Assembly: GCA_022424905.1 (NCBI GenBank)
Contig: JAKMGP010000184.1
Span: forward strand, 1 to 55,768
Length of the DNA: 55,768 bases
DNA from: Akkermansiaceae bacterium
GTDB lineage: Bacteria; Verrucomicrobiota; Verrucomicrobiia; Verrucomicrobiales; Akkermansiaceae
Reading direction: 5' to 3'
In this document: positions 1 to 55,768 of the stretch, in pieces
How positions within the stretch are numbered: the first letter of the stretch is position 1
Layout of the letters: each line of letters begins with the position of its first letter
Translations under genes and position numbers: made by a program
The notes under the pieces: generated by a model
Database searches by the model: none
What the model was told of the DNA's origin: nothing
Seen by the model: the letters and a program-made list of their open reading frames with translations, nothing else

Positions 1-2
1 TG

Positions 3-1148
3 TTTGATCGCTTTGAAGTCCCCAGTCCCCGGGGAAAGATGGCAGGAACAGCTGAAGAGGCGGAAGCCATCGCAAAAGAAATTGGTTCGGACCTTTTGGT
101 GGTCAAGGCTCAGGTCCACGCAGGGGGGCGGGGAAAAGGCACCTTCAAAAATGGATTTGAAGGGGGAGTTCATCTCACCAAAGATCCCGTTGTGATCGGC
201 GAAATTGCGGGCAAGATGATCGGTGAAACTCTCGTGACCAAGCAGACTGGCGACGAAGGGCGACTTGTCCGAAAGGTCATGGTTGCCGACGCGGTTGAGA
301 TTGAGCACGAATATTATCTTTCGCTCCTCATGGACCGCGACACGAGCCGTCCTGTAATTGTCGCCTCGACTGAGGGTGGGATGGATATCGAGGAGGTTGC
401 TGAAAATCGGCCTGAAAAAATCATCAAGCAACTCGTTCACCCGCTCGCTGGCCTTCAGCCTTATGAAGTTCGTAAGCTCACAGCGGCCCTCGGGTTTAAG
501 GGCGGAGCTGCCAAGGAATTCAGCAAACTTCTTAAAAATCTCTACAAGCTCTTTCTTAGCCTTGATTGCGACATGGTCGAAATCAACCCGCTTGTTGAAA
601 CTAAGGACGGACAGGTTCTCGCCCTCGATGCAAAGTTCGGTTTCGATGATAATGCGCTTTATCGTCACCCTGAGGTTCTCGCTTATCGCGATACCGAAGA
701 AGAGGATCCTCGCGAAGTTGCTGCTTCGGAGTTTGACCTTAGCTACATCGGGCTTGATGGAAACATTGCCTGTCTCGTGAACGGGGCTGGTTTAGCGATG
801 GCAACTATGGATGCTATTAAGTTTGCGGGTGGTGATCCTGCCAACTTTCTTGATGTCGGTGGTGGTGCTACAAAAGAGCAGGTCGTGGGTGCCTTCAATA
901 TCATCCAATCTGACGCCAAGGTCGAAGCGATTTTAATTAATATTTTCGGCGGGATCATGGACTGCAACGTCATTGCAGAGGGCGTGGTAGCGGCAGTTCA
1001 AGAGACAGGACTTAAGCTGCCTCTTATCGTTCGTCTTGAAGGAAATAACGTGACTGCTGGTCGCGAAACACTTTCCGCTTCCGGCCTCGCTATCACTGGC
1101 GCGGACGATCTCGCAGATGCTGCCAAAAAGGCTGTCGCTTCTGTCTAA
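3..1148 (+). CDS. sucC: Succinate-CoA ligase beta subunit (5' end outside window)
   Basis: Beta subunit of succinyl-CoA synthetase, which makes ATP or GTP from succinyl-CoA in the TCA cycle together with the SucD alpha subunit. The reading frame is open from the first bases ([20 protein letters not shown]), so the ATG at 39 is internal and only about ten N-terminal residues are missing. The N-terminal ATP-grasp part shows the [12 protein letters not shown] glycine-rich segment and [10 protein letters not shown]. The C-terminal ligase domain shows the GGGA and [10 protein letters not shown] stretches. Length and motif order match the family. sucD follows after 23 bp in the same direction, the usual sucCD operon. 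Identification is secure; the NTP specificity cannot be read from the sequence. Confidence 0.96.
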
Positions 1149-1171
1149 ATTCCAAACTGAATTATAAAAAG

Positions 1172-2077
1172 ATGTCTATTCTCGTTAATGCAGACACCAA
1201 GGTTTTGGTGCAAGGAATCACTGGTGGGTTTGGCGGACGCCATGCCGGACTGAGTCTCGAATATGGGACCTCACTTGTTGCTGGAGTAACTCCGGGGAAA
1301 GGAGGGAAAACTTTCGATCATGGCGATCACAGTGTTCCCGTTTTTGATACCGTTGCTGATGCGGTGAAAGAAAGTGGAGCAACAACCTCGGCGATTTTCG
1401 TGCCGCCGCCATTTGCAGCTGATGCCATCCTTGAAGCGGTCGATGCTGGTGTTGACCTAATTGTTGCGATTACAGAAGGCATTCCCGTGATGGATATGAT
1501 GAGGGTAAAGGAATATATGCGCGGATCTAGAACTCGCCTCATTGGACCCAACTGTCCTGGCGTCGTGACTCCTGGAGGTGGTCCTGACTCCACCGGAGGC
1601 TGCCGTATTGGAATAGCGCCAGGTTACATTCACAAGAAAGGAAACGTTGGTATTCTTTCTCGTTCTGGAACGCTCACCTACGAAGCTGTTTGGCAGGTGA
1701 CGTCACTCGGCTATGGGCAAAGTACTTGCGTCGGAATTGGAGGGGACCCTATTAATGGGACTTCCCATCTCGATATCATAAAGCTTTTCAACGAAGACCC
1801 CGAGACTGAGGCGATTATCATGATCGGCGAAATTGGGGGTTCAGCCGAAGAAGAGGCGGCTGCTTGGATCAAAGAAAACTGCAAGAAACCTGTCGCTGGA
1901 TTCATCGCTGGGGCAACTGCGCCGCCGGGACGCCGCATGGGTCACGCTGGAGCAATCGTTTCAGGTGGCCAGGGGACTGCTGAAGCAAAGAAGGCTGCTA
2001 TGGCTGACGCTGGTATTGTCGTAGCTGAGACTCCTTCCGAGATGGGATCGGCTCTTCTCCAAGCATGGGGTAAGTAG
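1172..2077 (+). CDS. sucD: Succinate-CoA ligase alpha subunit
   Basis: Alpha subunit of succinyl-CoA synthetase, carrying the CoA-binding Rossmann domain and the phosphohistidine. The start of the 301-residue protein ([17 protein letters not shown]) is the standard CoA-binding N-terminus. The phosphorylated histidine is expected at His258 in [16 protein letters not shown]. The segment [12 protein letters not shown] is also characteristic, and a slightly expanded Gly-rich loop follows it near residues 135-143. It lies 23 bp after sucC and is closed by a strong intrinsic terminator about 20 bp downstream, so sucCD probably ends a transcription unit here. No clear Shine-Dalgarno sequence precedes the ATG (upstream bases aattataaaaag). 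Confidence 0.97.
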
Positions 2078-2097
2078 GGTGATCTAATTTTTCAAAG

Positions 2098-2131
2098 GCG
2101 TGATTGGGCTGAGTCCTAATCGCGCTTTTTT
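2098..2131 (+). terminator. Intrinsic terminator after sucCD
   Basis: The arm at 2098-2108 pairs with 2115-2125 as an 11-bp stem containing two G-U wobbles, around the 6-nt loop ctgagt. Six T follow at 2126-2131. It sits about 20 bp after the sucD stop codon and points the right way to end that operon. Confidence 0.85.
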
Positions 2132-2270
2132 ACATTTCAGGCGAGCATCAGAAAATTGGTTTGTCTATGTGATTTCAACAAGAACCGCAAAAAACAAGAA
2201 GGTTTCTTTTGAGACGCTTTCGTGACTCCAGAGAGAATTCCCAAGGATAAAGATTTAACTTCAAACTCTT

Positions 2271-2516
2271 TTACCACAGGGGGATCTGCTTATCTTCCTC
2301 ATTTTCTTTTCGAGCGGGGGCCGTAATGAGATCCAGATCAAGAATCAGATCAAGGGAAGCCCTTTCTTCTTCTTCGAGAATCTCGCGGAGGTGCACTCTC
2401 CACATCTTTGCATCCCCACCTTGCTTGCGAGATAATTGTTCGGCCCATTGGCTTAGCACTCCGCTGGCGTTTGCCCTCTTACGGATTTTTGCGAGCCAAG
2501 AATTGTAGGTTTTCAT
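2271..2516 (-). CDS. Small hypothetical protein, charged C-terminus
   Basis: An 81-residue frame starting MKTYNSWLAKIRKRANASG, with a middle section rich in Trp, Arg and Glu (WAEQLSRKQGG, MWRVHLREILEEEERA) and an acidic/basic tail. I do not recognise the family. Reasons to call it real: amphipathic helical composition, a clean gap between the sucD terminator and the divergent aminopeptidase P gene, and no better frame on either strand. The frame extends upstream to an ATG at 2561, but the internal ATG at 2516 gives the more natural N-terminus. No signal peptide or membrane segment is visible. Confidence 0.5.
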   Translation of the reverse strand: MKTYNSWLAKIRKRANASGVLSQWAEQLSRKQGGDAKMWRVHLREILEEEERASLDLILDLDLITAPARKENEEDKQIPLW

Positions 2517-2708
2517 GAGGGAAGGGGCTAGAGAATGATCAAGGAGAGGCCAAATTGCCAAGTGGAATTGAATACGCTCGATCTGAAAGTGTTTCGCTCA
2601 ATAAACATAGCTATATTTTCGGGCGGCGTTACTAAAGATAAGGAAATGAATCAGGTAAGTTGTAGTACACTCTTGCCAGATTGGTTTAAAACGAGTGCAT
2701 TAATACAT

Positions 2709-3998
2709 ATGCGCTACGAAGCTATCGATCCTCAGTTTTTTGTCCGTAATCGTGAGCGATTGCTTCAGAATCTAAAGCCGAATAGTTTGGTTGTTATTCA
2801 TGCCAATGATATTTTCCCAACCAATGCCGATGGGACGATGACTTTCCGTCAAAACAACGATTTGTTCTATTTGACCGGTGTTGATCAGGAAGAGACAGTT
2901 TTGATTTTAAGTCCGGATGCGGCGCTTGAGGAAGACCGGGCAATTCTATTTGTTAGAGAGACTTCCGAACAAATCGCGATCTGGGAAGGAGATAAACTAA
3001 GTAAGGAGCAGGCGACTGAGGCTTCCGGGATGAAAAATATCCAGTGGACTGATGCGTTTGAGCCGGCTTTTCGTCGCCTCGCGTTACAAGCCGAGAATAT
3101 TTACCTACACACCAACGAATATGTAGCGGCCTCACAAATTGTAGAAACTCGTAATCGTCGCTTTATTAGCAGGTGTCAGGAGCTTTATCCATTGCACAAT
3201 TATGAGCGGGTGGCGGTGCCTCTGCAGCAGCTTCGCATGGTCAAAGATCCAGAGGAGATCAAATTTCTTCAGAAGGCAATCGATATCACGGAGGCGGGAT
3301 TCCGCCGGGTTCTTAAATTTCTTAAGCCCGGAGTTGGGGAGTGGGAACTGGAGGCCGAATATCTTCATGAATTTGTCCGAAGCAAGTCGCGGGGATTCTC
3401 CTATTCTCCGATCATCGGTTCCGGAAAAAATGCCTGTGCGCTCCATTATCTGGATAACGATGATATTTGTGAGGACGGTGAAATGGTTCTGATGGATGTG
3501 GGAGCTGAATATGGAAATTGGAACGCCGACATGACGCGGACGGTCCCCGTGAATGGAAAGTTTTCACCGCGACAAAAAGATGTTTATGAGGCCGTTCTTC
3601 GAGTGATGTGGGGTGCAAATGATATTCTTCGTCCTGGCCTTACTCCAAGTGAATATCAGAAACAGGTTCTTGAAATTATGGAAAAAGAGTTGATCGGCCT
3701 TGGGTTGATCGATGCTGAAGAGGCCAAGAAGCAAGATAAGTCCAAGAAATTGGTGAAAAAATATTTCATGCACGGGACTTCCCATCACCTGGGTTTGGAT
3801 GTTCACGATGTATTCCCTGCGAATGCTCCGTACGCAGTCGGGCAGGTTCTTACGATCGAGCCCGGGATCTATATTCCTGAAGAGGATTTGGGTGTCCGAA
3901 TCGAGAATGACGTCATGATTGGCGAAGCCGATAATGTTAATATGTTTGCCAATTTCCCAACGACGGTAGAGGAGATAGAAGCGGCGATGGCTGAGTAA
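2709..3998 (+). CDS. pepP: Xaa-Pro aminopeptidase (aminopeptidase P)
   Basis: Metallopeptidase of family M24B that removes the N-terminal residue from peptides with proline in second position. The protein has 429 residues from the ATG at 2709 (MRYEAIDPQFF). It carries an AMP_N domain over about residues 1-135 and a pita-bread catalytic domain after about residue 180. Expected dimetal ligands are all present: Asp263 and Asp274 (MDVGAEYGNWNADMT), His359 (HGTSHHLGLDVHD), Glu384 (EPGIYIP) and Glu399 (RIENDV). A Lys-rich loop near 340-351 is the only oddity. The open frame runs 58 codons further upstream, but that extension is not family-like. It is divergent from the small gene at 2271 and convergent with glnD. 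Confidence 0.93.
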   Translation: MRYEAIDPQFFVRNRERLLQNLKPNSLVVIHANDIFPTNADGTMTFRQNNDLFYLTGVDQEETVLILSPDAALEEDRAILFVRETSEQIAIWEGDKLSKEQATEASGMKNIQWTDAFEPAFRRLALQAENIYLHTNEYVAASQIVETRNRRFISRCQELYPLHNYERVAVPLQQLRMVKDPEEIKFLQKAIDITEAGFRRVLKFLKPGVGEWELEAEYLHEFVRSKSRGFSYSPIIGSGKNACALHYLDNDDICEDGEMVLMDVGAEYGNWNADMTRTVPVNGKFSPRQKDVYEAVLRVMWGANDILRPGLTPSEYQKQVLEIMEKELIGLGLIDAEEAKKQDKSKKLVKKYFMHGTSHHLGLDVHDVFPANAPYAVGQVLTIEPGIYIPEEDLGVRIENDVMIGEADNVNMFANFPTTVEEIEAAMAE

Positions 3999-4081
3999 GG
4001 ATAGGAGCGGTTAATCCGATTCTTCAGATCCGCCTTTTTGACCCAGTGTTGCGTTTCTTTCTTATTCGGTTGAGCCTTAAT

Positions 4082-6790
4082 CTAGGTCAGCAAGTTTTTG
4101 AGATCGTGCTCAAGTCGATCAATAGCATCTTGGTCAGTCAGTTTTTTCCCGTCTGGGGTACTGACATAGATCGAGTCGAGGGCGGCTCCTTTCTCGGTGC
4201 AGATGCGTGAGTGTACTGTAACGAGATTATGGTCGTTCACAGTTTTAAGAACATCGTGGAGGAGTGCGATACGATCGAGGGCTTGAAGTTCGATCACGGT
4301 ATAGTGTGGATCGAGATTATTACTGGTCCAGGCCCGGACGGGGAACTCGAAGATCTGCTTTGTTTCGGGTTTAAGGAAATTTTCCTTCTTCTTGAGGTAT
4401 TTGGCAGGCTCGTAATCTTCCTGATGGTTGATTTCGTAGAGGGTTGCGACAACGGACTTTTTAGTGTTGTTGTTGGTGATCGCCTTGAAATCGTCATTGC
4501 AGACGCGGAAGAGGTCTAGGACAATCCCGTCTGGACGTGTGTAGACATCTGCAGAGAGAATATTGAGCTGGTGGGTTGCGAGGGCGCAGCAGGTCTTTTC
4601 CAAGAGACGATGGGAATTTTGGCTGACAATGATGAGCTCACTATAACCAAATTTGGACCGCTCAATCCACTGGACCGCGCACTCGAAAGGGGTGTTAGGT
4701 CTTCGTTTTCGCCGATCGATATATTGCCAGAGTGCGACAATATGCTTGGAAATACTTTTCTTACTTCGATACCGGAAGTAACGCTTCGGCATGAGCTTGG
4801 AGTGCTCGTCGAAAATCGCGTGATATTTTTCTTTTAGCCCTGATTTAATTTCAGTGAGAGTCTCTTTAACCTCTTGATTAACTTCCTCTTTTTCCGCTGT
4901 CATTCCTTCAAGAATGAACTCGCGGGTATTGCGGTAGAGCTGTAGAATGAGGGTTTCCTTCCATGGTGACCAAGCTTCCTCATTAGTCCCGTTGGAATCC
5001 GCGTATGTGAAGAGAAGAAGAGCATCAAGACGGTGCCGATCTCTCATGATTTCGGCAAACTCCCGAATGACTTCAGGGTCATCGATATTTTTCTTCGTTG
5101 CGAACCTCCACAAGGTGAGGTGATGGTCGACAAGGAACATGATAAGTGCACGGCGTCCACCTGATATTTTAAGGCGCTTGCAAAGTCGGGCTGCTAGAAT
5201 GGCAGAGCCGTCGATATGCTCGCGGACGTTTTCTGCCCTGCCGGTATCGTGTAAAATTAGGGCAACGAAAAGAGCGTATGGATCAGGGTGCTTTACGAAA
5301 AGATCGCGATAGATTTCGTGTTTCGGGTCCTCGTCGTCGACTAGATTATCCAGCTGATCAATGCAACGTAGGGTGTGTTCATCGGCGGTATATCTGTGGA
5401 AGAATTCGTGCTGGACGAGGCAATCAAGTGCCCCAAATTCGGGGATATATCTCCCCAGGACTCCGCAGCGGTGCATCAGTCGAAGAGTTCGGGCGACTTG
5501 GCCCTTTTTCTCAAGGATCTCCCGGAACGCATCACGATTTTCAACTCGCATGCGGAACGATTTATCAATGAAGATCCAACTGGCTTTGATGAGCTTCCGA
5601 AGAGAGGGGGAAGGGGTAAGGTCGTATTTTTGGCAGTAAGCGAAAAGTCTGATCAGGCGATTGGGGTTTTCCTCAAAGATTGTTTTGCGGCGAGGAAAAA
5701 GTCGCTTGTCCCGGATGGTGTAATCGTCAAGTGACCTAATTTTCTTTTTGATCAAGCCGAAGGTTAACTTAGAGCGAAGACCGTATTGTTGTCCCTCGTC
5801 ATGTTGGAGTTCGAAAATCTCGAAGACTGATTTGGTGTGATTGTAGACGTTTCGAGCGTGGGTATAATAGTCCTTCATGAAACACTCAATGCGGCGAAGG
5901 ATGGATTTTTGAGGGTAGCCAAATTCATTGGCGACTATGCCCTGAAAACGAAGGGTTAGGATGTCGTTACCTTTGTCATGGTAATGAAGCGCGTTTCTGA
6001 CCCGATGGAGGAAGTTAAAAGCGTCCTTTAGTTCACGCCTTGCAAGGCGGCTGAGGATGCGCCTGGAAACAAGCTCAGTCATCGAACGGGTTCCGGCTTC
6101 GGCATCGATGATCCACTCTAAGTTGTGGTAGTCACGGAGAGTGCCGGGGCTATCTTTTATATTAGGTTCTTGAAGAAAAACTGTATGTGACCATTTAGCA
6201 TGGCGTGATGTGATATCTGATCGCCGTTCGTCAAAAAAGGCCTCCTTATCTTTCTCAATGCAGACCTTCCGGAAACGATCCTGAAATTTCTGAAATAATT
6301 CCTGTGGTCCAATGATCAAGCGGGCATCGAAAAGGGCGGTCCGAGACTGTGGTTCGAGTCTTGCTTCGTTCAGACACTCTGTGATTGAACGAGTTGAAGG
6401 TAGAAATTTGAAGCCCAGATCCCATACTGTGTTTTGTAATTCACAAATGATTTCGGAGACTCGCTTTGAAACTTTGCTGGAAGGAACTGAAGTCAGAAAG
6501 AGGAGGTCGACATCCGACCCCGGATTCATGATGCCCCGACCGTATCCGCCACTGGCGACAAGAGCGAGGCTACTCAATTCTTCGTCCTCTTTTAGCAAAG
6601 AGAGTAAGAGAGTTCTCAAAAGATGATCGATGGCTTCTGAGTGAGCTTGGGCGTGCGTTAGGCCTGCTTCACCCGCAAGATGGCGGTTGTGAAGTCTTCC
6701 ATTCCAGTCTTTTAGATTTGATTTTAGAAAAACGAGTCTCTCTTGGGGGGATAGCTCGCGTAGATGGTCCGCTTTGAGATCGTGGGGCAC
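4082..6790 (-). CDS. glnD: [Protein-PII] uridylyltransferase / uridylyl-removing enzyme
   Basis: Bifunctional nitrogen sensor that uridylylates or deuridylylates PII according to glutamine level. At 902 residues it has the full family architecture. The nucleotidyltransferase domain shows SGGYGRGIMNPGSDVDLLFLT, with the catalytic pair Asp93/Asp95. A GlnD helical linker follows. The HD domain includes His467-region HEFFHRYTADEHT and the pair His514-Asp515 in LILHDTGRAENVREH. Two C-terminal ACT regions lie near 715-790 and 830-902. The start is a GTG at 6790. It is the last gene of a minus-strand run after the L,D-transpeptidase (16-bp gap), with which no functional link is obvious. Confidence 0.93.
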   Translation of the reverse strand: MPHDLKADHLRELSPQERLVFLKSNLKDWNGRLHNRHLAGEAGLTHAQAHSEAIDHLLRTLLLSLLKEDEELSSLALVASGGYGRGIMNPGSDVDLLFLTSVPSSKVSKRVSEIICELQNTVWDLGFKFLPSTRSITECLNEARLEPQSRTALFDARLIIGPQELFQKFQDRFRKVCIEKDKEAFFDERRSDITSRHAKWSHTVFLQEPNIKDSPGTLRDYHNLEWIIDAEAGTRSMTELVSRRILSRLARRELKDAFNFLHRVRNALHYHDKGNDILTLRFQGIVANEFGYPQKSILRRIECFMKDYYTHARNVYNHTKSVFEIFELQHDEGQQYGLRSKLTFGLIKKKIRSLDDYTIRDKRLFPRRKTIFEENPNRLIRLFAYCQKYDLTPSPSLRKLIKASWIFIDKSFRMRVENRDAFREILEKKGQVARTLRLMHRCGVLGRYIPEFGALDCLVQHEFFHRYTADEHTLRCIDQLDNLVDDEDPKHEIYRDLFVKHPDPYALFVALILHDTGRAENVREHIDGSAILAARLCKRLKISGGRRALIMFLVDHHLTLWRFATKKNIDDPEVIREFAEIMRDRHRLDALLLFTYADSNGTNEEAWSPWKETLILQLYRNTREFILEGMTAEKEEVNQEVKETLTEIKSGLKEKYHAIFDEHSKLMPKRYFRYRSKKSISKHIVALWQYIDRRKRRPNTPFECAVQWIERSKFGYSELIIVSQNSHRLLEKTCCALATHQLNILSADVYTRPDGIVLDLFRVCNDDFKAITNNNTKKSVVATLYEINHQEDYEPAKYLKKKENFLKPETKQIFEFPVRAWTSNNLDPHYTVIELQALDRIALLHDVLKTVNDHNLVTVHSRICTEKGAALDSIYVSTPDGKKLTDQDAIDRLEHDLKNLLT

Positions 6791-6806
6791 AGGAGAGTGT
6801 GGTGGA

Positions 6807-7463
6807 TTACCAGCGGGTTGGGTTAATACGGCTCCAAATACTGTTACGGGTGTAATAGGTCCGGCCTGCAGGAGTGGTGCGAAGTGACCCGCGAATAATC
6901 TTCACCTCGGTTCCTTCGCTAACACGACGATAGAGATCAATGATGTCTTTGGATTTCATACGAATACAGCCATACGAAACGGGGCGACCAATCTCCTTCT
7001 CTACCGGGGTGCCGTGGATATAAATGAGGCGGCGGAAGGTATTAAGATTGTGACTTTCTTTGCCACTGAGCCAGAGGATACGGGTTACGATCGGATCTCG
7101 TCCTTTGGCATTTGGCTTCAAAATCACTCCGGTCTGACGGCGGCTCTTGAAGACGGCGCCTTCCGGTGCTCCTTTGCCAATTTTCATTGCAATGACATGG
7201 TTTCCAAGAGGAGTGCGATAGCTGCCGGATTGGCTGCCAAGGCCAAACTTAGAAGTTGAAACGGGGTAAGCCTTAATAGGTTCTCCGTTTTTTACTACGA
7301 GAATCTTTTGGTCGCGGACGCTAATAACCATCTTGTTTTTGAGGCCACGCGCCGGAGTGGAACTTACATCAACCGATGGAATAGAACTTACATCAATCGA
7401 TGGACTACAACTTGAAAAGAGGAAGGAGAGAGTTGTCAGGAGGGCACAAGCAATCGATTTCAT
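6807..7463 (-). CDS. L,D-transpeptidase (YkuD) lipoprotein
   Basis: A 218-residue exported cell-wall enzyme predicted to form or remodel 3-3 peptidoglycan cross-links or attach proteins to peptidoglycan. The N-terminus is a lipoprotein signal with lipobox LFSSC (lipidated Cys19). A short Ser/Pro linker with a near-duplicate (DVSSIPS, DVSSTPA) follows. The YkuD domain starts near residue 45 (ISVRDQKILVVKNGEPIKAYPVST) and contains the catalytic set His150 (YIHGTP) and Cys166 (SYGCIRMKSKDI). It lies between a membrane glycosyltransferase (43-bp gap) and glnD (16-bp gap), all minus strand. Confidence 0.88.
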   Translation of the reverse strand: MKSIACALLTTLSFLFSSCSPSIDVSSIPSVDVSSTPARGLKNKMVISVRDQKILVVKNGEPIKAYPVSTSKFGLGSQSGSYRTPLGNHVIAMKIGKGAPEGAVFKSRRQTGVILKPNAKGRDPIVTRILWLSGKESHNLNTFRRLIYIHGTPVEKEIGRPVSYGCIRMKSKDIIDLYRRVSEGTEVKIIRGSLRTTPAGRTYYTRNSIWSRINPTRW

Positions 7464-7506
7464 GAATCGCGTGATTTAATCGTGAGATTGATTTGTGCCT
7501 GATGGA

Positions 7507-9009
7507 TTAGTTTTCTCTCGAGCTGGACGGAAGCAGTTGAGCGAAACTTGCCATTTGACCTAAAGAGTTTAGCGAGGTGTAAAAGAATCCTACAGGAAAA
7601 GGCAGCAATAGGATTGCGGAAGGCCAATTTCCTTGCAGCGCGGCATCAATGACCACAAAGAGGAAAAAGAAGCCAAAAAGAAGCTCCACGATTGGAGTGA
7701 GGCTCTTGAGGGCCTTGTAGCGACTTTTTTTGATTTCCATCTTCTTCTTTCCTTCGATGCCATACTTTGGAGTGCGGACAAATCCGGATTCGTGACCGAT
7801 CATGGCCTCAATGACTGCCTTGGCATTGTTGACTGCCATCCCGATACCCAGGGCAAGAAGAAGCGGAAGATAGCAGATTTCACGTATCCAAGTCTTGGGG
7901 TTTACAGCGCGTTGGGCCACAGCATAGAAGATGACAATGGAGATAGATGAGAAAAAGAAAATGGGAACGTGAACGAGCAGATTTCCCCAAAAACCGAATT
8001 CAGGTCCCCATTCATTTTTTGGGAAGATGAGAAAACAAAGAGCAATGAGCGCAAGGTAGGCGTAGTTTGCAGTTAGGTGTGCGGTAGCCTCAAGTTTTAC
8101 TGCGAGAGGAAATTTACTGCGCCAGATTGAAGGAAGACATTTTTTACAGCATTGAATAGAGCCTTTTGTCCACCGGTGCTGTTGGTTTTTAAATCCGGCC
8201 ATATCAACTGGAAGCTCAGCGGGGGTTTCCACTTCTTTAAGAAAGATGAATTTCCACCCCTTGAGTTGGGCGCGGTAGCTAAGGTCCATGTCCTCTGTAA
8301 GGGTGTCGTGCTCCCATCCTCCGGCGTCAACAATCGCTTGCTTACGCCAAATTCCACCGGTGCCGTTGAAGGTGAAGAATCGACCGGAACGATTACGGGC
8401 GGTTTGCTCAAGCTCAAGGTGGCCGTCCAGAAAAAGGGCCTGAACGCGTGTTAGGGCGTTATAGTTACGATTGAGGTGTCCCCATCGAGTTTGGACGAGA
8501 GCGATCTTGTCGTTGGTGAAATGGTGGATCGTTTCCTGAAGAAGATCAGAATTCGGGACGAAGTCGGCGTCGAGAATGAGAATGTATTCACCTTTCGCTT
8601 GTTCCATCCCATTTTCGAGGGCGCCAGCTTTGAAGCCAGTTCGGTCGGTGCGGTGAATGCATTCGGCGTCAAAGCCCTTATCGCGCAGGCGCGCTGCTCC
8701 GGCGCGGGAAATTTCAACAGTCTCATCGGTCGAATCATCGAGGATCTGGATTTCCATCTTTTCCTGAGGATAGTCGAGAGCAGCAACGGAATCGAGGAGG
8801 CGGTCAACAACGTGCATTTCATTGAAAACAGGAAGCTGAATCGTGACGAGGGGCATGGTTTTGAACTCTCGAGCAGGCGTGGGGCGTTTACGGCCGTGCT
8901 TGAAGTAGAGATAGATAATCGTCAGGCGATGGCACCCGTAACCGGCAAGGGCAAGAAGAACTGCCGTGTAAAGACCGAACCAGATCCAGGAGGAAACATC
9001 GTTTGACAT
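7507..9009 (-). CDS. Membrane glycosyltransferase family 2 (cellulose/mannan synthase-like)
   Basis: Processive-type inverting glycosyltransferase, 500 residues from the ATG at 9009. One N-terminal membrane helix (about 8-35) is followed by a GT-A domain opening with TIQLPVFNE. Catalytic and binding motifs are visible: DD near 91, DAD at 147-149, TED at 238-240 and QQHRW at 276-280. Several C-terminal membrane helices follow. The D, DxD, (T/E)D, QxxRW set is that of polymerising GT2 enzymes such as CslA-like mannan/glucan synthases. There is no PilZ domain. The product sugar cannot be told. The frame extends 19 codons upstream without a family-like sequence. Confidence 0.88.
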   Translation of the reverse strand: MSNDVSSWIWFGLYTAVLLALAGYGCHRLTIIYLYFKHGRKRPTPAREFKTMPLVTIQLPVFNEMHVVDRLLDSVAALDYPQEKMEIQILDDSTDETVEISRAGAARLRDKGFDAECIHRTDRTGFKAGALENGMEQAKGEYILILDADFVPNSDLLQETIHHFTNDKIALVQTRWGHLNRNYNALTRVQALFLDGHLELEQTARNRSGRFFTFNGTGGIWRKQAIVDAGGWEHDTLTEDMDLSYRAQLKGWKFIFLKEVETPAELPVDMAGFKNQQHRWTKGSIQCCKKCLPSIWRSKFPLAVKLEATAHLTANYAYLALIALCFLIFPKNEWGPEFGFWGNLLVHVPIFFFSSISIVIFYAVAQRAVNPKTWIREICYLPLLLALGIGMAVNNAKAVIEAMIGHESGFVRTPKYGIEGKKKMEIKKSRYKALKSLTPIVELLFGFFFLFVVIDAALQGNWPSAILLLPFPVGFFYTSLNSLGQMASFAQLLPSSSREN

Positions 9010-9225
9010 AAATTCTAGTGGTAAAATGTGTAAAGTGGGTAAACGGCAGTGGTTTGGATGGACCAAATTGTCGCCACGACGCTAAGTGGCGTTGCAAGAA
9101 TCATTGCTCTTGTCAAGACATTGAACAGGACGATCGGCCAATGCCAACCCTTGGGAATCCTACATTTTTACAGTTTTACTTAGAAAACCTCGACAAATGA
9201 GTGTTCTAAAGTTTTTGTCTGGATT

Positions 9226-10074
9226 ATGACAATCGACCCAGTTGGGGAATTTCGTTCAGTTTGGGGAGAGGGGCCAATTTGGTCCGATGATCGATTATTG
9301 TATGTCGATATCGAGTCACACAAAGTCGTTTCTTTTGAGCCAGAAAGCGGATTTGAGAAGATTTGGGATGTGGGGCAGCGGGTCGGAATGGTGGTTCCAA
9401 GAAAATCCGGAGGTTTGGTGATTGCCGGCGACGATGGTTTTGCTTTTGTTAATGAGGGAAATGGAGAGGTGACGGCGATTGCTGATCCCGAGCCGGAAAA
9501 AGAAAATAACCGTTTTAATGACGGGAAATGTGCGCCCGATGGGCATCTATTTGCTGGGACGATTAGTTTGGTCAAAAATGAAGGTGATGCCGACCTTTAC
9601 CGGCTTTCCCCTGATTTGAAGGTGACTAAGGCTTATGGTCCCGTGACAAATTCAAATGGGATTGTTTGGTCTGCTGATGGTGCGACTTGTTACTACATCG
9701 ATACTCCAACGAAGCAGGTGCTGGCTTTCGACTACTCAAATGGTCTTTTAAGTAATTCGCGTCGCGTTGTAGGACTCAACCACATTGATAGTTCACCCGA
9801 TGGCATGGCTATCGATGAAAATGGCCACCTTTGGATCGCTTTTTGTCATGGCGCTTGCGTGACCAGCTTTGATCCCGTGAGTGGCTACGAAGTCCAGCGG
9901 GTGGACTTACCCTGCCTAGAAACGACGTCTTGTGCCTTTGGTGGTCCGGACTTGAGGGATCTTTACGTGACTACCGGAGTTCATAAAACCGAGAAGGAGG
10001 AGCACGCGGGGAGGCTTTTTGTGATCAAGGGTCTCGGCGTAAAGGGCCAGCCGGCTCATTCTTTTGGTGGATAA
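9226..10074 (+). CDS. SMP-30/gluconolactonase/LRE family protein
   Basis: A 282-residue six-bladed beta-propeller of the SMP-30 family, which hydrolyses sugar lactones with one bound divalent metal. The family's metal ligands are all in place: Glu15 (VWGEGPIW), Asn98 (NNRFNDGKCAPDG), Asn144 (TNSNGIVWS) and Asp192 (IDSSPDGMAID). There is no signal peptide, so it is cytoplasmic. A lactonase fits the sugar dehydrogenases found later in the window, though it is 35 kb away. The exact lactone is unknown. No Shine-Dalgarno sequence is evident before the ATG. Confidence 0.9.
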   Translation: MTIDPVGEFRSVWGEGPIWSDDRLLYVDIESHKVVSFEPESGFEKIWDVGQRVGMVVPRKSGGLVIAGDDGFAFVNEGNGEVTAIADPEPEKENNRFNDGKCAPDGHLFAGTISLVKNEGDADLYRLSPDLKVTKAYGPVTNSNGIVWSADGATCYYIDTPTKQVLAFDYSNGLLSNSRRVVGLNHIDSSPDGMAIDENGHLWIAFCHGACVTSFDPVSGYEVQRVDLPCLETTSCAFGGPDLRDLYVTTGVHKTEKEEHAGRLFVIKGLGVKGQPAHSFGG

Positions 10075-10277
10075 ATTGCGCCGGTAATTGCGAACAGTCC
10101 CCATAAGCTGGATGGATCACCGCCTGTAAAACTAGAAATTTTGCTGTTGTGCGTTTCAGATCCGGTCTGAAGCGGGCGGGCTAATGGGAGCCCCTCCTCC
10201 ACAATGCTTCGGAAGATATTGAGCATCAGGGGCGTTTTGGGGCGAATGACCAAGAAAAACCGTCTCTAGGAAAGATT

Positions 10278-10308
10278 GATCTTAACTTTTCCCAAGTTAG
10301 GGAAGATC
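10278..10308. other. Hairpin upstream of smc
   Basis: taactt (10283-10288) pairs perfectly with aagtta (10294-10299) around ttccc. Outside this, gatct (10278-10282) pairs with agatc (10304-10308) with a ggga bulge on the right arm. No T-run follows, so it is not a standard terminator. It may belong to the smc leader or be an operator. Confidence 0.35.
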
Positions 10309-10341
10309 GCTATTTAATTAGGGAAACCAAAATGCAGAACA

Positions 10342-10381
10342 ATACAATATGTTGTGTTGAATATTTAAAAACATACAATAT
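10342..10381. repeat. Phased direct repeats upstream of smc
   Basis: The 9-mer atacaatat occurs at 10342-10350 and 10373-10381, each followed shortly by a ttgt. The start-to-start distance is 31 bp, about three helical turns, which would put both copies on the same DNA face. They lie 104-143 bp before the smc start codon in an AT-rich stretch, so a promoter/operator role is possible. Confidence 0.4.
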
Positions 10382-10484
10382 AGAGTTGTTTCGTTCGGGG
10401 TATCTTGCAGGCTTGATTTTGAAGACCTATCATCTCAGCTCGTCTAAAGACCAACTTTCGATTTCAATTTTCACTCACTGATTC

Positions 10485-13400
10485 ATGTATCTCAAATCTC
10501 TCGATATCCACGGCTTTAAATCTTTTGCCGATAAGACCCGTTTTGAATTCGCCGAAGGTGTTACTGGAATCGTAGGTCCAAACGGTTGCGGAAAGTCCAA
10601 TGTTGTTGATGCGATCCGTTGGGTGCTCGGGGAGACTTCGGCCAAGGCGCTGCGAGGTGGCGAAATGGCAGACGTTATCTTCAATGGCTCCGAAAAGCGA
10701 AAGAAGCTTGGTATGGCCGAGGTCACGTTAACGCTTGCTGATTGTGAAGAAGCGCTAAAAACCGATTATAACGAGGTTTCTATCACTCGTCGGGTCTATG
10801 CCGACGGGAAATCCGAGTTCCTCATTAACAACACCCGCTGCCGTCTCCGTGACATTGGCGATCTTTTCATGGATACGGGAATTGGGCGCTCGTCGTATTC
10901 TATTATGGAGCAGGGGAAGATCGACATGCTTTTGTCGGCTAAGCCAGAGGATCGGCGCCAAGTCTTTGAGGAGGCAGCAGGAATCACTAAGTCGAAAAAG
11001 GAGAAAAAAGACGCGCTCCGAAAGCTTGAATACACCGAAGGTAATCTGCTTCGTGTTTCGGATGTCCTTGCTGAGCAGGAGCGCCGGATGAATTCGCTTA
11101 AACGCCAAGTGTCGAAGGCTCGCCGTTACCAAGCTCTCGCGAAGGATGTTACAATTCTTGATACCCACCTGAGTCATCGCGTGTGGGAACGACTGACTGC
11201 CGAGAGAGCCGAACTCCTTACTTCCTTATCCTCTCTTTTTAAAGGACGCGATTCCATCGAGCAGGATCTTCCTAAGTTTGAATCAGCTGTCGTCGAAGCT
11301 CGTGACAAAGCTCAGGCCCTCGATTCCCAACTCTCTGGGCTTCGTCAGCGACTCTCGGACAAGAAGAATGCTATCTCAGCGGCCGAGAACCGGGTTGCTT
11401 TTAATAATGAGCGTAAAGGTGAGCTCGCCGAGCGCCTTGAGCAGAATGAGAAGGATATCGAAGCTACGCAATCAAACCTTGCTGAGCAGGAGCAAACCCT
11501 ACAACAGAGTCAGGCTGACTTACAGGATCTTGAGAAGAGGATTCAAGACAAGGAAAGTCAGGCTCGTGAGCGTCAGGATTCTGCAAATGGTTTGGCGCAG
11601 GAGCGTTTAGAGATTGAAAATCAACTGCGTCGCGCGCGGGCGGAGGCTAACTCGACACAACAGATTATTGCTAGTTCACAAGCCAAGATCGAGAGTGCTC
11701 TTAGCCAGATGGAAGGTAATAAAGACCGCATGAAGCAGCTTGAGGAAGAGGCCGAGAGACTTCGTAACGAGCAAATTAAAGCGGTCGCTGAGCGTGACCA
11801 GTTCGAGAAACTTCTTGAAGAGCATCAGAAGACTCTGCCTGGACTCGAGGAAGCTAGAGAGAAAACTCAGCGTGAATTTGAAGAAGTACGGGGATCATTG
11901 GATCTTGCTAGGAAGGCGGCTGCCGAAGCTCACCGCACCTATTCTCAAAAAAGCTCGCGACTTGATGTGTTGAGGCAGCTGGTTGAAAGCGGCGAGGGCC
12001 TCGAAAAGGGAACGCAGGCTGTTCTTAAGGGACTCAATGACCCAGATCTTATCAAGCCTGGTCTGAGCGGCTTGTTAGGTGCTCAGCTTAAGGCTCCAGA
12101 TGAGTATGCCGTCGCAATCGAATCGGCCTTATCTCAGTTTTTACAGGCTATCATCGTTCGTGATGCGGACTTGGCTGATTCGATTATCGATCGTCTTATC
12201 GATGGGAAGAAAGGCAGCGCCGCGATTCTTCCGGAGAGTTTTCTGCCTGTTGCCGAGGGTAGTCAAATCGAGGCCTTGCCTGAAGGTGCTGCGGCGTGGG
12301 CTTTGGATGTTGTCACGGTTGATTCAAAGTTTACGGGTCTTATGGAACGGCTCCTTTCCCGAGTGCTCATTGTGCCGGATCGAAACACTGCGCTAAAGCT
12401 CCGGAAGGACTATCCTGATCTTTCGTTCGTGACCCGGAATGGTGAAATACTTACGCCTGAAGGAGTGATCCGCGGCGGATCAAGTGGGGGGAAAGATAGT
12501 TCGCTTCTCAAGCGTCGGAACGAAATTGAAGCGCTTGTTATTGAAGTGGAGAAATTGGCTAACGAGGAAAAAGTGGCTGAACAAGAAATTCTTGATTGTG
12601 AGACACGGACAAAGGAACTGCGTGAAGAGTTGGAGCAGGCAAAGGATCGTTTGCAGCGTCATCGCGTTGAGGATTCTACCTTCCAGGGGCAATTGAAGCT
12701 CGCCAAGCGTGAGGCTGATACGATTGAGTCGAAAGTTGCTAATAACAAGTGGGAGCGGGAAGAATTAGGAAGTCGTGAAAAAACGGCGACCGACAGCCGG
12801 TCCGCACTGGAAAATGAATTAACCCGCGCTCGCGAGAGATTAACCGCACTGGAAGAAGATGCCCGTAAATTTTCCGTTCGGGTTGAGGAGGCAATCAAAC
12901 GTGAAAATGAGGCCCGTGAACAATTAAGCGAGGCTCGGACGGCACTAGCAGTCGAAAAACAGGCTCGTGACTCTGCAGCTCGCGAGCAGGACCCAATGAG
13001 TCGAAGGATTCGTGAGCTGGCTGAGTTGAACGAGCGTCGTAAAAGTGAAATTTCTTCAGCCCGTGAAAGAATCACAAAGGGTGATGGCGAGAACGAAGCG
13101 CTGGACGTAGAGATGGAATCCTATCGTGGTGAAGTCACCAGCCTTAAGGACGAGCTCAGTCAGGCTGACGAGCAGAGAAAAGGGTTTGCGAGGGGTATCG
13201 AAGAGGCGGAGGCCGGGTTTTCCGAGGTTCGTAGCAAACAGAACAAGATCCTGAATCAGATCAGTAAAGAAGAAGTGGCTTGCACCAAGTTGGATCTGCG
13301 ACTTGAAAATCTCGTCGAGTCTACGATGGAGCGCCACCAAGTTGATCTTGCTCATTTTCGACCCGATGCACACATTTTGATCACCTGTATAAATGATCGG

Positions 13401-14282
13401 AAGGAGGCCGAAAAGAAGGGAAGGTCCCATAAAATCTCCGAAGTTCAGTCACAGGTTAATGGAGAAGAAGTTGCTGATGAAGCAGCCGGACTCATTGCGA
13501 AGACTAATTCAGACGAGGAGGCCGATGAGGAGGCCGTCATCGAGATTCTTGAAGGTGAAGGGCCGGATTGGGTATTTGTCGAAGCAATTGTCGCTGACTT
13601 GAAACGTCGCCTTGATTCGATGGGGCCGGTCAATCTTGATGCTATCGAAGAATTCGATGAGCTTGAGGAACGCCATAACTTTACCCGGAACCAGCATGAC
13701 GACTTGGTGAATTCGAAAGAGAAGCTGCTGGAAATTATCGAGCGGATTAATATCGAGTCTGAGCGCCTGTTTGCGGAGACCTTCCACGCGGTGAGTAAGA
13801 ACTTTAAATCGATGTTTAAGCGTCTCTTTGGGGATAAGGCGACTGCTGATCTAATCCTTCAAGATGAGAGTGACCCGCTTGAGTGTGGTATCGAAGTGAT
13901 TGCTAAACCCCCGGGTAAAAAATTACAGTCGATTTCGCTAATGTCAGGTGGAGAGCGCTCCATGACTGCAGTGGCGCTGCTCTTCTCTATTTACATGGTT
14001 AAGCCAAGTCCTTTCTGTGTTTTGGACGAGCTTGATGCGCCACTGGACGAGTCGAATATCGGACGATTCTTGAAAGTTCTCGATGCCTTCATTGATCAGA
14101 GTCAGTTCATTATTGTAACGCACTCGAAACGGACCATGGAGCGCGCCGATGTAATGTATGGTGTGACCATGGAGGAGTTTGGTGTTTCCAAGCCGGTGGG
14201 AATGCGTCTTACCAATGGAGTCGAAAAATCAGGTGAGGCTAAGTCTTCAGCACAAAAAGCAGCATTAAGATTGGACTCCTAG
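10485..14282 (+). CDS. smc: Chromosome segregation protein SMC
   Basis: Large ABC-type ATPase that, with ScpA and ScpB, compacts and segregates the chromosome. The 1,265 residues follow the SMC plan. The N-terminal head has Walker A GPNGCGKS at 31-38. Long coiled coils flank a hinge over about 515-665 (beginning GLSGLLGAQLKAPDEYAVAI). The C-terminal head has the LMSGGERS signature near 1152 and Walker B FCVLDELDAPLDE near 1180. An acidic insertion rich in Glu and Asp (about residues 980-1025) separates the second coil from the usual LDSMGPVNLDAIEEFDELEE segment. scpB is also in this window, 40 kb away. No Shine-Dalgarno sequence precedes the ATG. Confidence 0.97.
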   Translation: MYLKSLDIHGFKSFADKTRFEFAEGVTGIVGPNGCGKSNVVDAIRWVLGETSAKALRGGEMADVIFNGSEKRKKLGMAEVTLTLADCEEALKTDYNEVSITRRVYADGKSEFLINNTRCRLRDIGDLFMDTGIGRSSYSIMEQGKIDMLLSAKPEDRRQVFEEAAGITKSKKEKKDALRKLEYTEGNLLRVSDVLAEQERRMNSLKRQVSKARRYQALAKDVTILDTHLSHRVWERLTAERAELLTSLSSLFKGRDSIEQDLPKFESAVVEARDKAQALDSQLSGLRQRLSDKKNAISAAENRVAFNNERKGELAERLEQNEKDIEATQSNLAEQEQTLQQSQADLQDLEKRIQDKESQARERQDSANGLAQERLEIENQLRRARAEANSTQQIIASSQAKIESALSQMEGNKDRMKQLEEEAERLRNEQIKAVAERDQFEKLLEEHQKTLPGLEEAREKTQREFEEVRGSLDLARKAAAEAHRTYSQKSSRLDVLRQLVESGEGLEKGTQAVLKGLNDPDLIKPGLSGLLGAQLKAPDEYAVAIESALSQFLQAIIVRDADLADSIIDRLIDGKKGSAAILPESFLPVAEGSQIEALPEGAAAWALDVVTVDSKFTGLMERLLSRVLIVPDRNTALKLRKDYPDLSFVTRNGEILTPEGVIRGGSSGGKDSSLLKRRNEIEALVIEVEKLANEEKVAEQEILDCETRTKELREELEQAKDRLQRHRVEDSTFQGQLKLAKREADTIESKVANNKWEREELGSREKTATDSRSALENELTRARERLTALEEDARKFSVRVEEAIKRENEAREQLSEARTALAVEKQARDSAAREQDPMSRRIRELAELNERRKSEISSARERITKGDGENEALDVEMESYRGEVTSLKDELSQADEQRKGFARGIEEAEAGFSEVRSKQNKILNQISKEEVACTKLDLRLENLVESTMERHQVDLAHFRPDAHILITCINDRKEAEKKGRSHKISEVQSQVNGEEVADEAAGLIAKTNSDEEADEEAVIEILEGEGPDWVFVEAIVADLKRRLDSMGPVNLDAIEEFDELEERHNFTRNQHDDLVNSKEKLLEIIERINIESERLFAETFHAVSKNFKSMFKRLFGDKATADLILQDESDPLECGIEVIAKPPGKKLQSISLMSGGERSMTAVALLFSIYMVKPSPFCVLDELDAPLDESNIGRFLKVLDAFIDQSQFIIVTHSKRTMERADVMYGVTMEEFGVSKPVGMRLTNGVEKSGEAKSSAQKAALRLDS

Positions 14283-14451
14283 TGCAATGGTCCCGCTACC
14301 CCTACCGAAAAATCTCCGGGGCGCTGGTTAACTGATACTCATAGGTGTATTCGATTACGTTTACATGGAGTTCTATGTTGCTAGCTTGGCTCTTTTAGAT
14401 CTGCGTTATTTGATCTTAACGTTGCTTTTTGATGTGGGTGGTGATCTTGTG

Positions 14452-14508
14452 AAAAGTGAGAGACCAATCGTTGGGTAAGCAGGACTGCTTTGGGTGCTCT
14501 CACTTTTT
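14452..14508. terminator. Bidirectional terminator between smc and a convergent gene
   Basis: aaaagtgagag (14452-14462) is the exact complement of ctctcactttt (14497-14507), and further T follow to 14509. Read on the minus strand, the T-rich arm also gives a U-run. The 34-nt interior contains two smaller potential stems, ccaa/ttgg around tcg and aagcag/ctgctt, so a three-way fold is possible. It lies between the ends of smc (+) and the glycosyltransferase (-). Confidence 0.75.
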
Positions 14509-14551
14509 TGTTCGGAGGTCGTCAACCGGGTAATGAATCGCTACAGGCTAA

Positions 14552-15259
14552 TTAGTCCCGCTGATCATACCAATATTCGTCTGCGATTTGTTGATCGGAA
14601 CCATCGAAAACTCGCTTTAGAAAGTGACGGTCCCGAACTAAATGCCAGTCGCCATATTGATCGAATTTTCGGCAGGAGGTGACCAAAGGAGCACTCCAAA
14701 CGGTTCCCCATTTTTTGCAAATGGTTTTACCATAATCTCGGAGTCGGACCGCAAAGTCCACGTCTTCGATAGTGACAAAATCCGGGTTGAAGCCGTCAAT
14801 AGCTTCAAAGGCTTTTCTGGTTGTCCAGAAGGCGGCAAAGGAGAGGCGATATTTGGCAAGGTAAGGCATGGCCATCAAGGCACTACAAACGATGCCTATT
14901 GACCAGCGCTCGGGAAAAACGAAGGCTCCTCCTCCAATGAAATTCCTTTCCAATTTCTCGACGACAATCCGAAGAAAGTGTGGGTGTAATCGTGAATCAG
15001 CATCGACGGTCACAATAATATCGCCGCTAGACGCCTTGAAGCCGGTGTTGCGAATACGTGCTAAATTTTTAGCTTCTTCTCGAGCGATAATGGCCCCGGC
15101 TGCCCGGGCAATCTCTTCCGTGCGATCGTGACAGCGGTTAAGCACAACTATTACTTCAACTTCGCAGGGGCAAATCTCGGCAGATTTTGATACTGCGGCA
15201 AGCCCAACGGGGAGGTATTCCTCTTCATTATGGGCAGGTATGATGACGGAGATTTTCAT
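14552..15259 (-). CDS. Glycosyltransferase family 2, soluble
   Basis: A 235-residue GT-A fold protein beginning MKISVIIPAHNEEEYLPVGL, the classical GT2 nucleotide-sugar binding start. A metal-binding DAD lies at TVDADSRLHPHFL, and an acidic acceptor-site motif at TIEDVDFAVRLRDYG. There is no transmembrane helix, so it is probably cytoplasmic or peripheral, transferring a sugar to a lipid or saccharide acceptor. It is transcribed divergently from the MYG1-family gene with only 41 bp between start codons. The short palindrome gaggt-t-acctc at 15284-15294 lies in that gap. Substrate unknown. Confidence 0.85.
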   Translation of the reverse strand: MKISVIIPAHNEEEYLPVGLAAVSKSAEICPCEVEVIVVLNRCHDRTEEIARAAGAIIAREEAKNLARIRNTGFKASSGDIIVTVDADSRLHPHFLRIVVEKLERNFIGGGAFVFPERWSIGIVCSALMAMPYLAKYRLSFAAFWTTRKAFEAIDGFNPDFVTIEDVDFAVRLRDYGKTICKKWGTVWSAPLVTSCRKFDQYGDWHLVRDRHFLKRVFDGSDQQIADEYWYDQRD

Positions 15260-15300
15260 TCGTGATTGAGCATCGCTTCAACTGAGGTTACCTCCGTCTC

Positions 15301-16158
15301 ATGATTCGACAAATCGTAGTTCATCCGGGCGGAGCTCATAAAGATGATTTCTTAGCATGCGCACTTTTAATCGCAGAACATGAGGTTGCTATTTCTCGGC
15401 GTGAGCCAAGTGAGCAGGATCTTTCTGATGCTTCGATCGTGGTGGTAGATGTAGGTTTGGAGTGGGATGAGTCAAAAATGAACTTTGATCATCATCAATT
15501 TCCCCGTGATGCTGAGCCTCTTTGTGCATTGAGTTTGGTTTTGAAGCATTTGGGGATTTATGAGGAGACTCGGAAATTTTGTGATTGGTTGGAGGTGGCC
15601 GAATATATTGATACTCGTGGCCCCAACGACACCGCTGAGTGGCTCGGTGTGGAACGCGAGGCCATGTCAAAATTAAATTCGCCGCTCGACATCACTTTGC
15701 TTCGCCGCTTTGCAGCATCAAACGAGCATCAGCCTGGGCAGCCGATTTACGAGGTGATGAAAATGGTTGGCGAAGATTTGCTAAGCTTTGTTCGAGGAAT
15801 GAAGGCTCGGCTCGAGTTCATCGCTAAACACAGCGAAATATGGGAAATGACGAGCGGTAAAAAGGCGCTCTTTTTACCCCGTACGAATCCGCTCCCTAAT
15901 GAGACTTCGATGGGAATGGGTCGCTATGTCGAAGATATTGAAATGGAAGAGGAAGTCGTTGCTTTAGTGTATCCGGATCGTAGAGGGGAGGGTTATGGGC
16001 TTTCTCGATTTAATGACGACAAGCGTATGGAATTCACCAGAGTCGGCGATGAGGTAGATGTTCACTTTGCACACAACAAAGGCTTCATCGCTAAGACTTC
16101 AGCTGCTGATATTGATCGTTTAAAAGTTCTATTGAATCAGTCTTGGATAGGGGCTTAA
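15301..16158 (+). CDS. MYG1 family (UPF0160) protein
   Basis: A 285-residue protein of the MYG1/GAMM1 group, a DHH-like metal-dependent phosphoesterase family. Its eukaryotic member has been described as a 3'-5' RNA exonuclease. The N-terminal motif HPGGAHKDDFLACALL matches the family's metal-site start. VVVDVGLEWDESKMNFDHHQFPRD supplies the DxG and DHH-like residues. The C-terminal half holds the conserved YPDRRGEGYGLSRFND and FAHNKGFIAKT segments. No signal peptide. It is divergent from the GT2 gene and followed 132 bp later by recF. The bacterial role is unknown; a nucleic-acid phosphodiesterase role is inference from the family. Confidence 0.83.
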   Translation: MIRQIVVHPGGAHKDDFLACALLIAEHEVAISRREPSEQDLSDASIVVVDVGLEWDESKMNFDHHQFPRDAEPLCALSLVLKHLGIYEETRKFCDWLEVAEYIDTRGPNDTAEWLGVEREAMSKLNSPLDITLLRRFAASNEHQPGQPIYEVMKMVGEDLLSFVRGMKARLEFIAKHSEIWEMTSGKKALFLPRTNPLPNETSMGMGRYVEDIEMEEEVVALVYPDRRGEGYGLSRFNDDKRMEFTRVGDEVDVHFAHNKGFIAKTSAADIDRLKVLLNQSWIGA

Positions 16159-16290
16159 TTGCCTTGGCTAGCTACTATTAAGACTTCGCGAAAATTATAG
16201 CTTTAGGGTAGGTCATTTCCTTTAGCCTGATATTCGTCGTTGAATTGGGTTTCGCGTTGCTATGGGTGGATTTGCCCGCAAACTTAGGAT

Positions 16291-17346
16291 GTGATTGAGA
16301 GCCTGCGCCTTCTGAATTTTCGATGCTTTGAGCAGGTGTCGCTTGACCTGTCGAGGGCGGGGAAGATCTTTGTTGGGGAAAATGCCCAAGGAAAGACATC
16401 TCTATTGGAAGCCGTTTGCTTACTGCTTCGATTACAATCTCCGCGAGCTCGTCAAACCCGACAATTGATTCGTGAAGGAGCTGATGGGTTTGGGATCTCG
16501 GGTGATGCATGGGGGCGTAATTTGCAAGTGAGAGGAGATCGAAAAGGTCTTGGCCTGAGGATAGAAGGAGAAAAGGTCCTAGCTCGTCAGGATTATCTTT
16601 CTGAGAGTGGTTTGGTGGTTTGGATGGGAAACGAGGACCTTGATCTCGTGCGAGGAGGTGGGGAGAGTCGGCGGCGCTTTCTAGATTTTATTGCTACGCA
16701 GGTTGATCCGGATTACCGCCGTCATTGGAATCGTTATCGGAAAGCTCTTGCGGCTCGAAATAAGTATCTGAAGTCGTATTCGGCCCGCGAAGGAGTCGTT
16801 AAGGCATACACACAAGTGCTGATTGAACACGGATCAGAGATGATTCGTGCGAGGCAGGTGCTTTGTGAGAAATTGAGGCCTTATGCCGGTGAAAACCAAA
16901 GGGTGATTAGTGGTCGGAATGAGGAGCTTGGAATCACTTATAAGGATCGATCCAAGGGAGATCTTGAAGCGGCTTTTGAGGAGGTGCAAGATTCCGAAAC
17001 ACGGCGGGGGGTTACGCTTGCAGGTCCACACCGGGATGATGTGAAGCTTGAGATCGCTAATCGGAATGCGAAAGATTTTGGAAGTGAAGGCCAACAGCGG
17101 ACGGTTGCCCTTGCTCTTAAATTAGCTCAGGGAGAGATCCTCCGAGAACTTGGAGGTCGCCCACCGATTTACTTGATCGATGATGTTTTTGGGGAGCTTG
17201 ATCCTCGTCGTCGAAATTCCCTGATGAATCTTTTGCCGGCTGATACCCAAAAGCTTGTTACAACCACTAATCTAGATTGGTGGGATGAAGGGGGGCTGGA
17301 ACTTGGGGTGACGACCGTTAAAGATGGTGCGCTTTCGGAAGAATGA
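16291..17346 (+). CDS. recF: DNA replication/repair ATPase RecF
   Basis: SMC-like ATPase that helps load RecA at single-strand gaps through RecFOR. The 351-residue protein begins VIESLRLLNFRCF from a GTG start. It has Walker A GENAQGKT at 29-36, an ABC-type signature in the EGQQRTVALALKL region and Walker B IYLIDDVFGELD followed by the RecF-typical DPRRRNSLM. The segment TLAGPHRDDV is diagnostic for RecF. Here recF sits after a MYG1 gene rather than in a dnaA-dnaN-recF-gyrB cluster, so it is away from the classical origin context. It is convergent with the NHL-propeller gene. Confidence 0.93.
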   Translation: MIESLRLLNFRCFEQVSLDLSRAGKIFVGENAQGKTSLLEAVCLLLRLQSPRARQTRQLIREGADGFGISGDAWGRNLQVRGDRKGLGLRIEGEKVLARQDYLSESGLVVWMGNEDLDLVRGGGESRRRFLDFIATQVDPDYRRHWNRYRKALAARNKYLKSYSAREGVVKAYTQVLIEHGSEMIRARQVLCEKLRPYAGENQRVISGRNEELGITYKDRSKGDLEAAFEEVQDSETRRGVTLAGPHRDDVKLEIANRNAKDFGSEGQQRTVALALKLAQGEILRELGGRPPIYLIDDVFGELDPRRRNSLMNLLPADTQKLVTTTNLDWWDEGGLELGVTTVKDGALSEE

Positions 17347-17376
17347 TTCGTGTCATTGTCTACTGGATTCAGAAGC

Positions 17377-18465
17377 TCAAACTTTCTTTAAGCGAGTTAC
17401 GCGTCCGGTCGAAACCCATTCAGCGACAAAGATATTTCCGTCATTATCAAAGCAGGCGTCGTGCGGGTGAATGAATTTCCCATCTACCCATTTATTGGGC
17501 TGACTCCGGAGTTTGTTCCTATTCGCAGTCACTTGCTTGCGCCAGTTGTCATCGTTGGCGAGGTGGATGACTTTGTCACGTTTGTCGAGCAAGGTTAGCC
17601 GTGCCGAGAGGTCTGGAACCAACATGAGATCATTGTGAACATCGACGTTGGCAGGTAAAATGAATGGTTCTGCTAGGGTTTTAATATGTTCCCCATTGAG
17701 AGTGAACCATTGAAGCCGGCTGTTCGCGCGGTCAGCTACACACAGAGTCGGATTCGTGGGGTCGCGGCTGTCGATCCATAGCCCATGGGGGAGATTGAAT
17801 TCTCCGTCATCTTTGCCAGGCTTGCCGATGGACGACAGATATTTACCGGTATCGTCATAACGATGTATGCAGTGGGCTCCATATCCGTCAGCGAGGTAAA
17901 TGCTTCCATCGGTAGGGTGGAAAGCGGTGTTGGTTGGCATGAATTTATTGCGTCCCCAATCACGTTTGGTGGTGGTGTTTTCACCTTCGGCATAACGACC
18001 GGAACCCATGGGGGCACGCTGATACCAAACGATATCACCAGCCAAGGTTAGCTTTGCGAAAGATTTCACATTTTGATAAGCGGTAATGTAGAGGAATTGT
18101 TCTTTTCCTTCGGTTCTCACCTCTATTCCGTGGCCTCCTCCTTGAAACTGGCTGCCAAATGCACGGATGAATTTTCCTGCGGGATCGAAAACAAAAATAC
18201 TAGGATGGTCTTTTTGGTTGGGTCGCCCTTCGTGCATCACGTAGAGGTTTTGTTCTGCGTCGATCGCCACATTGTGAGTGGTTTGCCAAGAAAATTTGTC
18301 GGGGAGCTTGGCGAAGTTATGGTCTACTTCATATTGATAATCTCCTTCTCCAATGATGATCGGACCTCCATTTTTCTTGCCAGTTGCAATGTTTGGGCAA
18401 GTGACGACTGCTCCAGCTAAGAGTGAATATTTTTCGAGAAAGTGGCGACGTGATGAATTGGGCAT
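17377..18465 (-). CDS. Tat-exported NHL-repeat/6-bladed propeller protein
   Basis: A 362-residue exported propeller. The N-terminus carries a twin-arginine signal (SSRRHFLEKYSLLAGAVVTC). The body contains successive NHL-type blades such as DAEQNLYVMHEG, HPTDGSIYLADGYG, LPHGLWIDSRD, LCVADRANSRLQWF and HDACFDNDGNIFVAEW. The layout resembles peptidyl-hydroxyglycine amidating-lyase-like NHL proteins, which are abundant in Verrucomicrobiota and Planctomycetes and usually uncharacterised. A residue-level catalytic set cannot be assigned with confidence. It is convergent with recF (30-bp gap) and divergent from the SulP transporter. Periplasmic location is predicted. Confidence 0.8.
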   Translation of the reverse strand: MPNSSRRHFLEKYSLLAGAVVTCPNIATGKKNGGPIIIGEGDYQYEVDHNFAKLPDKFSWQTTHNVAIDAEQNLYVMHEGRPNQKDHPSIFVFDPAGKFIRAFGSQFQGGGHGIEVRTEGKEQFLYITAYQNVKSFAKLTLAGDIVWYQRAPMGSGRYAEGENTTTKRDWGRNKFMPTNTAFHPTDGSIYLADGYGAHCIHRYDDTGKYLSSIGKPGKDDGEFNLPHGLWIDSRDPTNPTLCVADRANSRLQWFTLNGEHIKTLAEPFILPANVDVHNDLMLVPDLSARLTLLDKRDKVIHLANDDNWRKQVTANRNKLRSQPNKWVDGKFIHPHDACFDNDGNIFVAEWVSTGRVTRLKKV

Positions 18466-18579
18466 TCGTAGAGCATGAAATCTTTTAGGCCGATCTGTCG
18501 AGGTTTGATCTCCGAATGGACAGGGAAAGGGATTGCCAAAATGGGAGCACAGGGCTACTGCCCCAACCCCTGAGGGCTG

Positions 18580-20241
18580 ATGGACAGCATTTTCAGCGTC
18601 TTAAAACTTCTTGGCTCTATGATTTTTGACCTAATTCGCAAGCGCAATGGCAATTGGAAAGATGATACCCTTTCGGGGCTGACAGTTGCTTTGGCACTTG
18701 TTCCGGAAGCGATTGCATTTTCGTTTATCGCTGGGGTTGGCCCACTTGTTGGGCTTTGGGCTGCCGTTTTTATGGGCTTAATCACTTCGGCTTTTGGTGG
18801 CCGGCCGGGAATGATTTCCGGATCCACGGGAGCTATTGCGATCGTTGTGGCGGTTGTAGTCCGTGTTGGCAATGAGCATGGAATGGCAATTGGTGTCCAA
18901 GATTTGGGAATCCAATACCTATTCGCCGTCATTATGATCGCAGGATTGATTCAAATCCTGTTTGGCGTTTTGAGGTTAGGCCGATTTATCCGATTGGTGC
19001 CTCACCCGGTAATGATGGGATTCGTCAACGGACTCGCAATCGTAATTTTAATCGGACAATTTGGGTTTTTCAAGGTGCCGTTAATGGAGGACGGGGTGGC
19101 TGTGATGGAAAATGGTCGGAAGGTAATGACTTGGATGGAGCAAGAAAAAGTTATGGTTATGGGGGCTTTAGCGCTTTTGACGATGGCAATCATCCATTTT
19201 TTGCCAAAATTGACCAATGCAGTGCCCTCAATTCTAATTGCAATTCTTGTCGTTGGAGGAATTAGCTACTCGGGAATGGTTGATACGAAAACGATTTCTG
19301 ACGTTCTTTACGAGGGCTGGGACTCCCGGGAATTATCGGCTAGCTTGCCGGTGCTATCGCTACCTACTGATATCCCGTGGCAAAAAGAGGGAGTGTTATT
19401 TTTAATCATAGGAACTGCTTTTTCTGCAGCAATGGTAGGCATCATCGAATCGCTTATGACTTTGCAATTAATTGACGATATGACTGAGACTCGTGGCTCT
19501 GGAAACCGCGAATGCTTGGCTCAAGGAGGGGCCAATTTTTTGTCCGGGATTTTTGGTGGGATGGGTGGATGCGCCATGATCGGGCAATCTCTCATCAATA
19601 TTAAGTCAGGGGGGCGTGGTCGTTGGTCGGGTGTCGTCGCAGCGTTGACTCTGGCACTCTTTATTCTGATCGGGGCTGATCTTATTGTAGAGATTCCCGT
19701 GGCAGCTTTGGTTGGAGTAATGTTTATGGTAGTGATTGGGACCTTTGAGTGGTCGACCCTGAAAACTTGGGGAAAAGTCCCTTTTCACGATATTTTCGTT
19801 ATAGTCGCTGTTACTTTGATTACGGTGTTTCTTCATAATCTTGCCTTGGCTGTTTTGACAGGGGTCGTTCTTTCTGCGCTTGTATTTGCCTGGGAGAGTG
19901 CCAAGCACGTTCGTCTGCGGCGCGATGACAGCCAGAAAGGGGTTCGGATTTATAACCTACAGGGGGTCCTCTATTTTGGCTCGGTTCGAGAGTTTTCCGA
20001 GCGCTTGATACCATCCAATGATCCTGATGAGGTGATCATTGACTTTAAAGATGCTCGAGTGGCCGATTTCTCAAGTCTCGAAGCTCTGAACGGTCTTACT
20101 GAGCGCTATAAGACGGCGGGAAAAAGAATAAGACTCCGCCACCTTAGCCCATCATGCGCAAAGCTGATTGATAGTGCCAGTGCCCTTGTTTCGGTCGAAA
20201 TGGCCGATGATGATCCACACTACGAGCCGGCGAATTTTTAG
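18580..20241 (+). CDS. SulP family inorganic anion transporter
   Basis: A 553-residue membrane transporter with the SulP fold (about 12-14 helices) and a C-terminal cytoplasmic STAS domain from about residue 445 (VRIYNLQGVLYFGSVREF, IIDFKDARVADFSSLEAL). The N-terminal SulP signature is present: DTLSGLTVALALVPEAIAFSFIAG. The TETRGSGNRECLAQGGANF loop matches the conserved segment of SulP proteins, including cyanobacterial BicA-type bicarbonate carriers. Substrate may be sulfate, bicarbonate or another anion. A GAGGG sequence 8-12 bases before the ATG at 18580 supports this start. It converges with the BatD-like gene, leaving 6 bp between stop codons. Confidence 0.9.
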   Translation: MDSIFSVLKLLGSMIFDLIRKRNGNWKDDTLSGLTVALALVPEAIAFSFIAGVGPLVGLWAAVFMGLITSAFGGRPGMISGSTGAIAIVVAVVVRVGNEHGMAIGVQDLGIQYLFAVIMIAGLIQILFGVLRLGRFIRLVPHPVMMGFVNGLAIVILIGQFGFFKVPLMEDGVAVMENGRKVMTWMEQEKVMVMGALALLTMAIIHFLPKLTNAVPSILIAILVVGGISYSGMVDTKTISDVLYEGWDSRELSASLPVLSLPTDIPWQKEGVLFLIIGTAFSAAMVGIIESLMTLQLIDDMTETRGSGNRECLAQGGANFLSGIFGGMGGCAMIGQSLINIKSGGRGRWSGVVAALTLALFILIGADLIVEIPVAALVGVMFMVVIGTFEWSTLKTWGKVPFHDIFVIVAVTLITVFLHNLALAVLTGVVLSALVFAWESAKHVRLRRDDSQKGVRIYNLQGVLYFGSVREFSERLIPSNDPDEVIIDFKDARVADFSSLEALNGLTERYKTAGKRIRLRHLSPSCAKLIDSASALVSVEMADDDPHYEPANF

Positions 20242-20247
20242 CCGGAT

Positions 20248-21225
20248 TTAACCCCCGGTATTTAAATTCTCGGGAGTTGGTGTCGTCTCGTTGACAAATA
20301 CTTTTATAAGTTCGAGCGACTCTGGGGCTTTTGTAGAATCGGGGATATGGTCTGCAAATTTCACCTGATCCGAAAGATGGGCAAAGGACTCAAGTTGTCC
20401 AAGATGCTGATTAGGAATTAGGGAGTGGTTTTTGAGAATTTGGAGGAATTCTGCAGAAGTCTTGGAGCGTCCCCTGAATGAAAAACGCTCGGAAGTATAA
20501 TTTTTAAGGATGTCGGTGAGCTTCGAATAAAAAGCTACCGGAGAATCTTGGGGATCAAGTTTTGAGAGGTTGGTGAGTGCTTTTTCCCACGGTGGCGTCG
20601 TTTTGATAATACCAGTTCTCTTGAGTAAATAGATCACTAATGCAATTAGAGTGAATGTCCCGAGGATCCAGACCCAAAGGTTAACTTGCTTTTCGGGAGG
20701 ATTTGATTTTTCTAATAGGTTTTTCTTTGGCTCCTGCTCGGTGAGGAATCCCTCGGGAATTCGCGGGTTATCGGGAATTTTTTCGGGAGTTATAACTTTC
20801 AGTGGAGGGAGGTTGAGGCTGATGGTAGACGGCGAAATCCGTTTTGTTTTTTTGAGGGGGAATGAAGCAGTCGCGCCTTTCAGATCGGTGGTGTTGGTTG
20901 CTACGAAAGGAATGCGGATGATCCAATTTTTTGTGCCAAGGGGGGTGAGGCTGCCCTCGATAAGCTCGGCTTGATCTAAAACTGGAATCAACGATTCGGG
21001 GTAAGATAGAGGAGAGGGTATTACTTTCCGGTGCCATGGCATTTCGATCTCTAGGGTAAGAGACGAAGCGTGGCCGAGGAGAATTTCGGTTTCCGTCCAA
21101 GAACTCGAAACGACTGTCGGTCGTTCATTTTTCTGCCATACCCGGAAGAAGAGGTATCCAAAGGTCACCCCCAGAAGAAAAATTACAAGAAGTGCTATTT
21201 TCAGGACGGCAAAGAAGGATTTCAT
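20248..21225 (-). CDS. BatD-like membrane protein (DUF4381-type C-terminus)
   Basis: A 325-residue protein with an N-terminal membrane anchor (about 8-28, IALLVIFLLGVTFGYLFF) and an extracytoplasmic beta-rich part of about 140 residues. A Pro/Lys linker leads to a second helix near 183-203 (VWILGTFTLIALVIYLL) and a cytoplasmic helical domain. The last part (ALTNLSKLDPQDSPVAFYSKL... and LSDQVKFAD) fits the DUF4381/BatD C-terminal pattern seen next to MoxR and DUF58 genes. It overlaps the DUF58 gene by 4 bp, so the two are translationally coupled. Likely a membrane component of a MoxR-type chaperone system. The assignment rests on architecture and context rather than a strong motif. Confidence 0.7.
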   Translation of the reverse strand: MKSFFAVLKIALLVIFLLGVTFGYLFFRVWQKNERPTVVSSSWTETEILLGHASSLTLEIEMPWHRKVIPSPLSYPESLIPVLDQAELIEGSLTPLGTKNWIIRIPFVATNTTDLKGATASFPLKKTKRISPSTISLNLPPLKVITPEKIPDNPRIPEGFLTEQEPKKNLLEKSNPPEKQVNLWVWILGTFTLIALVIYLLKRTGIIKTTPPWEKALTNLSKLDPQDSPVAFYSKLTDILKNYTSERFSFRGRSKTSAEFLQILKNHSLIPNQHLGQLESFAHLSDQVKFADHIPDSTKAPESLELIKVFVNETTPTPENLNTGG

Positions 21226-22088
21226 CGGCGGGAAATACGCTTTTGGAAGAGCGCGATGATTGCAGGAAGATAGTCGGTGGCGGTATCGAGCGGCACGTAA
21301 TCAATACCGGCTCGTCTGCAAGTTGACGCAGCATCTTCGGAAGCTGCGGCGGTTCGTTCTGCTAATTTTTGCGCGTCCTTTTTGGTTAGGCGTGTCACTT
21401 GGCCTGTCTCGAGATCACTGATTGATAGGGCTGGGATATCTGGCAGCGCGCGTTCAATGGGATCAGAAATATGAATTAGAATAACCTCGTGTTTGCGAGC
21501 AAGCGCGCGCAGAGGCTTGTCAAAGTTTGGAGTGATGAGATCACTGAGAATGAATACGATGGATTTTTTAAGGGTGGTTTTGAGAAGATGTTCAATCCCT
21601 CCTGCTAGGTCAGTGCGGGGTGATTCTGGCTCAAAGGCAAGGAGTTCACGAATCATGCGGAGGACATGACGGTGGCCGCGCCCAGGATCGAGTTGCAGTT
21701 CCTCCTGATCAGAATATAGGAGCAGGCCAACTTTGTCCTTATTGAGGGTTGCTGAGAAGGCTAGAACAGCGGCGACTTCGGCGGTATACTCTGCTTTGGT
21801 GGCCACACCTGACCCAAATTGCCCCGAGGCAGAGCGATCGACGAGGAAAAAGACATTTTGTTCGCGTTCTTCGGTAAAGAGCTTGATGAATGGTGAACCA
21901 AGACGGGCTGAGACGTTCCAGTCAATGGCGCGCATTTCATCACCTTCTTGATATTCGCGAATTTCTGCGAATTCGATACCTCGTCCTTTAAACGAAGCAT
22001 GCCACGCACCTGCGGTCATATTCTTAACGATTCGGCGGCTCCGGATCTCAATCCGACGCACCTTTTCCATTAACTCTGAAGCTAGCAT
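21222..22088 (-). CDS. DUF58 domain (vWA-like) protein
   Basis: A 288-residue cytoplasmic protein of the DUF58 family, the usual partner of MoxR AAA+ ATPases. Diagnostic segments are FKGRGIEFAEIREYQEGD and RAIDWNVSARLGSPFIKLF, followed by a vWA-type core with the MIDAS-like FLVDRSASGQFG. The family is thought to bind metal or target proteins during MoxR-assisted maturation; this is inference from the family. It lies 6 bp after moxR and overlaps the BatD-like gene by 4 bp, giving a compact three-gene operon. Confidence 0.9.
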   Translation of the reverse strand: MLASELMEKVRRIEIRSRRIVKNMTAGAWHASFKGRGIEFAEIREYQEGDEMRAIDWNVSARLGSPFIKLFTEEREQNVFFLVDRSASGQFGSGVATKAEYTAEVAAVLAFSATLNKDKVGLLLYSDQEELQLDPGRGHRHVLRMIRELLAFEPESPRTDLAGGIEHLLKTTLKKSIVFILSDLITPNFDKPLRALARKHEVILIHISDPIERALPDIPALSISDLETGQVTRLTKKDAQKLAERTAAASEDAASTCRRAGIDYVPLDTATDYLPAIIALFQKRISRR

Positions 22089-22094
22089 GGAATT

Positions 22095-23108
22095 TTAGGG
22101 GGTACGAAGGATATCCAAAAGTTGGTTAATGATGGTGTCGGCACTCATATCCTCAGCTTGGGCTTCATAACTCGGAATGATACGATGACGAAGAATGTCA
22201 GCAGTGATGGATTTAACATCCTCGGGCAGGACGTGGGCGCGGCCTTCTAAAAACGCTAAGCAACGGGCGCCGCGGACCAATTGAATGGTGGCGCGAGGCG
22301 ATGCTCCGGCAGTAATGAGAGGGTCAAAGGATGAGAGGTCGAGGTCGGCTTGGCGCTCAGAAAGCTGGAGGCGGCCTTCGGCGCGGGTGGCGAAGACGAT
22401 GTCTAAAATGTAGTCTTCGATCTTGGGATCGACATGAATTTCATTAATGAGCCGACGAGCTGAAGTGATCGAGTCGAGATTGGTAACGACCGAGGCGGTT
22501 GGAGCCGCCATGGTAGAGGACATGCGACGAAGAACCTCCCGTTCTTCGTCACGCTGGGGGTAACTGACAATGACTTTCATCATGAAGCGGTCCATTTGAG
22601 CCTCGGGTAAAGGATATGTTCCTTCTTGATCGAGAGGGTTTTGAGTTGCCATGACAAGGAAGGGGTTGGGGAGAACACGTGTTTTTCCGCCAAGCGTAAC
22701 TTGTTTCTCTTGCATCGCTTCGAGAAGTGCAGACTGGACCTTAGCGGGGGCTCGATTTATTTCGTCAGCGAGGAGAAGGTTAGTGAAAACGGGCCCCTCT
22801 TTCGCTTTGAATTCCTGAGTGCCAGGGTTGTAAATGTGGGTTCCAATCACGTCGGCTGGAAGGAGGTCCGGTGTGAACTGAATCCGACCAAACTGAGCTT
22901 GAAGAGTTTGTGCCAGAGTATTCACTGCGAGGGTTTTGGCGAGCCCTGGCAATCCTTCCACAAGAAGGTGATTGCCGGTAAGAAGACATATAAGCATGCG
23001 GTCAACAAGATGATCCTGGCCAATTAGCACTCGGCCAATTTCTTGACGGAGAGGTGCTATAAAACTGGAATGCTCTTCAATGGCGGCTGAAAATTCTTCG
23101 GGAGTCAT
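22095..23108 (-). CDS. MoxR family AAA+ ATPase
   Basis: AAA+ chaperone-like ATPase, first gene of the minus-strand MoxR-DUF58-BatD-like operon. It shows Walker A GLPGLAKT, Walker B LLADEINRAPAKVQSALLEAM, sensor 1 MATQNPLDQEGTYPLPEAQMDRFM (the MoxR hallmark) and a C-terminal lid ending RIIPSYEAQAEDMSAD. I chose the ATG at 23108 (MTPEEFSAAIEE), giving 337 residues. The frame also opens at a GTG at 23153, adding 15 residues, and neither start has a clear ribosome binding site. vWA-TM genes (BatA/BatB), often found in such operons, are missing here. Confidence 0.93.
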   Translation of the reverse strand: MTPEEFSAAIEEHSSFIAPLRQEIGRVLIGQDHLVDRMLICLLTGNHLLVEGLPGLAKTLAVNTLAQTLQAQFGRIQFTPDLLPADVIGTHIYNPGTQEFKAKEGPVFTNLLLADEINRAPAKVQSALLEAMQEKQVTLGGKTRVLPNPFLVMATQNPLDQEGTYPLPEAQMDRFMMKVIVSYPQRDEEREVLRRMSSTMAAPTASVVTNLDSITSARRLINEIHVDPKIEDYILDIVFATRAEGRLQLSERQADLDLSSFDPLITAGASPRATIQLVRGARCLAFLEGRAHVLPEDVKSITADILRHRIIPSYEAQAEDMSADTIINQLLDILRTP

Positions 23109-23323
23109 AAAGGAATCGTTTGAATCTATGGTTGTCTCAGGGAAGGGTAGCACTGTCTAAAGAAAGATCGACCTCACTTTTAATACATCCTTGGAAATTT
23201 AATGGGCAGGCGCAGGATTGTTAGGATGAAACGACATGGATAGAGGTTTCTTTTTAAAAAAGTCGGTTTTTTGGCTCTTCGAGGGATGCGGAACCATTCA
23301 GCAAGATTAAAAATCTGAGACCG

Positions 23324-23722
23324 ATGATTTTAATCAGGGTCTTGGTTCTGGGTGTTACGGGGCTGCTCCTTCAGCCATAATAGAACGGTTAGCTGGGGCT
23401 CGGGCGGAACTGGAATGTAGGCGTTGGACAACTGCTAATGAGCTCTGCTGCGGATGGTAGGGATATTTTAAAATAGAGCCTCCGAGAAGGGCATGTTCGA
23501 AAGCTGATTTTTCAAAGGGAACTCTTTATTTAATCACAACTCTTGATGGGAAAGATTTGCTGTTTACCTACGATTTAACGGAAAAGGAAAGATGGCGTCA
23601 GACCTACGGTAATCAGACCCGGATGCGGTCGGGAGATAGGGAGCGATCCGAACTTGTCCCTTGTCACTGATGGTGGTTTTGTCCTCCGAGGTGAGAAGCA
23701 TCTATGATGAGCTTCTATCTAA
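23324..23722 (+). pseudogene. Decayed PQQ-like beta-propeller (BamB-like) gene
   Basis: The 649-bp gap between moxR and dxs holds coding relics on the plus strand. An ATG at 23324 starts a signal-like peptide (MILIRVLVLGVTGLLLQP) that stops after 18 codons. A second frame (from 23341) then gives ERLAGARAELECRRWTTANEL, a TAG at 23458, and TLDGKDLLFTYDLTEKERWR up to a TGA near 23670. A third frame from about 23640 gives SDPNLSLVTDGGFVLRGEKHL followed by two stops. Together they follow the blade pattern of exported PQQ-like propeller proteins, a family common in Verrucomicrobiota. At least two frameshifts and one nonsense codon make it a remnant; most of the C-terminus is gone. Confidence 0.6.
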
Positions 23723-23757
23723 AGGTGATACCGTTCCTTGACTGAAAAACATCCTTT

Positions 23758-25638
23758 TTATTTTTTTTCGAGATGGGCTAAGATTTTCCCAATCGCAGCT
23801 TCTGATGTCATACCGTGTTTCTTACGAAGAATTTCGGGCTTGCCGTGCTCAATAAATTCGTCGGGCCAGCCAATTCGCTCTACCGGGGTGTCGACGAGCT
23901 TATCGTGGAGTAATTCAATAATTGAGAGACCAAAACCATTATAGAGTACGTGATCTTCAAAAGTGCAGACGACCTTTGAGTTCGCTGATAATTTTGTGAT
24001 AGTTGACGCATCAAGAGGTTTGATCCAGCGGGGATTAATCAAGGTGACGCTGTATCCTTTGTCTTCTAGATGCTCTTTGGTTTCTAAAGCAACCTCCATC
24101 ATCGTTCCTAGGGGGATGAGGCAGACATCTGTTCCTTCCTGAATGACCTCGGCTTCGCCGATAGTGAGAAGTTCTGGCTGATCTTTGATTGTTGCACCGG
24201 GTCCGTTGCCACGAGGATACCGGATGGCGATTGGGCCGTCCTCGTATTTTGACATGGTCCACAGCATATCAATGAATTCATCTTCATCTTTCGGTTGCAT
24301 GTGGATTAAACCTGGGACGTGCCGGAGGTAACCAATATCGAAAAGACCATGATGGGTTGGCCCGTCATCCCCGGAAAGTCCACCGCGATCCATACACAAA
24401 CGGACCGGAAGATTTTGAAGGGCCATATCATGAAGAATCATATCATATGCCCGCTGCATGAAGGTTGAGTATATGGCAAGGAAAGGCTTAAGGCCTTGGG
24501 TGGCGTGTCCGCAAGCGAAGAGAGCGGCATGTTCCTCGGCGATGCCGACGTCAAAATAGCGTTCGGGAATCTCAGCTTTAAAGGTCTCTAATTTTGTCCC
24601 GCCAGGCATGGCCGCAGTGATCGCGGTAATGGATTTGTCTTCTTTTGCAAAGTCAGTGACGGCGCGGCCAAAAAGTTCTGAGAAAGTGGGCGCGCCTGAT
24701 GCGGTCGAACCGTCTTCGACATTATAAGGCCCAAGACCGTGAAATTTGCCAGGCATATCAAGAGCGGGCTGGTAGCCGCGGCCTTTTTCAGTGATGATGT
24801 GGAGGATGACAGGTTCATCTTGCTCCTTGAGGTATTCAAAACTTTTAATAAGAGAGGGAAGATCATGACCGTCAATCGGGCCATAGTAGCGCATGCCAAA
24901 TTTCTCGAAGAGAACGTTAGGCAGAATCATGTTTTTGGCGTTTCGTTCTATCTTGTGAGCAAACTTACGAGCACCTGGACCAGCCACTTTTTCCACGAGC
25001 GAAGCAGCCTTAGCCCGGATATCATTGTAAGCTGGATGTGATTGAAGAGTGTTGAAATACTTTGCAAGGGCTCCGACATTTTTATCAATCGACCACTCGT
25101 TGTCGTTGAGAACCACGATGCAGCGGTCGGTTGCTTCGGCAATATTGTTGAGAGCTTCTAGGGTTGGTCCACAGGTGAAGGCTGCATCACCTGCGACAGC
25201 GACAACGTGATTATCGCCACCTTTTAGATCTCTGGCCGAAGCCATTCCTAGAGCGGCAGAAAGTGCGGTGCCAGCGTGGCCTGCGCCATAGCAGTCATGC
25301 TCTGATTCGGTGCGGAGCAGAAAGCCATTTAGTCCCTCATATTGTCTGATGCTGCCGATTTTATTGGCTCGTCCGGTGAGCATCTTGTGGACGTATCCTT
25401 GATGGGAGACATCAAAGAGAAACTTGTCCGTCGGGGTGTTAAAGACACGGTGCATTGCAATCGTTAATTCAACTACACCAAGGTTAGGTCCGAGGTGCCC
25501 TCCTGTATTAGAAAGAGAGGTAATGAGCTCGCCCCGAATCTCTTCGGCGAGTTCGGGAAGCTTTTCCGGTTCGATTTTTTTGAGATCGTCCGGTCCTTGG
25601 ATTGTGTCGAGAAGGGTTTTTCTAGAAGAGTCTGACAT
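23758..25638 (-). CDS. dxs: 1-deoxy-D-xylulose-5-phosphate synthase
   Basis: First enzyme of the MEP isoprenoid pathway, joining pyruvate and glyceraldehyde-3-phosphate with thiamine diphosphate. The 626-residue protein starts MSDSSRKTLL at 25638. Characteristic parts are SNTGGHLGPNLGVVELT, the TPP/Mg site VAGDAAFTCG...LNDNEWSID, the central pyrimidine-domain RYFDVGIAEEHAALFACG, DRGGLSGDDGPTHHG, and the C-terminal transketolase-like domain. The TPP motif reads GDA instead of the textbook GDG. The start overlaps the end of xseB by 17 bp. The frame extends to 25719, but that part lies inside xseB and does not look like Dxs. Confidence 0.95.
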   Translation of the reverse strand: MSDSSRKTLLDTIQGPDDLKKIEPEKLPELAEEIRGELITSLSNTGGHLGPNLGVVELTIAMHRVFNTPTDKFLFDVSHQGYVHKMLTGRANKIGSIRQYEGLNGFLLRTESEHDCYGAGHAGTALSAALGMASARDLKGGDNHVVAVAGDAAFTCGPTLEALNNIAEATDRCIVVLNDNEWSIDKNVGALAKYFNTLQSHPAYNDIRAKAASLVEKVAGPGARKFAHKIERNAKNMILPNVLFEKFGMRYYGPIDGHDLPSLIKSFEYLKEQDEPVILHIITEKGRGYQPALDMPGKFHGLGPYNVEDGSTASGAPTFSELFGRAVTDFAKEDKSITAITAAMPGGTKLETFKAEIPERYFDVGIAEEHAALFACGHATQGLKPFLAIYSTFMQRAYDMILHDMALQNLPVRLCMDRGGLSGDDGPTHHGLFDIGYLRHVPGLIHMQPKDEDEFIDMLWTMSKYEDGPIAIRYPRGNGPGATIKDQPELLTIGEAEVIQEGTDVCLIPLGTMMEVALETKEHLEDKGYSVTLINPRWIKPLDASTITKLSANSKVVCTFEDHVLYNGFGLSIIELLHDKLVDTPVERIGWPDEFIEHGKPEILRKKHGMTSEAAIGKILAHLEKK

Positions 25639-25921
25639 CGTCATCGAGTGTGTCGGAAGATTGGTCAGAAGATTCATCCGAATCTTCATCCTTTTCTTCC
25701 GTCTGAAGTTTTGCCTCAATCATATTGAGCCGTTTTCTTGCGGATTTTAAGGTCTTTTGGCAATAGCTCAAGAGCGCTTGACCTCTTTCGAAGTCTTCGA
25801 GAAGTTTCCCAAGCGACGAGGGCTCGTCCTCGAGTCGTCTTGTGATCTCTTCAAGCTCGTCTGTCGCCTCCTCGAAGGAGCCGGACACACATTTAGCAGA
25901 GGTTTTTTTCTTAGCAGCCAT
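25622..25921 (-). CDS. xseB: Exodeoxyribonuclease VII small subunit
   Basis: Small subunit of ExoVII, which degrades single-stranded DNA with XseA. The 99-residue protein contains the family core SFEEATDELEEITRRLEDEPSSLGKLLEDFERGQALLSYCQKTLKSA. The N-terminus is basic (MAAKKKTSAK). The C-terminus carries an extra Asp/Glu/Ser-rich tail of about 25 residues beyond the usual length of about 80; part of this tail is written by DNA that also encodes the dxs start. xseB followed directly by dxs is a common bacterial order. xseA is not in the window. Confidence 0.9.
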   Translation of the reverse strand: MAAKKKTSAKCVSGSFEEATDELEEITRRLEDEPSSLGKLLEDFERGQALLSYCQKTLKSARKRLNMIEAKLQTEEKDEDSDESSDQSSDTLDDDVRLF

Positions 25922-25947
25922 TTAGAACGAGATGCTCGCGTCTAGGA

Positions 25948-27792
25948 TTATCTGTTATAAAGGCGCTGTTTAGAATAAAAGTATATTCTATTACTGAAGA
26001 GGTCGGAAACCTCCGGATAGTTGTTCATTATCGGTCTTAAGTTTTGTGATTGCTTCGATAGGACTCCTGGGCTCACCATTCCACTCCGAATATTTGTTTT
26101 TGACCGGCTCAACGCTCCGCGGGCTGGTCCATCAAGCATAAGGGGGGCAAAGTCCTCGTTGTATCCGACAGGAATCGGACTAAAAAAGATATTCTCCTTG
26201 AATGACATCGGCGTTATGACAATTCCCGCAACCGATAGTTCATTACCCTCAGCCAGTTCTTCTAGTTCCGTAAATTCTGCAACCTTTCGAGGCAACCAAA
26301 TCGAAGTTCTGTCGGCATACCATGCAACAGCCCAAGGCTGGTCCGAGAAAATGATAGCATTGTCATCGGTTGCGTCATGGAGAGTTTTGCTAAAGACTGA
26401 TGGCCAGTAAGGAGGCCAAACAGTTTTGCTACTATCCTTCGTTGCGATTGCACTGATTGTTTCCCTTGGAATCGTCAAAATTAGAGGGCCAGCACTGACG
26501 AGAATGACGATAGCGAAGTGGCCATATCGCATGATTGCGCCTCCCGCAGGTAATTCGATTCTTGCCCACAAAATTGAGACGAAGGCCAATCCATAAGCCG
26601 TCATAATTGGCGAGAAAAGGATGTGGAGTTGATTCGGGTCGAGATTGCTATCGGAGAGTCCGAAAATAGCCATTCCGAGTGTGCCCATGATCCACATAAG
26701 GAGGACAATCCAGCGGAATTTGGCAATGGATTCGCGTTTGAAAGGGTGAAGAAGCGCAAAGAAGAAGAGTGGGGCAACGAGGATAGACCCGAGATTGTTG
26801 TAAAGCTCGTTTACTTGTCTCAGCATACTAGTCGCAGTATTAATGAGGAAAGAGTTGAGGTTATAGACGATCGTGTAGGTTTGTTCGGCGGGATCACTGG
26901 TCCGCATGATTACGGATTCCGATTGAGTTAACCCTCCGTAAAGGCTGAGAAATGCAGTTCCTCCAGGATTTCCTGTCCACTCCATATTCTTGACTAAAAA
27001 GTAGCCACTAAAAACAAGAAGGACCCCGAGGATCATAAATCCGGAGATTCCTTTGGGTCGGAAAAAGAAGGCGGCGTAGATGGCAAACCCCAAAATGATC
27101 CAGATTGTCAGCCAGTGGGAAAGAGCGAGCAGTGAAAGAAAAACTGCGGCAATTACAAGAGATCCAATATTAGCCCGGTTTTCAATTGAGGCTTCGAGGG
27201 TCCGGTAAATAAAGAAAAGCGCACAAGAAAACAGCAGAAGCATCAGCATCTGGGGAAGTCCCGTCTGGGTGAATTTCCACATGAGATCACTCAAAATCAT
27301 AAGGATGGCGGTGGCTCCCGCTATTCTAACATCGAAAATCCGTGAGATGAGGAGGTAATTGATACCCACTGCAATGAGAAATAAGATGACTGCAACTGCT
27401 GAAATTACGCGATCAAGAGCGTAAACAGTTTTCTTATCCTCGTTCATTTGAAATTTATCGAAATCGTCGCCACCGACAGCCTTCAAAACGGCTGCGATAA
27501 TGTAGGGGTGTAAGGGGGAGTGGTAGGTGTCGTGAAAGGCATTGAGATTAATATCCTTTTCTGCTGCTTTAGCCTGCCAAACCGCAGCGCCACGGATAAC
27601 CTTGGTTGTCGCATTGTTGCCTCGTGCGATCTCCCGACCAATTTGAGCCTGCTCAATTCCCTTTTCAGAGGTGAGGCCCTTGAAGCTAAGTATCAAGTAA
27701 AAGCCTACCAATCCAAAAAGAACGAGGAAAAAGAGGAGGCGACTGATTAGAGTGGCGTTGTCGAAGCCGCCGACTTTAGTGGAACTAGTCAT
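25948..27792 (-). CDS. Multi-pass membrane protein, GT-C/GT39-like
   Basis: A 614-residue integral membrane protein with about a dozen hydrophobic helices spread over residues 15-440. A large extracytoplasmic loop between the first two helices contains YHSPLHPYIIAAV, which resembles the acidic/His loop region of GT-C glycosyltransferases of the dolichyl-phosphomannose:protein mannosyltransferase/ArnT type. The last 150 residues are soluble. A glycosyltransferase using a lipid-linked sugar is the best guess, but the sequence is divergent and I could not identify the catalytic Asp with certainty. The start overlaps the end of the NtrC-type gene by 4 bp, so the two are probably coupled. Confidence 0.65.
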   Translation of the reverse strand: MTSSTKVGGFDNATLISRLLFFLVLFGLVGFYLILSFKGLTSEKGIEQAQIGREIARGNNATTKVIRGAAVWQAKAAEKDINLNAFHDTYHSPLHPYIIAAVLKAVGGDDFDKFQMNEDKKTVYALDRVISAVAVILFLIAVGINYLLISRIFDVRIAGATAILMILSDLMWKFTQTGLPQMLMLLLFSCALFFIYRTLEASIENRANIGSLVIAAVFLSLLALSHWLTIWIILGFAIYAAFFFRPKGISGFMILGVLLVFSGYFLVKNMEWTGNPGGTAFLSLYGGLTQSESVIMRTSDPAEQTYTIVYNLNSFLINTATSMLRQVNELYNNLGSILVAPLFFFALLHPFKRESIAKFRWIVLLMWIMGTLGMAIFGLSDSNLDPNQLHILFSPIMTAYGLAFVSILWARIELPAGGAIMRYGHFAIVILVSAGPLILTIPRETISAIATKDSSKTVWPPYWPSVFSKTLHDATDDNAIIFSDQPWAVAWYADRTSIWLPRKVAEFTELEELAEGNELSVAGIVITPMSFKENIFFSPIPVGYNEDFAPLMLDGPARGALSRSKTNIRSGMVSPGVLSKQSQNLRPIMNNYPEVSDLFSNRIYFYSKQRLYNR

Positions 27793-29189
27793 GATGAATG
27801 TGGATCAATAAGCGGAACGTCGCGAAGTTTTCGTTGAAGAGTACGTCTGCTGATCCCAAGTAGTTCTGCGGCTTTCGTCCGATTTCCGTCCGTAACCCGC
27901 AGTGCGCCTTGCACAGCTCGTTGCTCGAGGGCATGCAAGTTGAATTCCTCCTTGGGAGCAAGGGTGTTTTTCACCGAAGATGATTCAAAGTGGTGTCCTA
28001 GACCAGTGACGAAGTCTGGAAGGTGTTGAATATCTAGCTCAGATTGGTTTGACATCACTACGGCATGCTCGATGGCAGTTCGTAATTCTCGGACATTTCC
28101 GGGCCAGCCGTAACCAAGCAGAGAGCTCATGGCAGCCTCGGTGAGAGGTTTCTCTGGGCGGCCGTTTTCTCTGGCAAATTCCGATAGAAAGGAGTTCGCA
28201 AGTAATACAATGTCTTCTCTTCTCTCGCGGAGAGGTGGCATAATTACACCTAAGACATTGAGTCGGAAGTAAAGATCTTCACGAAATGTTCCCTCTTCGA
28301 CCATCTTGGAAAGACTACGGTTGGTTGCGGCAATGATGCGAACATCGACGTGAATCGAGGTGTTTGAGCCAACGCGTTCAATCGTTCGTTCGGAAAGAGC
28401 TCGGAGCAGCTTTACCTGTGTTTGTGCATCAATCTCTCCAATTTCGTCGAGAAAAAGAGTTCCGCCGTGAGCTTGTTCAAATCTGCCTACCCGGCGCTGG
28501 GAGGCCCCAGTGAAGGCGCCTTTTTCATGGCCGAATAGTTCACTTTCTAAAAGTTGGGAAGACAGAGCGGCGCAATTTACACCTACAAATTTTTCCCCTG
28601 GACGCCCAGAAAGGTCGTGGAGGGCGTGAGCGACCACCTCTTTGCCGGTTCCCGATTCACCCTCAATGAGGACCGTCGCACGCGTCGGGGCGATTTGTTC
28701 GATCTTGGCAGCAACTTTGGCCATCAAAGTAGAACGTCCGATCAGGCGGTCAAGGCCATGGGATGCGCTGGCTTTGCTCTCTTTTAGAGTTTCATTCTCC
28801 GCGACAAGCTTAACGTTTTCCTTTTCCAGGGTTCGATTCCGGACGGCTCGTTTGAGAAGAAGCTCAACTTCATCGAGGTTCAGAGGCTTAGTGACAAAGT
28901 GCCAGGCTCCGCGACGCATTGCTTCGACTGCCGTGTCGACTGAGCCGTAAGCTGTCATCATAAGTGCAACCGGTGGGTGGGGAAGCGTGAGGGCTGCGTC
29001 GAGTACTTCCATCCCCGAGTCGGCTCCAAGCCGAAGATCTGTAAGAAGGAGGTCAACATCTTCGGAATTAAGGACCTGCTTGGCTTGTTTGAGATCTGCC
29101 GCCACGTAACAATCGAAGCTTTCCTCGAGAGCCATTCTCAGGCCGTCGCGGGTCGCTTTTTCATCATCAACAATTAAGAGGGTTTTCAC
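27789..29189 (-). CDS. Sigma-54-dependent response regulator (NtrC family)
   Basis: A 466-residue transcription activator. The receiver domain (1-120) has Asp8/Asp9, phospho-acceptor Asp51 (LLLTDLRLG) and Lys101 (VTKPLN). The AAA+ domain has Walker A GESGTGKE at 177-184, the sigma-54-contacting loop GAFTGA at 224-229 and Walker B TLFLDEIGEID. A Fis-type HTH ends the protein (NRTKAAELLGISRRTLQRKL). It sits 8 bp after its likely kinase. It implies that RpoN-dependent promoters exist in this genome; targets are not evident here. Confidence 0.95.
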   Translation of the reverse strand: MKTLLIVDDEKATRDGLRMALEESFDCYVAADLKQAKQVLNSEDVDLLLTDLRLGADSGMEVLDAALTLPHPPVALMMTAYGSVDTAVEAMRRGAWHFVTKPLNLDEVELLLKRAVRNRTLEKENVKLVAENETLKESKASASHGLDRLIGRSTLMAKVAAKIEQIAPTRATVLIEGESGTGKEVVAHALHDLSGRPGEKFVGVNCAALSSQLLESELFGHEKGAFTGASQRRVGRFEQAHGGTLFLDEIGEIDAQTQVKLLRALSERTIERVGSNTSIHVDVRIIAATNRSLSKMVEEGTFREDLYFRLNVLGVIMPPLRERREDIVLLANSFLSEFARENGRPEKPLTEAAMSSLLGYGWPGNVRELRTAIEHAVVMSNQSELDIQHLPDFVTGLGHHFESSSVKNTLAPKEEFNLHALEQRAVQGALRVTDGNRTKAAELLGISRRTLQRKLRDVPLIDPHSS

Positions 29190-29197
29190 AAATATTT

Positions 29198-30385
29198 CTA
29201 CACTTCGATTGGGGCGCTGTCTTCGAGCAGACGCACTCGTTTATCGGTCCTCGGGAAGTAAAGGGTGACCTTGGTTCCAACCTCTTCCTCGCTTTCAACT
29301 TCTAATTCTCCGCCATGTTCGCGGAGGATACGGCGGACAATGAGCATCCCGAGCCCTGTTCCTTCGGCCTTGGTAGTCCGAAATGGTTCGAACATTGCTC
29401 CCATCGCTTCAGGCGAGATGCCGCTGCCATTGTCCGAAATCGCTAGGCTAACTTCATACTCAGTTACGCTGCTTTTAATCAGGATCTCACCTGAATTCTG
29501 TTCAACAGCCTGATAAGCATTTCGAATGACGTTATAAAGAGCCTGCTTGATTTGGGTTGGATCAAGGTGGAGGGAGGGTAGATCCCCGACTAGATCGAGC
29601 TTTACTGGAATTTTACGACTTTCAAGTTCTGGGCTGAGAGCGAGGAGGCTTTCTTCGAGTAACTGGTGGAGTTCCGTGGGTTCCCGTTCAGGTTTAGTGG
29701 GGCGCATTGCCTCGAGAAACTGTTTCAAGATAGTGTCAAGCCGCCCGATTTCAGTGCGGGCCGTGCCGAGATGTTTTTGGAGTGGTTTTTGGTCGCCTTC
29801 GGGAAGTTCGGAGATGCGGCGTTCAAGAAGTTGGAGGTGAAGTGAGAGCGAATTAAGTGGGTTACCGATCTCATGGGCTACCCCGGCAGCCAGCAGAGTG
29901 AGTGCGTTGAGTTTTTCGGATTCAATCTCTTTTTCGGCTTCTTCGCGAGAACGGGTGATATCCCGGACTAACATGACATGTCCAAGGTCAGCTTCGCCTT
30001 CTTCGGCGACCGGGGAGAGATAAAAATTCAGGTATCGGTTTTCGGGATAAAAAACCTCAAGATCTCGGCTCACTGTTCGACGATTAGAGTGCATCAGGTT
30101 CGTCCAATCGACGCCGCGGACTATCTCGTCCAAGGGTTTGCCTTGGGCTTCCTCGGGTGTGGTGCCAAAAAATCGACATCCGGCATGGTTGATAAAACTA
30201 ATTCCTCCTGAGGTATCGAGGAGGAGAACGCCTTCTTGGAGTGCTTCGAAGACTTTTTGGAGGAAGCCTTTTTCACGAACTAGCCTAGAAAGAAGCGCCT
30301 GCACTTCTCCCGGCTCGATCTGGTCGAGCCGTGAAAGAATTTTGTCGAGGACCGCAGATTTCAAAGCTGCGACAGATTGGCACAA
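29198..30385 (-). CDS. PAS-domain sensor histidine kinase
   Basis: Two-component kinase of 395 residues without membrane helices, so a cytoplasmic sensor. It has a PAS domain at about 42-145 (LQEGVLLLDTSGGISFINHAGCRFFG), a HisKA domain with phospho-accepting His171 in AAGVAHEIGNPLNSL, and HATPase_c with N box NAYQAVEQ, G1 DNGSGI and G2 GTGLGMLIVRRIL. The layout is that of NtrB-type kinases. The paired NtrC-type regulator follows after 8 bp. The longest frame begins at a TTG at 30385, and a TTG at 30364 is equally possible, so the start is uncertain. Signal unknown. Confidence 0.92.
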   Translation of the reverse strand: MCQSVAALKSAVLDKILSRLDQIEPGEVQALLSRLVREKGFLQKVFEALQEGVLLLDTSGGISFINHAGCRFFGTTPEEAQGKPLDEIVRGVDWTNLMHSNRRTVSRDLEVFYPENRYLNFYLSPVAEEGEADLGHVMLVRDITRSREEAEKEIESEKLNALTLLAAGVAHEIGNPLNSLSLHLQLLERRISELPEGDQKPLQKHLGTARTEIGRLDTILKQFLEAMRPTKPEREPTELHQLLEESLLALSPELESRKIPVKLDLVGDLPSLHLDPTQIKQALYNVIRNAYQAVEQNSGEILIKSSVTEYEVSLAISDNGSGISPEAMGAMFEPFRTTKAEGTGLGMLIVRRILREHGGELEVESEEEVGTKVTLYFPRTDKRVRLLEDSAPIEV

Positions 30386-30551
30386 TCAGAGGGTGGAGGC
30401 AATCCTCGGGCTTACACAATTGGTTCCCTGCTGATTTGGGTGGGCCCCCAGCGATTCATCTATCACTGAAATCTCCGAGGTTTTAAGTTACTCCAAAGGA
30501 CTCTCGGTTCCAAAGATGGAGCGTTTGAAGGCGTAGCTAGCTGGAAAAGAA

Positions 30552-31319
30552 TTACTCGGTTTCTTCGGACAGAGCTAGAACCTTGTCGTTACTTGCACCG
30601 GTTTTGATGATTTCACCATTTACCTTTAAGTGAACAACCAGACCAAGAAGCTTGTCACGATACTTGCTCTTAGCCCCTTTGACCATGATCGGGCGCTGAT
30701 TGAATGTTCCCCACAGACCGTAGGGATCTTCGGTGAAACATCATCCACCTCCGCCGCCTGACGGCATAACCGGATTATCACTCCAAGATTCCAGATTGGC
30801 GCTCTTAGTAGTGATAGTTTCAGTCCCGTTTGAGAGGACGAGATCGATTGTGTCCGAGCCAGAGATCTTCTCAATCTTGTTTTGATACTGGCGGCGATTT
30901 CGCTCTACAAAAAAGACATATTCGACCGTCACATCTTTCAGCATCTCATCACGGTTATTTTCTACTGTGACGATGTAATTATGATCGTATTTTTCAAAGT
31001 GCCACTGCCCTTGCGCTGGCTTATTTTTTTCGGTCCTTTTGCTGTAATGCTTGGTGTCGATAGAAAGGGCTTTTCTAGCCTGAACAATCAGGCCTTGCTC
31101 TTTCACATATTTTTGGTCTTGCTCCGAAAGAATGTCGACGGAAAAGGTGAGGACTTTGCCACGCGCGATGCGCATCTTCGCTTTCTTTGTTGAGGACTCA
31201 TACTCAATGAGCTCGCCACGGAAGGTTTTTTTGCCATCCTTGCTGACGTAGGTGCGCATCTCTCCAAACACCGCGGTGAGGGGAAAGCATATAATAAGAA
31301 GCAACTGTCTACCTTTCAT
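30552..31319 (-). CDS. Exported SHD1-domain protein with in-frame TGA: candidate selenoprotein
   Basis: The frame starts MKGRQLLLIICFPLTAVFGEMRTY, a clean signal peptide. It continues as an SHD1-like beta domain of the PVC type (about residues 22-75, TYVSKDGKKTFRGELIEYES, VDILSEQDQKYVKEQG). After that comes a beta-rich domain, then PVMPSGGGGG at residues 183-192 and a TGA at 30741-30743. The same frame then stays open for 62 codons (CFTEDPYGLWGTFNQRPIM ... LSEETE) to TAA at 30552-30554. If TGA is read as selenocysteine (residue 193), the product is 255 residues with a vicinal Sec-Cys pair after five glycines. A SECIS-like hairpin lies at the expected distance. If TGA is a stop, the protein ends at 192 residues and the gene is truncated. 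Function unknown; predicted outside the cytoplasmic membrane. Confidence 0.6.
30708..30726 (-). promoter_or_regulatory. SECIS-like hairpin 3' of the in-frame TGA
   Basis: Reading the mRNA: CCC (30725-30723) pairs with GGG (30712-30710), U30722 is bulged, AC (30721-30720) pairs with GU (30714-30713), and the loop is GGUCU (30719-30715). Twenty-one nucleotides separate the UGA from the loop. In the E. coli fdhF SECIS a bulged U and a GGUC loop are the SelB contacts, so the resemblance is specific, although the upper stem here has two base pairs (or three with a closing G-U) and total stability is modest. Confidence 0.5.
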
Positions 31320-31387
31320 GATGTTAACTTGTCCTCTTTCGTCTCATTCAACAAGCTGAAAATACGAGGGGGAGAACATCTGAATCC

Positions 31388-33886
31388 CTACTTCTGGAAA
31401 AGGGGATCGTTCTTGTTTCCTCCTGATAAGATGTAAGCGAGTAGGTCTAGAATGTCGTCATCTTCCAGTTGATTAAGAAGACCCGGAGGCATCATCGAGA
31501 ACTTGGTAGGCTCCGAAGATTTAATATCGCTAGTTTTAATAATCGTCATAGCTCCGGGAGCCATGAGATCGGTGATGATTCTGTAAGTGTCTCCGCTGAG
31601 ATTGGCGATACGGCCGATGATTTGTTTTCCATCTTTTAGGGTAAAGGTAATCGACCCATATTGGTCACTAATCTCCTTACTTGGGTCGATGATAGATTCG
31701 AGTAGGTCGTGGGGGCTGAATTTTCCACCCGCGCTGGTTAAGTCTGGGCCGATCCCTCCCCCTTCTTCATTGAAGCGGTGACACGCGTAGCAGGTTGCGG
31801 TCGCGAACATTTCGCGTCCGTTTTTGAAGTTGCGGTTGCTCTCGAGTCCAGAGCCAAGAAGGGGGGTGAGGTCCTTCATCTGCCAGTTCTTTATGAACTT
31901 AAGCTGGCGATTGCTGCTGAGCGGGTTTTTTGTCACGGGCTTAGCATCGATGATAGACGCGAGCGCCTTTTTACGCTTCGCAGAAAGACGGGCTAGGTGG
32001 TCTTTTTTGATTTCATTGACGAAGTTGTTGAAGCTTGCACCACCCTTGTAGCCGGCTGCGCGGCTGAACCAGATAAAAAGTTTTTTCTCGGAATCGTTCG
32101 TCCATCCTTGTTTCACAAAACGAATGTTTTTTGCGATCGCAATTTGCTCTTCCTGGGTTGGTGCGTTGGTAATCAAATCAACCGAGCGTGTGACCATGTC
32201 GGGAGTCTGAAGGTAGCCTAGAACATTTGAGAGCTCTATGTTTTCGAATGCCGAATCGCTAGGGTAGTGGGAATCGAGTTGTGCAATTACGGCTGCTTTA
32301 TGTTTGGCGTCTGGTGCTCCGAGACGAAGAAAAGCAAGCCCATATGCGCGGAGCAAATCGTAGCGTTCCTGCGGTTTGAGTTTGGCATAATCCAAAGCGA
32401 GAAGAGCTTTGATGACAGGAGCCTGGTGCTCTTTTCCTCCAAGACGGGCGAGGGAAATAAGTCCTCCAAGTTGAGCGAAAGTGTTCTTTTCCCTAAGAAC
32501 CTTTCCTGCCCAGTTTTCAACAGGAACTTTTTCGATGGCAGTACGAGCGGTGAAGCGAAGGGCGCGGTCGGCGCTGCCAAGGTGATTCCAAAATTTACCA
32601 ATAACGGAGGCGTCACTCTTAAGGTGGTATTTTGCAATGGCGTTACGCTCAGCGCGCTCCTTGGCTCCTTCGATGCGTGGTTTCGCGGGAGCGGTGCTTT
32701 CGCTGCCTGTGTAGGTAACACGGTAAATTCCGGATTGAACCCTGCGGCCTCCAACGGCGATGTACATTGCACCATCTTTTTGACTGATACAAAGATCGGT
32801 GAGGGGGAAGGGTTGACCGGCGATGAATTCTTCAACCTCCCCAGTGTAGCTGGAGCCGTTTGGTTCGAGGTGAACTGCGTAGAGTTTTCCATAAGACCAG
32901 TCGCAGGCGAAGAAAGCCTTCTGATATTTGGCTGGGAATTTTGCTCCGGTCCCAAAGGTTACCCCAGTGGGTGATCCGGGGCCAACGTTCACAACGGCAC
33001 CAAAGCTATCGCTGTAATATTCGGGCCACTTTGCCGAACCATTTCGCCAGCCGAATTCGGCCCCGCTAATGACGTGGTTGATGCGTGTAGGGCGATACCA
33101 AGGCGTGTTGATATCCCACTCCATATCCGCATCGTAGGTAAACATCTCTCCTTCGAGGTTGAAGTCGATATCGTATTGGTTTCGAAACCCAGTCGCGACA
33201 ACTTCCCAATTTTTGCCTTCAGGATCCGTCTTGCAAATCCATCCACGGGGAGCTTCAACTCCTTTCATAAACCCGCGACCGTAGACCCGCGGCTGGAGTG
33301 TGTCTTCGCTCCAGCATTCAGTGACGCGGGAGCTTTGATAATCGGGAAGAGCGGTTTGGTTTCCACAGGCCACGTAAAGCGATTTGCCGTCTGGCGAGAG
33401 AACCACGGCATGAGGGCCGTGTTCGCCTCCGACCTCCTGGAATTTTTTTAGTAAAGTGACTTTATTAAACTTATCGTCGCCATTTGTGTCCTGGATCCTG
33501 TAAAGTCCCCGGCCCTTGTGCTTCTTTTCGTTCACCACGACATAAAGCGAGTCGAAGGCGTACAAGAGCCCCCAAGCATGACCGATATCGAGATCAATTT
33601 TTTCGAGGTCCCTGTCGTCGAGAGTTTCTCCTGAGGCAGGGCGGTTAAAGCGGTAAAGCGAGCCGTATTGATCACCTGCGATAAGCCGCCCTTTGTCGTC
33701 TTCACAAAGGACGACCCAAGAACCGAAATCCTTTTTGGGAACTGAGTAGAGCCGCTCAATTTTGAATCCTTCTTTAACGACTAGGCGTTGTGGGGAAGTG
33801 GCTTGGGAGACGAAATCTTCGGCAAGAGTAACTTGAGCCATGAGAGTGGCTCCTACGATAACGGCAGATTTAAAAATTTTATTCAC
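31388..33886 (-). CDS. PVC-type haem-binding propeller/HEAT protein (c-type cytochrome domain)
   Basis: A large exported redox protein of the PVC membrane-bound dehydrogenase type. From the GTG at 33886 the N-terminus is a signal peptide (NKIFKSAVIVGATLMAQVTLAEDF). A TTG at 33907 would add seven residues. The first half is a glucose/sorbosone-dehydrogenase-like propeller (GQPFPLTDLCISQKDGAMYIAVGGRR). A helical HEAT-like section follows. The C-terminal c-type cytochrome domain has CYACH (Cys699, Cys702, His703 from the GTG) and the family tail PPGLLNQLEDDDILDLLAYIL. Probably oxidises a sugar or polysaccharide-derived substrate in the periplasm; substrate unknown. A longer paralogue lies immediately upstream. 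Confidence 0.88.
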   Translation of the reverse strand: MNKIFKSAVIVGATLMAQVTLAEDFVSQATSPQRLVVKEGFKIERLYSVPKKDFGSWVVLCEDDKGRLIAGDQYGSLYRFNRPASGETLDDRDLEKIDLDIGHAWGLLYAFDSLYVVVNEKKHKGRGLYRIQDTNGDDKFNKVTLLKKFQEVGGEHGPHAVVLSPDGKSLYVACGNQTALPDYQSSRVTECWSEDTLQPRVYGRGFMKGVEAPRGWICKTDPEGKNWEVVATGFRNQYDIDFNLEGEMFTYDADMEWDINTPWYRPTRINHVISGAEFGWRNGSAKWPEYYSDSFGAVVNVGPGSPTGVTFGTGAKFPAKYQKAFFACDWSYGKLYAVHLEPNGSSYTGEVEEFIAGQPFPLTDLCISQKDGAMYIAVGGRRVQSGIYRVTYTGSESTAPAKPRIEGAKERAERNAIAKYHLKSDASVIGKFWNHLGSADRALRFTARTAIEKVPVENWAGKVLREKNTFAQLGGLISLARLGGKEHQAPVIKALLALDYAKLKPQERYDLLRAYGLAFLRLGAPDAKHKAAVIAQLDSHYPSDSAFENIELSNVLGYLQTPDMVTRSVDLITNAPTQEEQIAIAKNIRFVKQGWTNDSEKKLFIWFSRAAGYKGGASFNNFVNEIKKDHLARLSAKRKKALASIIDAKPVTKNPLSSNRQLKFIKNWQMKDLTPLLGSGLESNRNFKNGREMFATATCYACHRFNEEGGGIGPDLTSAGGKFSPHDLLESIIDPSKEISDQYGSITFTLKDGKQIIGRIANLSGDTYRIITDLMAPGAMTIIKTSDIKSSEPTKFSMMPPGLLNQLEDDDILDLLAYILSGGNKNDPLFQK

Positions 33887-34004
33887 AGAGGACGAAACCC
33901 TACGCAAGCAATATTCACAACGCTATTTTAAAAACCAGATCTTGAAGGAGTGTTTCTTGTTTTGAAGTAATCAAAATGGAGGAATGGCTCCTTCGTCTCG
34001 TATT

Positions 34005-37000
34005 TTATTTATGTCCCTCATCCGTTTTGTCCTTTTTGCAGGAAACGAGGAAAGCCACAAGGTCGCGAGCTTCTTGTTTGCTCAGCAGGGCGGTCATTGG
34101 GGGCATTGCCGAGACTGGTTTGCTCTTCTTGGCAATATCTGATTTTTTGATGATCTTCGTTGTTTCGGCAAATTTGATAATGGCATTACCGTCTTTGTCA
34201 TCGGGCATGAAGTTACCGCTGATCTCTGTGCCGTCTTTCAGGGTAATAGTGCCAAGGCCATATCCGTCAGCAACTTCGGCGCCAGGATTGACAAGCGAAC
34301 GCAGTAGGTAGGCAGAATCATGTTTTTTACCGATGGCTCCGAGCTCGGGGCCAACATCCCCACCAACTCCGTGCATGGTATGGCAGCGTTGACATTGAGC
34401 CGCTCCGTGTTCGTAGAAGATTTTTTTGCCCAATTTGACGTCTCCGCCATCGCGACAGAGGAGATTCCACTCGGCGTTTGGGTCGTCCTTGGCGAGGGAC
34501 GCATGAAATTCGTCGAGAGAGAGAGCTACTGTTTCGGCAGCGGTGACGATGTCTAGAGCAAGTCCTGATTCGGCTTTGCCAGTAATCAGTTGGTCGAGAG
34601 CAACCTTGATCATCTCTCTAGCTTTGGGTGTTTTGAGTTTGGTTAGAGTTTGCAAAGTGAGTTGCTTTTCTTTCAAGGTGGCCTTTTTACTCGTGAGAAG
34701 ATCTCCAAGCTGAGCGGTAGCGCGATCGGGATCATTCTTGAAGAGAAGTTCTCTCGCCATGCTTCGGACTTTGTCGCTTTTGTCGGCGAAAAGTTCCTGA
34801 AGCGTGAACGGCCAAACGGAACTCGATTCTTTGAGCGGCGAGAGAAGCTTCATCGATTTAACGCGGGCCTCCTCGGGGTATTTTTCATTCTTTAGGTATC
34901 GAGTGAGACGAAGTTCACCGAGAGGGATCTTGTCCTGTTCGGAGAGAGTGAGGGCGCGGGAAATGAGGTCGATCGAGCTTTTGTCAATGCCATCAAGGAG
35001 ACCCTCAAGGTCTTTGATGATGCTGGAATCTAGTTTGATCCGATTCTCAGGAAGGGTCCGGGCAAACCCAGTGACAGGATCTGGGACGGGTGGGTTGTTC
35101 CACTCGAGGAGAGCGATTAGCGCGTCCTTACGAGTCCGGAAATCAACTTTTGGGTCGGCGGCAATTTTTGCGATTACTTCGGCGTCCTTTTCTTGGCCTA
35201 AAACCCAAGCTGCAAAAATTGCTCTTCGAGCGGTCAAAGGGTGCCATTTTATTTCAGGAGAGACTCTTAGTGCGATGTTGTGTGCTTGGTTTGAGAGTGC
35301 TCGATAGGTTTTACGAACATCCATTTCATAAGCAGCGCGAATCGCTTCCTGGCGGACTGATTGATCGCGGTCGCCAAAATAGGTTTCGAGAAGATGAGAT
35401 TTATGGCGACGAAGGGCAATGACGATAGCGCGGCGGACTGCTGTCGAACGGTGGTCAAAGTATCTCCAATCGGGCGCAAAATTGGCACATTTTGTAAGGA
35501 CCATGATTCCAGCGTGGCGGAGAACAACATCCTTATCGTCGTTTTTCTCCAACATCTTAATCGCCGGTTCGACTGCATCTTCATGACCATGATTGGAGAG
35601 GGCAATGGCCGCGAGTGATGCGACACGTGGTGATGAATCGTCGAGCATTGCGATCAGAGCCTTACGGAATGGGGCGAGGTGCTTGCCGTGGTTGCCAAGA
35701 GTTCGTGCAAGGTTGGCCCTAATTTCCATTTCTTCGTCCCCGATTAGACTGGTTAGGGAGTTAAGTGCGGAAGGGTTTTTCTGGCCAAGCTGACCAATTC
35801 CCCAAAGGCCGTGGATTCTGCGCATGAGTGGTTGGCTTGGCTTGATTGCCTTTTCAAACAGATGAAGGGAAGCGAGGTCTTGATCAGCGAGAGCGAATTG
35901 AGCGCGCTGGCGCACCCGCTGGTCAGGGTGGGCCAGAAGCTCGAAGAGTCTGCCTGGCTTAAGGGAGGGGATGCCGTTTGCGAAAAGATTTTTGATTTCT
36001 GTAATCTTTTTTGACTTGAGTTTCGAGTCGTCGGCGAGGGTGTAGACGTTACCTTTTCCAGACTTGGTCCAGCCACCACCGTAGTCTGCAATATAGAGCT
36101 TACCGTCATATCCCCAATCGAGGTCGGTAAGGGCGATTCCCTTCAGGAAGTTTGTCTGCTCGCCGAGTTTAAAATTGGCTCCGTCGGGATTCAGGGTGAA
36201 GCGTTCGATGAGGCAGCGACCGGGTCCGGCGACGTAGCTTGCAACGAAAAAGTTGCGATCGAATTTTTCGGGTAGTCCGACGATGCCGGGATTGTAGGCC
36301 AAGCCGCAGGGGCCATTCGAGCTGTAAGCAATCGGAGGATTGATGTAGGCAGGTTGGCGGTCGTGGCGGGTATTCCAAAGCCCTTCGTTCATCCAAGCAT
36401 CGATTTGATCCTCTTTGCGTGGAGGCTTCCCGCCAATGTGATTGTAGACTGAGCCACCGAAGGAGACCATAGTTTGGTGGCCCATTTTCCAGCCGGAGTC
36501 ACCATGTTCGACGAGATAGACAATTCGCTCGCGATCTCCTTGGTCGTAATCGTTATCGACGGTGAATAGATTGCCAAATTCATCAAAGACAATCTCTTTT
36601 GGATTACGAAGATTGATGTAGAACTCCTCAAATTCAGAGCCGTCAGGGTTAGCTCTGAAGACGCCGCCAGAGTCTGGACGCGCAAAGGTCTTGCCATCCT
36701 GTTCAACATGATAACCACGGTCGCCAATCGACCAATAGAGTTTGCCGTCAGGGCCCCAAGCGAAACCGTTAAGATCATGACCGGAAAAGCTAACACGAAC
36801 TCCAAAACCATTGACGAGCGTTTTGACCTCCTCTGCTTTTCCATCGTTGTTGGTATCTTTGAGGCTGTAAACGCCAGGAATCATTGCGAAGTAGACAGTG
36901 CCGTCTTTTTCAATGAGTCCGCCGGAGGGGCCGGCGAGGGGGGCGTTAAAATCACCACGATAAATGGTTGTTTTATCCGAGACGCCATCGCCATCGGTGT

Positions 37001-37385
37001 CTTCAAGTAGTTTTATGACTTCTGAATCTTTCGTGAATTCTTCCCACTTGAGGAAGTCGTCTTGCTTCCCAGACCACTTTTTGTGAAAAGCGGTGCGGTC
37101 ATCAAGGGTCATATTGGAGATGTCTCCGTTCACACGGTCGCGCAGGAATCTGCCACCGTGACGGATATCTTGCACTTGCACACGCCAACGATTTGTTTCG
37201 GCTATGTAGACGCGGTTTTGAGCATCGATGCAGATTGCCGTGGCGTTTTGGACCTGATTTTGATCGGCGAAGCGATTGAGCGTAAGGCCTTCGGGAATCG
37301 TGATTCTTTTATCGAGATTGGAAGGAACGAGTTGAGCGCTGATCGGCAGAAGGGCGAGGAGAGAGAGAAGAAGTAGGCGTAGCAT
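34005..37385 (-). CDS. Large PVC-type haem-binding propeller/HEAT protein
   Basis: A 1,126-residue paralogue of the downstream gene. The ATG at 37385 gives a clear signal peptide (MLRLLLLSLLALLPISAQ). The open frame continues 62 codons upstream without signal-like sequence, so I reject the longer form. The propeller covers about 25-500 (NATAICIDAQNRVYIAETNRW, NLRNPKEIVFDEFGNLFTVD). HEAT-type helical repeats run from about 530 to 950 (ANLARTLGNHG, SSPRVASLAAIALSNHG, SVRQEAIRAAYEM). The C-terminal cytochrome domain carries CQRCH near residue 1,000 and ends MPPMTALLSKQEARDLVAFLV. Export and covalent haem attachment are predicted. Such proteins are nearly restricted to Planctomycetes and Verrucomicrobiota. 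Confidence 0.9.
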   Translation of the reverse strand: MLRLLLLSLLALLPISAQLVPSNLDKRITIPEGLTLNRFADQNQVQNATAICIDAQNRVYIAETNRWRVQVQDIRHGGRFLRDRVNGDISNMTLDDRTAFHKKWSGKQDDFLKWEEFTKDSEVIKLLEDTDGDGVSDKTTIYRGDFNAPLAGPSGGLIEKDGTVYFAMIPGVYSLKDTNNDGKAEEVKTLVNGFGVRVSFSGHDLNGFAWGPDGKLYWSIGDRGYHVEQDGKTFARPDSGGVFRANPDGSEFEEFYINLRNPKEIVFDEFGNLFTVDNDYDQGDRERIVYLVEHGDSGWKMGHQTMVSFGGSVYNHIGGKPPRKEDQIDAWMNEGLWNTRHDRQPAYINPPIAYSSNGPCGLAYNPGIVGLPEKFDRNFFVASYVAGPGRCLIERFTLNPDGANFKLGEQTNFLKGIALTDLDWGYDGKLYIADYGGGWTKSGKGNVYTLADDSKLKSKKITEIKNLFANGIPSLKPGRLFELLAHPDQRVRQRAQFALADQDLASLHLFEKAIKPSQPLMRRIHGLWGIGQLGQKNPSALNSLTSLIGDEEMEIRANLARTLGNHGKHLAPFRKALIAMLDDSSPRVASLAAIALSNHGHEDAVEPAIKMLEKNDDKDVVLRHAGIMVLTKCANFAPDWRYFDHRSTAVRRAIVIALRRHKSHLLETYFGDRDQSVRQEAIRAAYEMDVRKTYRALSNQAHNIALRVSPEIKWHPLTARRAIFAAWVLGQEKDAEVIAKIAADPKVDFRTRKDALIALLEWNNPPVPDPVTGFARTLPENRIKLDSSIIKDLEGLLDGIDKSSIDLISRALTLSEQDKIPLGELRLTRYLKNEKYPEEARVKSMKLLSPLKESSSVWPFTLQELFADKSDKVRSMARELLFKNDPDRATAQLGDLLTSKKATLKEKQLTLQTLTKLKTPKAREMIKVALDQLITGKAESGLALDIVTAAETVALSLDEFHASLAKDDPNAEWNLLCRDGGDVKLGKKIFYEHGAAQCQRCHTMHGVGGDVGPELGAIGKKHDSAYLLRSLVNPGAEVADGYGLGTITLKDGTEISGNFMPDDKDGNAIIKFAETTKIIKKSDIAKKSKPVSAMPPMTALLSKQEARDLVAFLVSCKKDKTDEGHK

Positions 37386-37886
37386 ATTTTTTTCGGCGAG
37401 TAGTCTACGCAAGATCAATCTGGGAAATTTCACGAGGATCTTGGGAAGATTGCGGAGCGGAGCTGTGACGAGATAATCCCTTGTTGCTAGAATCTTGAAA
37501 CAAGATTGGTGGTTTTTTGAGGAGGAGAGGTGAACGGCGAAGCTTGGCGTTATTTCGTTTAATTTCATCACTTGCAGAGGCGGAGTCAGGAAAACTTCTT
37601 TTCATTAGAATTTTCAGGGGCTGCCAGAATGGATGAAGGATTCGGGGGATGATCGCGTTTCCTATTTGGCGGCGATTCACAAAGAAAGATCTGAAAGCCA
37701 CAAGGTAGGGGGAGGTTTTGAAGAGAATGGACTTATCGGGCGGTCGTTGAATGGTCTTGTGGCTTGTAAGGTTGACGCATTCGATCAAGACGATAGGAAA
37801 GTGAAATTCAGGGGTGTGTGAATTGAAACCGCCCAAAATTTCGGGATTGCCCGAAAGATCGAGCGATTTTCAACCGAAAGTAAGGA
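37386..37886. other. Non-coding interval with a leader hairpin
   Basis: The 501-bp region between the divergently transcribed haem protein and lipoprotein genes has open frames on both strands (for example 37405-37836 minus), but none looks like a protein. A perfect 7-bp hairpin, tttcggg-attg-cccgaaa, lies at 37839-37856, 30 bp before the lipoprotein start. It lacks a T-run and may be a leader or operator element. Promoters for both flanking genes must lie here, but I cannot point to -35/-10 boxes with confidence. Confidence 0.45.
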
Positions 37887-38528
37887 ATGAAGACGGCAGT
37901 TTTTATTTTAGCGGGGATGTTTTTTGTAGGCTGTCGTGACCACCATGAATCTAGTTCCGTTGAGGAAGCAGGGCAGTCTCTATGGATCGAGACAAGAGAG
38001 GTCGATTGGAACGAAATTCAATTTGGTGGAGAGGGATCGGCACAATGGTCTGATGGGGTGCTTCATCTTGAGGCTGGAGTTGAGCTGACCGGCACACAAT
38101 TTAGCGGAGAACTTCCCGAGATGCCCTATGAGCTCGAGCTGGAAGCCTGCAGAGAGGCAGGATCAGACTTTTTTTGCGGACTAACTTTCCCGGTCTCGTC
38201 AAAGGAGGAATGCCTTACCTTTATCGTCGGCGGCTGGGGCGGGGGAACAGTGGGGGTTTCTTCGATTGATGGGATGGATGCCTCTGAGAACGAAACAACG
38301 ACTTATGGCAATTTTAAGGAAGGTCAGTGGTATGCGATCCGGCTGGTTGTGGAAAAGGGGAAACTCTCAGCTTTTATTGATGGTGAGCAGGTGGTGGATG
38401 TCACGACCGAAGGCCGTAAACTAGGACTCCGACCAGGGGTCATCGAATATTGCGCTCCGATGGGCATAGCGGCATGGCAAACCGAGGCCAAAGTGAGGAA
38501 CATTCGATGGCGTTCTCTTGCTGATTAG
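37887..38528 (+). CDS. Lipoprotein with DUF1080-like (3-keto-disaccharide hydrolase) fold
   Basis: A 213-residue lipoprotein with signal MKTAVFILAGMFFVGC, lipidated at Cys16 (lipobox FVGC). The mature part follows the concanavalin-like DUF1080 layout: MPYELELEACREAGSDFFCGLTFPV, then a Gly-rich strand (VGGWGGGTVG), GNFKEGQWYAIRLVVEKGKLSAFIDGEQVVD and a terminal VRNIRWRSL. DUF1080 proteins are very common in PVC bacteria and some hydrolyse 3-keto-glycosides; here it may be only a binding domain. An AAGGA lies directly before the ATG. It precedes nusA but is separated from it by a terminator-like hairpin. Confidence 0.75.
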   Translation: MKTAVFILAGMFFVGCRDHHESSSVEEAGQSLWIETREVDWNEIQFGGEGSAQWSDGVLHLEAGVELTGTQFSGELPEMPYELELEACREAGSDFFCGLTFPVSSKEECLTFIVGGWGGGTVGVSSIDGMDASENETTTYGNFKEGQWYAIRLVVEKGKLSAFIDGEQVVDVTTEGRKLGLRPGVIEYCAPMGIAAWQTEAKVRNIRWRSLAD

Positions 38529-38591
38529 GGCTTGTTTTTTTTAGCGGGGCACGTTAGGGATCCTCACAACAACTTCTGACGATCGTTTGGA

Positions 38592-38616
38592 GTGGGTTTT
38601 CAAACCCGCTCTTTTT
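38592..38616 (+). terminator. Intrinsic terminator or attenuator just upstream of nusA
   Basis: gtgggtt (38592-38598) pairs with aacccgc (38603-38609) around the loop ttca, with one G-U pair, followed by tcttttt. It lies 26 bp before the nusA ATG. It may simply end the lipoprotein transcript, or act as an attenuator in a nusA leader, since NusA itself influences termination. Confidence 0.7.
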
Positions 38617-38642
38617 GGTCTCAGGGAACCACGAATCTGGAA

Positions 38643-39986
38643 ATGACCACCGACATTGTTGCCCTCATCGAGTTTTATGAAAAAGAAAAGGCCATCGAAC
38701 GCGAACGCGTCGTCGAGGCCCTCGAGTATGCTTTTTGCTCCGCCTATCGAAAAATGGTTCCTGGCGCTGACGCTATTGAGTCTCTTCGTGCCGAAATCAA
38801 TGAGAAGAAAGGAGATACTCGTATCTTTGCCAGCCTAGAGGTCGTCGCAGATGATGACTACATTGATAAGTTTAACGAAGTGCCGGTTGGTATTGCCAAA
38901 AAGAAAGAGGATTCCTCAGAGATTGGCTCGCGTCTTGATTTCGACGTCACTCCCAAAAACTTCGGGAGGATCGCGGTGCAGACTGCTAAGCAGACTATGA
39001 TGCAGCGTCTGCGTCAGGCTGAGAAGGAGAAGATTTATGACGAATTTAAGGACCGGGCTGGCGATATCGTGAGTGGCTCTGTTCGCCGTTTTGAAAAGAG
39101 TGATGTCATGGTTGATCTCGGAAAGTTTGAGGCTCGGATGCCCTCGAAGGAGCGGGTTGGCACGGAGGATTACTCGGTTGGAGATCGGATTCGCTGCTAT
39201 GTTGTTTCTGTCGATAATGAAGGACGCGGGCCGGAAATTATTCTTTCCCGTAGTCACCCCAACTTTGTCCGCCGGCTCTTTGAATCAGAAGTCGCAGAAA
39301 TTTCTGACCGTACGGTTGAGCTTCGAGCTGTTGCTAGGGAAGCCGGATATCGCACTAAGGTTGCGGTTTATACCCACGATGACAAAGTCGATCCGGTTGG
39401 TGCTTGCGTTGGTCTTCGTGGAGCGCGCGTCAAAAACATCGTACGCGAGCTAAACAACGAGCGCGTCGATATTATTCGCTGGAACGAGGATGTCACCGAA
39501 TTTGTCACTGAAGCACTCAAGCCGGCCATTGTTCGCAGTCTCAGCCTCGATAATGAAAACCGTGTTGTGAATGTCACGGTTGACGAAGAAGACCTTTCCA
39601 AGGCAATCGGTCGCCGCGGTCAAAACGCTCGCTTGACCTCTAAGCTTACTGGCTGGGATGTCCAAGTTCGAAAGGACGAGAGCCAGCACGAACAGTTTGA
39701 AGCTCGTGTCGATGATGCTGCGACCCACCTTGCTGAAGATCTTAAAATCGATGATGCGACTGCGGGAAGGCTCTTCCGGGCTGGTGGTGTTACGGTTGAT
39801 ATGGTGGCCCAAATGCCTGCTTCATATATTGCGAGCGCAATCGAGGTAGATCTAGAAGAGGCGACGAGAATTTTAAACGCGGCCAGAGGAGAAGAGGTCG
39901 GACCAGATGCCTCCGAGGTGTCTGAAGCCCCCGTTGAGAAAACGGTAGAGGCCGAAGTTCCTGCCGAAGAAGCCCCTGGAGAGTAA
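38643..39986 (+). CDS. nusA: Transcription termination/antitermination factor NusA
   Basis: RNA-polymerase-associated elongation, pausing and termination factor. The 447-residue protein from the ATG at 38643 (MTTDIVALIEFYEKEKAIER) has the NusA N-terminal domain. An S1 domain follows near 137-205 (DIVSGSVRRFEKSDVMVDLG), then two KH domains (DPVGACVGLRGARVKNIVRELN and VDEEDLSKAIGRRGQNARLTS). A helical segment with DATAGRLFRAGGVTVDMV and an acidic Glu/Pro/Ala tail end the protein. The frame opens upstream at a GTG at 38592, but that lies inside a terminator hairpin. infB and rbfA follow in the same direction, the conserved translation/transcription operon. rimP, often placed before nusA, is absent. 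Confidence 0.96.
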   Translation: MTTDIVALIEFYEKEKAIERERVVEALEYAFCSAYRKMVPGADAIESLRAEINEKKGDTRIFASLEVVADDDYIDKFNEVPVGIAKKKEDSSEIGSRLDFDVTPKNFGRIAVQTAKQTMMQRLRQAEKEKIYDEFKDRAGDIVSGSVRRFEKSDVMVDLGKFEARMPSKERVGTEDYSVGDRIRCYVVSVDNEGRGPEIILSRSHPNFVRRLFESEVAEISDRTVELRAVAREAGYRTKVAVYTHDDKVDPVGACVGLRGARVKNIVRELNNERVDIIRWNEDVTEFVTEALKPAIVRSLSLDNENRVVNVTVDEEDLSKAIGRRGQNARLTSKLTGWDVQVRKDESQHEQFEARVDDAATHLAEDLKIDDATAGRLFRAGGVTVDMVAQMPASYIASAIEVDLEEATRILNAARGEEVGPDASEVSEAPVEKTVEAEVPAEEAPGE

Positions 39987-40050
39987 AGAAGGAAGATATT
40001 CCACGTCTGATAAATCATCATACCCGACCCACCGAAAGACCCGCATTAGA

Positions 40051-42168
40051 ATGGCCGACGACAAAGAAAAAAAAGAGGAGGTTCTCGACCTCTTGAGCGA
40101 AAAGCCCAAGCCATCGCGTCGCGAACGGCAGCGTCAGGAGGCCGCGAAAGTGCAGACCGTGGACGATAAGAAAAAGGCTGCCCTCGATCTAGGGATTGAG
40201 GAAGATCAGCCCAAGAAAAGTAGCGTTCGTAAAACAGAGAAGTCAGGAAAGGATATCCTTCCTAGTATTTCCAACCGTCTCGAGGATAAGGCTGATCCAG
40301 ATTTCGTAAAAACTCCGGCTCCAGTGGAGGAGTCTGCCGCCGATTCTGAAGGTTCTTCCGATGACAGCACAGATGAGGGTGAGGTCGATGGTAATGTCAT
40401 CAGCATAAAACCTCCGATTATTGTAAGCGATCTTGCAGAAAAGATGGGCAAGATGGCGTTCGAGATCATGGCGGATCTCATCAAGTTGGAGGTCTTCGTA
40501 GCTCCGACTCAGGCTATCGAGCCGGAGATTGCTGAAAAAGTCTGCGAAGCTCATGGGTTTGTTTTTGAGCGTGAAAAGCGAGCAAAAGGTGGGGGGGTTC
40601 ACAAGGAGGAAGAAGTTTTTGAGGAGCCAGAACCAGAGGTCGAAGAGCCCGAAGAACAGCTTGCTTACCGCGCTCCTATCATCACTTTCATGGGCCATGT
40701 TGATCATGGGAAAACCTCCTTGTTAGATTTTATTCGCGAAAGCCGCGTTGCCAAAGGTGAAGCCGGAGGTATCACTCAGCACGTGGGGGCATACAGCGTC
40801 CAGCACGGCGATCGCAGCATAACTTTTCTTGATACGCCGGGTCATGCCATCTTCTCCAAGATGCGTTCACGTGGTGCAGATGTCACCGATATCGTTGTCG
40901 TGGTTGTTGCAGCAGACGACGGTATTATGCCGCAGACCGAAGAGGCAATTAAACATGCAAAAGCTGCAGGTAAAACGATCATTGTTGCTATCAATAAGAT
41001 AGACCTTCCTGCGGCTGATCCGATGCGTGTCATGACCCAGTTGATGGAGCACGAACTGGTCCCTTCCGAGATGGGAGGAGATACTGAGTGTATAAAAGTT
41101 TCTGCCCAGACTGGTGATGGAATCGATGAATTGTTGGAACTTATGGCTTTGCAGGCCGAGGTCCTGGAGCTTCGAGCTAATCCTAAAGCTAACGTTCGTG
41201 CCTCGGTCATCGAAGCTAGCGTTAAGGCCGGTCGCGGTGCAACTGCTACCGTTATCGTCGAAAGCGGAACTCTCAAAAAAGGGAAGCCATTTATCTGTGG
41301 GCCTTTCGCTGGCAAGGTGAAAGACATGATCGACGATCAAGGCAATTCGGTAAACGAAGCAGGTCCTTCGACCCCGGTCGAGGTGCTTGGGTTTGCAGAA
41401 CTGCCAAACGTGGGAGATTCGCTCGTGGAAATGGACTCTGATCGCGTGGCCAAGAAGCTCTCCGAAGAACGTCTGGTCGAGCGTCGTAAAGATCGCCTCG
41501 TCCAGCCGAAGAAGAGTCGCCTAGAGGATATGCTCCAAACTGTTTCTGGGACAGGTAAGGCCAAGCTCAATTTGATCCTTCGTTCTGATGTGCAGGGAAC
41601 TGCGGAGGCCATCAAGAATGCGATCATGGAGATTGAGTCGGAAAAAGTGGAGGCCAACTTCATCATTGCTGGGGCGGGCGCGATTAATGAATCCGACGTT
41701 CTCATGGCTAGTTCGTCCGATGCCATTATCCTCGGCTTTAATGTCAAAGTAGACGGCAAAGCGGTCAAGGCGGCTAAGGCGGAAGGGGTTCAAGTGAAGC
41801 TCTACTCCATCGTTTACGAACTTATTGATCAGGTGAAGGAGTCGATGCTTGGAATGCTCGATCCTGAAGTTCGTGAGACCGTTATTGGTCGTGCTTCGGT
41901 TAAGCAGGTCTTCAAGGTCAATAAGGGGCGCGCTGCCGGTTGTGTCATTAAGAGTGGTAAGGTTACCCGTTCCGCGCATGCTCGTGTTCTTCGCGGTAAG
42001 CAGCCCGTCTTCGATGGTAAGATGTCGACTCTTCGTCGCCACCAAGATGAGGTCGACGAGGTGAAACAGGGTATTGAGTGTGGTATCCGTCTCGGCTCTT
42101 TCAACGAATACGAGGAAGGCGATGTGATCGAATGCTATACTCTAGATAAAATCGATCAGACTCTTTGA
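40051..42168 (+). CDS. infB: Translation initiation factor IF-2
   Basis: GTPase that places initiator tRNA on the 30S subunit. The protein has 705 residues. The N-terminal 200 are charged and low in complexity (Lys/Glu/Asp), followed by an IF-2 N-type segment (IIVSDLAEKMGKMAFEIMADLIKL). The G domain has G1 GHVDHGKT at 215-222, TPGH (G3) in FLDTPGHAIFSKMRSRG and NKID (G4). The C-terminal domains include NLILRSDVQGTAEAIKNAI and VRETVIGRASVKQVFKV. It begins 64 bp after nusA and is followed 14 bp later by rbfA. The N-terminal region is shorter than in many bacteria. Confidence 0.97.
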   Translation: MADDKEKKEEVLDLLSEKPKPSRRERQRQEAAKVQTVDDKKKAALDLGIEEDQPKKSSVRKTEKSGKDILPSISNRLEDKADPDFVKTPAPVEESAADSEGSSDDSTDEGEVDGNVISIKPPIIVSDLAEKMGKMAFEIMADLIKLEVFVAPTQAIEPEIAEKVCEAHGFVFEREKRAKGGGVHKEEEVFEEPEPEVEEPEEQLAYRAPIITFMGHVDHGKTSLLDFIRESRVAKGEAGGITQHVGAYSVQHGDRSITFLDTPGHAIFSKMRSRGADVTDIVVVVVAADDGIMPQTEEAIKHAKAAGKTIIVAINKIDLPAADPMRVMTQLMEHELVPSEMGGDTECIKVSAQTGDGIDELLELMALQAEVLELRANPKANVRASVIEASVKAGRGATATVIVESGTLKKGKPFICGPFAGKVKDMIDDQGNSVNEAGPSTPVEVLGFAELPNVGDSLVEMDSDRVAKKLSEERLVERRKDRLVQPKKSRLEDMLQTVSGTGKAKLNLILRSDVQGTAEAIKNAIMEIESEKVEANFIIAGAGAINESDVLMASSSDAIILGFNVKVDGKAVKAAKAEGVQVKLYSIVYELIDQVKESMLGMLDPEVRETVIGRASVKQVFKVNKGRAAGCVIKSGKVTRSAHARVLRGKQPVFDGKMSTLRRHQDEVDEVKQGIECGIRLGSFNEYEEGDVIECYTLDKIDQTL

Positions 42169-42182
42169 GGCACGAGGGAATA

Positions 42183-42545
42183 ATGGGAAAGCGACAGGAT
42201 CGAGTCAATGAGCTGCTGCGCCGTGAAATAAGCGCTGTTCTGCAGCGCGATTTCGAGTGGAAAAACGCTCTTGTTACGGTGAGTGATGTTGATGTCACTC
42301 AGGATCTCAAGGAGGCTAAGGTTTTCGTAAGTATTCTTGGAGGATCTGCCCCTGGGATCCTTGATCAACTCGAGCGGAAGCGTGGTTTCATCCAGGGGAA
42401 GATTTCCAAGCGGGTAGTCCTCCGGAACACTCCGGTCCTGATGTTCCGTCAGGATAAATCTGCGGTTCGTGGGGTTGAGGTGGTCAACTTGCTTGATGAA
42501 GTATCTCAGCTCCCAACGGCTCCATCGGAGGACGAAGCAGAGTAG
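42183..42545 (+). CDS. rbfA: Ribosome-binding factor A
   Basis: Small 120-residue KH-fold assembly factor needed for 16S rRNA processing and 30S maturation, especially in the cold. Family segments are RQDRVNELLRREISAVLQRDF, VTVSDVDVTQDLKEAKVFVSILGG and the late VVLRNTPVLMFRQDKS. The ATG at 42183 is preceded by gaggcacgaggg, which contains a plausible ribosome binding site. The open frame's in-phase TTG at 42165 overlaps the infB stop and is unlikely to be the start. Last gene of the nusA-infB-rbfA unit. Confidence 0.94.
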   Translation: MGKRQDRVNELLRREISAVLQRDFEWKNALVTVSDVDVTQDLKEAKVFVSILGGSAPGILDQLERKRGFIQGKISKRVVLRNTPVLMFRQDKSAVRGVEVVNLLDEVSQLPTAPSEDEAE

Positions 42546-42769
42546 CTCCGGCTCTCATTGATTGGCGTTTGGTTTAGAGTCCGAATTTGATAATCTCAAC
42601 CGGGAGCTTTCCTTGTGCGTAAAGAGATCGTGGTTTTTTTTCTGATGCACTTTGTTAGGGGAAAAATTATCCTTCAAATTGATCTGGAAATAGATTTAGC
42701 CTGCGGGCCATGCTTAAAACATTTCGAGAACACGGAAGAGCCGAAGGTAAATGTGAACGATTGGTAAGG

Positions 42770-44173
42770 ATGTCTAGGTCATTACTGTTGACCGGAGTCT
42801 ATACGACTGGCGTAGCGCTTGCTTCTTCGTCTACTGGGCAAACTCCAGTCATTTCATCAAAGGCAATTGGTGCTAAGCCAAGCCCTGAGCTACCGAAGTA
42901 TGTCTCCACTCTCAACGAATGGAGTGATCGATATAATCTCTCGGGGGTAACCGAGGGGAATGATTGGCTACTTTTAGGGCTTCAGCACCGGAGTCGAATC
43001 GAGAATTTCGACAATTTTTATCGGGTTTCTTCTCTTCCGTCCGATGGTGGGTATTTCAGCCGTCATTGGTTTTATCTTGGAGTGCGTGATGTTCTTGATC
43101 CTTTCAGATTTACTTTGGAATTAGAGGATTCACGGCGCGAAGGTTTTGATTTCCCCCCGAGTGCGCGTCAGGACAATCACACCGACTTTCTCCAAGCCTA
43201 TGCTGAAATTTACTCCAAAAATGGCCTTTTTGGTCAAGCCACTAGTCTACAGGCAGGACGGTTTACGATTGATGCCGTTGATCGCCGCCTCGTTGCTCGA
43301 AATCGTTTTAGGAATTCCGCCAATACTTTCGATGGTGTGCGCCTAAGAATTGGGGAGGAGAAATCGCCATGGGTGGCCAACTTTTTTGCGACCCGTCCGG
43401 TCGAAGCTCGTGAAGGGTCATTTGATGATCGTTCTCGGGAAGAGAGGGAGTTTTACGGTGCCTATGCCACTTTCCGGTGTAGTTCGCCGGCTTTGGTATT
43501 TGAGCCCTATTACTTCTATTTGGATGATCAAAGAAACCAAGCTAGCGAGCGTAAGTTACACACGGCGGGCGCTCATGCTTATGGTTTCATTTATGATAAT
43601 TTCTTTGATTATGATCTTACGGTCTCAGGCCAGTGGGGAGATCTTAATGGAAAAGATCATTCCGCTTATTTTGTCCACGCAGAGCTCGGCCATACATTTC
43701 AACACCCAATGAAACCTAGGTTCTCGGCTTGGATCAATTATGGAAGTGGTGATGATGATCCAGGTGACAGTGATAGCGGTCGATTCACCGAGCTGTTCGG
43801 GGCTCCGTTTGGCCTTTATGGATTCAGTCGCTTCTTTACTGCCGAGAATACGGTAAATCCAACGCTCTCGCTCTCATTTAAACCAGCTGAGGAAGTGAAG
43901 GTGGAACTTTACCTTCGCAGTTACTCGCTCGCTAGTGATACCGATGCTTGGGTCCGTGGCGGAGCGGCCGTAGCTGGGGGCCGACGAGATCCTTTAGGAA
44001 GTAGTAGTCGGCATATCGGGGAAGAAATTGATCTCCGTGTTCGTTGGCAGGCTAATGATCAATTGCTTTTTAATACCGGATTGGCCCACTTCATGCCTGG
44101 CGGTTTCGTTGATGAAACTGGCCTTTCGGAGAGTAGCACCTTAGTCTACCTTCAGGGAACTTTTGATTTTTAA
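42770..44173 (+). CDS. Alginate-export-like outer-membrane porin
   Basis: Predicted outer-membrane beta-barrel of about 467 residues from the ATG at 42770 (MSRSLLLTGVYTTGVALASS as signal sequence). The frame also opens at 42710, adding 20 charged residues that would spoil the signal. The body alternates amphipathic strands rich in Tyr, Phe and Asp, with segments typical of the alginate_exp family: LLLGLQHRSRIENFDNFYR, FLQAYAEIYSKNGLFGQATS, LQAGRFTIDAVDRRLVARN and ARNRFRNSANTFDGVRLRI. It ends in aromatic-terminated LQGTFDF, a usual barrel-assembly signal. Likely a substrate channel for oligosaccharides or sugar acids, adjacent to the sugar/uronate genes. Confidence 0.8.
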   Translation: MSRSLLLTGVYTTGVALASSSTGQTPVISSKAIGAKPSPELPKYVSTLNEWSDRYNLSGVTEGNDWLLLGLQHRSRIENFDNFYRVSSLPSDGGYFSRHWFYLGVRDVLDPFRFTLELEDSRREGFDFPPSARQDNHTDFLQAYAEIYSKNGLFGQATSLQAGRFTIDAVDRRLVARNRFRNSANTFDGVRLRIGEEKSPWVANFFATRPVEAREGSFDDRSREEREFYGAYATFRCSSPALVFEPYYFYLDDQRNQASERKLHTAGAHAYGFIYDNFFDYDLTVSGQWGDLNGKDHSAYFVHAELGHTFQHPMKPRFSAWINYGSGDDDPGDSDSGRFTELFGAPFGLYGFSRFFTAENTVNPTLSLSFKPAEEVKVELYLRSYSLASDTDAWVRGGAAVAGGRRDPLGSSSRHIGEEIDLRVRWQANDQLLFNTGLAHFMPGGFVDETGLSESSTLVYLQGTFDF

Positions 44174-44310
44174 ATCAGGTGTTATGAGGATCGCTGTCGT
44201 TACAGGTTTTCAAAAACTGGCACGACCTTCTTCCGAGGTGTTCGATTTTTTAATTTCGCGTTTGCGGCTTTCAGTAGGGAGAATCGAACTAGGATACAAT
44301 CAATAGAAAA

Positions 44311-44341
44311 GCGGCTCTGGTTTCCCGGAGCCGCGTTTTTT
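44311..44341. terminator. Strong terminator between convergent porin and uxaE-like genes
   Basis: gcggctctgg (44311-44320) pairs with ccggagccgc (44325-44334) with a single T-G pair around a 4-nt loop, followed by gtttttt. On the minus strand the flank gives ttttct, so it can serve both convergent genes. Confidence 0.88.
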
Positions 44342-44360
44342 AATACTGTTGTTTGGTTGA

Positions 44361-45611
44361 TTAAACGAACAATGGCTTGATATGGCGTTCAAGCAAGTTG
44401 TGAGTGACGCACTCAGAAATGACTTCGTCGTTTTCCTTGAGAGCATCGAGGTAGCGATCTCCCATTTGAGCTGCAATTTTAAATCCAACGTGAAGCAACT
44501 GACGAACGTTTGCATTGTAGTTGGGGTTGCTTTGGTCATGAGTGAGCGCACTGACATATTGCTCGCTGGTCCAGCCATTGACTTCGTCGGCACTAGGAAG
44601 TTGGGACTGATCAATATCAATAACGGTGGCGTAAGGCTCGCATAGCGCTTCTTTTTTATCGAGAGCCTTGGCGTAGATTTCTTTGGCAAGCTCTAGAGCG
44701 TCTCCTCCAGCGGTCGCGAGGCCGATGACCTCTTCAAGCCAGTTCGTGCCGGCAGTCTTAATATGAAGTCCTGCGCCAGTCCGGGTGATGGCTTTTTTTA
44801 TAGGCTCATAGATCGAGAATTTGTCGGAACCAGAGTGCACCGAGAGTTTGAGAGTTTCAGGAAGGCCGTAAGCTTTGATGGCGTGGGAAAGAATAGCTAA
44901 GTCATCGTTAAATTCTTGTTCGAATTGCCCGACATCACCCACGTAATCGACTCCTTTGTTAAATCTACCCGTAAATTTGGGGGCTATGGTTTGGATGGGT
45001 ATCCCTTGATCGGCGATGGCGGCGAGAATAATTAGCATCTCAGCAGGAACTTGTGGTTTATCCGTCTCGTCCATTGAAACTTCGGTGACAAAATCGTCGG
45101 AGCCACCTTTCGCTGCTAAGATGTAATCATAGATCGCTTTGGCTTTTTGGGTTGCCTTCAAAAATTGGTTAGCGGTTTGTTGAACAAGTTCGCGAGAGAT
45201 TTCGAGGGGTGCTTTGATCCCTTCAACTGCGACGGAACCAATGAGTTCTGGATGCTTGTGGATAAAGTTTTCGATGTCAGCTGGATCGGCTGCTTCGCCA
45301 ATGTCATCGGCAACGTCGAGAGTAAAGAAGTTACATGGAGCAATGAAGCGATCAACCGTGCCGAGGTTGATATGGTCGGCGTCGAGGAGGTATTCGCTAG
45401 GCCAATTAAGGTCAGTAACGGCTTTGTCGGCAGCATCGCGGGTGGATTGTGGCTCGGATCCGATGATCTCGTGCTCACGGTTGGATTTGTTCCAGGTTGG
45501 GCAGATGTCGATCCCGAGTTCTTTGGCGGAGATGAAGGCTTGAAGTTGAGCGTGTGCTCCGTGGGCGAAACGATCGCCAACACCAAAGGTGAATTTAGGA
45601 CAGGTTTTCAT
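44361..45611 (-). CDS. Tagaturonate/fructuronate epimerase (UxaE) family protein
   Basis: A 416-residue TIM-barrel protein of the UxaE type; characterised members interconvert D-tagaturonate and D-fructuronate in galacturonate breakdown. Consistent segments are FTFGVGDRFAHG at the start, LDADHINLGTVDRFI, IQTIAPKFTGRFNKGVDYVGD, LKLSVHSGSDKFSIYEPI, GLHIKTAGTNWLEEVIGLA and the late YNANVRQLLHVGFKIAAQMG. His, Lys and Asp residues of the barrel end are present, but I cannot assign the metal ligands. I chose the ATG at 45611 (MKTCPKFTFG); the frame also opens at 45680. Related PVC proteins are often annotated only as TIM-barrel, so the substrate is open. Confidence 0.7.
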   Translation of the reverse strand: MKTCPKFTFGVGDRFAHGAHAQLQAFISAKELGIDICPTWNKSNREHEIIGSEPQSTRDAADKAVTDLNWPSEYLLDADHINLGTVDRFIAPCNFFTLDVADDIGEAADPADIENFIHKHPELIGSVAVEGIKAPLEISRELVQQTANQFLKATQKAKAIYDYILAAKGGSDDFVTEVSMDETDKPQVPAEMLIILAAIADQGIPIQTIAPKFTGRFNKGVDYVGDVGQFEQEFNDDLAILSHAIKAYGLPETLKLSVHSGSDKFSIYEPIKKAITRTGAGLHIKTAGTNWLEEVIGLATAGGDALELAKEIYAKALDKKEALCEPYATVIDIDQSQLPSADEVNGWTSEQYVSALTHDQSNPNYNANVRQLLHVGFKIAAQMGDRYLDALKENDEVISECVTHNLLERHIKPLFV

Positions 45612-45675
45612 GAGTTGTTGGGATGGGTTATTTGGAAGTTTTGTGATCGGGTCAAGGATTGTTGATGCGATCGGG

Positions 45676-45693
45676 CTCACCTTGGAGGGTGAG
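45676..45693. other. Short hairpin between the MDR and UxaE-like genes
   Basis: ctcacc (45676-45681) is the exact complement of ggtgag (45688-45693), with a 6-nt loop. No T-run follows on the minus strand. It lies in the 115-bp gap upstream of the UxaE-like gene and may be a regulatory or processing site. Confidence 0.3.
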
Positions 45694-45726
45694 GCAATTT
45701 GAGCGGAGAGGTTCTAAGGTCTGATT

Positions 45727-46767
45727 TCAGTTGTTAACGGTAATCACGGCTTTTATAGCACCAAGTTTAGGGTCGGTGAATTTATCGAACTCGGTGGGAA
45801 CTTCCTCAATGTCAAGGCGATGCGTGATCCAGACTTTGGTGTCGATCTTTCCAGACTCGATGATCTTGATGATTTCTTTAAAATCAGCTGGGAGGGCATT
45901 ACGTGAAGCGAGAAGCATTTGCTCGCGTCGGTGAAAAACGGGAGCGTGTGGGAAGGAGAGGTTTTCAGTGGTAATGCCAACGTAGACTATGCGTGAGGTG
46001 AAGCCTCCGTATTCGAAGCAGTTAGACATGGATTTGACCGAGCCAGTTGCGTCGATGACAACATCGGCAAGCTTGTTGCCAGTCATTTCCTCCAGTTTTT
46101 TGAAGTGAGATCCGTCCATGCTGAATAGAACTCCATTTTCAATTCCGAGATTTTTGGCGCAGAAGTCTAGGCGGCTCTGAACCATGTCCATCACGATGAC
46201 ATTGACTTCAGGCATGAGCTTGAGGAATTCGAGGCAGGAAAGTCCGATGGGGCCAGCGCCGATCACGATAACGGTTTCGCCTGGCTTGGGATTTCCGCGT
46301 TGAACCGCGTGGTATCCGATAGCGAGAGTTTCTACGAGCGCAAGCTCGTCGTAAGAAAGGTGGTTGCCGACATGAAGCTTTCGCGCTGGGACAATCCAGT
46401 TTGCTTTGCGAAGTCCGCCGGGGCCGTGAACGCCGATGACCTGTACGCCTGGGCAGCAGTTGCTGTTTCCCTTTTGTGATGTCTGACTGTCAGGATCGTT
46501 GACGTAGGGTTCAAGTGAGCATTTGTCGCCTACCTTGACGTTGGTTACCCCATTGCCAACGGCTATTACTTCGAGGCCGAGCTCGTGGCCAGGAGTGCGT
46601 GGATAGTCAAAAAAAGGAAATTTTCCGAGATAGCAGGAAATGTCGGTTCCGCAAATACCCATGCGATGAGTTTTGACCAGAGCTTCGCCGGGTCCAGGAG
46701 CTTGTTCGTCAGCGATTACGATCGAGCTGATTTCTTTGGGATTGGTAAATTCGATTGCGTAAGACAT
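45727..46767 (-). CDS. Zinc-type alcohol/polyol dehydrogenase (MDR family)
   Basis: A 346-residue medium-chain dehydrogenase. Catalytic zinc ligands Cys39 (MGICGTDIS), His61 and Glu62 (TPGHELGLEV) are present. The Rossmann motif is VIVIGAGPIGLSCLEFL, and the C-terminal half has VVIDATGSVKSMSNCF. The structural-zinc lobe is unusual: where most relatives carry four cysteines, this one reads EPYVNDPDSQTSQKGNSNCC and retains only the last Cys pair. Likely an L-sugar/polyol or sugar-acid dehydrogenase using NAD. It is followed on the same strand by the UxaE-like gene and preceded by the aldo/keto reductase, suggesting one catabolic unit. Confidence 0.88.
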   Translation of the reverse strand: MSYAIEFTNPKEISSIVIADEQAPGPGEALVKTHRMGICGTDISCYLGKFPFFDYPRTPGHELGLEVIAVGNGVTNVKVGDKCSLEPYVNDPDSQTSQKGNSNCCPGVQVIGVHGPGGLRKANWIVPARKLHVGNHLSYDELALVETLAIGYHAVQRGNPKPGETVIVIGAGPIGLSCLEFLKLMPEVNVIVMDMVQSRLDFCAKNLGIENGVLFSMDGSHFKKLEEMTGNKLADVVIDATGSVKSMSNCFEYGGFTSRIVYVGITTENLSFPHAPVFHRREQMLLASRNALPADFKEIIKIIESGKIDTKVWITHRLDIEEVPTEFDKFTDPKLGAIKAVITVNN

Positions 46768-46876
46768 TGCGAAGGGAGGTGAATTTTTGCGCCAAGTTTG
46801 GTGTGGAGGCCAGTCAAAAGGTAGGGTTCTTGAAAGGATGAAAGAAGGGAAGTTGTTTGTCGAAAGGGCTCAGCCT

Positions 46877-47815
46877 CTAGTTGTTTTCCTTAAGGCCCTC
46901 AAGGTGACCGAGGTTCTTGACAGGGGCAAAGATGGCTTGGACTTCGGCCAGGAGTGACCGATCGATGGGCTTGGCGAGCCATTCATCCCATTTTTTGATA
47001 TTTTCGGGATTTGCTGATCCGGCAACTGTTGAAGAAATTTCGTTATGTTCGCATGAGAATTGGAGAGCGAGCTGGGCAAGGTCGACACCATTGTCTTCAC
47101 AAAGTTTTGCAGCTGCACGAGCCGCGGCCTTCACTTCTTCAGGTTCCTTGAGCCAATCAGGGAGTGGTGCATTTGTGAGTAGTCTGGCAGAAAATGGCCC
47201 GGCGTTAATTGCTCCGATATTTTGTTTTTTTAGCCGTGGAAGGAGATTCTCGGCGAAGGCTGTGTTTTGAAGGGTGTATTGATTGTAGGAGAGGACGCAG
47301 TCACAGGTATCCTCGATTTGATCGAGGACGGTGTTAAAGGTTTTCATTGGGTAACATGAAAAGCCGATGGCACGGACCTTGCCTTGTTCTTTTGCCTTGA
47401 GCAGTGCGGGCCAAGTTTCCTCCCAGATCTGAGAAAGTTGAACAAACTCGACATCGTGCATAAGTAGGACGTCAAGGTGATCTGTTCCAAGGCGGTGAAG
47501 GGAGATATGAATGGATTCCTCGACGCGTTTGGCGGAGAAATCAAAATGAATGTCAGAGTAGCGGCCGAGCTTGGTTCCAAGAAGGTAGCTATCACGTGGG
47601 ATTCCTCTGAGCCCTTGGCCAAGCATTACCTCAGACATCCCACGGCCGTAAAACGGGGAGGTGTCGATGAAGTTCATACCAAGGTCCAATGCAGTGACTG
47701 TGGATTTCATCACTTCATCGAGATTGACCGAGCGAAATTCAGCTCCCAAAGATGATGCTCCAAAAGAAAGAATGGGAAGATTAAGGTCGGTTTTTCCGAG
47801 TCGTCTGGTCTTCAT
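46877..47815 (-). CDS. Aldo/keto reductase (L-fucose/L-galactose dehydrogenase-like)
   Basis: A 312-residue (beta/alpha)8 NAD(P)-dependent oxidoreductase. The AKR tetrad is visible: Asp51 (FIDTSPFYG), Tyr56-region FYGRGMSE, Lys82 (LLGTKLGRYSD) and His120 (DVLLMHD). The N-terminus MKTRRLGKTDLNLPILSFGASSLG and the segment SLHRLGTDHLDVLLMHDVEF match the L-galactose/D-threo-aldose dehydrogenase branch, which oxidises the C1 of sugars such as L-fucose and L-galactose. It heads the minus-strand sugar gene group and lies divergent from the molybdoenzyme cassette with a 155-bp intergenic region containing two inverted repeats. Confidence 0.88.
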   Translation of the reverse strand: MKTRRLGKTDLNLPILSFGASSLGAEFRSVNLDEVMKSTVTALDLGMNFIDTSPFYGRGMSEVMLGQGLRGIPRDSYLLGTKLGRYSDIHFDFSAKRVEESIHISLHRLGTDHLDVLLMHDVEFVQLSQIWEETWPALLKAKEQGKVRAIGFSCYPMKTFNTVLDQIEDTCDCVLSYNQYTLQNTAFAENLLPRLKKQNIGAINAGPFSARLLTNAPLPDWLKEPEEVKAAARAAAKLCEDNGVDLAQLALQFSCEHNEISSTVAGSANPENIKKWDEWLAKPIDRSLLAEVQAIFAPVKNLGHLEGLKENN

Positions 47816-47883
47816 GGTTTTACTGGGAAAATGCCGGCAGATTGAAGTCTTTTGAAAAGTTGTCTGACCGATTTATCTTGGGG

Positions 47884-47909
47884 AAGTAAAATCAGGATAA
47901 TTTTTACTT
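47884..47909. promoter_or_regulatory. Inverted repeat in divergent promoter region
   Basis: aagtaaaa (47884-47891) and ttttactt (47902-47909) are exact complements around a 10-bp centre, in the AT-rich gap between the aldo/keto reductase (-) and Fe-S protein (+) genes. Candidate operator or promoter element. It does not match the FNR box TTGAT-N4-ATCAA. Confidence 0.4.
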
Positions 47910-47931
47910 TTATAAGGTCATTGTAATTTTT

Positions 47932-47962
47932 CACTACCCAGATCTGGCAAGTTTAGGTAGTG
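47932..47962. promoter_or_regulatory. Leader hairpin directly before the Fe-S protein gene
   Basis: cactacc (47932-47938) pairs perfectly with ggtagtg (47956-47962) across a 17-nt loop, ending 8 bp before the start codon at 47971. In RNA it would cover the place where a ribosome binds; in DNA it could be a dyad operator. Confidence 0.45.
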
Positions 47963-47970
47963 GTTTCCCG

Positions 47971-48654
47971 ATGTCAGAGAAGGAAGTTTTACCGTGGGAA
48001 AAGGTGGGCAAAGAATACCGCCTCAATTACAAAAGAGCTGGCATGTTGGTCGACTTGGATCGTTGCATTGGTTGCCATTCATGCTCAGTGTCTTGCAAGA
48101 CTGAGAACGAAGTCCCACTTGGTAATTTTAGAATGCGGGTAAGGTATTTGGAGCAGCCTGATGATAAAAAAATTTCGTTCACCCCGCTCATCTGTATGCA
48201 CTGCGTTGATGCGCCATGTTTGAAAGCTTGTCCCTCAAAAGCAATTCGTCGCGAAGATGATGGACGAGTTTTTATTGATGAAAATCGTTGTGATCTTGAA
48301 AAGGAATGTGTCGAGGCCTGCCCATATGGAGCAATCTCGATCAATGTGGAAAAGGAAGTGGCTGAAAAATGTGATTTCTGCACTCATCGAACCGAGGTGG
48401 GGTTGGATCCAGCGTGTGTTTCGAATTGTCCAACTGACGCGCTTGTCTTTGGAGATCTTGATGACCCGGAGTCACGAATCTCGAAGTTAGCCGATAAGAA
48501 AAAGGCAAAAGCCTGGAAGGCAGAGGAGAAAACAAATCCCTCGGTTCTCTATGTGAGTCATGAAAAGTGGATGGAGAAGAAAGCCAACACCGGAGTGCAG
48601 CTCGATCCTAAAGACGAGGATGTTACCTACGAGCAAAACAATCTTAAAAAATAA
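47971..48654 (+). CDS. Four-cluster ferredoxin subunit (PsrB/DmsB/NrfC type)
   Basis: Electron-transfer subunit of a molybdoenzyme, 227 residues. It carries the four-group Cys pattern of the PsrB/DmsB family: Cys32/35/38/42 (CIGCHSCSVSC), Cys75/78/83/87 (CMHCVDAPCLKAC), Cys107/113/117 (CDLEKECVEAC) and Cys134/137/149/153. In the third group the second position is Glu110 rather than Cys. At the same place in NarH a Trp goes with a [3Fe-4S] cluster, so a modified cluster is likely. No Tat signal is visible; such subunits are exported with the catalytic partner. The catalytic subunit gene follows after 12 bp. Confidence 0.9.
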   Translation: MSEKEVLPWEKVGKEYRLNYKRAGMLVDLDRCIGCHSCSVSCKTENEVPLGNFRMRVRYLEQPDDKKISFTPLICMHCVDAPCLKACPSKAIRREDDGRVFIDENRCDLEKECVEACPYGAISINVEKEVAEKCDFCTHRTEVGLDPACVSNCPTDALVFGDLDDPESRISKLADKKKAKAWKAEEKTNPSVLYVSHEKWMEKKANTGVQLDPKDEDVTYEQNNLKK

Positions 48655-48666
48655 CCTGATTTGTAA

Positions 48667-51336
48667 ATGTCTGATCTGACTCGCCGCTCAATTCTCAAGC
48701 TTGGTTCCGCTCTTATCGCGGGTGGCTTTTCTCCGCTGAGAGTTTCTGCTCAAAATGCTACCTCCGGAAAGACCTTTGGAGTTCTCGGTCGCCTCGATTA
48801 CTCGAAAGCTAAAGCAACTCCCACTATTTGTTTCGCCTGCACGAATCACTGTGGGGTCATTGGTTGGGTGCAGGATGGCCTGGTTCGTAAAATCGATGGT
48901 AATCCTCTTGATCCAAATACCGAGGGCAACCTTTGCTCGAAGGCACAGGGGATGATTTCCTATACTTACTATCCTGAGCGGATTCTTTATCCTCTTCGTC
49001 GTGTTGGAAAACGCGGGGAAGGAAAGTGGAAGCGCATCACTTGGGATGAGGCCTATACCGAACTTGCGGAAAAGATGCGGCCGCTTCGCGAAAATGGGAC
49101 TCCAGAGGAGTTTGTCTTCCACTACGGACGTGATAAGACGAAGGGCTATACCAAGCACTTCACAAATGCTTTTGGAACTCCGCATCGCCTGAACCGTCGT
49201 TCGATTTGTTCTTCAAATCGCCGTGCTCCGCTCATGTCCTTTTATGGTCGCGATTTTGAGTGGGAGACCCAAGATTTGTCCAATACCAAGTATGTCATTA
49301 ATTGGGGGGGGAACCCTTATGAGGCGTATCAAGGAGGGCTGTTTATGGCTCACCGACTGCAGAGTGCGCGTGTTGATCATGGAGCCAAATTAGTGACTTT
49401 TGAGGTGAGGCCTTCAGCGACCGCAAGTAAATCGGACGAGTTTTATACCGTGATGCCGGGTACTGATGGCGCCGTGGCTTTTGCGATGATCCACACAATC
49501 TTAAAGGAAGGTCTTGAGGACAAGGAATTCTGGAATCGTTGGGCGAATCTTTCATTAGATGAACTTAGAAAATCCGTGAAGGACTATACTCCGGAATGGG
49601 CCGAGAAAAAATCGGGTGTTCCAGCCGCCGATATTAGGCGAATTGCCATTGAATTTGCAAACGCCGCCCCGGCCTGTTGTACGATGTCTAACCGGGGTTC
49701 AGCGAAACATTACAATGGAATGCAATCAGACCGCGCGATTCGAACGCTCGACGTGCTTGTTGGTAATGTCGGGAAACCAGGGGGGTATTGCCTCTCATCC
49801 CTTCGTGGTTGGTCCGGAAAGTATGGGCAGGAAGGCTTACCCAATCTGAAGCTTCCCGAGCCTAAGGCGTCAGACCCTAAACCATGGGGGATTGGCGAGG
49901 GTTTTGATGAGGTTGCTTTTAAAAAGCTGCCCAAAAAGATACAGGATCGTGTAAACAATTTTCCCGATAAGTGGCGGAAGAAATACTTCGGTGAGCTCGC
50001 TACTCCGAGCGAATATCCCCTTGCTTGGCACTGGTATCAGATGCGTGTTGGGCAGCTTGTTTATCCTTACATTAAGCAGGGTCGCCAGAAGGTTTCGGTA
50101 TACATGTCCTTCACTTTGGGTGCTGCCTTCGGATACCCCGAAGCCAATGCAGCCCGCGAAGTTTTAAAGGACGAGAAGTTGATCCCTTTCCATGTTGCGA
50201 TTGACATAGGTTACGGTGAGCAATCTGCTCTAGCTGATATGATTCTCCCCGAAGCGACTAGCTTGGAGCGGTGGGATTATCACTCAACCAACTGTTATGG
50301 TCTCGTTCCTTACACGGGCATTCGGCAACCTTTGGTCGATCCACAAGGCGAGTCAAAGTCGATTCAGGTTATCCTGCGCGAGCTGGCTCATAAAATCGGT
50401 GGAGGTATGGAGAAGCATTTCACTTACAAGGATGATGAATCGCTCTATCGAGATTGGTATAAGGAGCTTCCAATTTCTTGGGAGGAATTCAAACGGCGGG
50501 GTATCTGGCAGGAAAAAGACCGACCCAAAGATTACGAGCTTTACGAGCGCCCCCTAACCGACGGGGAGCTAGCTGGCACGAACTTTAAAGCTGGTAAACT
50601 AGCTGACGGAGCACTTGTTGAAAAAGACGGTAAGGCTGTCGGAATCATGAAGGATGGCAAGGCTGTTCGTGGATTCCCGACTCCGAATCGCGTTATCAAT
50701 GTTTATGATGAAATCTTCCCTGAAGCTGCGGAGGCCGTAGGGCTCCCGCTCAGTGACGGTAACGCAAGTCCACTGGCAACTTGGCACGAGGTTCCCGAAC
50801 ATGTTGATTTACCCGACGACCGATTCATTTTCTCGACCTTTAAGTGGAACGTCCACACGCAGGGTCGTTCCGGTCACTGGAAATACTCGGCGGAAATTAT
50901 CCATACCAACCCGATTTTTATGCACCCAGACACTGGAAAAACTCTTGGTCTGGTTGAAGGTGATGAGGTGAAAGTGTCGGTTTATCGTCCAACGGGGTTT
51001 ACCTACCGCACCCGTGAGAAAGGGGTGATGGGAAGCTTCAAAAATCATGTTCGCTTCCTGAAAGGGATGCACAAGCGAGTTGTCATGTGCTCCCACCATG
51101 TCGGTCACTTCGAGCACGGCATCGTTGGTGAGTCTAAGACCTCCGAAACTTCACCTGCAGAAGGTAAGAGTAATAAACTTGCTGATCGGCGGCTTAAGAA
51201 TGGAGTTTGGTGGGCTAAGAAGCGTGGTGGTATTGGTGGAGGAGTCCATATCAATGACGCACTTCCGATCAATCCGGCCCCACTTATTGGCGGTCAGAAT
51301 TGGTATGACAATGTTTGCTCGATAGAGAAGGTCTGA
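48667..51336 (+). CDS. Tat-exported molybdopterin oxidoreductase catalytic subunit (PhsA/PsrA/ArrA type)
   Basis: An 889-residue molybdo-bis-MGD enzyme. The twin-Arg signal is DLTRRSILKLGSALIAGG. The N-terminal [4Fe-4S] ligands are Cys55, Cys58, Cys62 and Cys90 (CX2CX3CX27C). The Mo ligand is expected at Cys181 in NRRSICSSNRR. The MGD-binding segments are YVINWGGNPYEA, VRPSATASKSDEF, MPGTDGAVAFAMIHTIL and DMILPEATSLERWD. A C-terminal MoCo-dinucleotide domain carries RFIFSTFKWNVHTQGRSGHWKY. It belongs to the thiosulfate/polysulfide/tetrathionate/arsenate reductase branch; the substrate cannot be fixed by eye. No NrfD/PsrC-like quinol-oxidising anchor is encoded nearby. The TorD-like gene overlaps its stop codon. 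Confidence 0.92.
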   Translation: MSDLTRRSILKLGSALIAGGFSPLRVSAQNATSGKTFGVLGRLDYSKAKATPTICFACTNHCGVIGWVQDGLVRKIDGNPLDPNTEGNLCSKAQGMISYTYYPERILYPLRRVGKRGEGKWKRITWDEAYTELAEKMRPLRENGTPEEFVFHYGRDKTKGYTKHFTNAFGTPHRLNRRSICSSNRRAPLMSFYGRDFEWETQDLSNTKYVINWGGNPYEAYQGGLFMAHRLQSARVDHGAKLVTFEVRPSATASKSDEFYTVMPGTDGAVAFAMIHTILKEGLEDKEFWNRWANLSLDELRKSVKDYTPEWAEKKSGVPAADIRRIAIEFANAAPACCTMSNRGSAKHYNGMQSDRAIRTLDVLVGNVGKPGGYCLSSLRGWSGKYGQEGLPNLKLPEPKASDPKPWGIGEGFDEVAFKKLPKKIQDRVNNFPDKWRKKYFGELATPSEYPLAWHWYQMRVGQLVYPYIKQGRQKVSVYMSFTLGAAFGYPEANAAREVLKDEKLIPFHVAIDIGYGEQSALADMILPEATSLERWDYHSTNCYGLVPYTGIRQPLVDPQGESKSIQVILRELAHKIGGGMEKHFTYKDDESLYRDWYKELPISWEEFKRRGIWQEKDRPKDYELYERPLTDGELAGTNFKAGKLADGALVEKDGKAVGIMKDGKAVRGFPTPNRVINVYDEIFPEAAEAVGLPLSDGNASPLATWHEVPEHVDLPDDRFIFSTFKWNVHTQGRSGHWKYSAEIIHTNPIFMHPDTGKTLGLVEGDEVKVSVYRPTGFTYRTREKGVMGSFKNHVRFLKGMHKRVVMCSHHVGHFEHGIVGESKTSETSPAEGKSNKLADRRLKNGVWWAKKRGGIGGGVHINDALPINPAPLIGGQNWYDNVCSIEKV

Positions 51337-51851
51337 TGCCTTTGGATATGACTCCCGAGGCTGCAGTAGCCCAACTTGCGGCATCACTTCTTGCTCACGA
51401 GATTGATGCCTCGCTACTCGCTTCCCTGCAACAGCCGGAGACCGCCCTTATTCTTCAAAAAATTGAGCCCCGAGTGGCTTCTTTGTTAGATAAGGAATGG
51501 GCTCCGCAAGACTTTGAGGATGCTGCTGTGGAATATTGTCGACTCTTTATATTAGACCCAGTTGCTCCGGCCCGCGCGGCAGCCTATGATGAAAAAAATT
51601 CCCTAGAAGTTGCTGGTAGGATTCAATTTATGCTGGATTCGGGATTTCTAGAATTGCCGGAGCGCTTCAAATCATTGGCCCCGGATCATGTGGCTCTCTT
51701 GCTCTTAGTTTATAGCACGCTGATAGGAGAGGATTCTATTCAATTCAAAGGTGATAATTTGGCATGGCTACCGGACTTTTCAGCGCGCCTCGAAAACGAG
51801 TGCAAGCATCCCCTCTATCTTCTAGTGGCGAAGATTTTGAGGGTCGTCTGA
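51336..51851 (+). CDS. TorD/DmsD-like molybdoenzyme maturation chaperone
   Basis: A 171-residue all-helical protein. The start codon shares bases with the stop codon of the catalytic subunit (TGATG), so translation is coupled. Family-like features are the acidic helical N-terminus, EYCRLFILDPVAPARAAAYD (equivalent to the YxxLF and GP motif region of TorD) and the hydrophobic HVALLLLVYSTLIGED segment. It probably binds the Tat signal of the upstream enzyme and holds it until molybdenum cofactor is inserted. It is divergent enough that context carries part of the assignment. Confidence 0.8.
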   Translation: MPLDMTPEAAVAQLAASLLAHEIDASLLASLQQPETALILQKIEPRVASLLDKEWAPQDFEDAAVEYCRLFILDPVAPARAAAYDEKNSLEVAGRIQFMLDSGFLELPERFKSLAPDHVALLLLVYSTLIGEDSIQFKGDNLAWLPDFSARLENECKHPLYLLVAKILRVV

Positions 51852-51899
51852 GATCAGAAGAAAGCGCCTTCTCGAGAGTTTTGGGAGAGTGAAAAGTTC

Positions 51900-52712
51900 T
51901 TAGCCGAGTGCTCTCTGGATTGCTTCGATTTCTTGTGCCGCGCAGGTGTCTGCGTCTGGTTTTGGGAAAACTTCAGCCGAGAGGTACCCTGTGTAGCCGA
52001 CTTTTTTGAGGGCGGCGATAATGGGAGCGGTATTAGTATGACCAAAACCCATAGCAGAACGGTTGGAGTCAGCGAAGTGAACGTGTCCAGTGTGCTTGCC
52101 TGCTGCAATGATCGCTTGGGCGACGTCACTCTCTTCGATATTCATGTGGAAGAGGTCGGCAAGAAGGACAATATTATCGAGGGCGTTATCTTCGATGTAT
52201 TTGGCTCCCTCCTCAAGATGATTGATGAGGTTTGTCTCGTAGCGGTTCAGAGGTTCGTAAATGAACGGGACATTGTATTTTGAAGCGATTTCGCCGGCGG
52301 TTCTGAGGGCCTCTGCTAGCCAGTTGAGAGCTTGTTCGCGAGAAACTTCACCGCCCCATTTTCCTTGCATGGAGCCCAGGATAGCGGGAGCGTCGAGTTT
52401 TCCGCCAAATTCGACCATCTGGATGATGAAGTCGAGAGCCTTGCTTCGGACTTCGGCATCAACATCGGTAAGAGAGAGGCCGTGCTTAACCATGCCTGCT
52501 CCCGTTCCAATCGCTGCGATACCAAGCTCGTGTTCGGAAGCGAGAGCTTTTACTTTTGCGGTAGAAATAAAGTCAGGGCCGGGTAGGAAGAGTTCTACAG
52601 AATCATAGCCATGTTTTTTAGCAGCGGAGAAGCCTTCGGGAAGAGATTGATGAAAAACGAAGGGGCCGGCGGCGGCCTCGGGAACTTGAGAGAGTGTGAT
52701 TGCAGATTTCAT
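51900..52712 (-). CDS. Sugar phosphate isomerase/epimerase (xylose isomerase-like TIM barrel)
   Basis: A 270-residue AP_endonuc_2-type barrel. The metal and base residues expected for this superfamily are visible: Glu in FIYEPLNRYETNLINH, Asp-Leu-Phe-His (LADLFHMNIEES), the His of GHVHFADSNRSAMG and a C-terminal Glu in GYLSAEVFPKPD. The family covers hydroxypyruvate isomerase, D-tagatose/D-psicose epimerases and related sugar enzymes. It is followed 39 bp upstream on the chromosome's minus strand by an RbsD-like gene, suggesting they work on the same sugar. Exact substrate unknown. Confidence 0.8.
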   Translation of the reverse strand: MKSAITLSQVPEAAAGPFVFHQSLPEGFSAAKKHGYDSVELFLPGPDFISTAKVKALASEHELGIAAIGTGAGMVKHGLSLTDVDAEVRSKALDFIIQMVEFGGKLDAPAILGSMQGKWGGEVSREQALNWLAEALRTAGEIASKYNVPFIYEPLNRYETNLINHLEEGAKYIEDNALDNIVLLADLFHMNIEESDVAQAIIAAGKHTGHVHFADSNRSAMGFGHTNTAPIIAALKKVGYTGYLSAEVFPKPDADTCAAQEIEAIQRALG

Positions 52713-52751
52713 AGCAAAGTTTGAAGCTTTGATTTTAAAGCTGAAAGCGAA

Positions 52752-53162
52752 TTAGACGGATTCAAGAATGACGTTTCCGTAGGCGGTAGGATCACCAGTG
52801 CGGATGAGGCCGATGGACTTTGGCACTAGTTTTTTAAAATCATTGTGAGCAAGGCGCGTGACTTCAACTTCTGGATTGAGTCCTTTGAAGCTATTGAATT
52901 TGGCGTCGTAGTTCGCGATGATTTCCTCTGGGTTAGTCGCTAGAAACTCTTCAGCCTGCCAGATGCGGCCGACTTTGAAGTTGTCCTTAAGGAGCCCGAG
53001 AAGATCGGTGATAAGCGGGATTCCTTTGGTGAGAGAGAGGTCGACAATCTCAAGTTCTTTCCAATAGGGGAAAGCCCAGTCAGCAATGACCAAGGTGTTC
53101 GTATGGCGAATCCGTGAGAGGAGATCGTTGACAGCGGGGTTGAGGATTCCTTCTTGAAGCAT
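52752..53162 (-). CDS. RbsD/FucU family sugar mutarotase/pyranase
   Basis: A 136-residue protein of the RbsD/FucU family, which interconverts sugar ring forms (D-ribose pyranase, L-fucose mutarotase). Evidence: MLQEGILNPAVNDLLSRI, the catalytic-type His20 (RHTNTLVIADWAFPYW), the central LSLTKGIPLITDLL and the C-terminal motif IRTGDPTAYGNVIL, equivalent to IRSGE-SPYANIIL in RbsD. Located next to a TIM-barrel sugar isomerase on the minus strand. Given the fucose/galactose-type dehydrogenases nearby, an L-fucose-like substrate is plausible but unproven. Confidence 0.85.
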   Translation of the reverse strand: MLQEGILNPAVNDLLSRIRHTNTLVIADWAFPYWKELEIVDLSLTKGIPLITDLLGLLKDNFKVGRIWQAEEFLATNPEEIIANYDAKFNSFKGLNPEVEVTRLAHNDFKKLVPKSIGLIRTGDPTAYGNVILESV

Positions 53163-53206
53163 GGTGAGAGGGAATTTGTCAGGCTAATTAGGGATGACCA
53201 GCAGAT

Positions 53207-54274
53207 TTAGTCGAGGTCTGGATAAGAGCCTAGAATTTTGACTAGAGAACAGTGTGTTTCGAGAGTGTCTAGAGCTTCCCTGACTTCTTGATCCTCGCAG
53301 TGGCCAGCAAGGTCGACGTAGAAAATATATTCCCAGTCCTTTTGTTTAGATGGTCGTGATTCAATTTTCGACATGTTGATCGCGAATGAATCAAAGGCTT
53401 GCAGGGCTTTCACAAGTGATCCTGGCCGATCATGAACGGCAAAAAGAATACTGGTTCGGTCTTTGCCCGTGGAGGGACAGGTTTTTTCGCCGATCACAAG
53501 GAAGCGGGTTGTGTTTGTGGCGCGGTCTTGAATGGCCGTATCGAGCATTTTGAGCTCAGCCATCTCTGCAGAAAGAGGGCCACCCATCGCGGCGGCTCCA
53601 TCACTCGCATATTTTTTGGCAAGGTGAGCAGCTTTGGTTGTAGAAGAGCACTCGACTAGATCGGCATCGGGGAAATTTTGTAGGATCCAGTTTCGACATT
53701 GTCCAAATACTTGCGGGTGTGAGTAGAGGGTTTTAATCTGATCGCGAGGAATGGCCGCCATAAGTCCATTTTCGATACGCATGAGAATTTGCGCACAGAT
53801 CCGTAGAGGGGAATCAACGAAAAGATCGAGCGTGGACGAAACAGCACCTTCGGTGGAGTTTTCGATCGGCACTACTCCATAACTAGAGTGGCGCCGAGTG
53901 ACGTGGTCAAAAACCTCAGCGAAGTTTGGCTGAGCTGTGTATCTTACCGAGTGGCCGAATTTGGAGATGGCGGCCTGATGAGTCCAGGTTCCTTCGGGGC
54001 CGAGGTAAGCGATTTTAAGATCGTCTTCAAGAGCGAGGGCGGCTGACATAATCTCGCGGTAAATAGCACGAATCGATTTTTCGGGGAGACGACCTTGGTT
54101 TTTAGACGCAAGTGACTTGAGGAGAGCATCTTCGCGCTCGGGAGCGTAGATCTCAAGGTCTTCCTTTTTTTTAATTTCACCGACCATGTGGACGGCGTCG
54201 GCTCGTTTTGAAAGTAGGTCGAGCAGTTGGGTGTCGATTGCATCGATCGTTTTGCGGATTTCGTCAAGAGGCAT
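53207..54274 (-). CDS. pheA: Bifunctional chorismate mutase/prephenate dehydratase (P-protein)
   Basis: Makes phenylpyruvate from chorismate in phenylalanine synthesis. The 355-residue protein has a chorismate mutase domain at about 1-85 (MPLDEIRKTIDAIDTQLLDLL, REDALLKSLASKNQG). The prephenate dehydratase domain is at about 90-265 (IAYLGPEGTWTHQAAISKFG, VVPIENSTEGAVSSTLDLF and the TRF catalytic motif in ATNTTRFLVIG). A C-terminal ACT domain for Phe feedback follows (RPGSLVKALQAF, ESRPSKQKDWEYIFYVD). It is 12 bp downstream of scpB on the same strand. Confidence 0.96.
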   Translation of the reverse strand: MPLDEIRKTIDAIDTQLLDLLSKRADAVHMVGEIKKKEDLEIYAPEREDALLKSLASKNQGRLPEKSIRAIYREIMSAALALEDDLKIAYLGPEGTWTHQAAISKFGHSVRYTAQPNFAEVFDHVTRRHSSYGVVPIENSTEGAVSSTLDLFVDSPLRICAQILMRIENGLMAAIPRDQIKTLYSHPQVFGQCRNWILQNFPDADLVECSSTTKAAHLAKKYASDGAAAMGGPLSAEMAELKMLDTAIQDRATNTTRFLVIGEKTCPSTGKDRTSILFAVHDRPGSLVKALQAFDSFAINMSKIESRPSKQKDWEYIFYVDLAGHCEDQEVREALDTLETHCSLVKILGSYPDLD

Positions 54275-54286
54275 AAAATCAGGTGG

Positions 54287-55090
54287 TTATTCTTCTTTGC
54301 TGAAATCGGAATCTTCAGCTTTTGGCTCTTTTTCAGCTTCTTCGGGTGTTTCGGCCGCCTCTTCGGCTGGTTTTTCAACTGCGGAGAGTGCGAGTTGTGT
54401 TTCAGCCTCCTCAGTGGAGGTGGGTGGCTCTTGTTTCTCGTCGTCGCCGTCTTCTTGGGTTCCGTCGGGAAGTTCAACCTTGCGAAGTTCTCCGATGTTG
54501 GGGAGTTCTTCGATATCAGTGATGCCGAAGTGCTCCAGAAAAAGCTCAGTGGTGGCGTAGAGTAGAGGGCGACCAGGAAGATCGGCACGTCCTGATATTT
54601 TGACAAGTTCTCGGTCGAGCAGCTTTTGCAGCATGCCATCGCAAGAAACACCACGGACGGCTTCGAGTGCCGATTTGGTGACGGGTTGGCGATAGGCGAT
54701 GATTGCAAGAGTTTCCATGGCGGGTGGGCTGAGGCGCTCGGGCTTGCGACCGGGGAAAAGAAGCTTCACAAACCCCGCGTAGTCAGCTCGGGTGTAGATT
54801 TTCCATCCTTTCGATCTTTCAGCGACTTCGAACGAGCGACCATTCGTCTCATAGATTTTATTAAGTTCGATAAGGGCATCCTTGATTTCGTTTTCCCCAG
54901 CTTCAGCAAGGGCTTCGAGGTCAAGAACCCTTTCTGGGCTATCGGCTGCCGGGGCGTTTTCCGGGTTCTCGGTAATGGAATCTTCGGAGAATTCAGCGGC
55001 ACGGGCCCGAACCAGTCGTGCTAATTCGGATGACGGGAGGGGAGATTCTGAGGCGACGAGCAAAGATTCAAGAATTGAAGGAAGATCCAT
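54287..55090 (-). CDS. scpB: Segregation and condensation protein B
   Basis: Winged-helix kleisin-associated subunit of the SMC-ScpA-ScpB condensin. The 267-residue protein has MDLPSILESLLVASESPLPSSELARL at the N-terminus and the family core LSPPAMETLAIIAYRQPVTKSALEAVRGVSCDG, LLDRELVKISGRADLPGRPLLYATTELFLEHFGI. A Glu/Ala/Pro-rich acidic tail of about 60 residues follows (roughly 210-267), beyond the usual domain. scpA is not adjacent, and smc is elsewhere in the window. The gene is followed by pheA after 12 bp. Confidence 0.93.
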   Translation of the reverse strand: MDLPSILESLLVASESPLPSSELARLVRARAAEFSEDSITENPENAPAADSPERVLDLEALAEAGENEIKDALIELNKIYETNGRSFEVAERSKGWKIYTRADYAGFVKLLFPGRKPERLSPPAMETLAIIAYRQPVTKSALEAVRGVSCDGMLQKLLDRELVKISGRADLPGRPLLYATTELFLEHFGITDIEELPNIGELRKVELPDGTQEDGDDEKQEPPTSTEEAETQLALSAVEKPAEEAAETPEEAEKEPKAEDSDFSKEE

Positions 55091-55278
55091 AAAGCAGATC
55101 GCAGATTAGGAGGCTCGAGCGGAATTTCAAGAGCATGGTGGAAAGATGATAAAATGGATGTGGAAAATCAGCTTGCCTCGGGCTGTTAAAATAATTACAG
55201 AACCCGGCCGTTTCCAATCTTCAGCTTGTGTTTAAGAAATGGTATAAAATTAGATTTTCCGTCCCAACCCATTGATTT

Positions 55279-55768
55279 ATGGCTAAAAAAGTTGCTAAAA
55301 AGAAGACTGCCAAGAAAACGGCTAAAAAAGCTGCCGTGAAGAAAACGGCCAAAAAGGCTGCCGTGAAGAAAACGGCCAAAAAAGCTGCCGTGAAGAAAAC
55401 TGCCAAAAAGGCTGCCGTGAAGAAAACGGCTAAAAAATCTGCAACGGCCGTTAAATCCGAACCGCTTCCTATTAAGAAGGTTGCTAAAAAAGCGATAAAG
55501 CGTGTTAAGAAAAAAGTCGCAGAGGTTGAGGAATTGCCTCCGGTCGTCGTAAAGCGACGTTATGTGAAGCCAGAGAAGGTAGCAAAGCTCACCGTCTTTG
55601 AGAAAAAACAGCGCCAACGGGTGTTGGACCTCCGTGATCATATTACAGACGTGATGCATGGGATTCAGAATGATACCATCAAAAATGGAGCTGAAGGAAA
55701 TGATGCGAGCGGGTCGGGAATGCACCAAGGCGATGCTGGTTCAGACGCTTATGATCGCGACTTCGCCT
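55279..55768 (+). CDS. DksA/TraR-type protein with histone-like Lys/Ala repeat tail (3' end outside window)
   Basis: The frame begins at the ATG at 55279 and runs off the window after 163 codons with no stop. The first 60 residues are almost only Lys, Ala, Thr and Val, built from a nine-residue unit (AAVKKTAKK) repeated four times, like histone H1 or the bacterial AlgP/Hc1 tails. A proline-containing linker follows (about 65-100), then FEKKQRQRVLDLRDHITDVM and a Gly/Ser/Asp-rich GDAGSDAYDRDF, the coiled-coil and DxxDxA-like tip of DksA/TraR proteins. The expected C4 zinc finger would lie beyond the edge. Predicted to combine DNA binding with RNA polymerase regulation. Divergent from scpB. Confidence 0.78.
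   Translation, partial: MAKKVAKKKTAKKTAKKAAVKKTAKKAAVKKTAKKAAVKKTAKKAAVKKTAKKSATAVKSEPLPIKKVAKKAIKRVKKKVAEVEELPPVVVKRRYVKPEKVAKLTVFEKKQRQRVLDLRDHITDVMHGIQNDTIKNGAEGNDASGSGMHQGDAGSDAYDRDFA
55330..55437 (+). repeat. 27-bp tandem repeats encoding AAVKKTAKK
   Basis: Four near-identical 27-bp units at 55330, 55357, 55384 and 55411, differing only by silent changes (acg/act, gcc/gct, aaa/aag), preceded by a partial unit at 55312-55329. They keep the reading frame of the DksA/TraR-type gene, and copy number can be expected to vary between strains by slippage or recombination. Confidence 0.92.

Follow-up and report, generated by a model that had tools for sequence, protein, structure and literature searches.

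An in-frame TGA probably read as selenocysteine in a predicted exported, beta-rich protein family of Verrucomicrobiales

Most selenoproteins of known function are redox enzymes, and in mammalian thioredoxin reductase a C-terminal Gly-Cys-Sec-Gly arm carries a mobile selenol. A 2026 review inventories 119 selenoprotein families and subfamilies (PMC13188914, Table 1) and, in its excerpted text, gives the bacterial SECIS (bSECIS) model as a hairpin with a 3-9 nt apical loop, a G in the first two loop positions and a 4-16 bp upper stem, lying 16-37 nt from the UGA with an energy of -7.5 kcal/mol or lower. Exchange of Sec and Cys among homologues is a pattern used to recognise selenoproteins (PMC12013277, excerpt). 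A further system for comparison is Amuc_1102 (MUL2A) of Akkermansia muciniphila, described in the excerpted part of PMC13174399 as part of a type IV-like pilus system whose gene cluster includes PilM.

We describe here a gene in a 55,768-nt stretch of DNA from an Akkermansiaceae bacterium, the whole of which is referred to as the window. Like mammalian thioredoxin reductase, the predicted protein would carry Cys and Sec side by side in a flexible stretch that contains Gly, and the idea of a mobile selenylsulfide is common to both. Unlike in that enzyme, no flavin or pyridine-nucleotide domain was found; the protein also places Sec before Cys and on an internal loop, and is bacterial with a predicted signal peptide; no homology is claimed. 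It also differs from bacterial selenoproteins with a bSECIS in the coding region in being beta-rich, rather than thioredoxin-folded, in its structural model. With Amuc_1102, the best fold match in the PDB (7dsz, Foldseek E 1e-4), it shares a taxonomic setting, as Amuc_1102 is from Akkermansia and the window gene's orthologues come partly from Akkermansiaceae. However, the TM-score is 0.24-0.27 by query length at 11-13% identity, on a model of mean pLDDT 61, and a sequence-profile match to Amuc_1102 was not found. PilM was not seen among the two neighbours scanned in the genus relative G134 or, by reading, among the window neighbours, and no Cys/Sec loop is mentioned for Amuc_1102 in the excerpts of PMC13174399. 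Given the quality of the model, we take this resemblance as a lead only.

The gene occupies the minus strand from 31319 to 30552; read in the same frame, the plus strand holds five stops. From the ATG through GGGGG there are 192 codons, after which TGA stands as codon 193 (30743-30741), followed directly by TGT (30740-30738), 61 further sense codons and TAA. With TGA read as U, the product is a protein of 255 residues including Sec193. The sequence-only reading had proposed this arrangement, with a signal peptide and an SHD1 domain at the front; the series GGGGG, TGA, TGT, 61 codons, TAA holds, as does the signal peptide (by reading), whereas the SHD1 label finds weak support. The parts of the gene are as follows.

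30552-31319, minus strand: the complete gene of the putative selenoprotein, which has 255 residues with Sec193 counted and ends at TAA
31263-31319, minus strand: predicted signal peptide, residues ~1-19, Sec/SPI type, likely cut after AVFG (by reading of the sequence)
31068-31259, minus strand: SHD1-like small beta domain, residues 21-84; weak PF03983 match in 2 of 23 members, strands and a helix in the model
30783-31067, minus strand: first part of a second, beta-rich domain, residues 85-179, five strands in the AlphaFold model
30744-30758, minus strand: pentaglycine, residues 188-192, invariant in the window gene and seven orthologues
30741-30743, minus strand: TGA as putative selenocysteine, residue 193, a codon that the window gene shares with 7 of 7 orthologues
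30738-30740, minus strand: Cys194, the predicted partner of Sec193, invariant in the window gene and seven orthologues
30709-30725, minus strand: SECIS hairpin CCCUAC-GGUCU-GUGGGG within the coding region, loop at 30719-30715, synonymous changes suppressed
30594-30653, minus strand: final two strands of the second domain, residues 223-242; homology after the TGA extends across the family

The length of the open frame is by itself weak evidence, because a run of 62 open codons after a random stop has a chance of about 5% by (61/64)^62, the same figure that had been given before. Homology turns the open frame after the TGA into very strong evidence from sequence comparison. Seven orthologues (L048-L054), five of whose records are from Akkermansiaceae or Verrucomicrobiales, share 76-95% identity with the window protein across its 255 residues. 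Each of the seven, from separate assemblies, carries TGA at the same codon. Over codons 206-255, dN is lower than dS in all 28 pairs of the eight sequences (for the window gene and L052, dN is 0.053 and dS 1.374); on these codon comparisons, the frame after the TGA is under purifying selection.

We searched more widely for homologues in genomes and in named records. The window protein has matches in 143 of 288 genomes of the order, many through the N-terminal domain only, and a profile of the second domain, built from a 28-row alignment, has matches in 121 of the 288. The stretch after the TGA, with its RxDxLxGxVV-like pattern, aligns as homologous across the better matches. An alignment of 142 rows gave 94 distinct records once 14 rows gapped at the Sec column and 34 duplicates had been removed; of these, 53 have TGA at the column and 41 do not. 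The 53 are related sequences and not 53 independent events. With all stops read through, neither TAA nor TAG occurs at the column in 109 distinct rows, and the six TAA or TAG codons found elsewhere lie 73-79 columns after it (five) or 112 columns before it (one, L189). In a phylum sample of 387 genomes, 31 had a match, and among the matches listed the window gene alone had TGA; the Sec form was thus not seen outside the order in that sample.

In 52 of the 53 TGA records, a second Cys or Sec lies within 10 residues. The pair is Sec-Cys in 18 records (the window gene included), UxxxxC in 4, CxxxxU in 20 and Cys-Sec in 2, with other Cys spacings in 2, two Sec in 6 and a lone Sec in 1. The last (L144, G068:C104) has TGA and a six-pair GGUC hairpin, yet no Cys or Sec within 10 residues. 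Seven of the 94 records have Cys at the column, six of them with a second Cys nearby (CxxC in L028, L046, L134 and L135, CRGGSC in L023 and CC in L140), and in L103 the Cys stands alone. Two of these, L023 and L140, fall inside Sec clades in a FastTree tree of 93 sequences, computed with Sec entered as Cys and with support values not shown. L023 comes from G281, which has no selA match, and over 147 columns it shares 48% identity with L076, a record that bears Sec; the source of L140 is G091, where selA is present. Judged from the alignment, the column shows the Sec/Cys exchange by which selenoproteins are recognised.

In the remaining 34 of the 94 records the column holds something other than TGA or Cys: Tyr in 13, Phe in 6, Trp in 4, Ser in 3, Gly in 1 and other residues in the rest. 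Many of these records are weak, distant matches. They are free of stops, none has a hairpin that reaches the threshold, and 58 of the 74 genomes that have a family match and no TGA lack a selA match among the matches listed, which together suggests that in these proteins the loop never held Sec or has lost it. The earlier proposal had named TGA or Cys at the column as support and Trp, Arg or Gly as a sign against selenocysteine; the homologues bear out the first in 53 and 7 of 94 records, with a homologous frame after the TGA, and include the second in the four Trp and one Gly records among these 34.

A SECIS-like hairpin downstream had also been proposed, and one is present. CCCUAC-GGUCU-GUGGGG starts 15 nt after the UGA, with its loop at 21 nt, and has an energy of -9.2 kcal/mol, or -10.4 kcal/mol with one more pair. 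Set against the bSECIS model in the excerpts of PMC13188914, its 5-nt loop, 6-7 bp stem, 21-nt distance and -9.2 to -10.4 kcal/mol all fall within the limits. The lowest-energy fold of the 45 nt after the UGA in the window gene is a different hairpin (-13.2 versus -9.2 kcal/mol), but this alternative is broken in L054, where the SECIS hairpin is kept in the sequence's own minimum. The window contains 107 TGA triplets preceded by 40 or more open codons and followed by 30 or more; a hairpin of this kind with a score of 16 or more is found solely at the TGA of this gene. An inverted-repeat tool run around the TGA found nothing, which we guess is because the stem holds a G-U pair. Synonymous variation in the eight sequences affects 1 of the 12 SECIS codons (194-205) compared with 159 of 216 other codons (21-186 and 206-255), a suppression with a hypergeometric P of 8e-6.

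For the family as a whole we applied a rule of an RGTY loop and a contiguous stem score of at least 13, 12-60 nt after the TGA. Hairpins of this kind follow 51 of the 53 TGA codons (all but those of L116 and L129), with GGUC, AGUU or GGUU loops, and none of the 41 non-TGA records has one, a weaker hairpin being present in 4 of the 41. The rule was set after the family had been seen, and is guarded by a synonymous null and by selD. In 200 synonymous-codon randomisations, the hairpin occurred on average in 2.4 of the 53 sequences and never in more than 6. Because the loop rule was post hoc, we checked it on selD: 30 selD loci were fetched, and 26 of the 27 UGA-containing genes, including the host's, obey the rule (L156 fails), while in the 3 without TGA the hairpin is below threshold. 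The inner stem and loop occur in 21 distinct combinations, and when the arms are swapped between members 44% of positions pair; together with the differing amino acids, this argues that the RNA is conserved and not the protein alone.

Some members depart from the usual spacing. In L027 (G221:C1), which has a single TGA, the best RGUY hairpin, CUUUUUGAC-GGUC-GUCAAAAAG, lies 45 nt downstream, outside the usual 16-37 nt. Six records (L036, L037, L043, L076, L123 and L128) have two in-frame TGAs 6-10 codons apart; counted from the second TGA the best hairpin lies 18-21 nt downstream, and counted from the first, 36-51 nt. In L183 (G235:C30), about 1 kb from a family member, a thioredoxin/TlpA-like gene at ~2771-3682 and on, on the minus strand, has an in-frame TGA in UGPC (GDWUGPCR), followed at 31 nt by a hairpin with a GGUC loop. 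This gene likely encodes another selenoprotein, of a known kind and with the same SECIS loop.

The selenocysteine genes that the sequence-only reading had named as a check are present in the host assembly (4.05 Mb in 347 contigs, with 92.8% completeness and 5.3% contamination): tRNA-Sec with anticodon TCA (UCA), selA (488 bits), selB (312 bits) and a selD with one in-frame TGA of its own. All are in the same bin as the window but on other contigs, so that the host genome alone would allow for a binning error. At a wider scale, selA occurs in 12 of 12 sampled genomes of the host's genus. Across the order, selA was counted in 96 genomes, 92 of 288 over the family cut-off and 4 under it, none of the 4 being among the genomes with a TGA member. 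The latter number at least 47 of 288 among the matches listed, from which weak ones may be missing. Among the matches listed, selA is found in 45 of these 47 genomes and in 51 of the 241 others (Fisher P = 3.5e-23), and when the comparison is restricted to the 121 genomes with any family match, the figures are 45 of 47 for genomes with TGA and 16 of 74 for those lacking it (P = 4.9e-17, again among the matches listed). The two TGA genomes without a selA match are 83% (G005) and 54% (G230) complete, and G005 has a TGA-containing selD despite the lack of a match. Five of the 12 genomes of the host's genus (G254, G268, G269, G275 and G276) have selA, but the second-domain profile finds nothing in them; other selenoproteins probably keep the Sec system there, and each of the five is listed with a selD that contains TGA.

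The architecture of the protein was examined with profiles and an AlphaFold model. The Pfam domain PF03983 (SHD1, SLA1 homology domain 1), which the family's N-terminal domain resembles weakly, matches 2 of 23 family members with a best E of 0.0017 and does not match the window protein at E <= 1; the only Pfam match of the window protein at that threshold is Malic_M (E 0.19), far under cut-off. Since no more than 8 close sequences were usable, the model is of middling quality, with a mean pLDDT of 61 overall and 10-residue pLDDT means of 53-80 over residues 85-179. It is beta-rich with two helices and runs from the strands of the SHD1-like part through five strands and a low-confidence segment (180-220) with the Sec-Cys pair to the two last strands. 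With five strands before the UGA and two after it, translation past the UGA would complete the beta domain and place Sec-Cys on a Gly-rich loop, which in the model is probably flexible. Export of the protein is suggested by a reading of its N-terminus. A thioredoxin fold with UxxC or CxxU is not what we find: there is no thioredoxin-family Pfam match, the model is beta-rich, and CxxU spacing occurs in 1 of the 53 TGA records (L124). Sequence searches of the PDB gave no significant match, and Foldseek matches to arrestin and factor XIII were taken as generic beta-sandwich noise.

The view that the protein is unlike known selenoprotein families agrees with what we find in the sources compared. 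No SHD1, Ig-like or verrucomicrobial family is named in Table 1 of PMC13188914. Neither Pfam nor NCBIfam gives an informative match to the Sec-bearing domain of the scanned members; against NCBIfam 20, none of three Sec-family proteins was matched and a Cys-form protein had matches far under cut-off only. Such a family is not described in the excerpts of PMC13188914, PMC12013277, PMC2398784, PMC1088965, PMC4807772, PMC3281104, PMC5332112, PMC13174399 and PMC4513850. The hypothetical protein GOS_A, represented by 2 sequences in PMC2398784, may be a relative. The gene appears to represent a new selenoprotein family, with a scaffold unusual for selenoproteins and standard bacterial recoding.

Gene neighbourhoods were scanned in 9 loci, and the 20 neighbours share no common theme and name no partner; clpX adjoins two sister members (G183 and G221). 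In the window, two genes for large proteins with, by reading, C-terminal CxxCH cytochrome-like modules lie upstream on the minus strand at 31388-33907 and 34005-37571, the nearer one 68 nt from the window gene and on the same strand. A relative of the nearer protein in G134 matches Cytochrom_C, and the large cytochrome c-like upstream protein recurs in the close relatives L048 and G134; in L054, another ORF stands between the cytochrome c-like gene and the family member. In G134 the scan took in two neighbours, one of them a cytochrome c protein and the other a CotH/LTD protein.

Our combined findings are best explained by recoding of the TGA as selenocysteine by the host Sec system and the hairpin, in an exported beta-domain protein with Sec-Cys on a Gly-rich loop, a reading to which we give a probability of roughly 0.88. 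That the gene encodes a selenoprotein, in a marine-type bacterium, is almost certainly correct and is supported about as strongly as sequence allows. The conservation of the recoding site, the family, the SECIS and the co-occurrence were computed, while selenium, export, redox chemistry and a partner are what we infer from them. In the proposed mechanism, SelA, SelB, SelD and tRNA-Sec would translate the TGA as selenocysteine, with insertion directed by the hairpin with the GGUCU apical loop that begins 15 nt after the UGA. The product would comprise a signal peptide, an SHD1-like domain and a beta-rich domain, whose long Gly-rich loop would hold Sec beside Cys.

Outside the cytoplasm, this pair could cycle between selenol-thiol and selenylsulfide, and may serve peroxide reduction, disulfide reduction or an electron relay; it would act like the mobile selenol arm of mammalian thioredoxin reductase, unlike a thioredoxin fold. 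The pattern of residues makes such an exported redox protein reasonably likely. At one and the same place in the loop, Sec-Cys, Cys-Sec, UxxxxC, CxxxxU, Sec-Sec, Cys-Cys and aromatic forms occur, and this free exchange of pair order and spacing suggests a mobile selenylsulfide redox site or a soft-metal ligand. The second of these, in which the exported protein captures or buffers Hg, Cu, Ag or a similar metal without redox turnover, is rather unlikely in our estimation. A metal-binding loop would tolerate such variation of the pair (UC, CU, UxxxxC, CxxxxU, CxxC, CC and two Sec) together with the disorder that the model gives this loop. However, the 20 neighbouring proteins scanned include no metal-resistance family, the scanned family members have no metal-binding Pfam match, and the predominance of redox enzymes among selenoproteins of known function also speaks for redox turnover.

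The full-length protein might instead be made alongside a short form ending in GGGGG, with frequent stopping at the UGA being deliberate and the selenium supply switching between the two. In the model, the first domain and 5 of the 7 strands of the second precede the UGA, and a recoding efficiency of 30-40% in vivo has been reported for an organism not named in the excerpt (PMC4513850). Nonetheless, the two strands after the UGA are conserved family-wide and complete the beta domain, so that the short form would probably misfold, and we consider such a switch improbable.

A nonsense mutation or assembly error that cut an ordinary SHD1 protein and left the downstream frame as a remnant, for which the ~5% chance of the open run could be cited, is extremely improbable beside the TGA shared by seven orthologues from separate assemblies, dN below dS after it, a column with TGA and never TAA or TAG, the SECIS hairpin and the selA co-occurrence. 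We give no better chance to readthrough or reassignment of UGA to Trp, Arg or Gly without selenium: four distant stop-free records have Trp at the column and one has Gly, but these lack a hairpin at threshold, Cys occupies the column in 6 of 6 stop-free records that have a paired residue, SECIS-like hairpins and Sec genes are present, and TGA terminates 7 of 34 long ORFs in the window and is thus an ordinary stop in a code that has not changed genome-wide. Pseudogene, sequencing error and code reassignment were accordingly rejected on the orthologue TGA, selection, the lack of TAA or TAG at the column and the ordinary TGA stops, and selenocysteine is preferred, as originally argued, over a random nonsense mutation.

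At the level of the family, there is a slightly better than even chance that these proteins belong to a large and hitherto undescribed superfamily of exported beta-domain proteins of the Verrucomicrobiales in which one loop of a conserved scaffold serves as a swappable, evolvable extracytoplasmic selenium site, for redox or metal capture, and in which some members would decode two UGAs before a single SECIS.

With this finding, a phylum hardly mentioned in the excerpted selenoproteome papers that we compared gains a selenoprotein family built on a non-thioredoxin scaffold. Where gene calling treats TGA as a stop, such genes would be listed as short proteins ending in glycine plus a remnant, and a mechanical ORF list made in this way does split the window gene into these two parts. 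Since SECIS loops are conserved while amino acids change, they provide a lineage-specific rule with which more selenoproteins of Verrucomicrobiales may be found. With its varied Cys and Sec pairs on one scaffold, the family would lend itself to a natural comparison of the advantage that Sec has over Cys in an extracytoplasmic protein.
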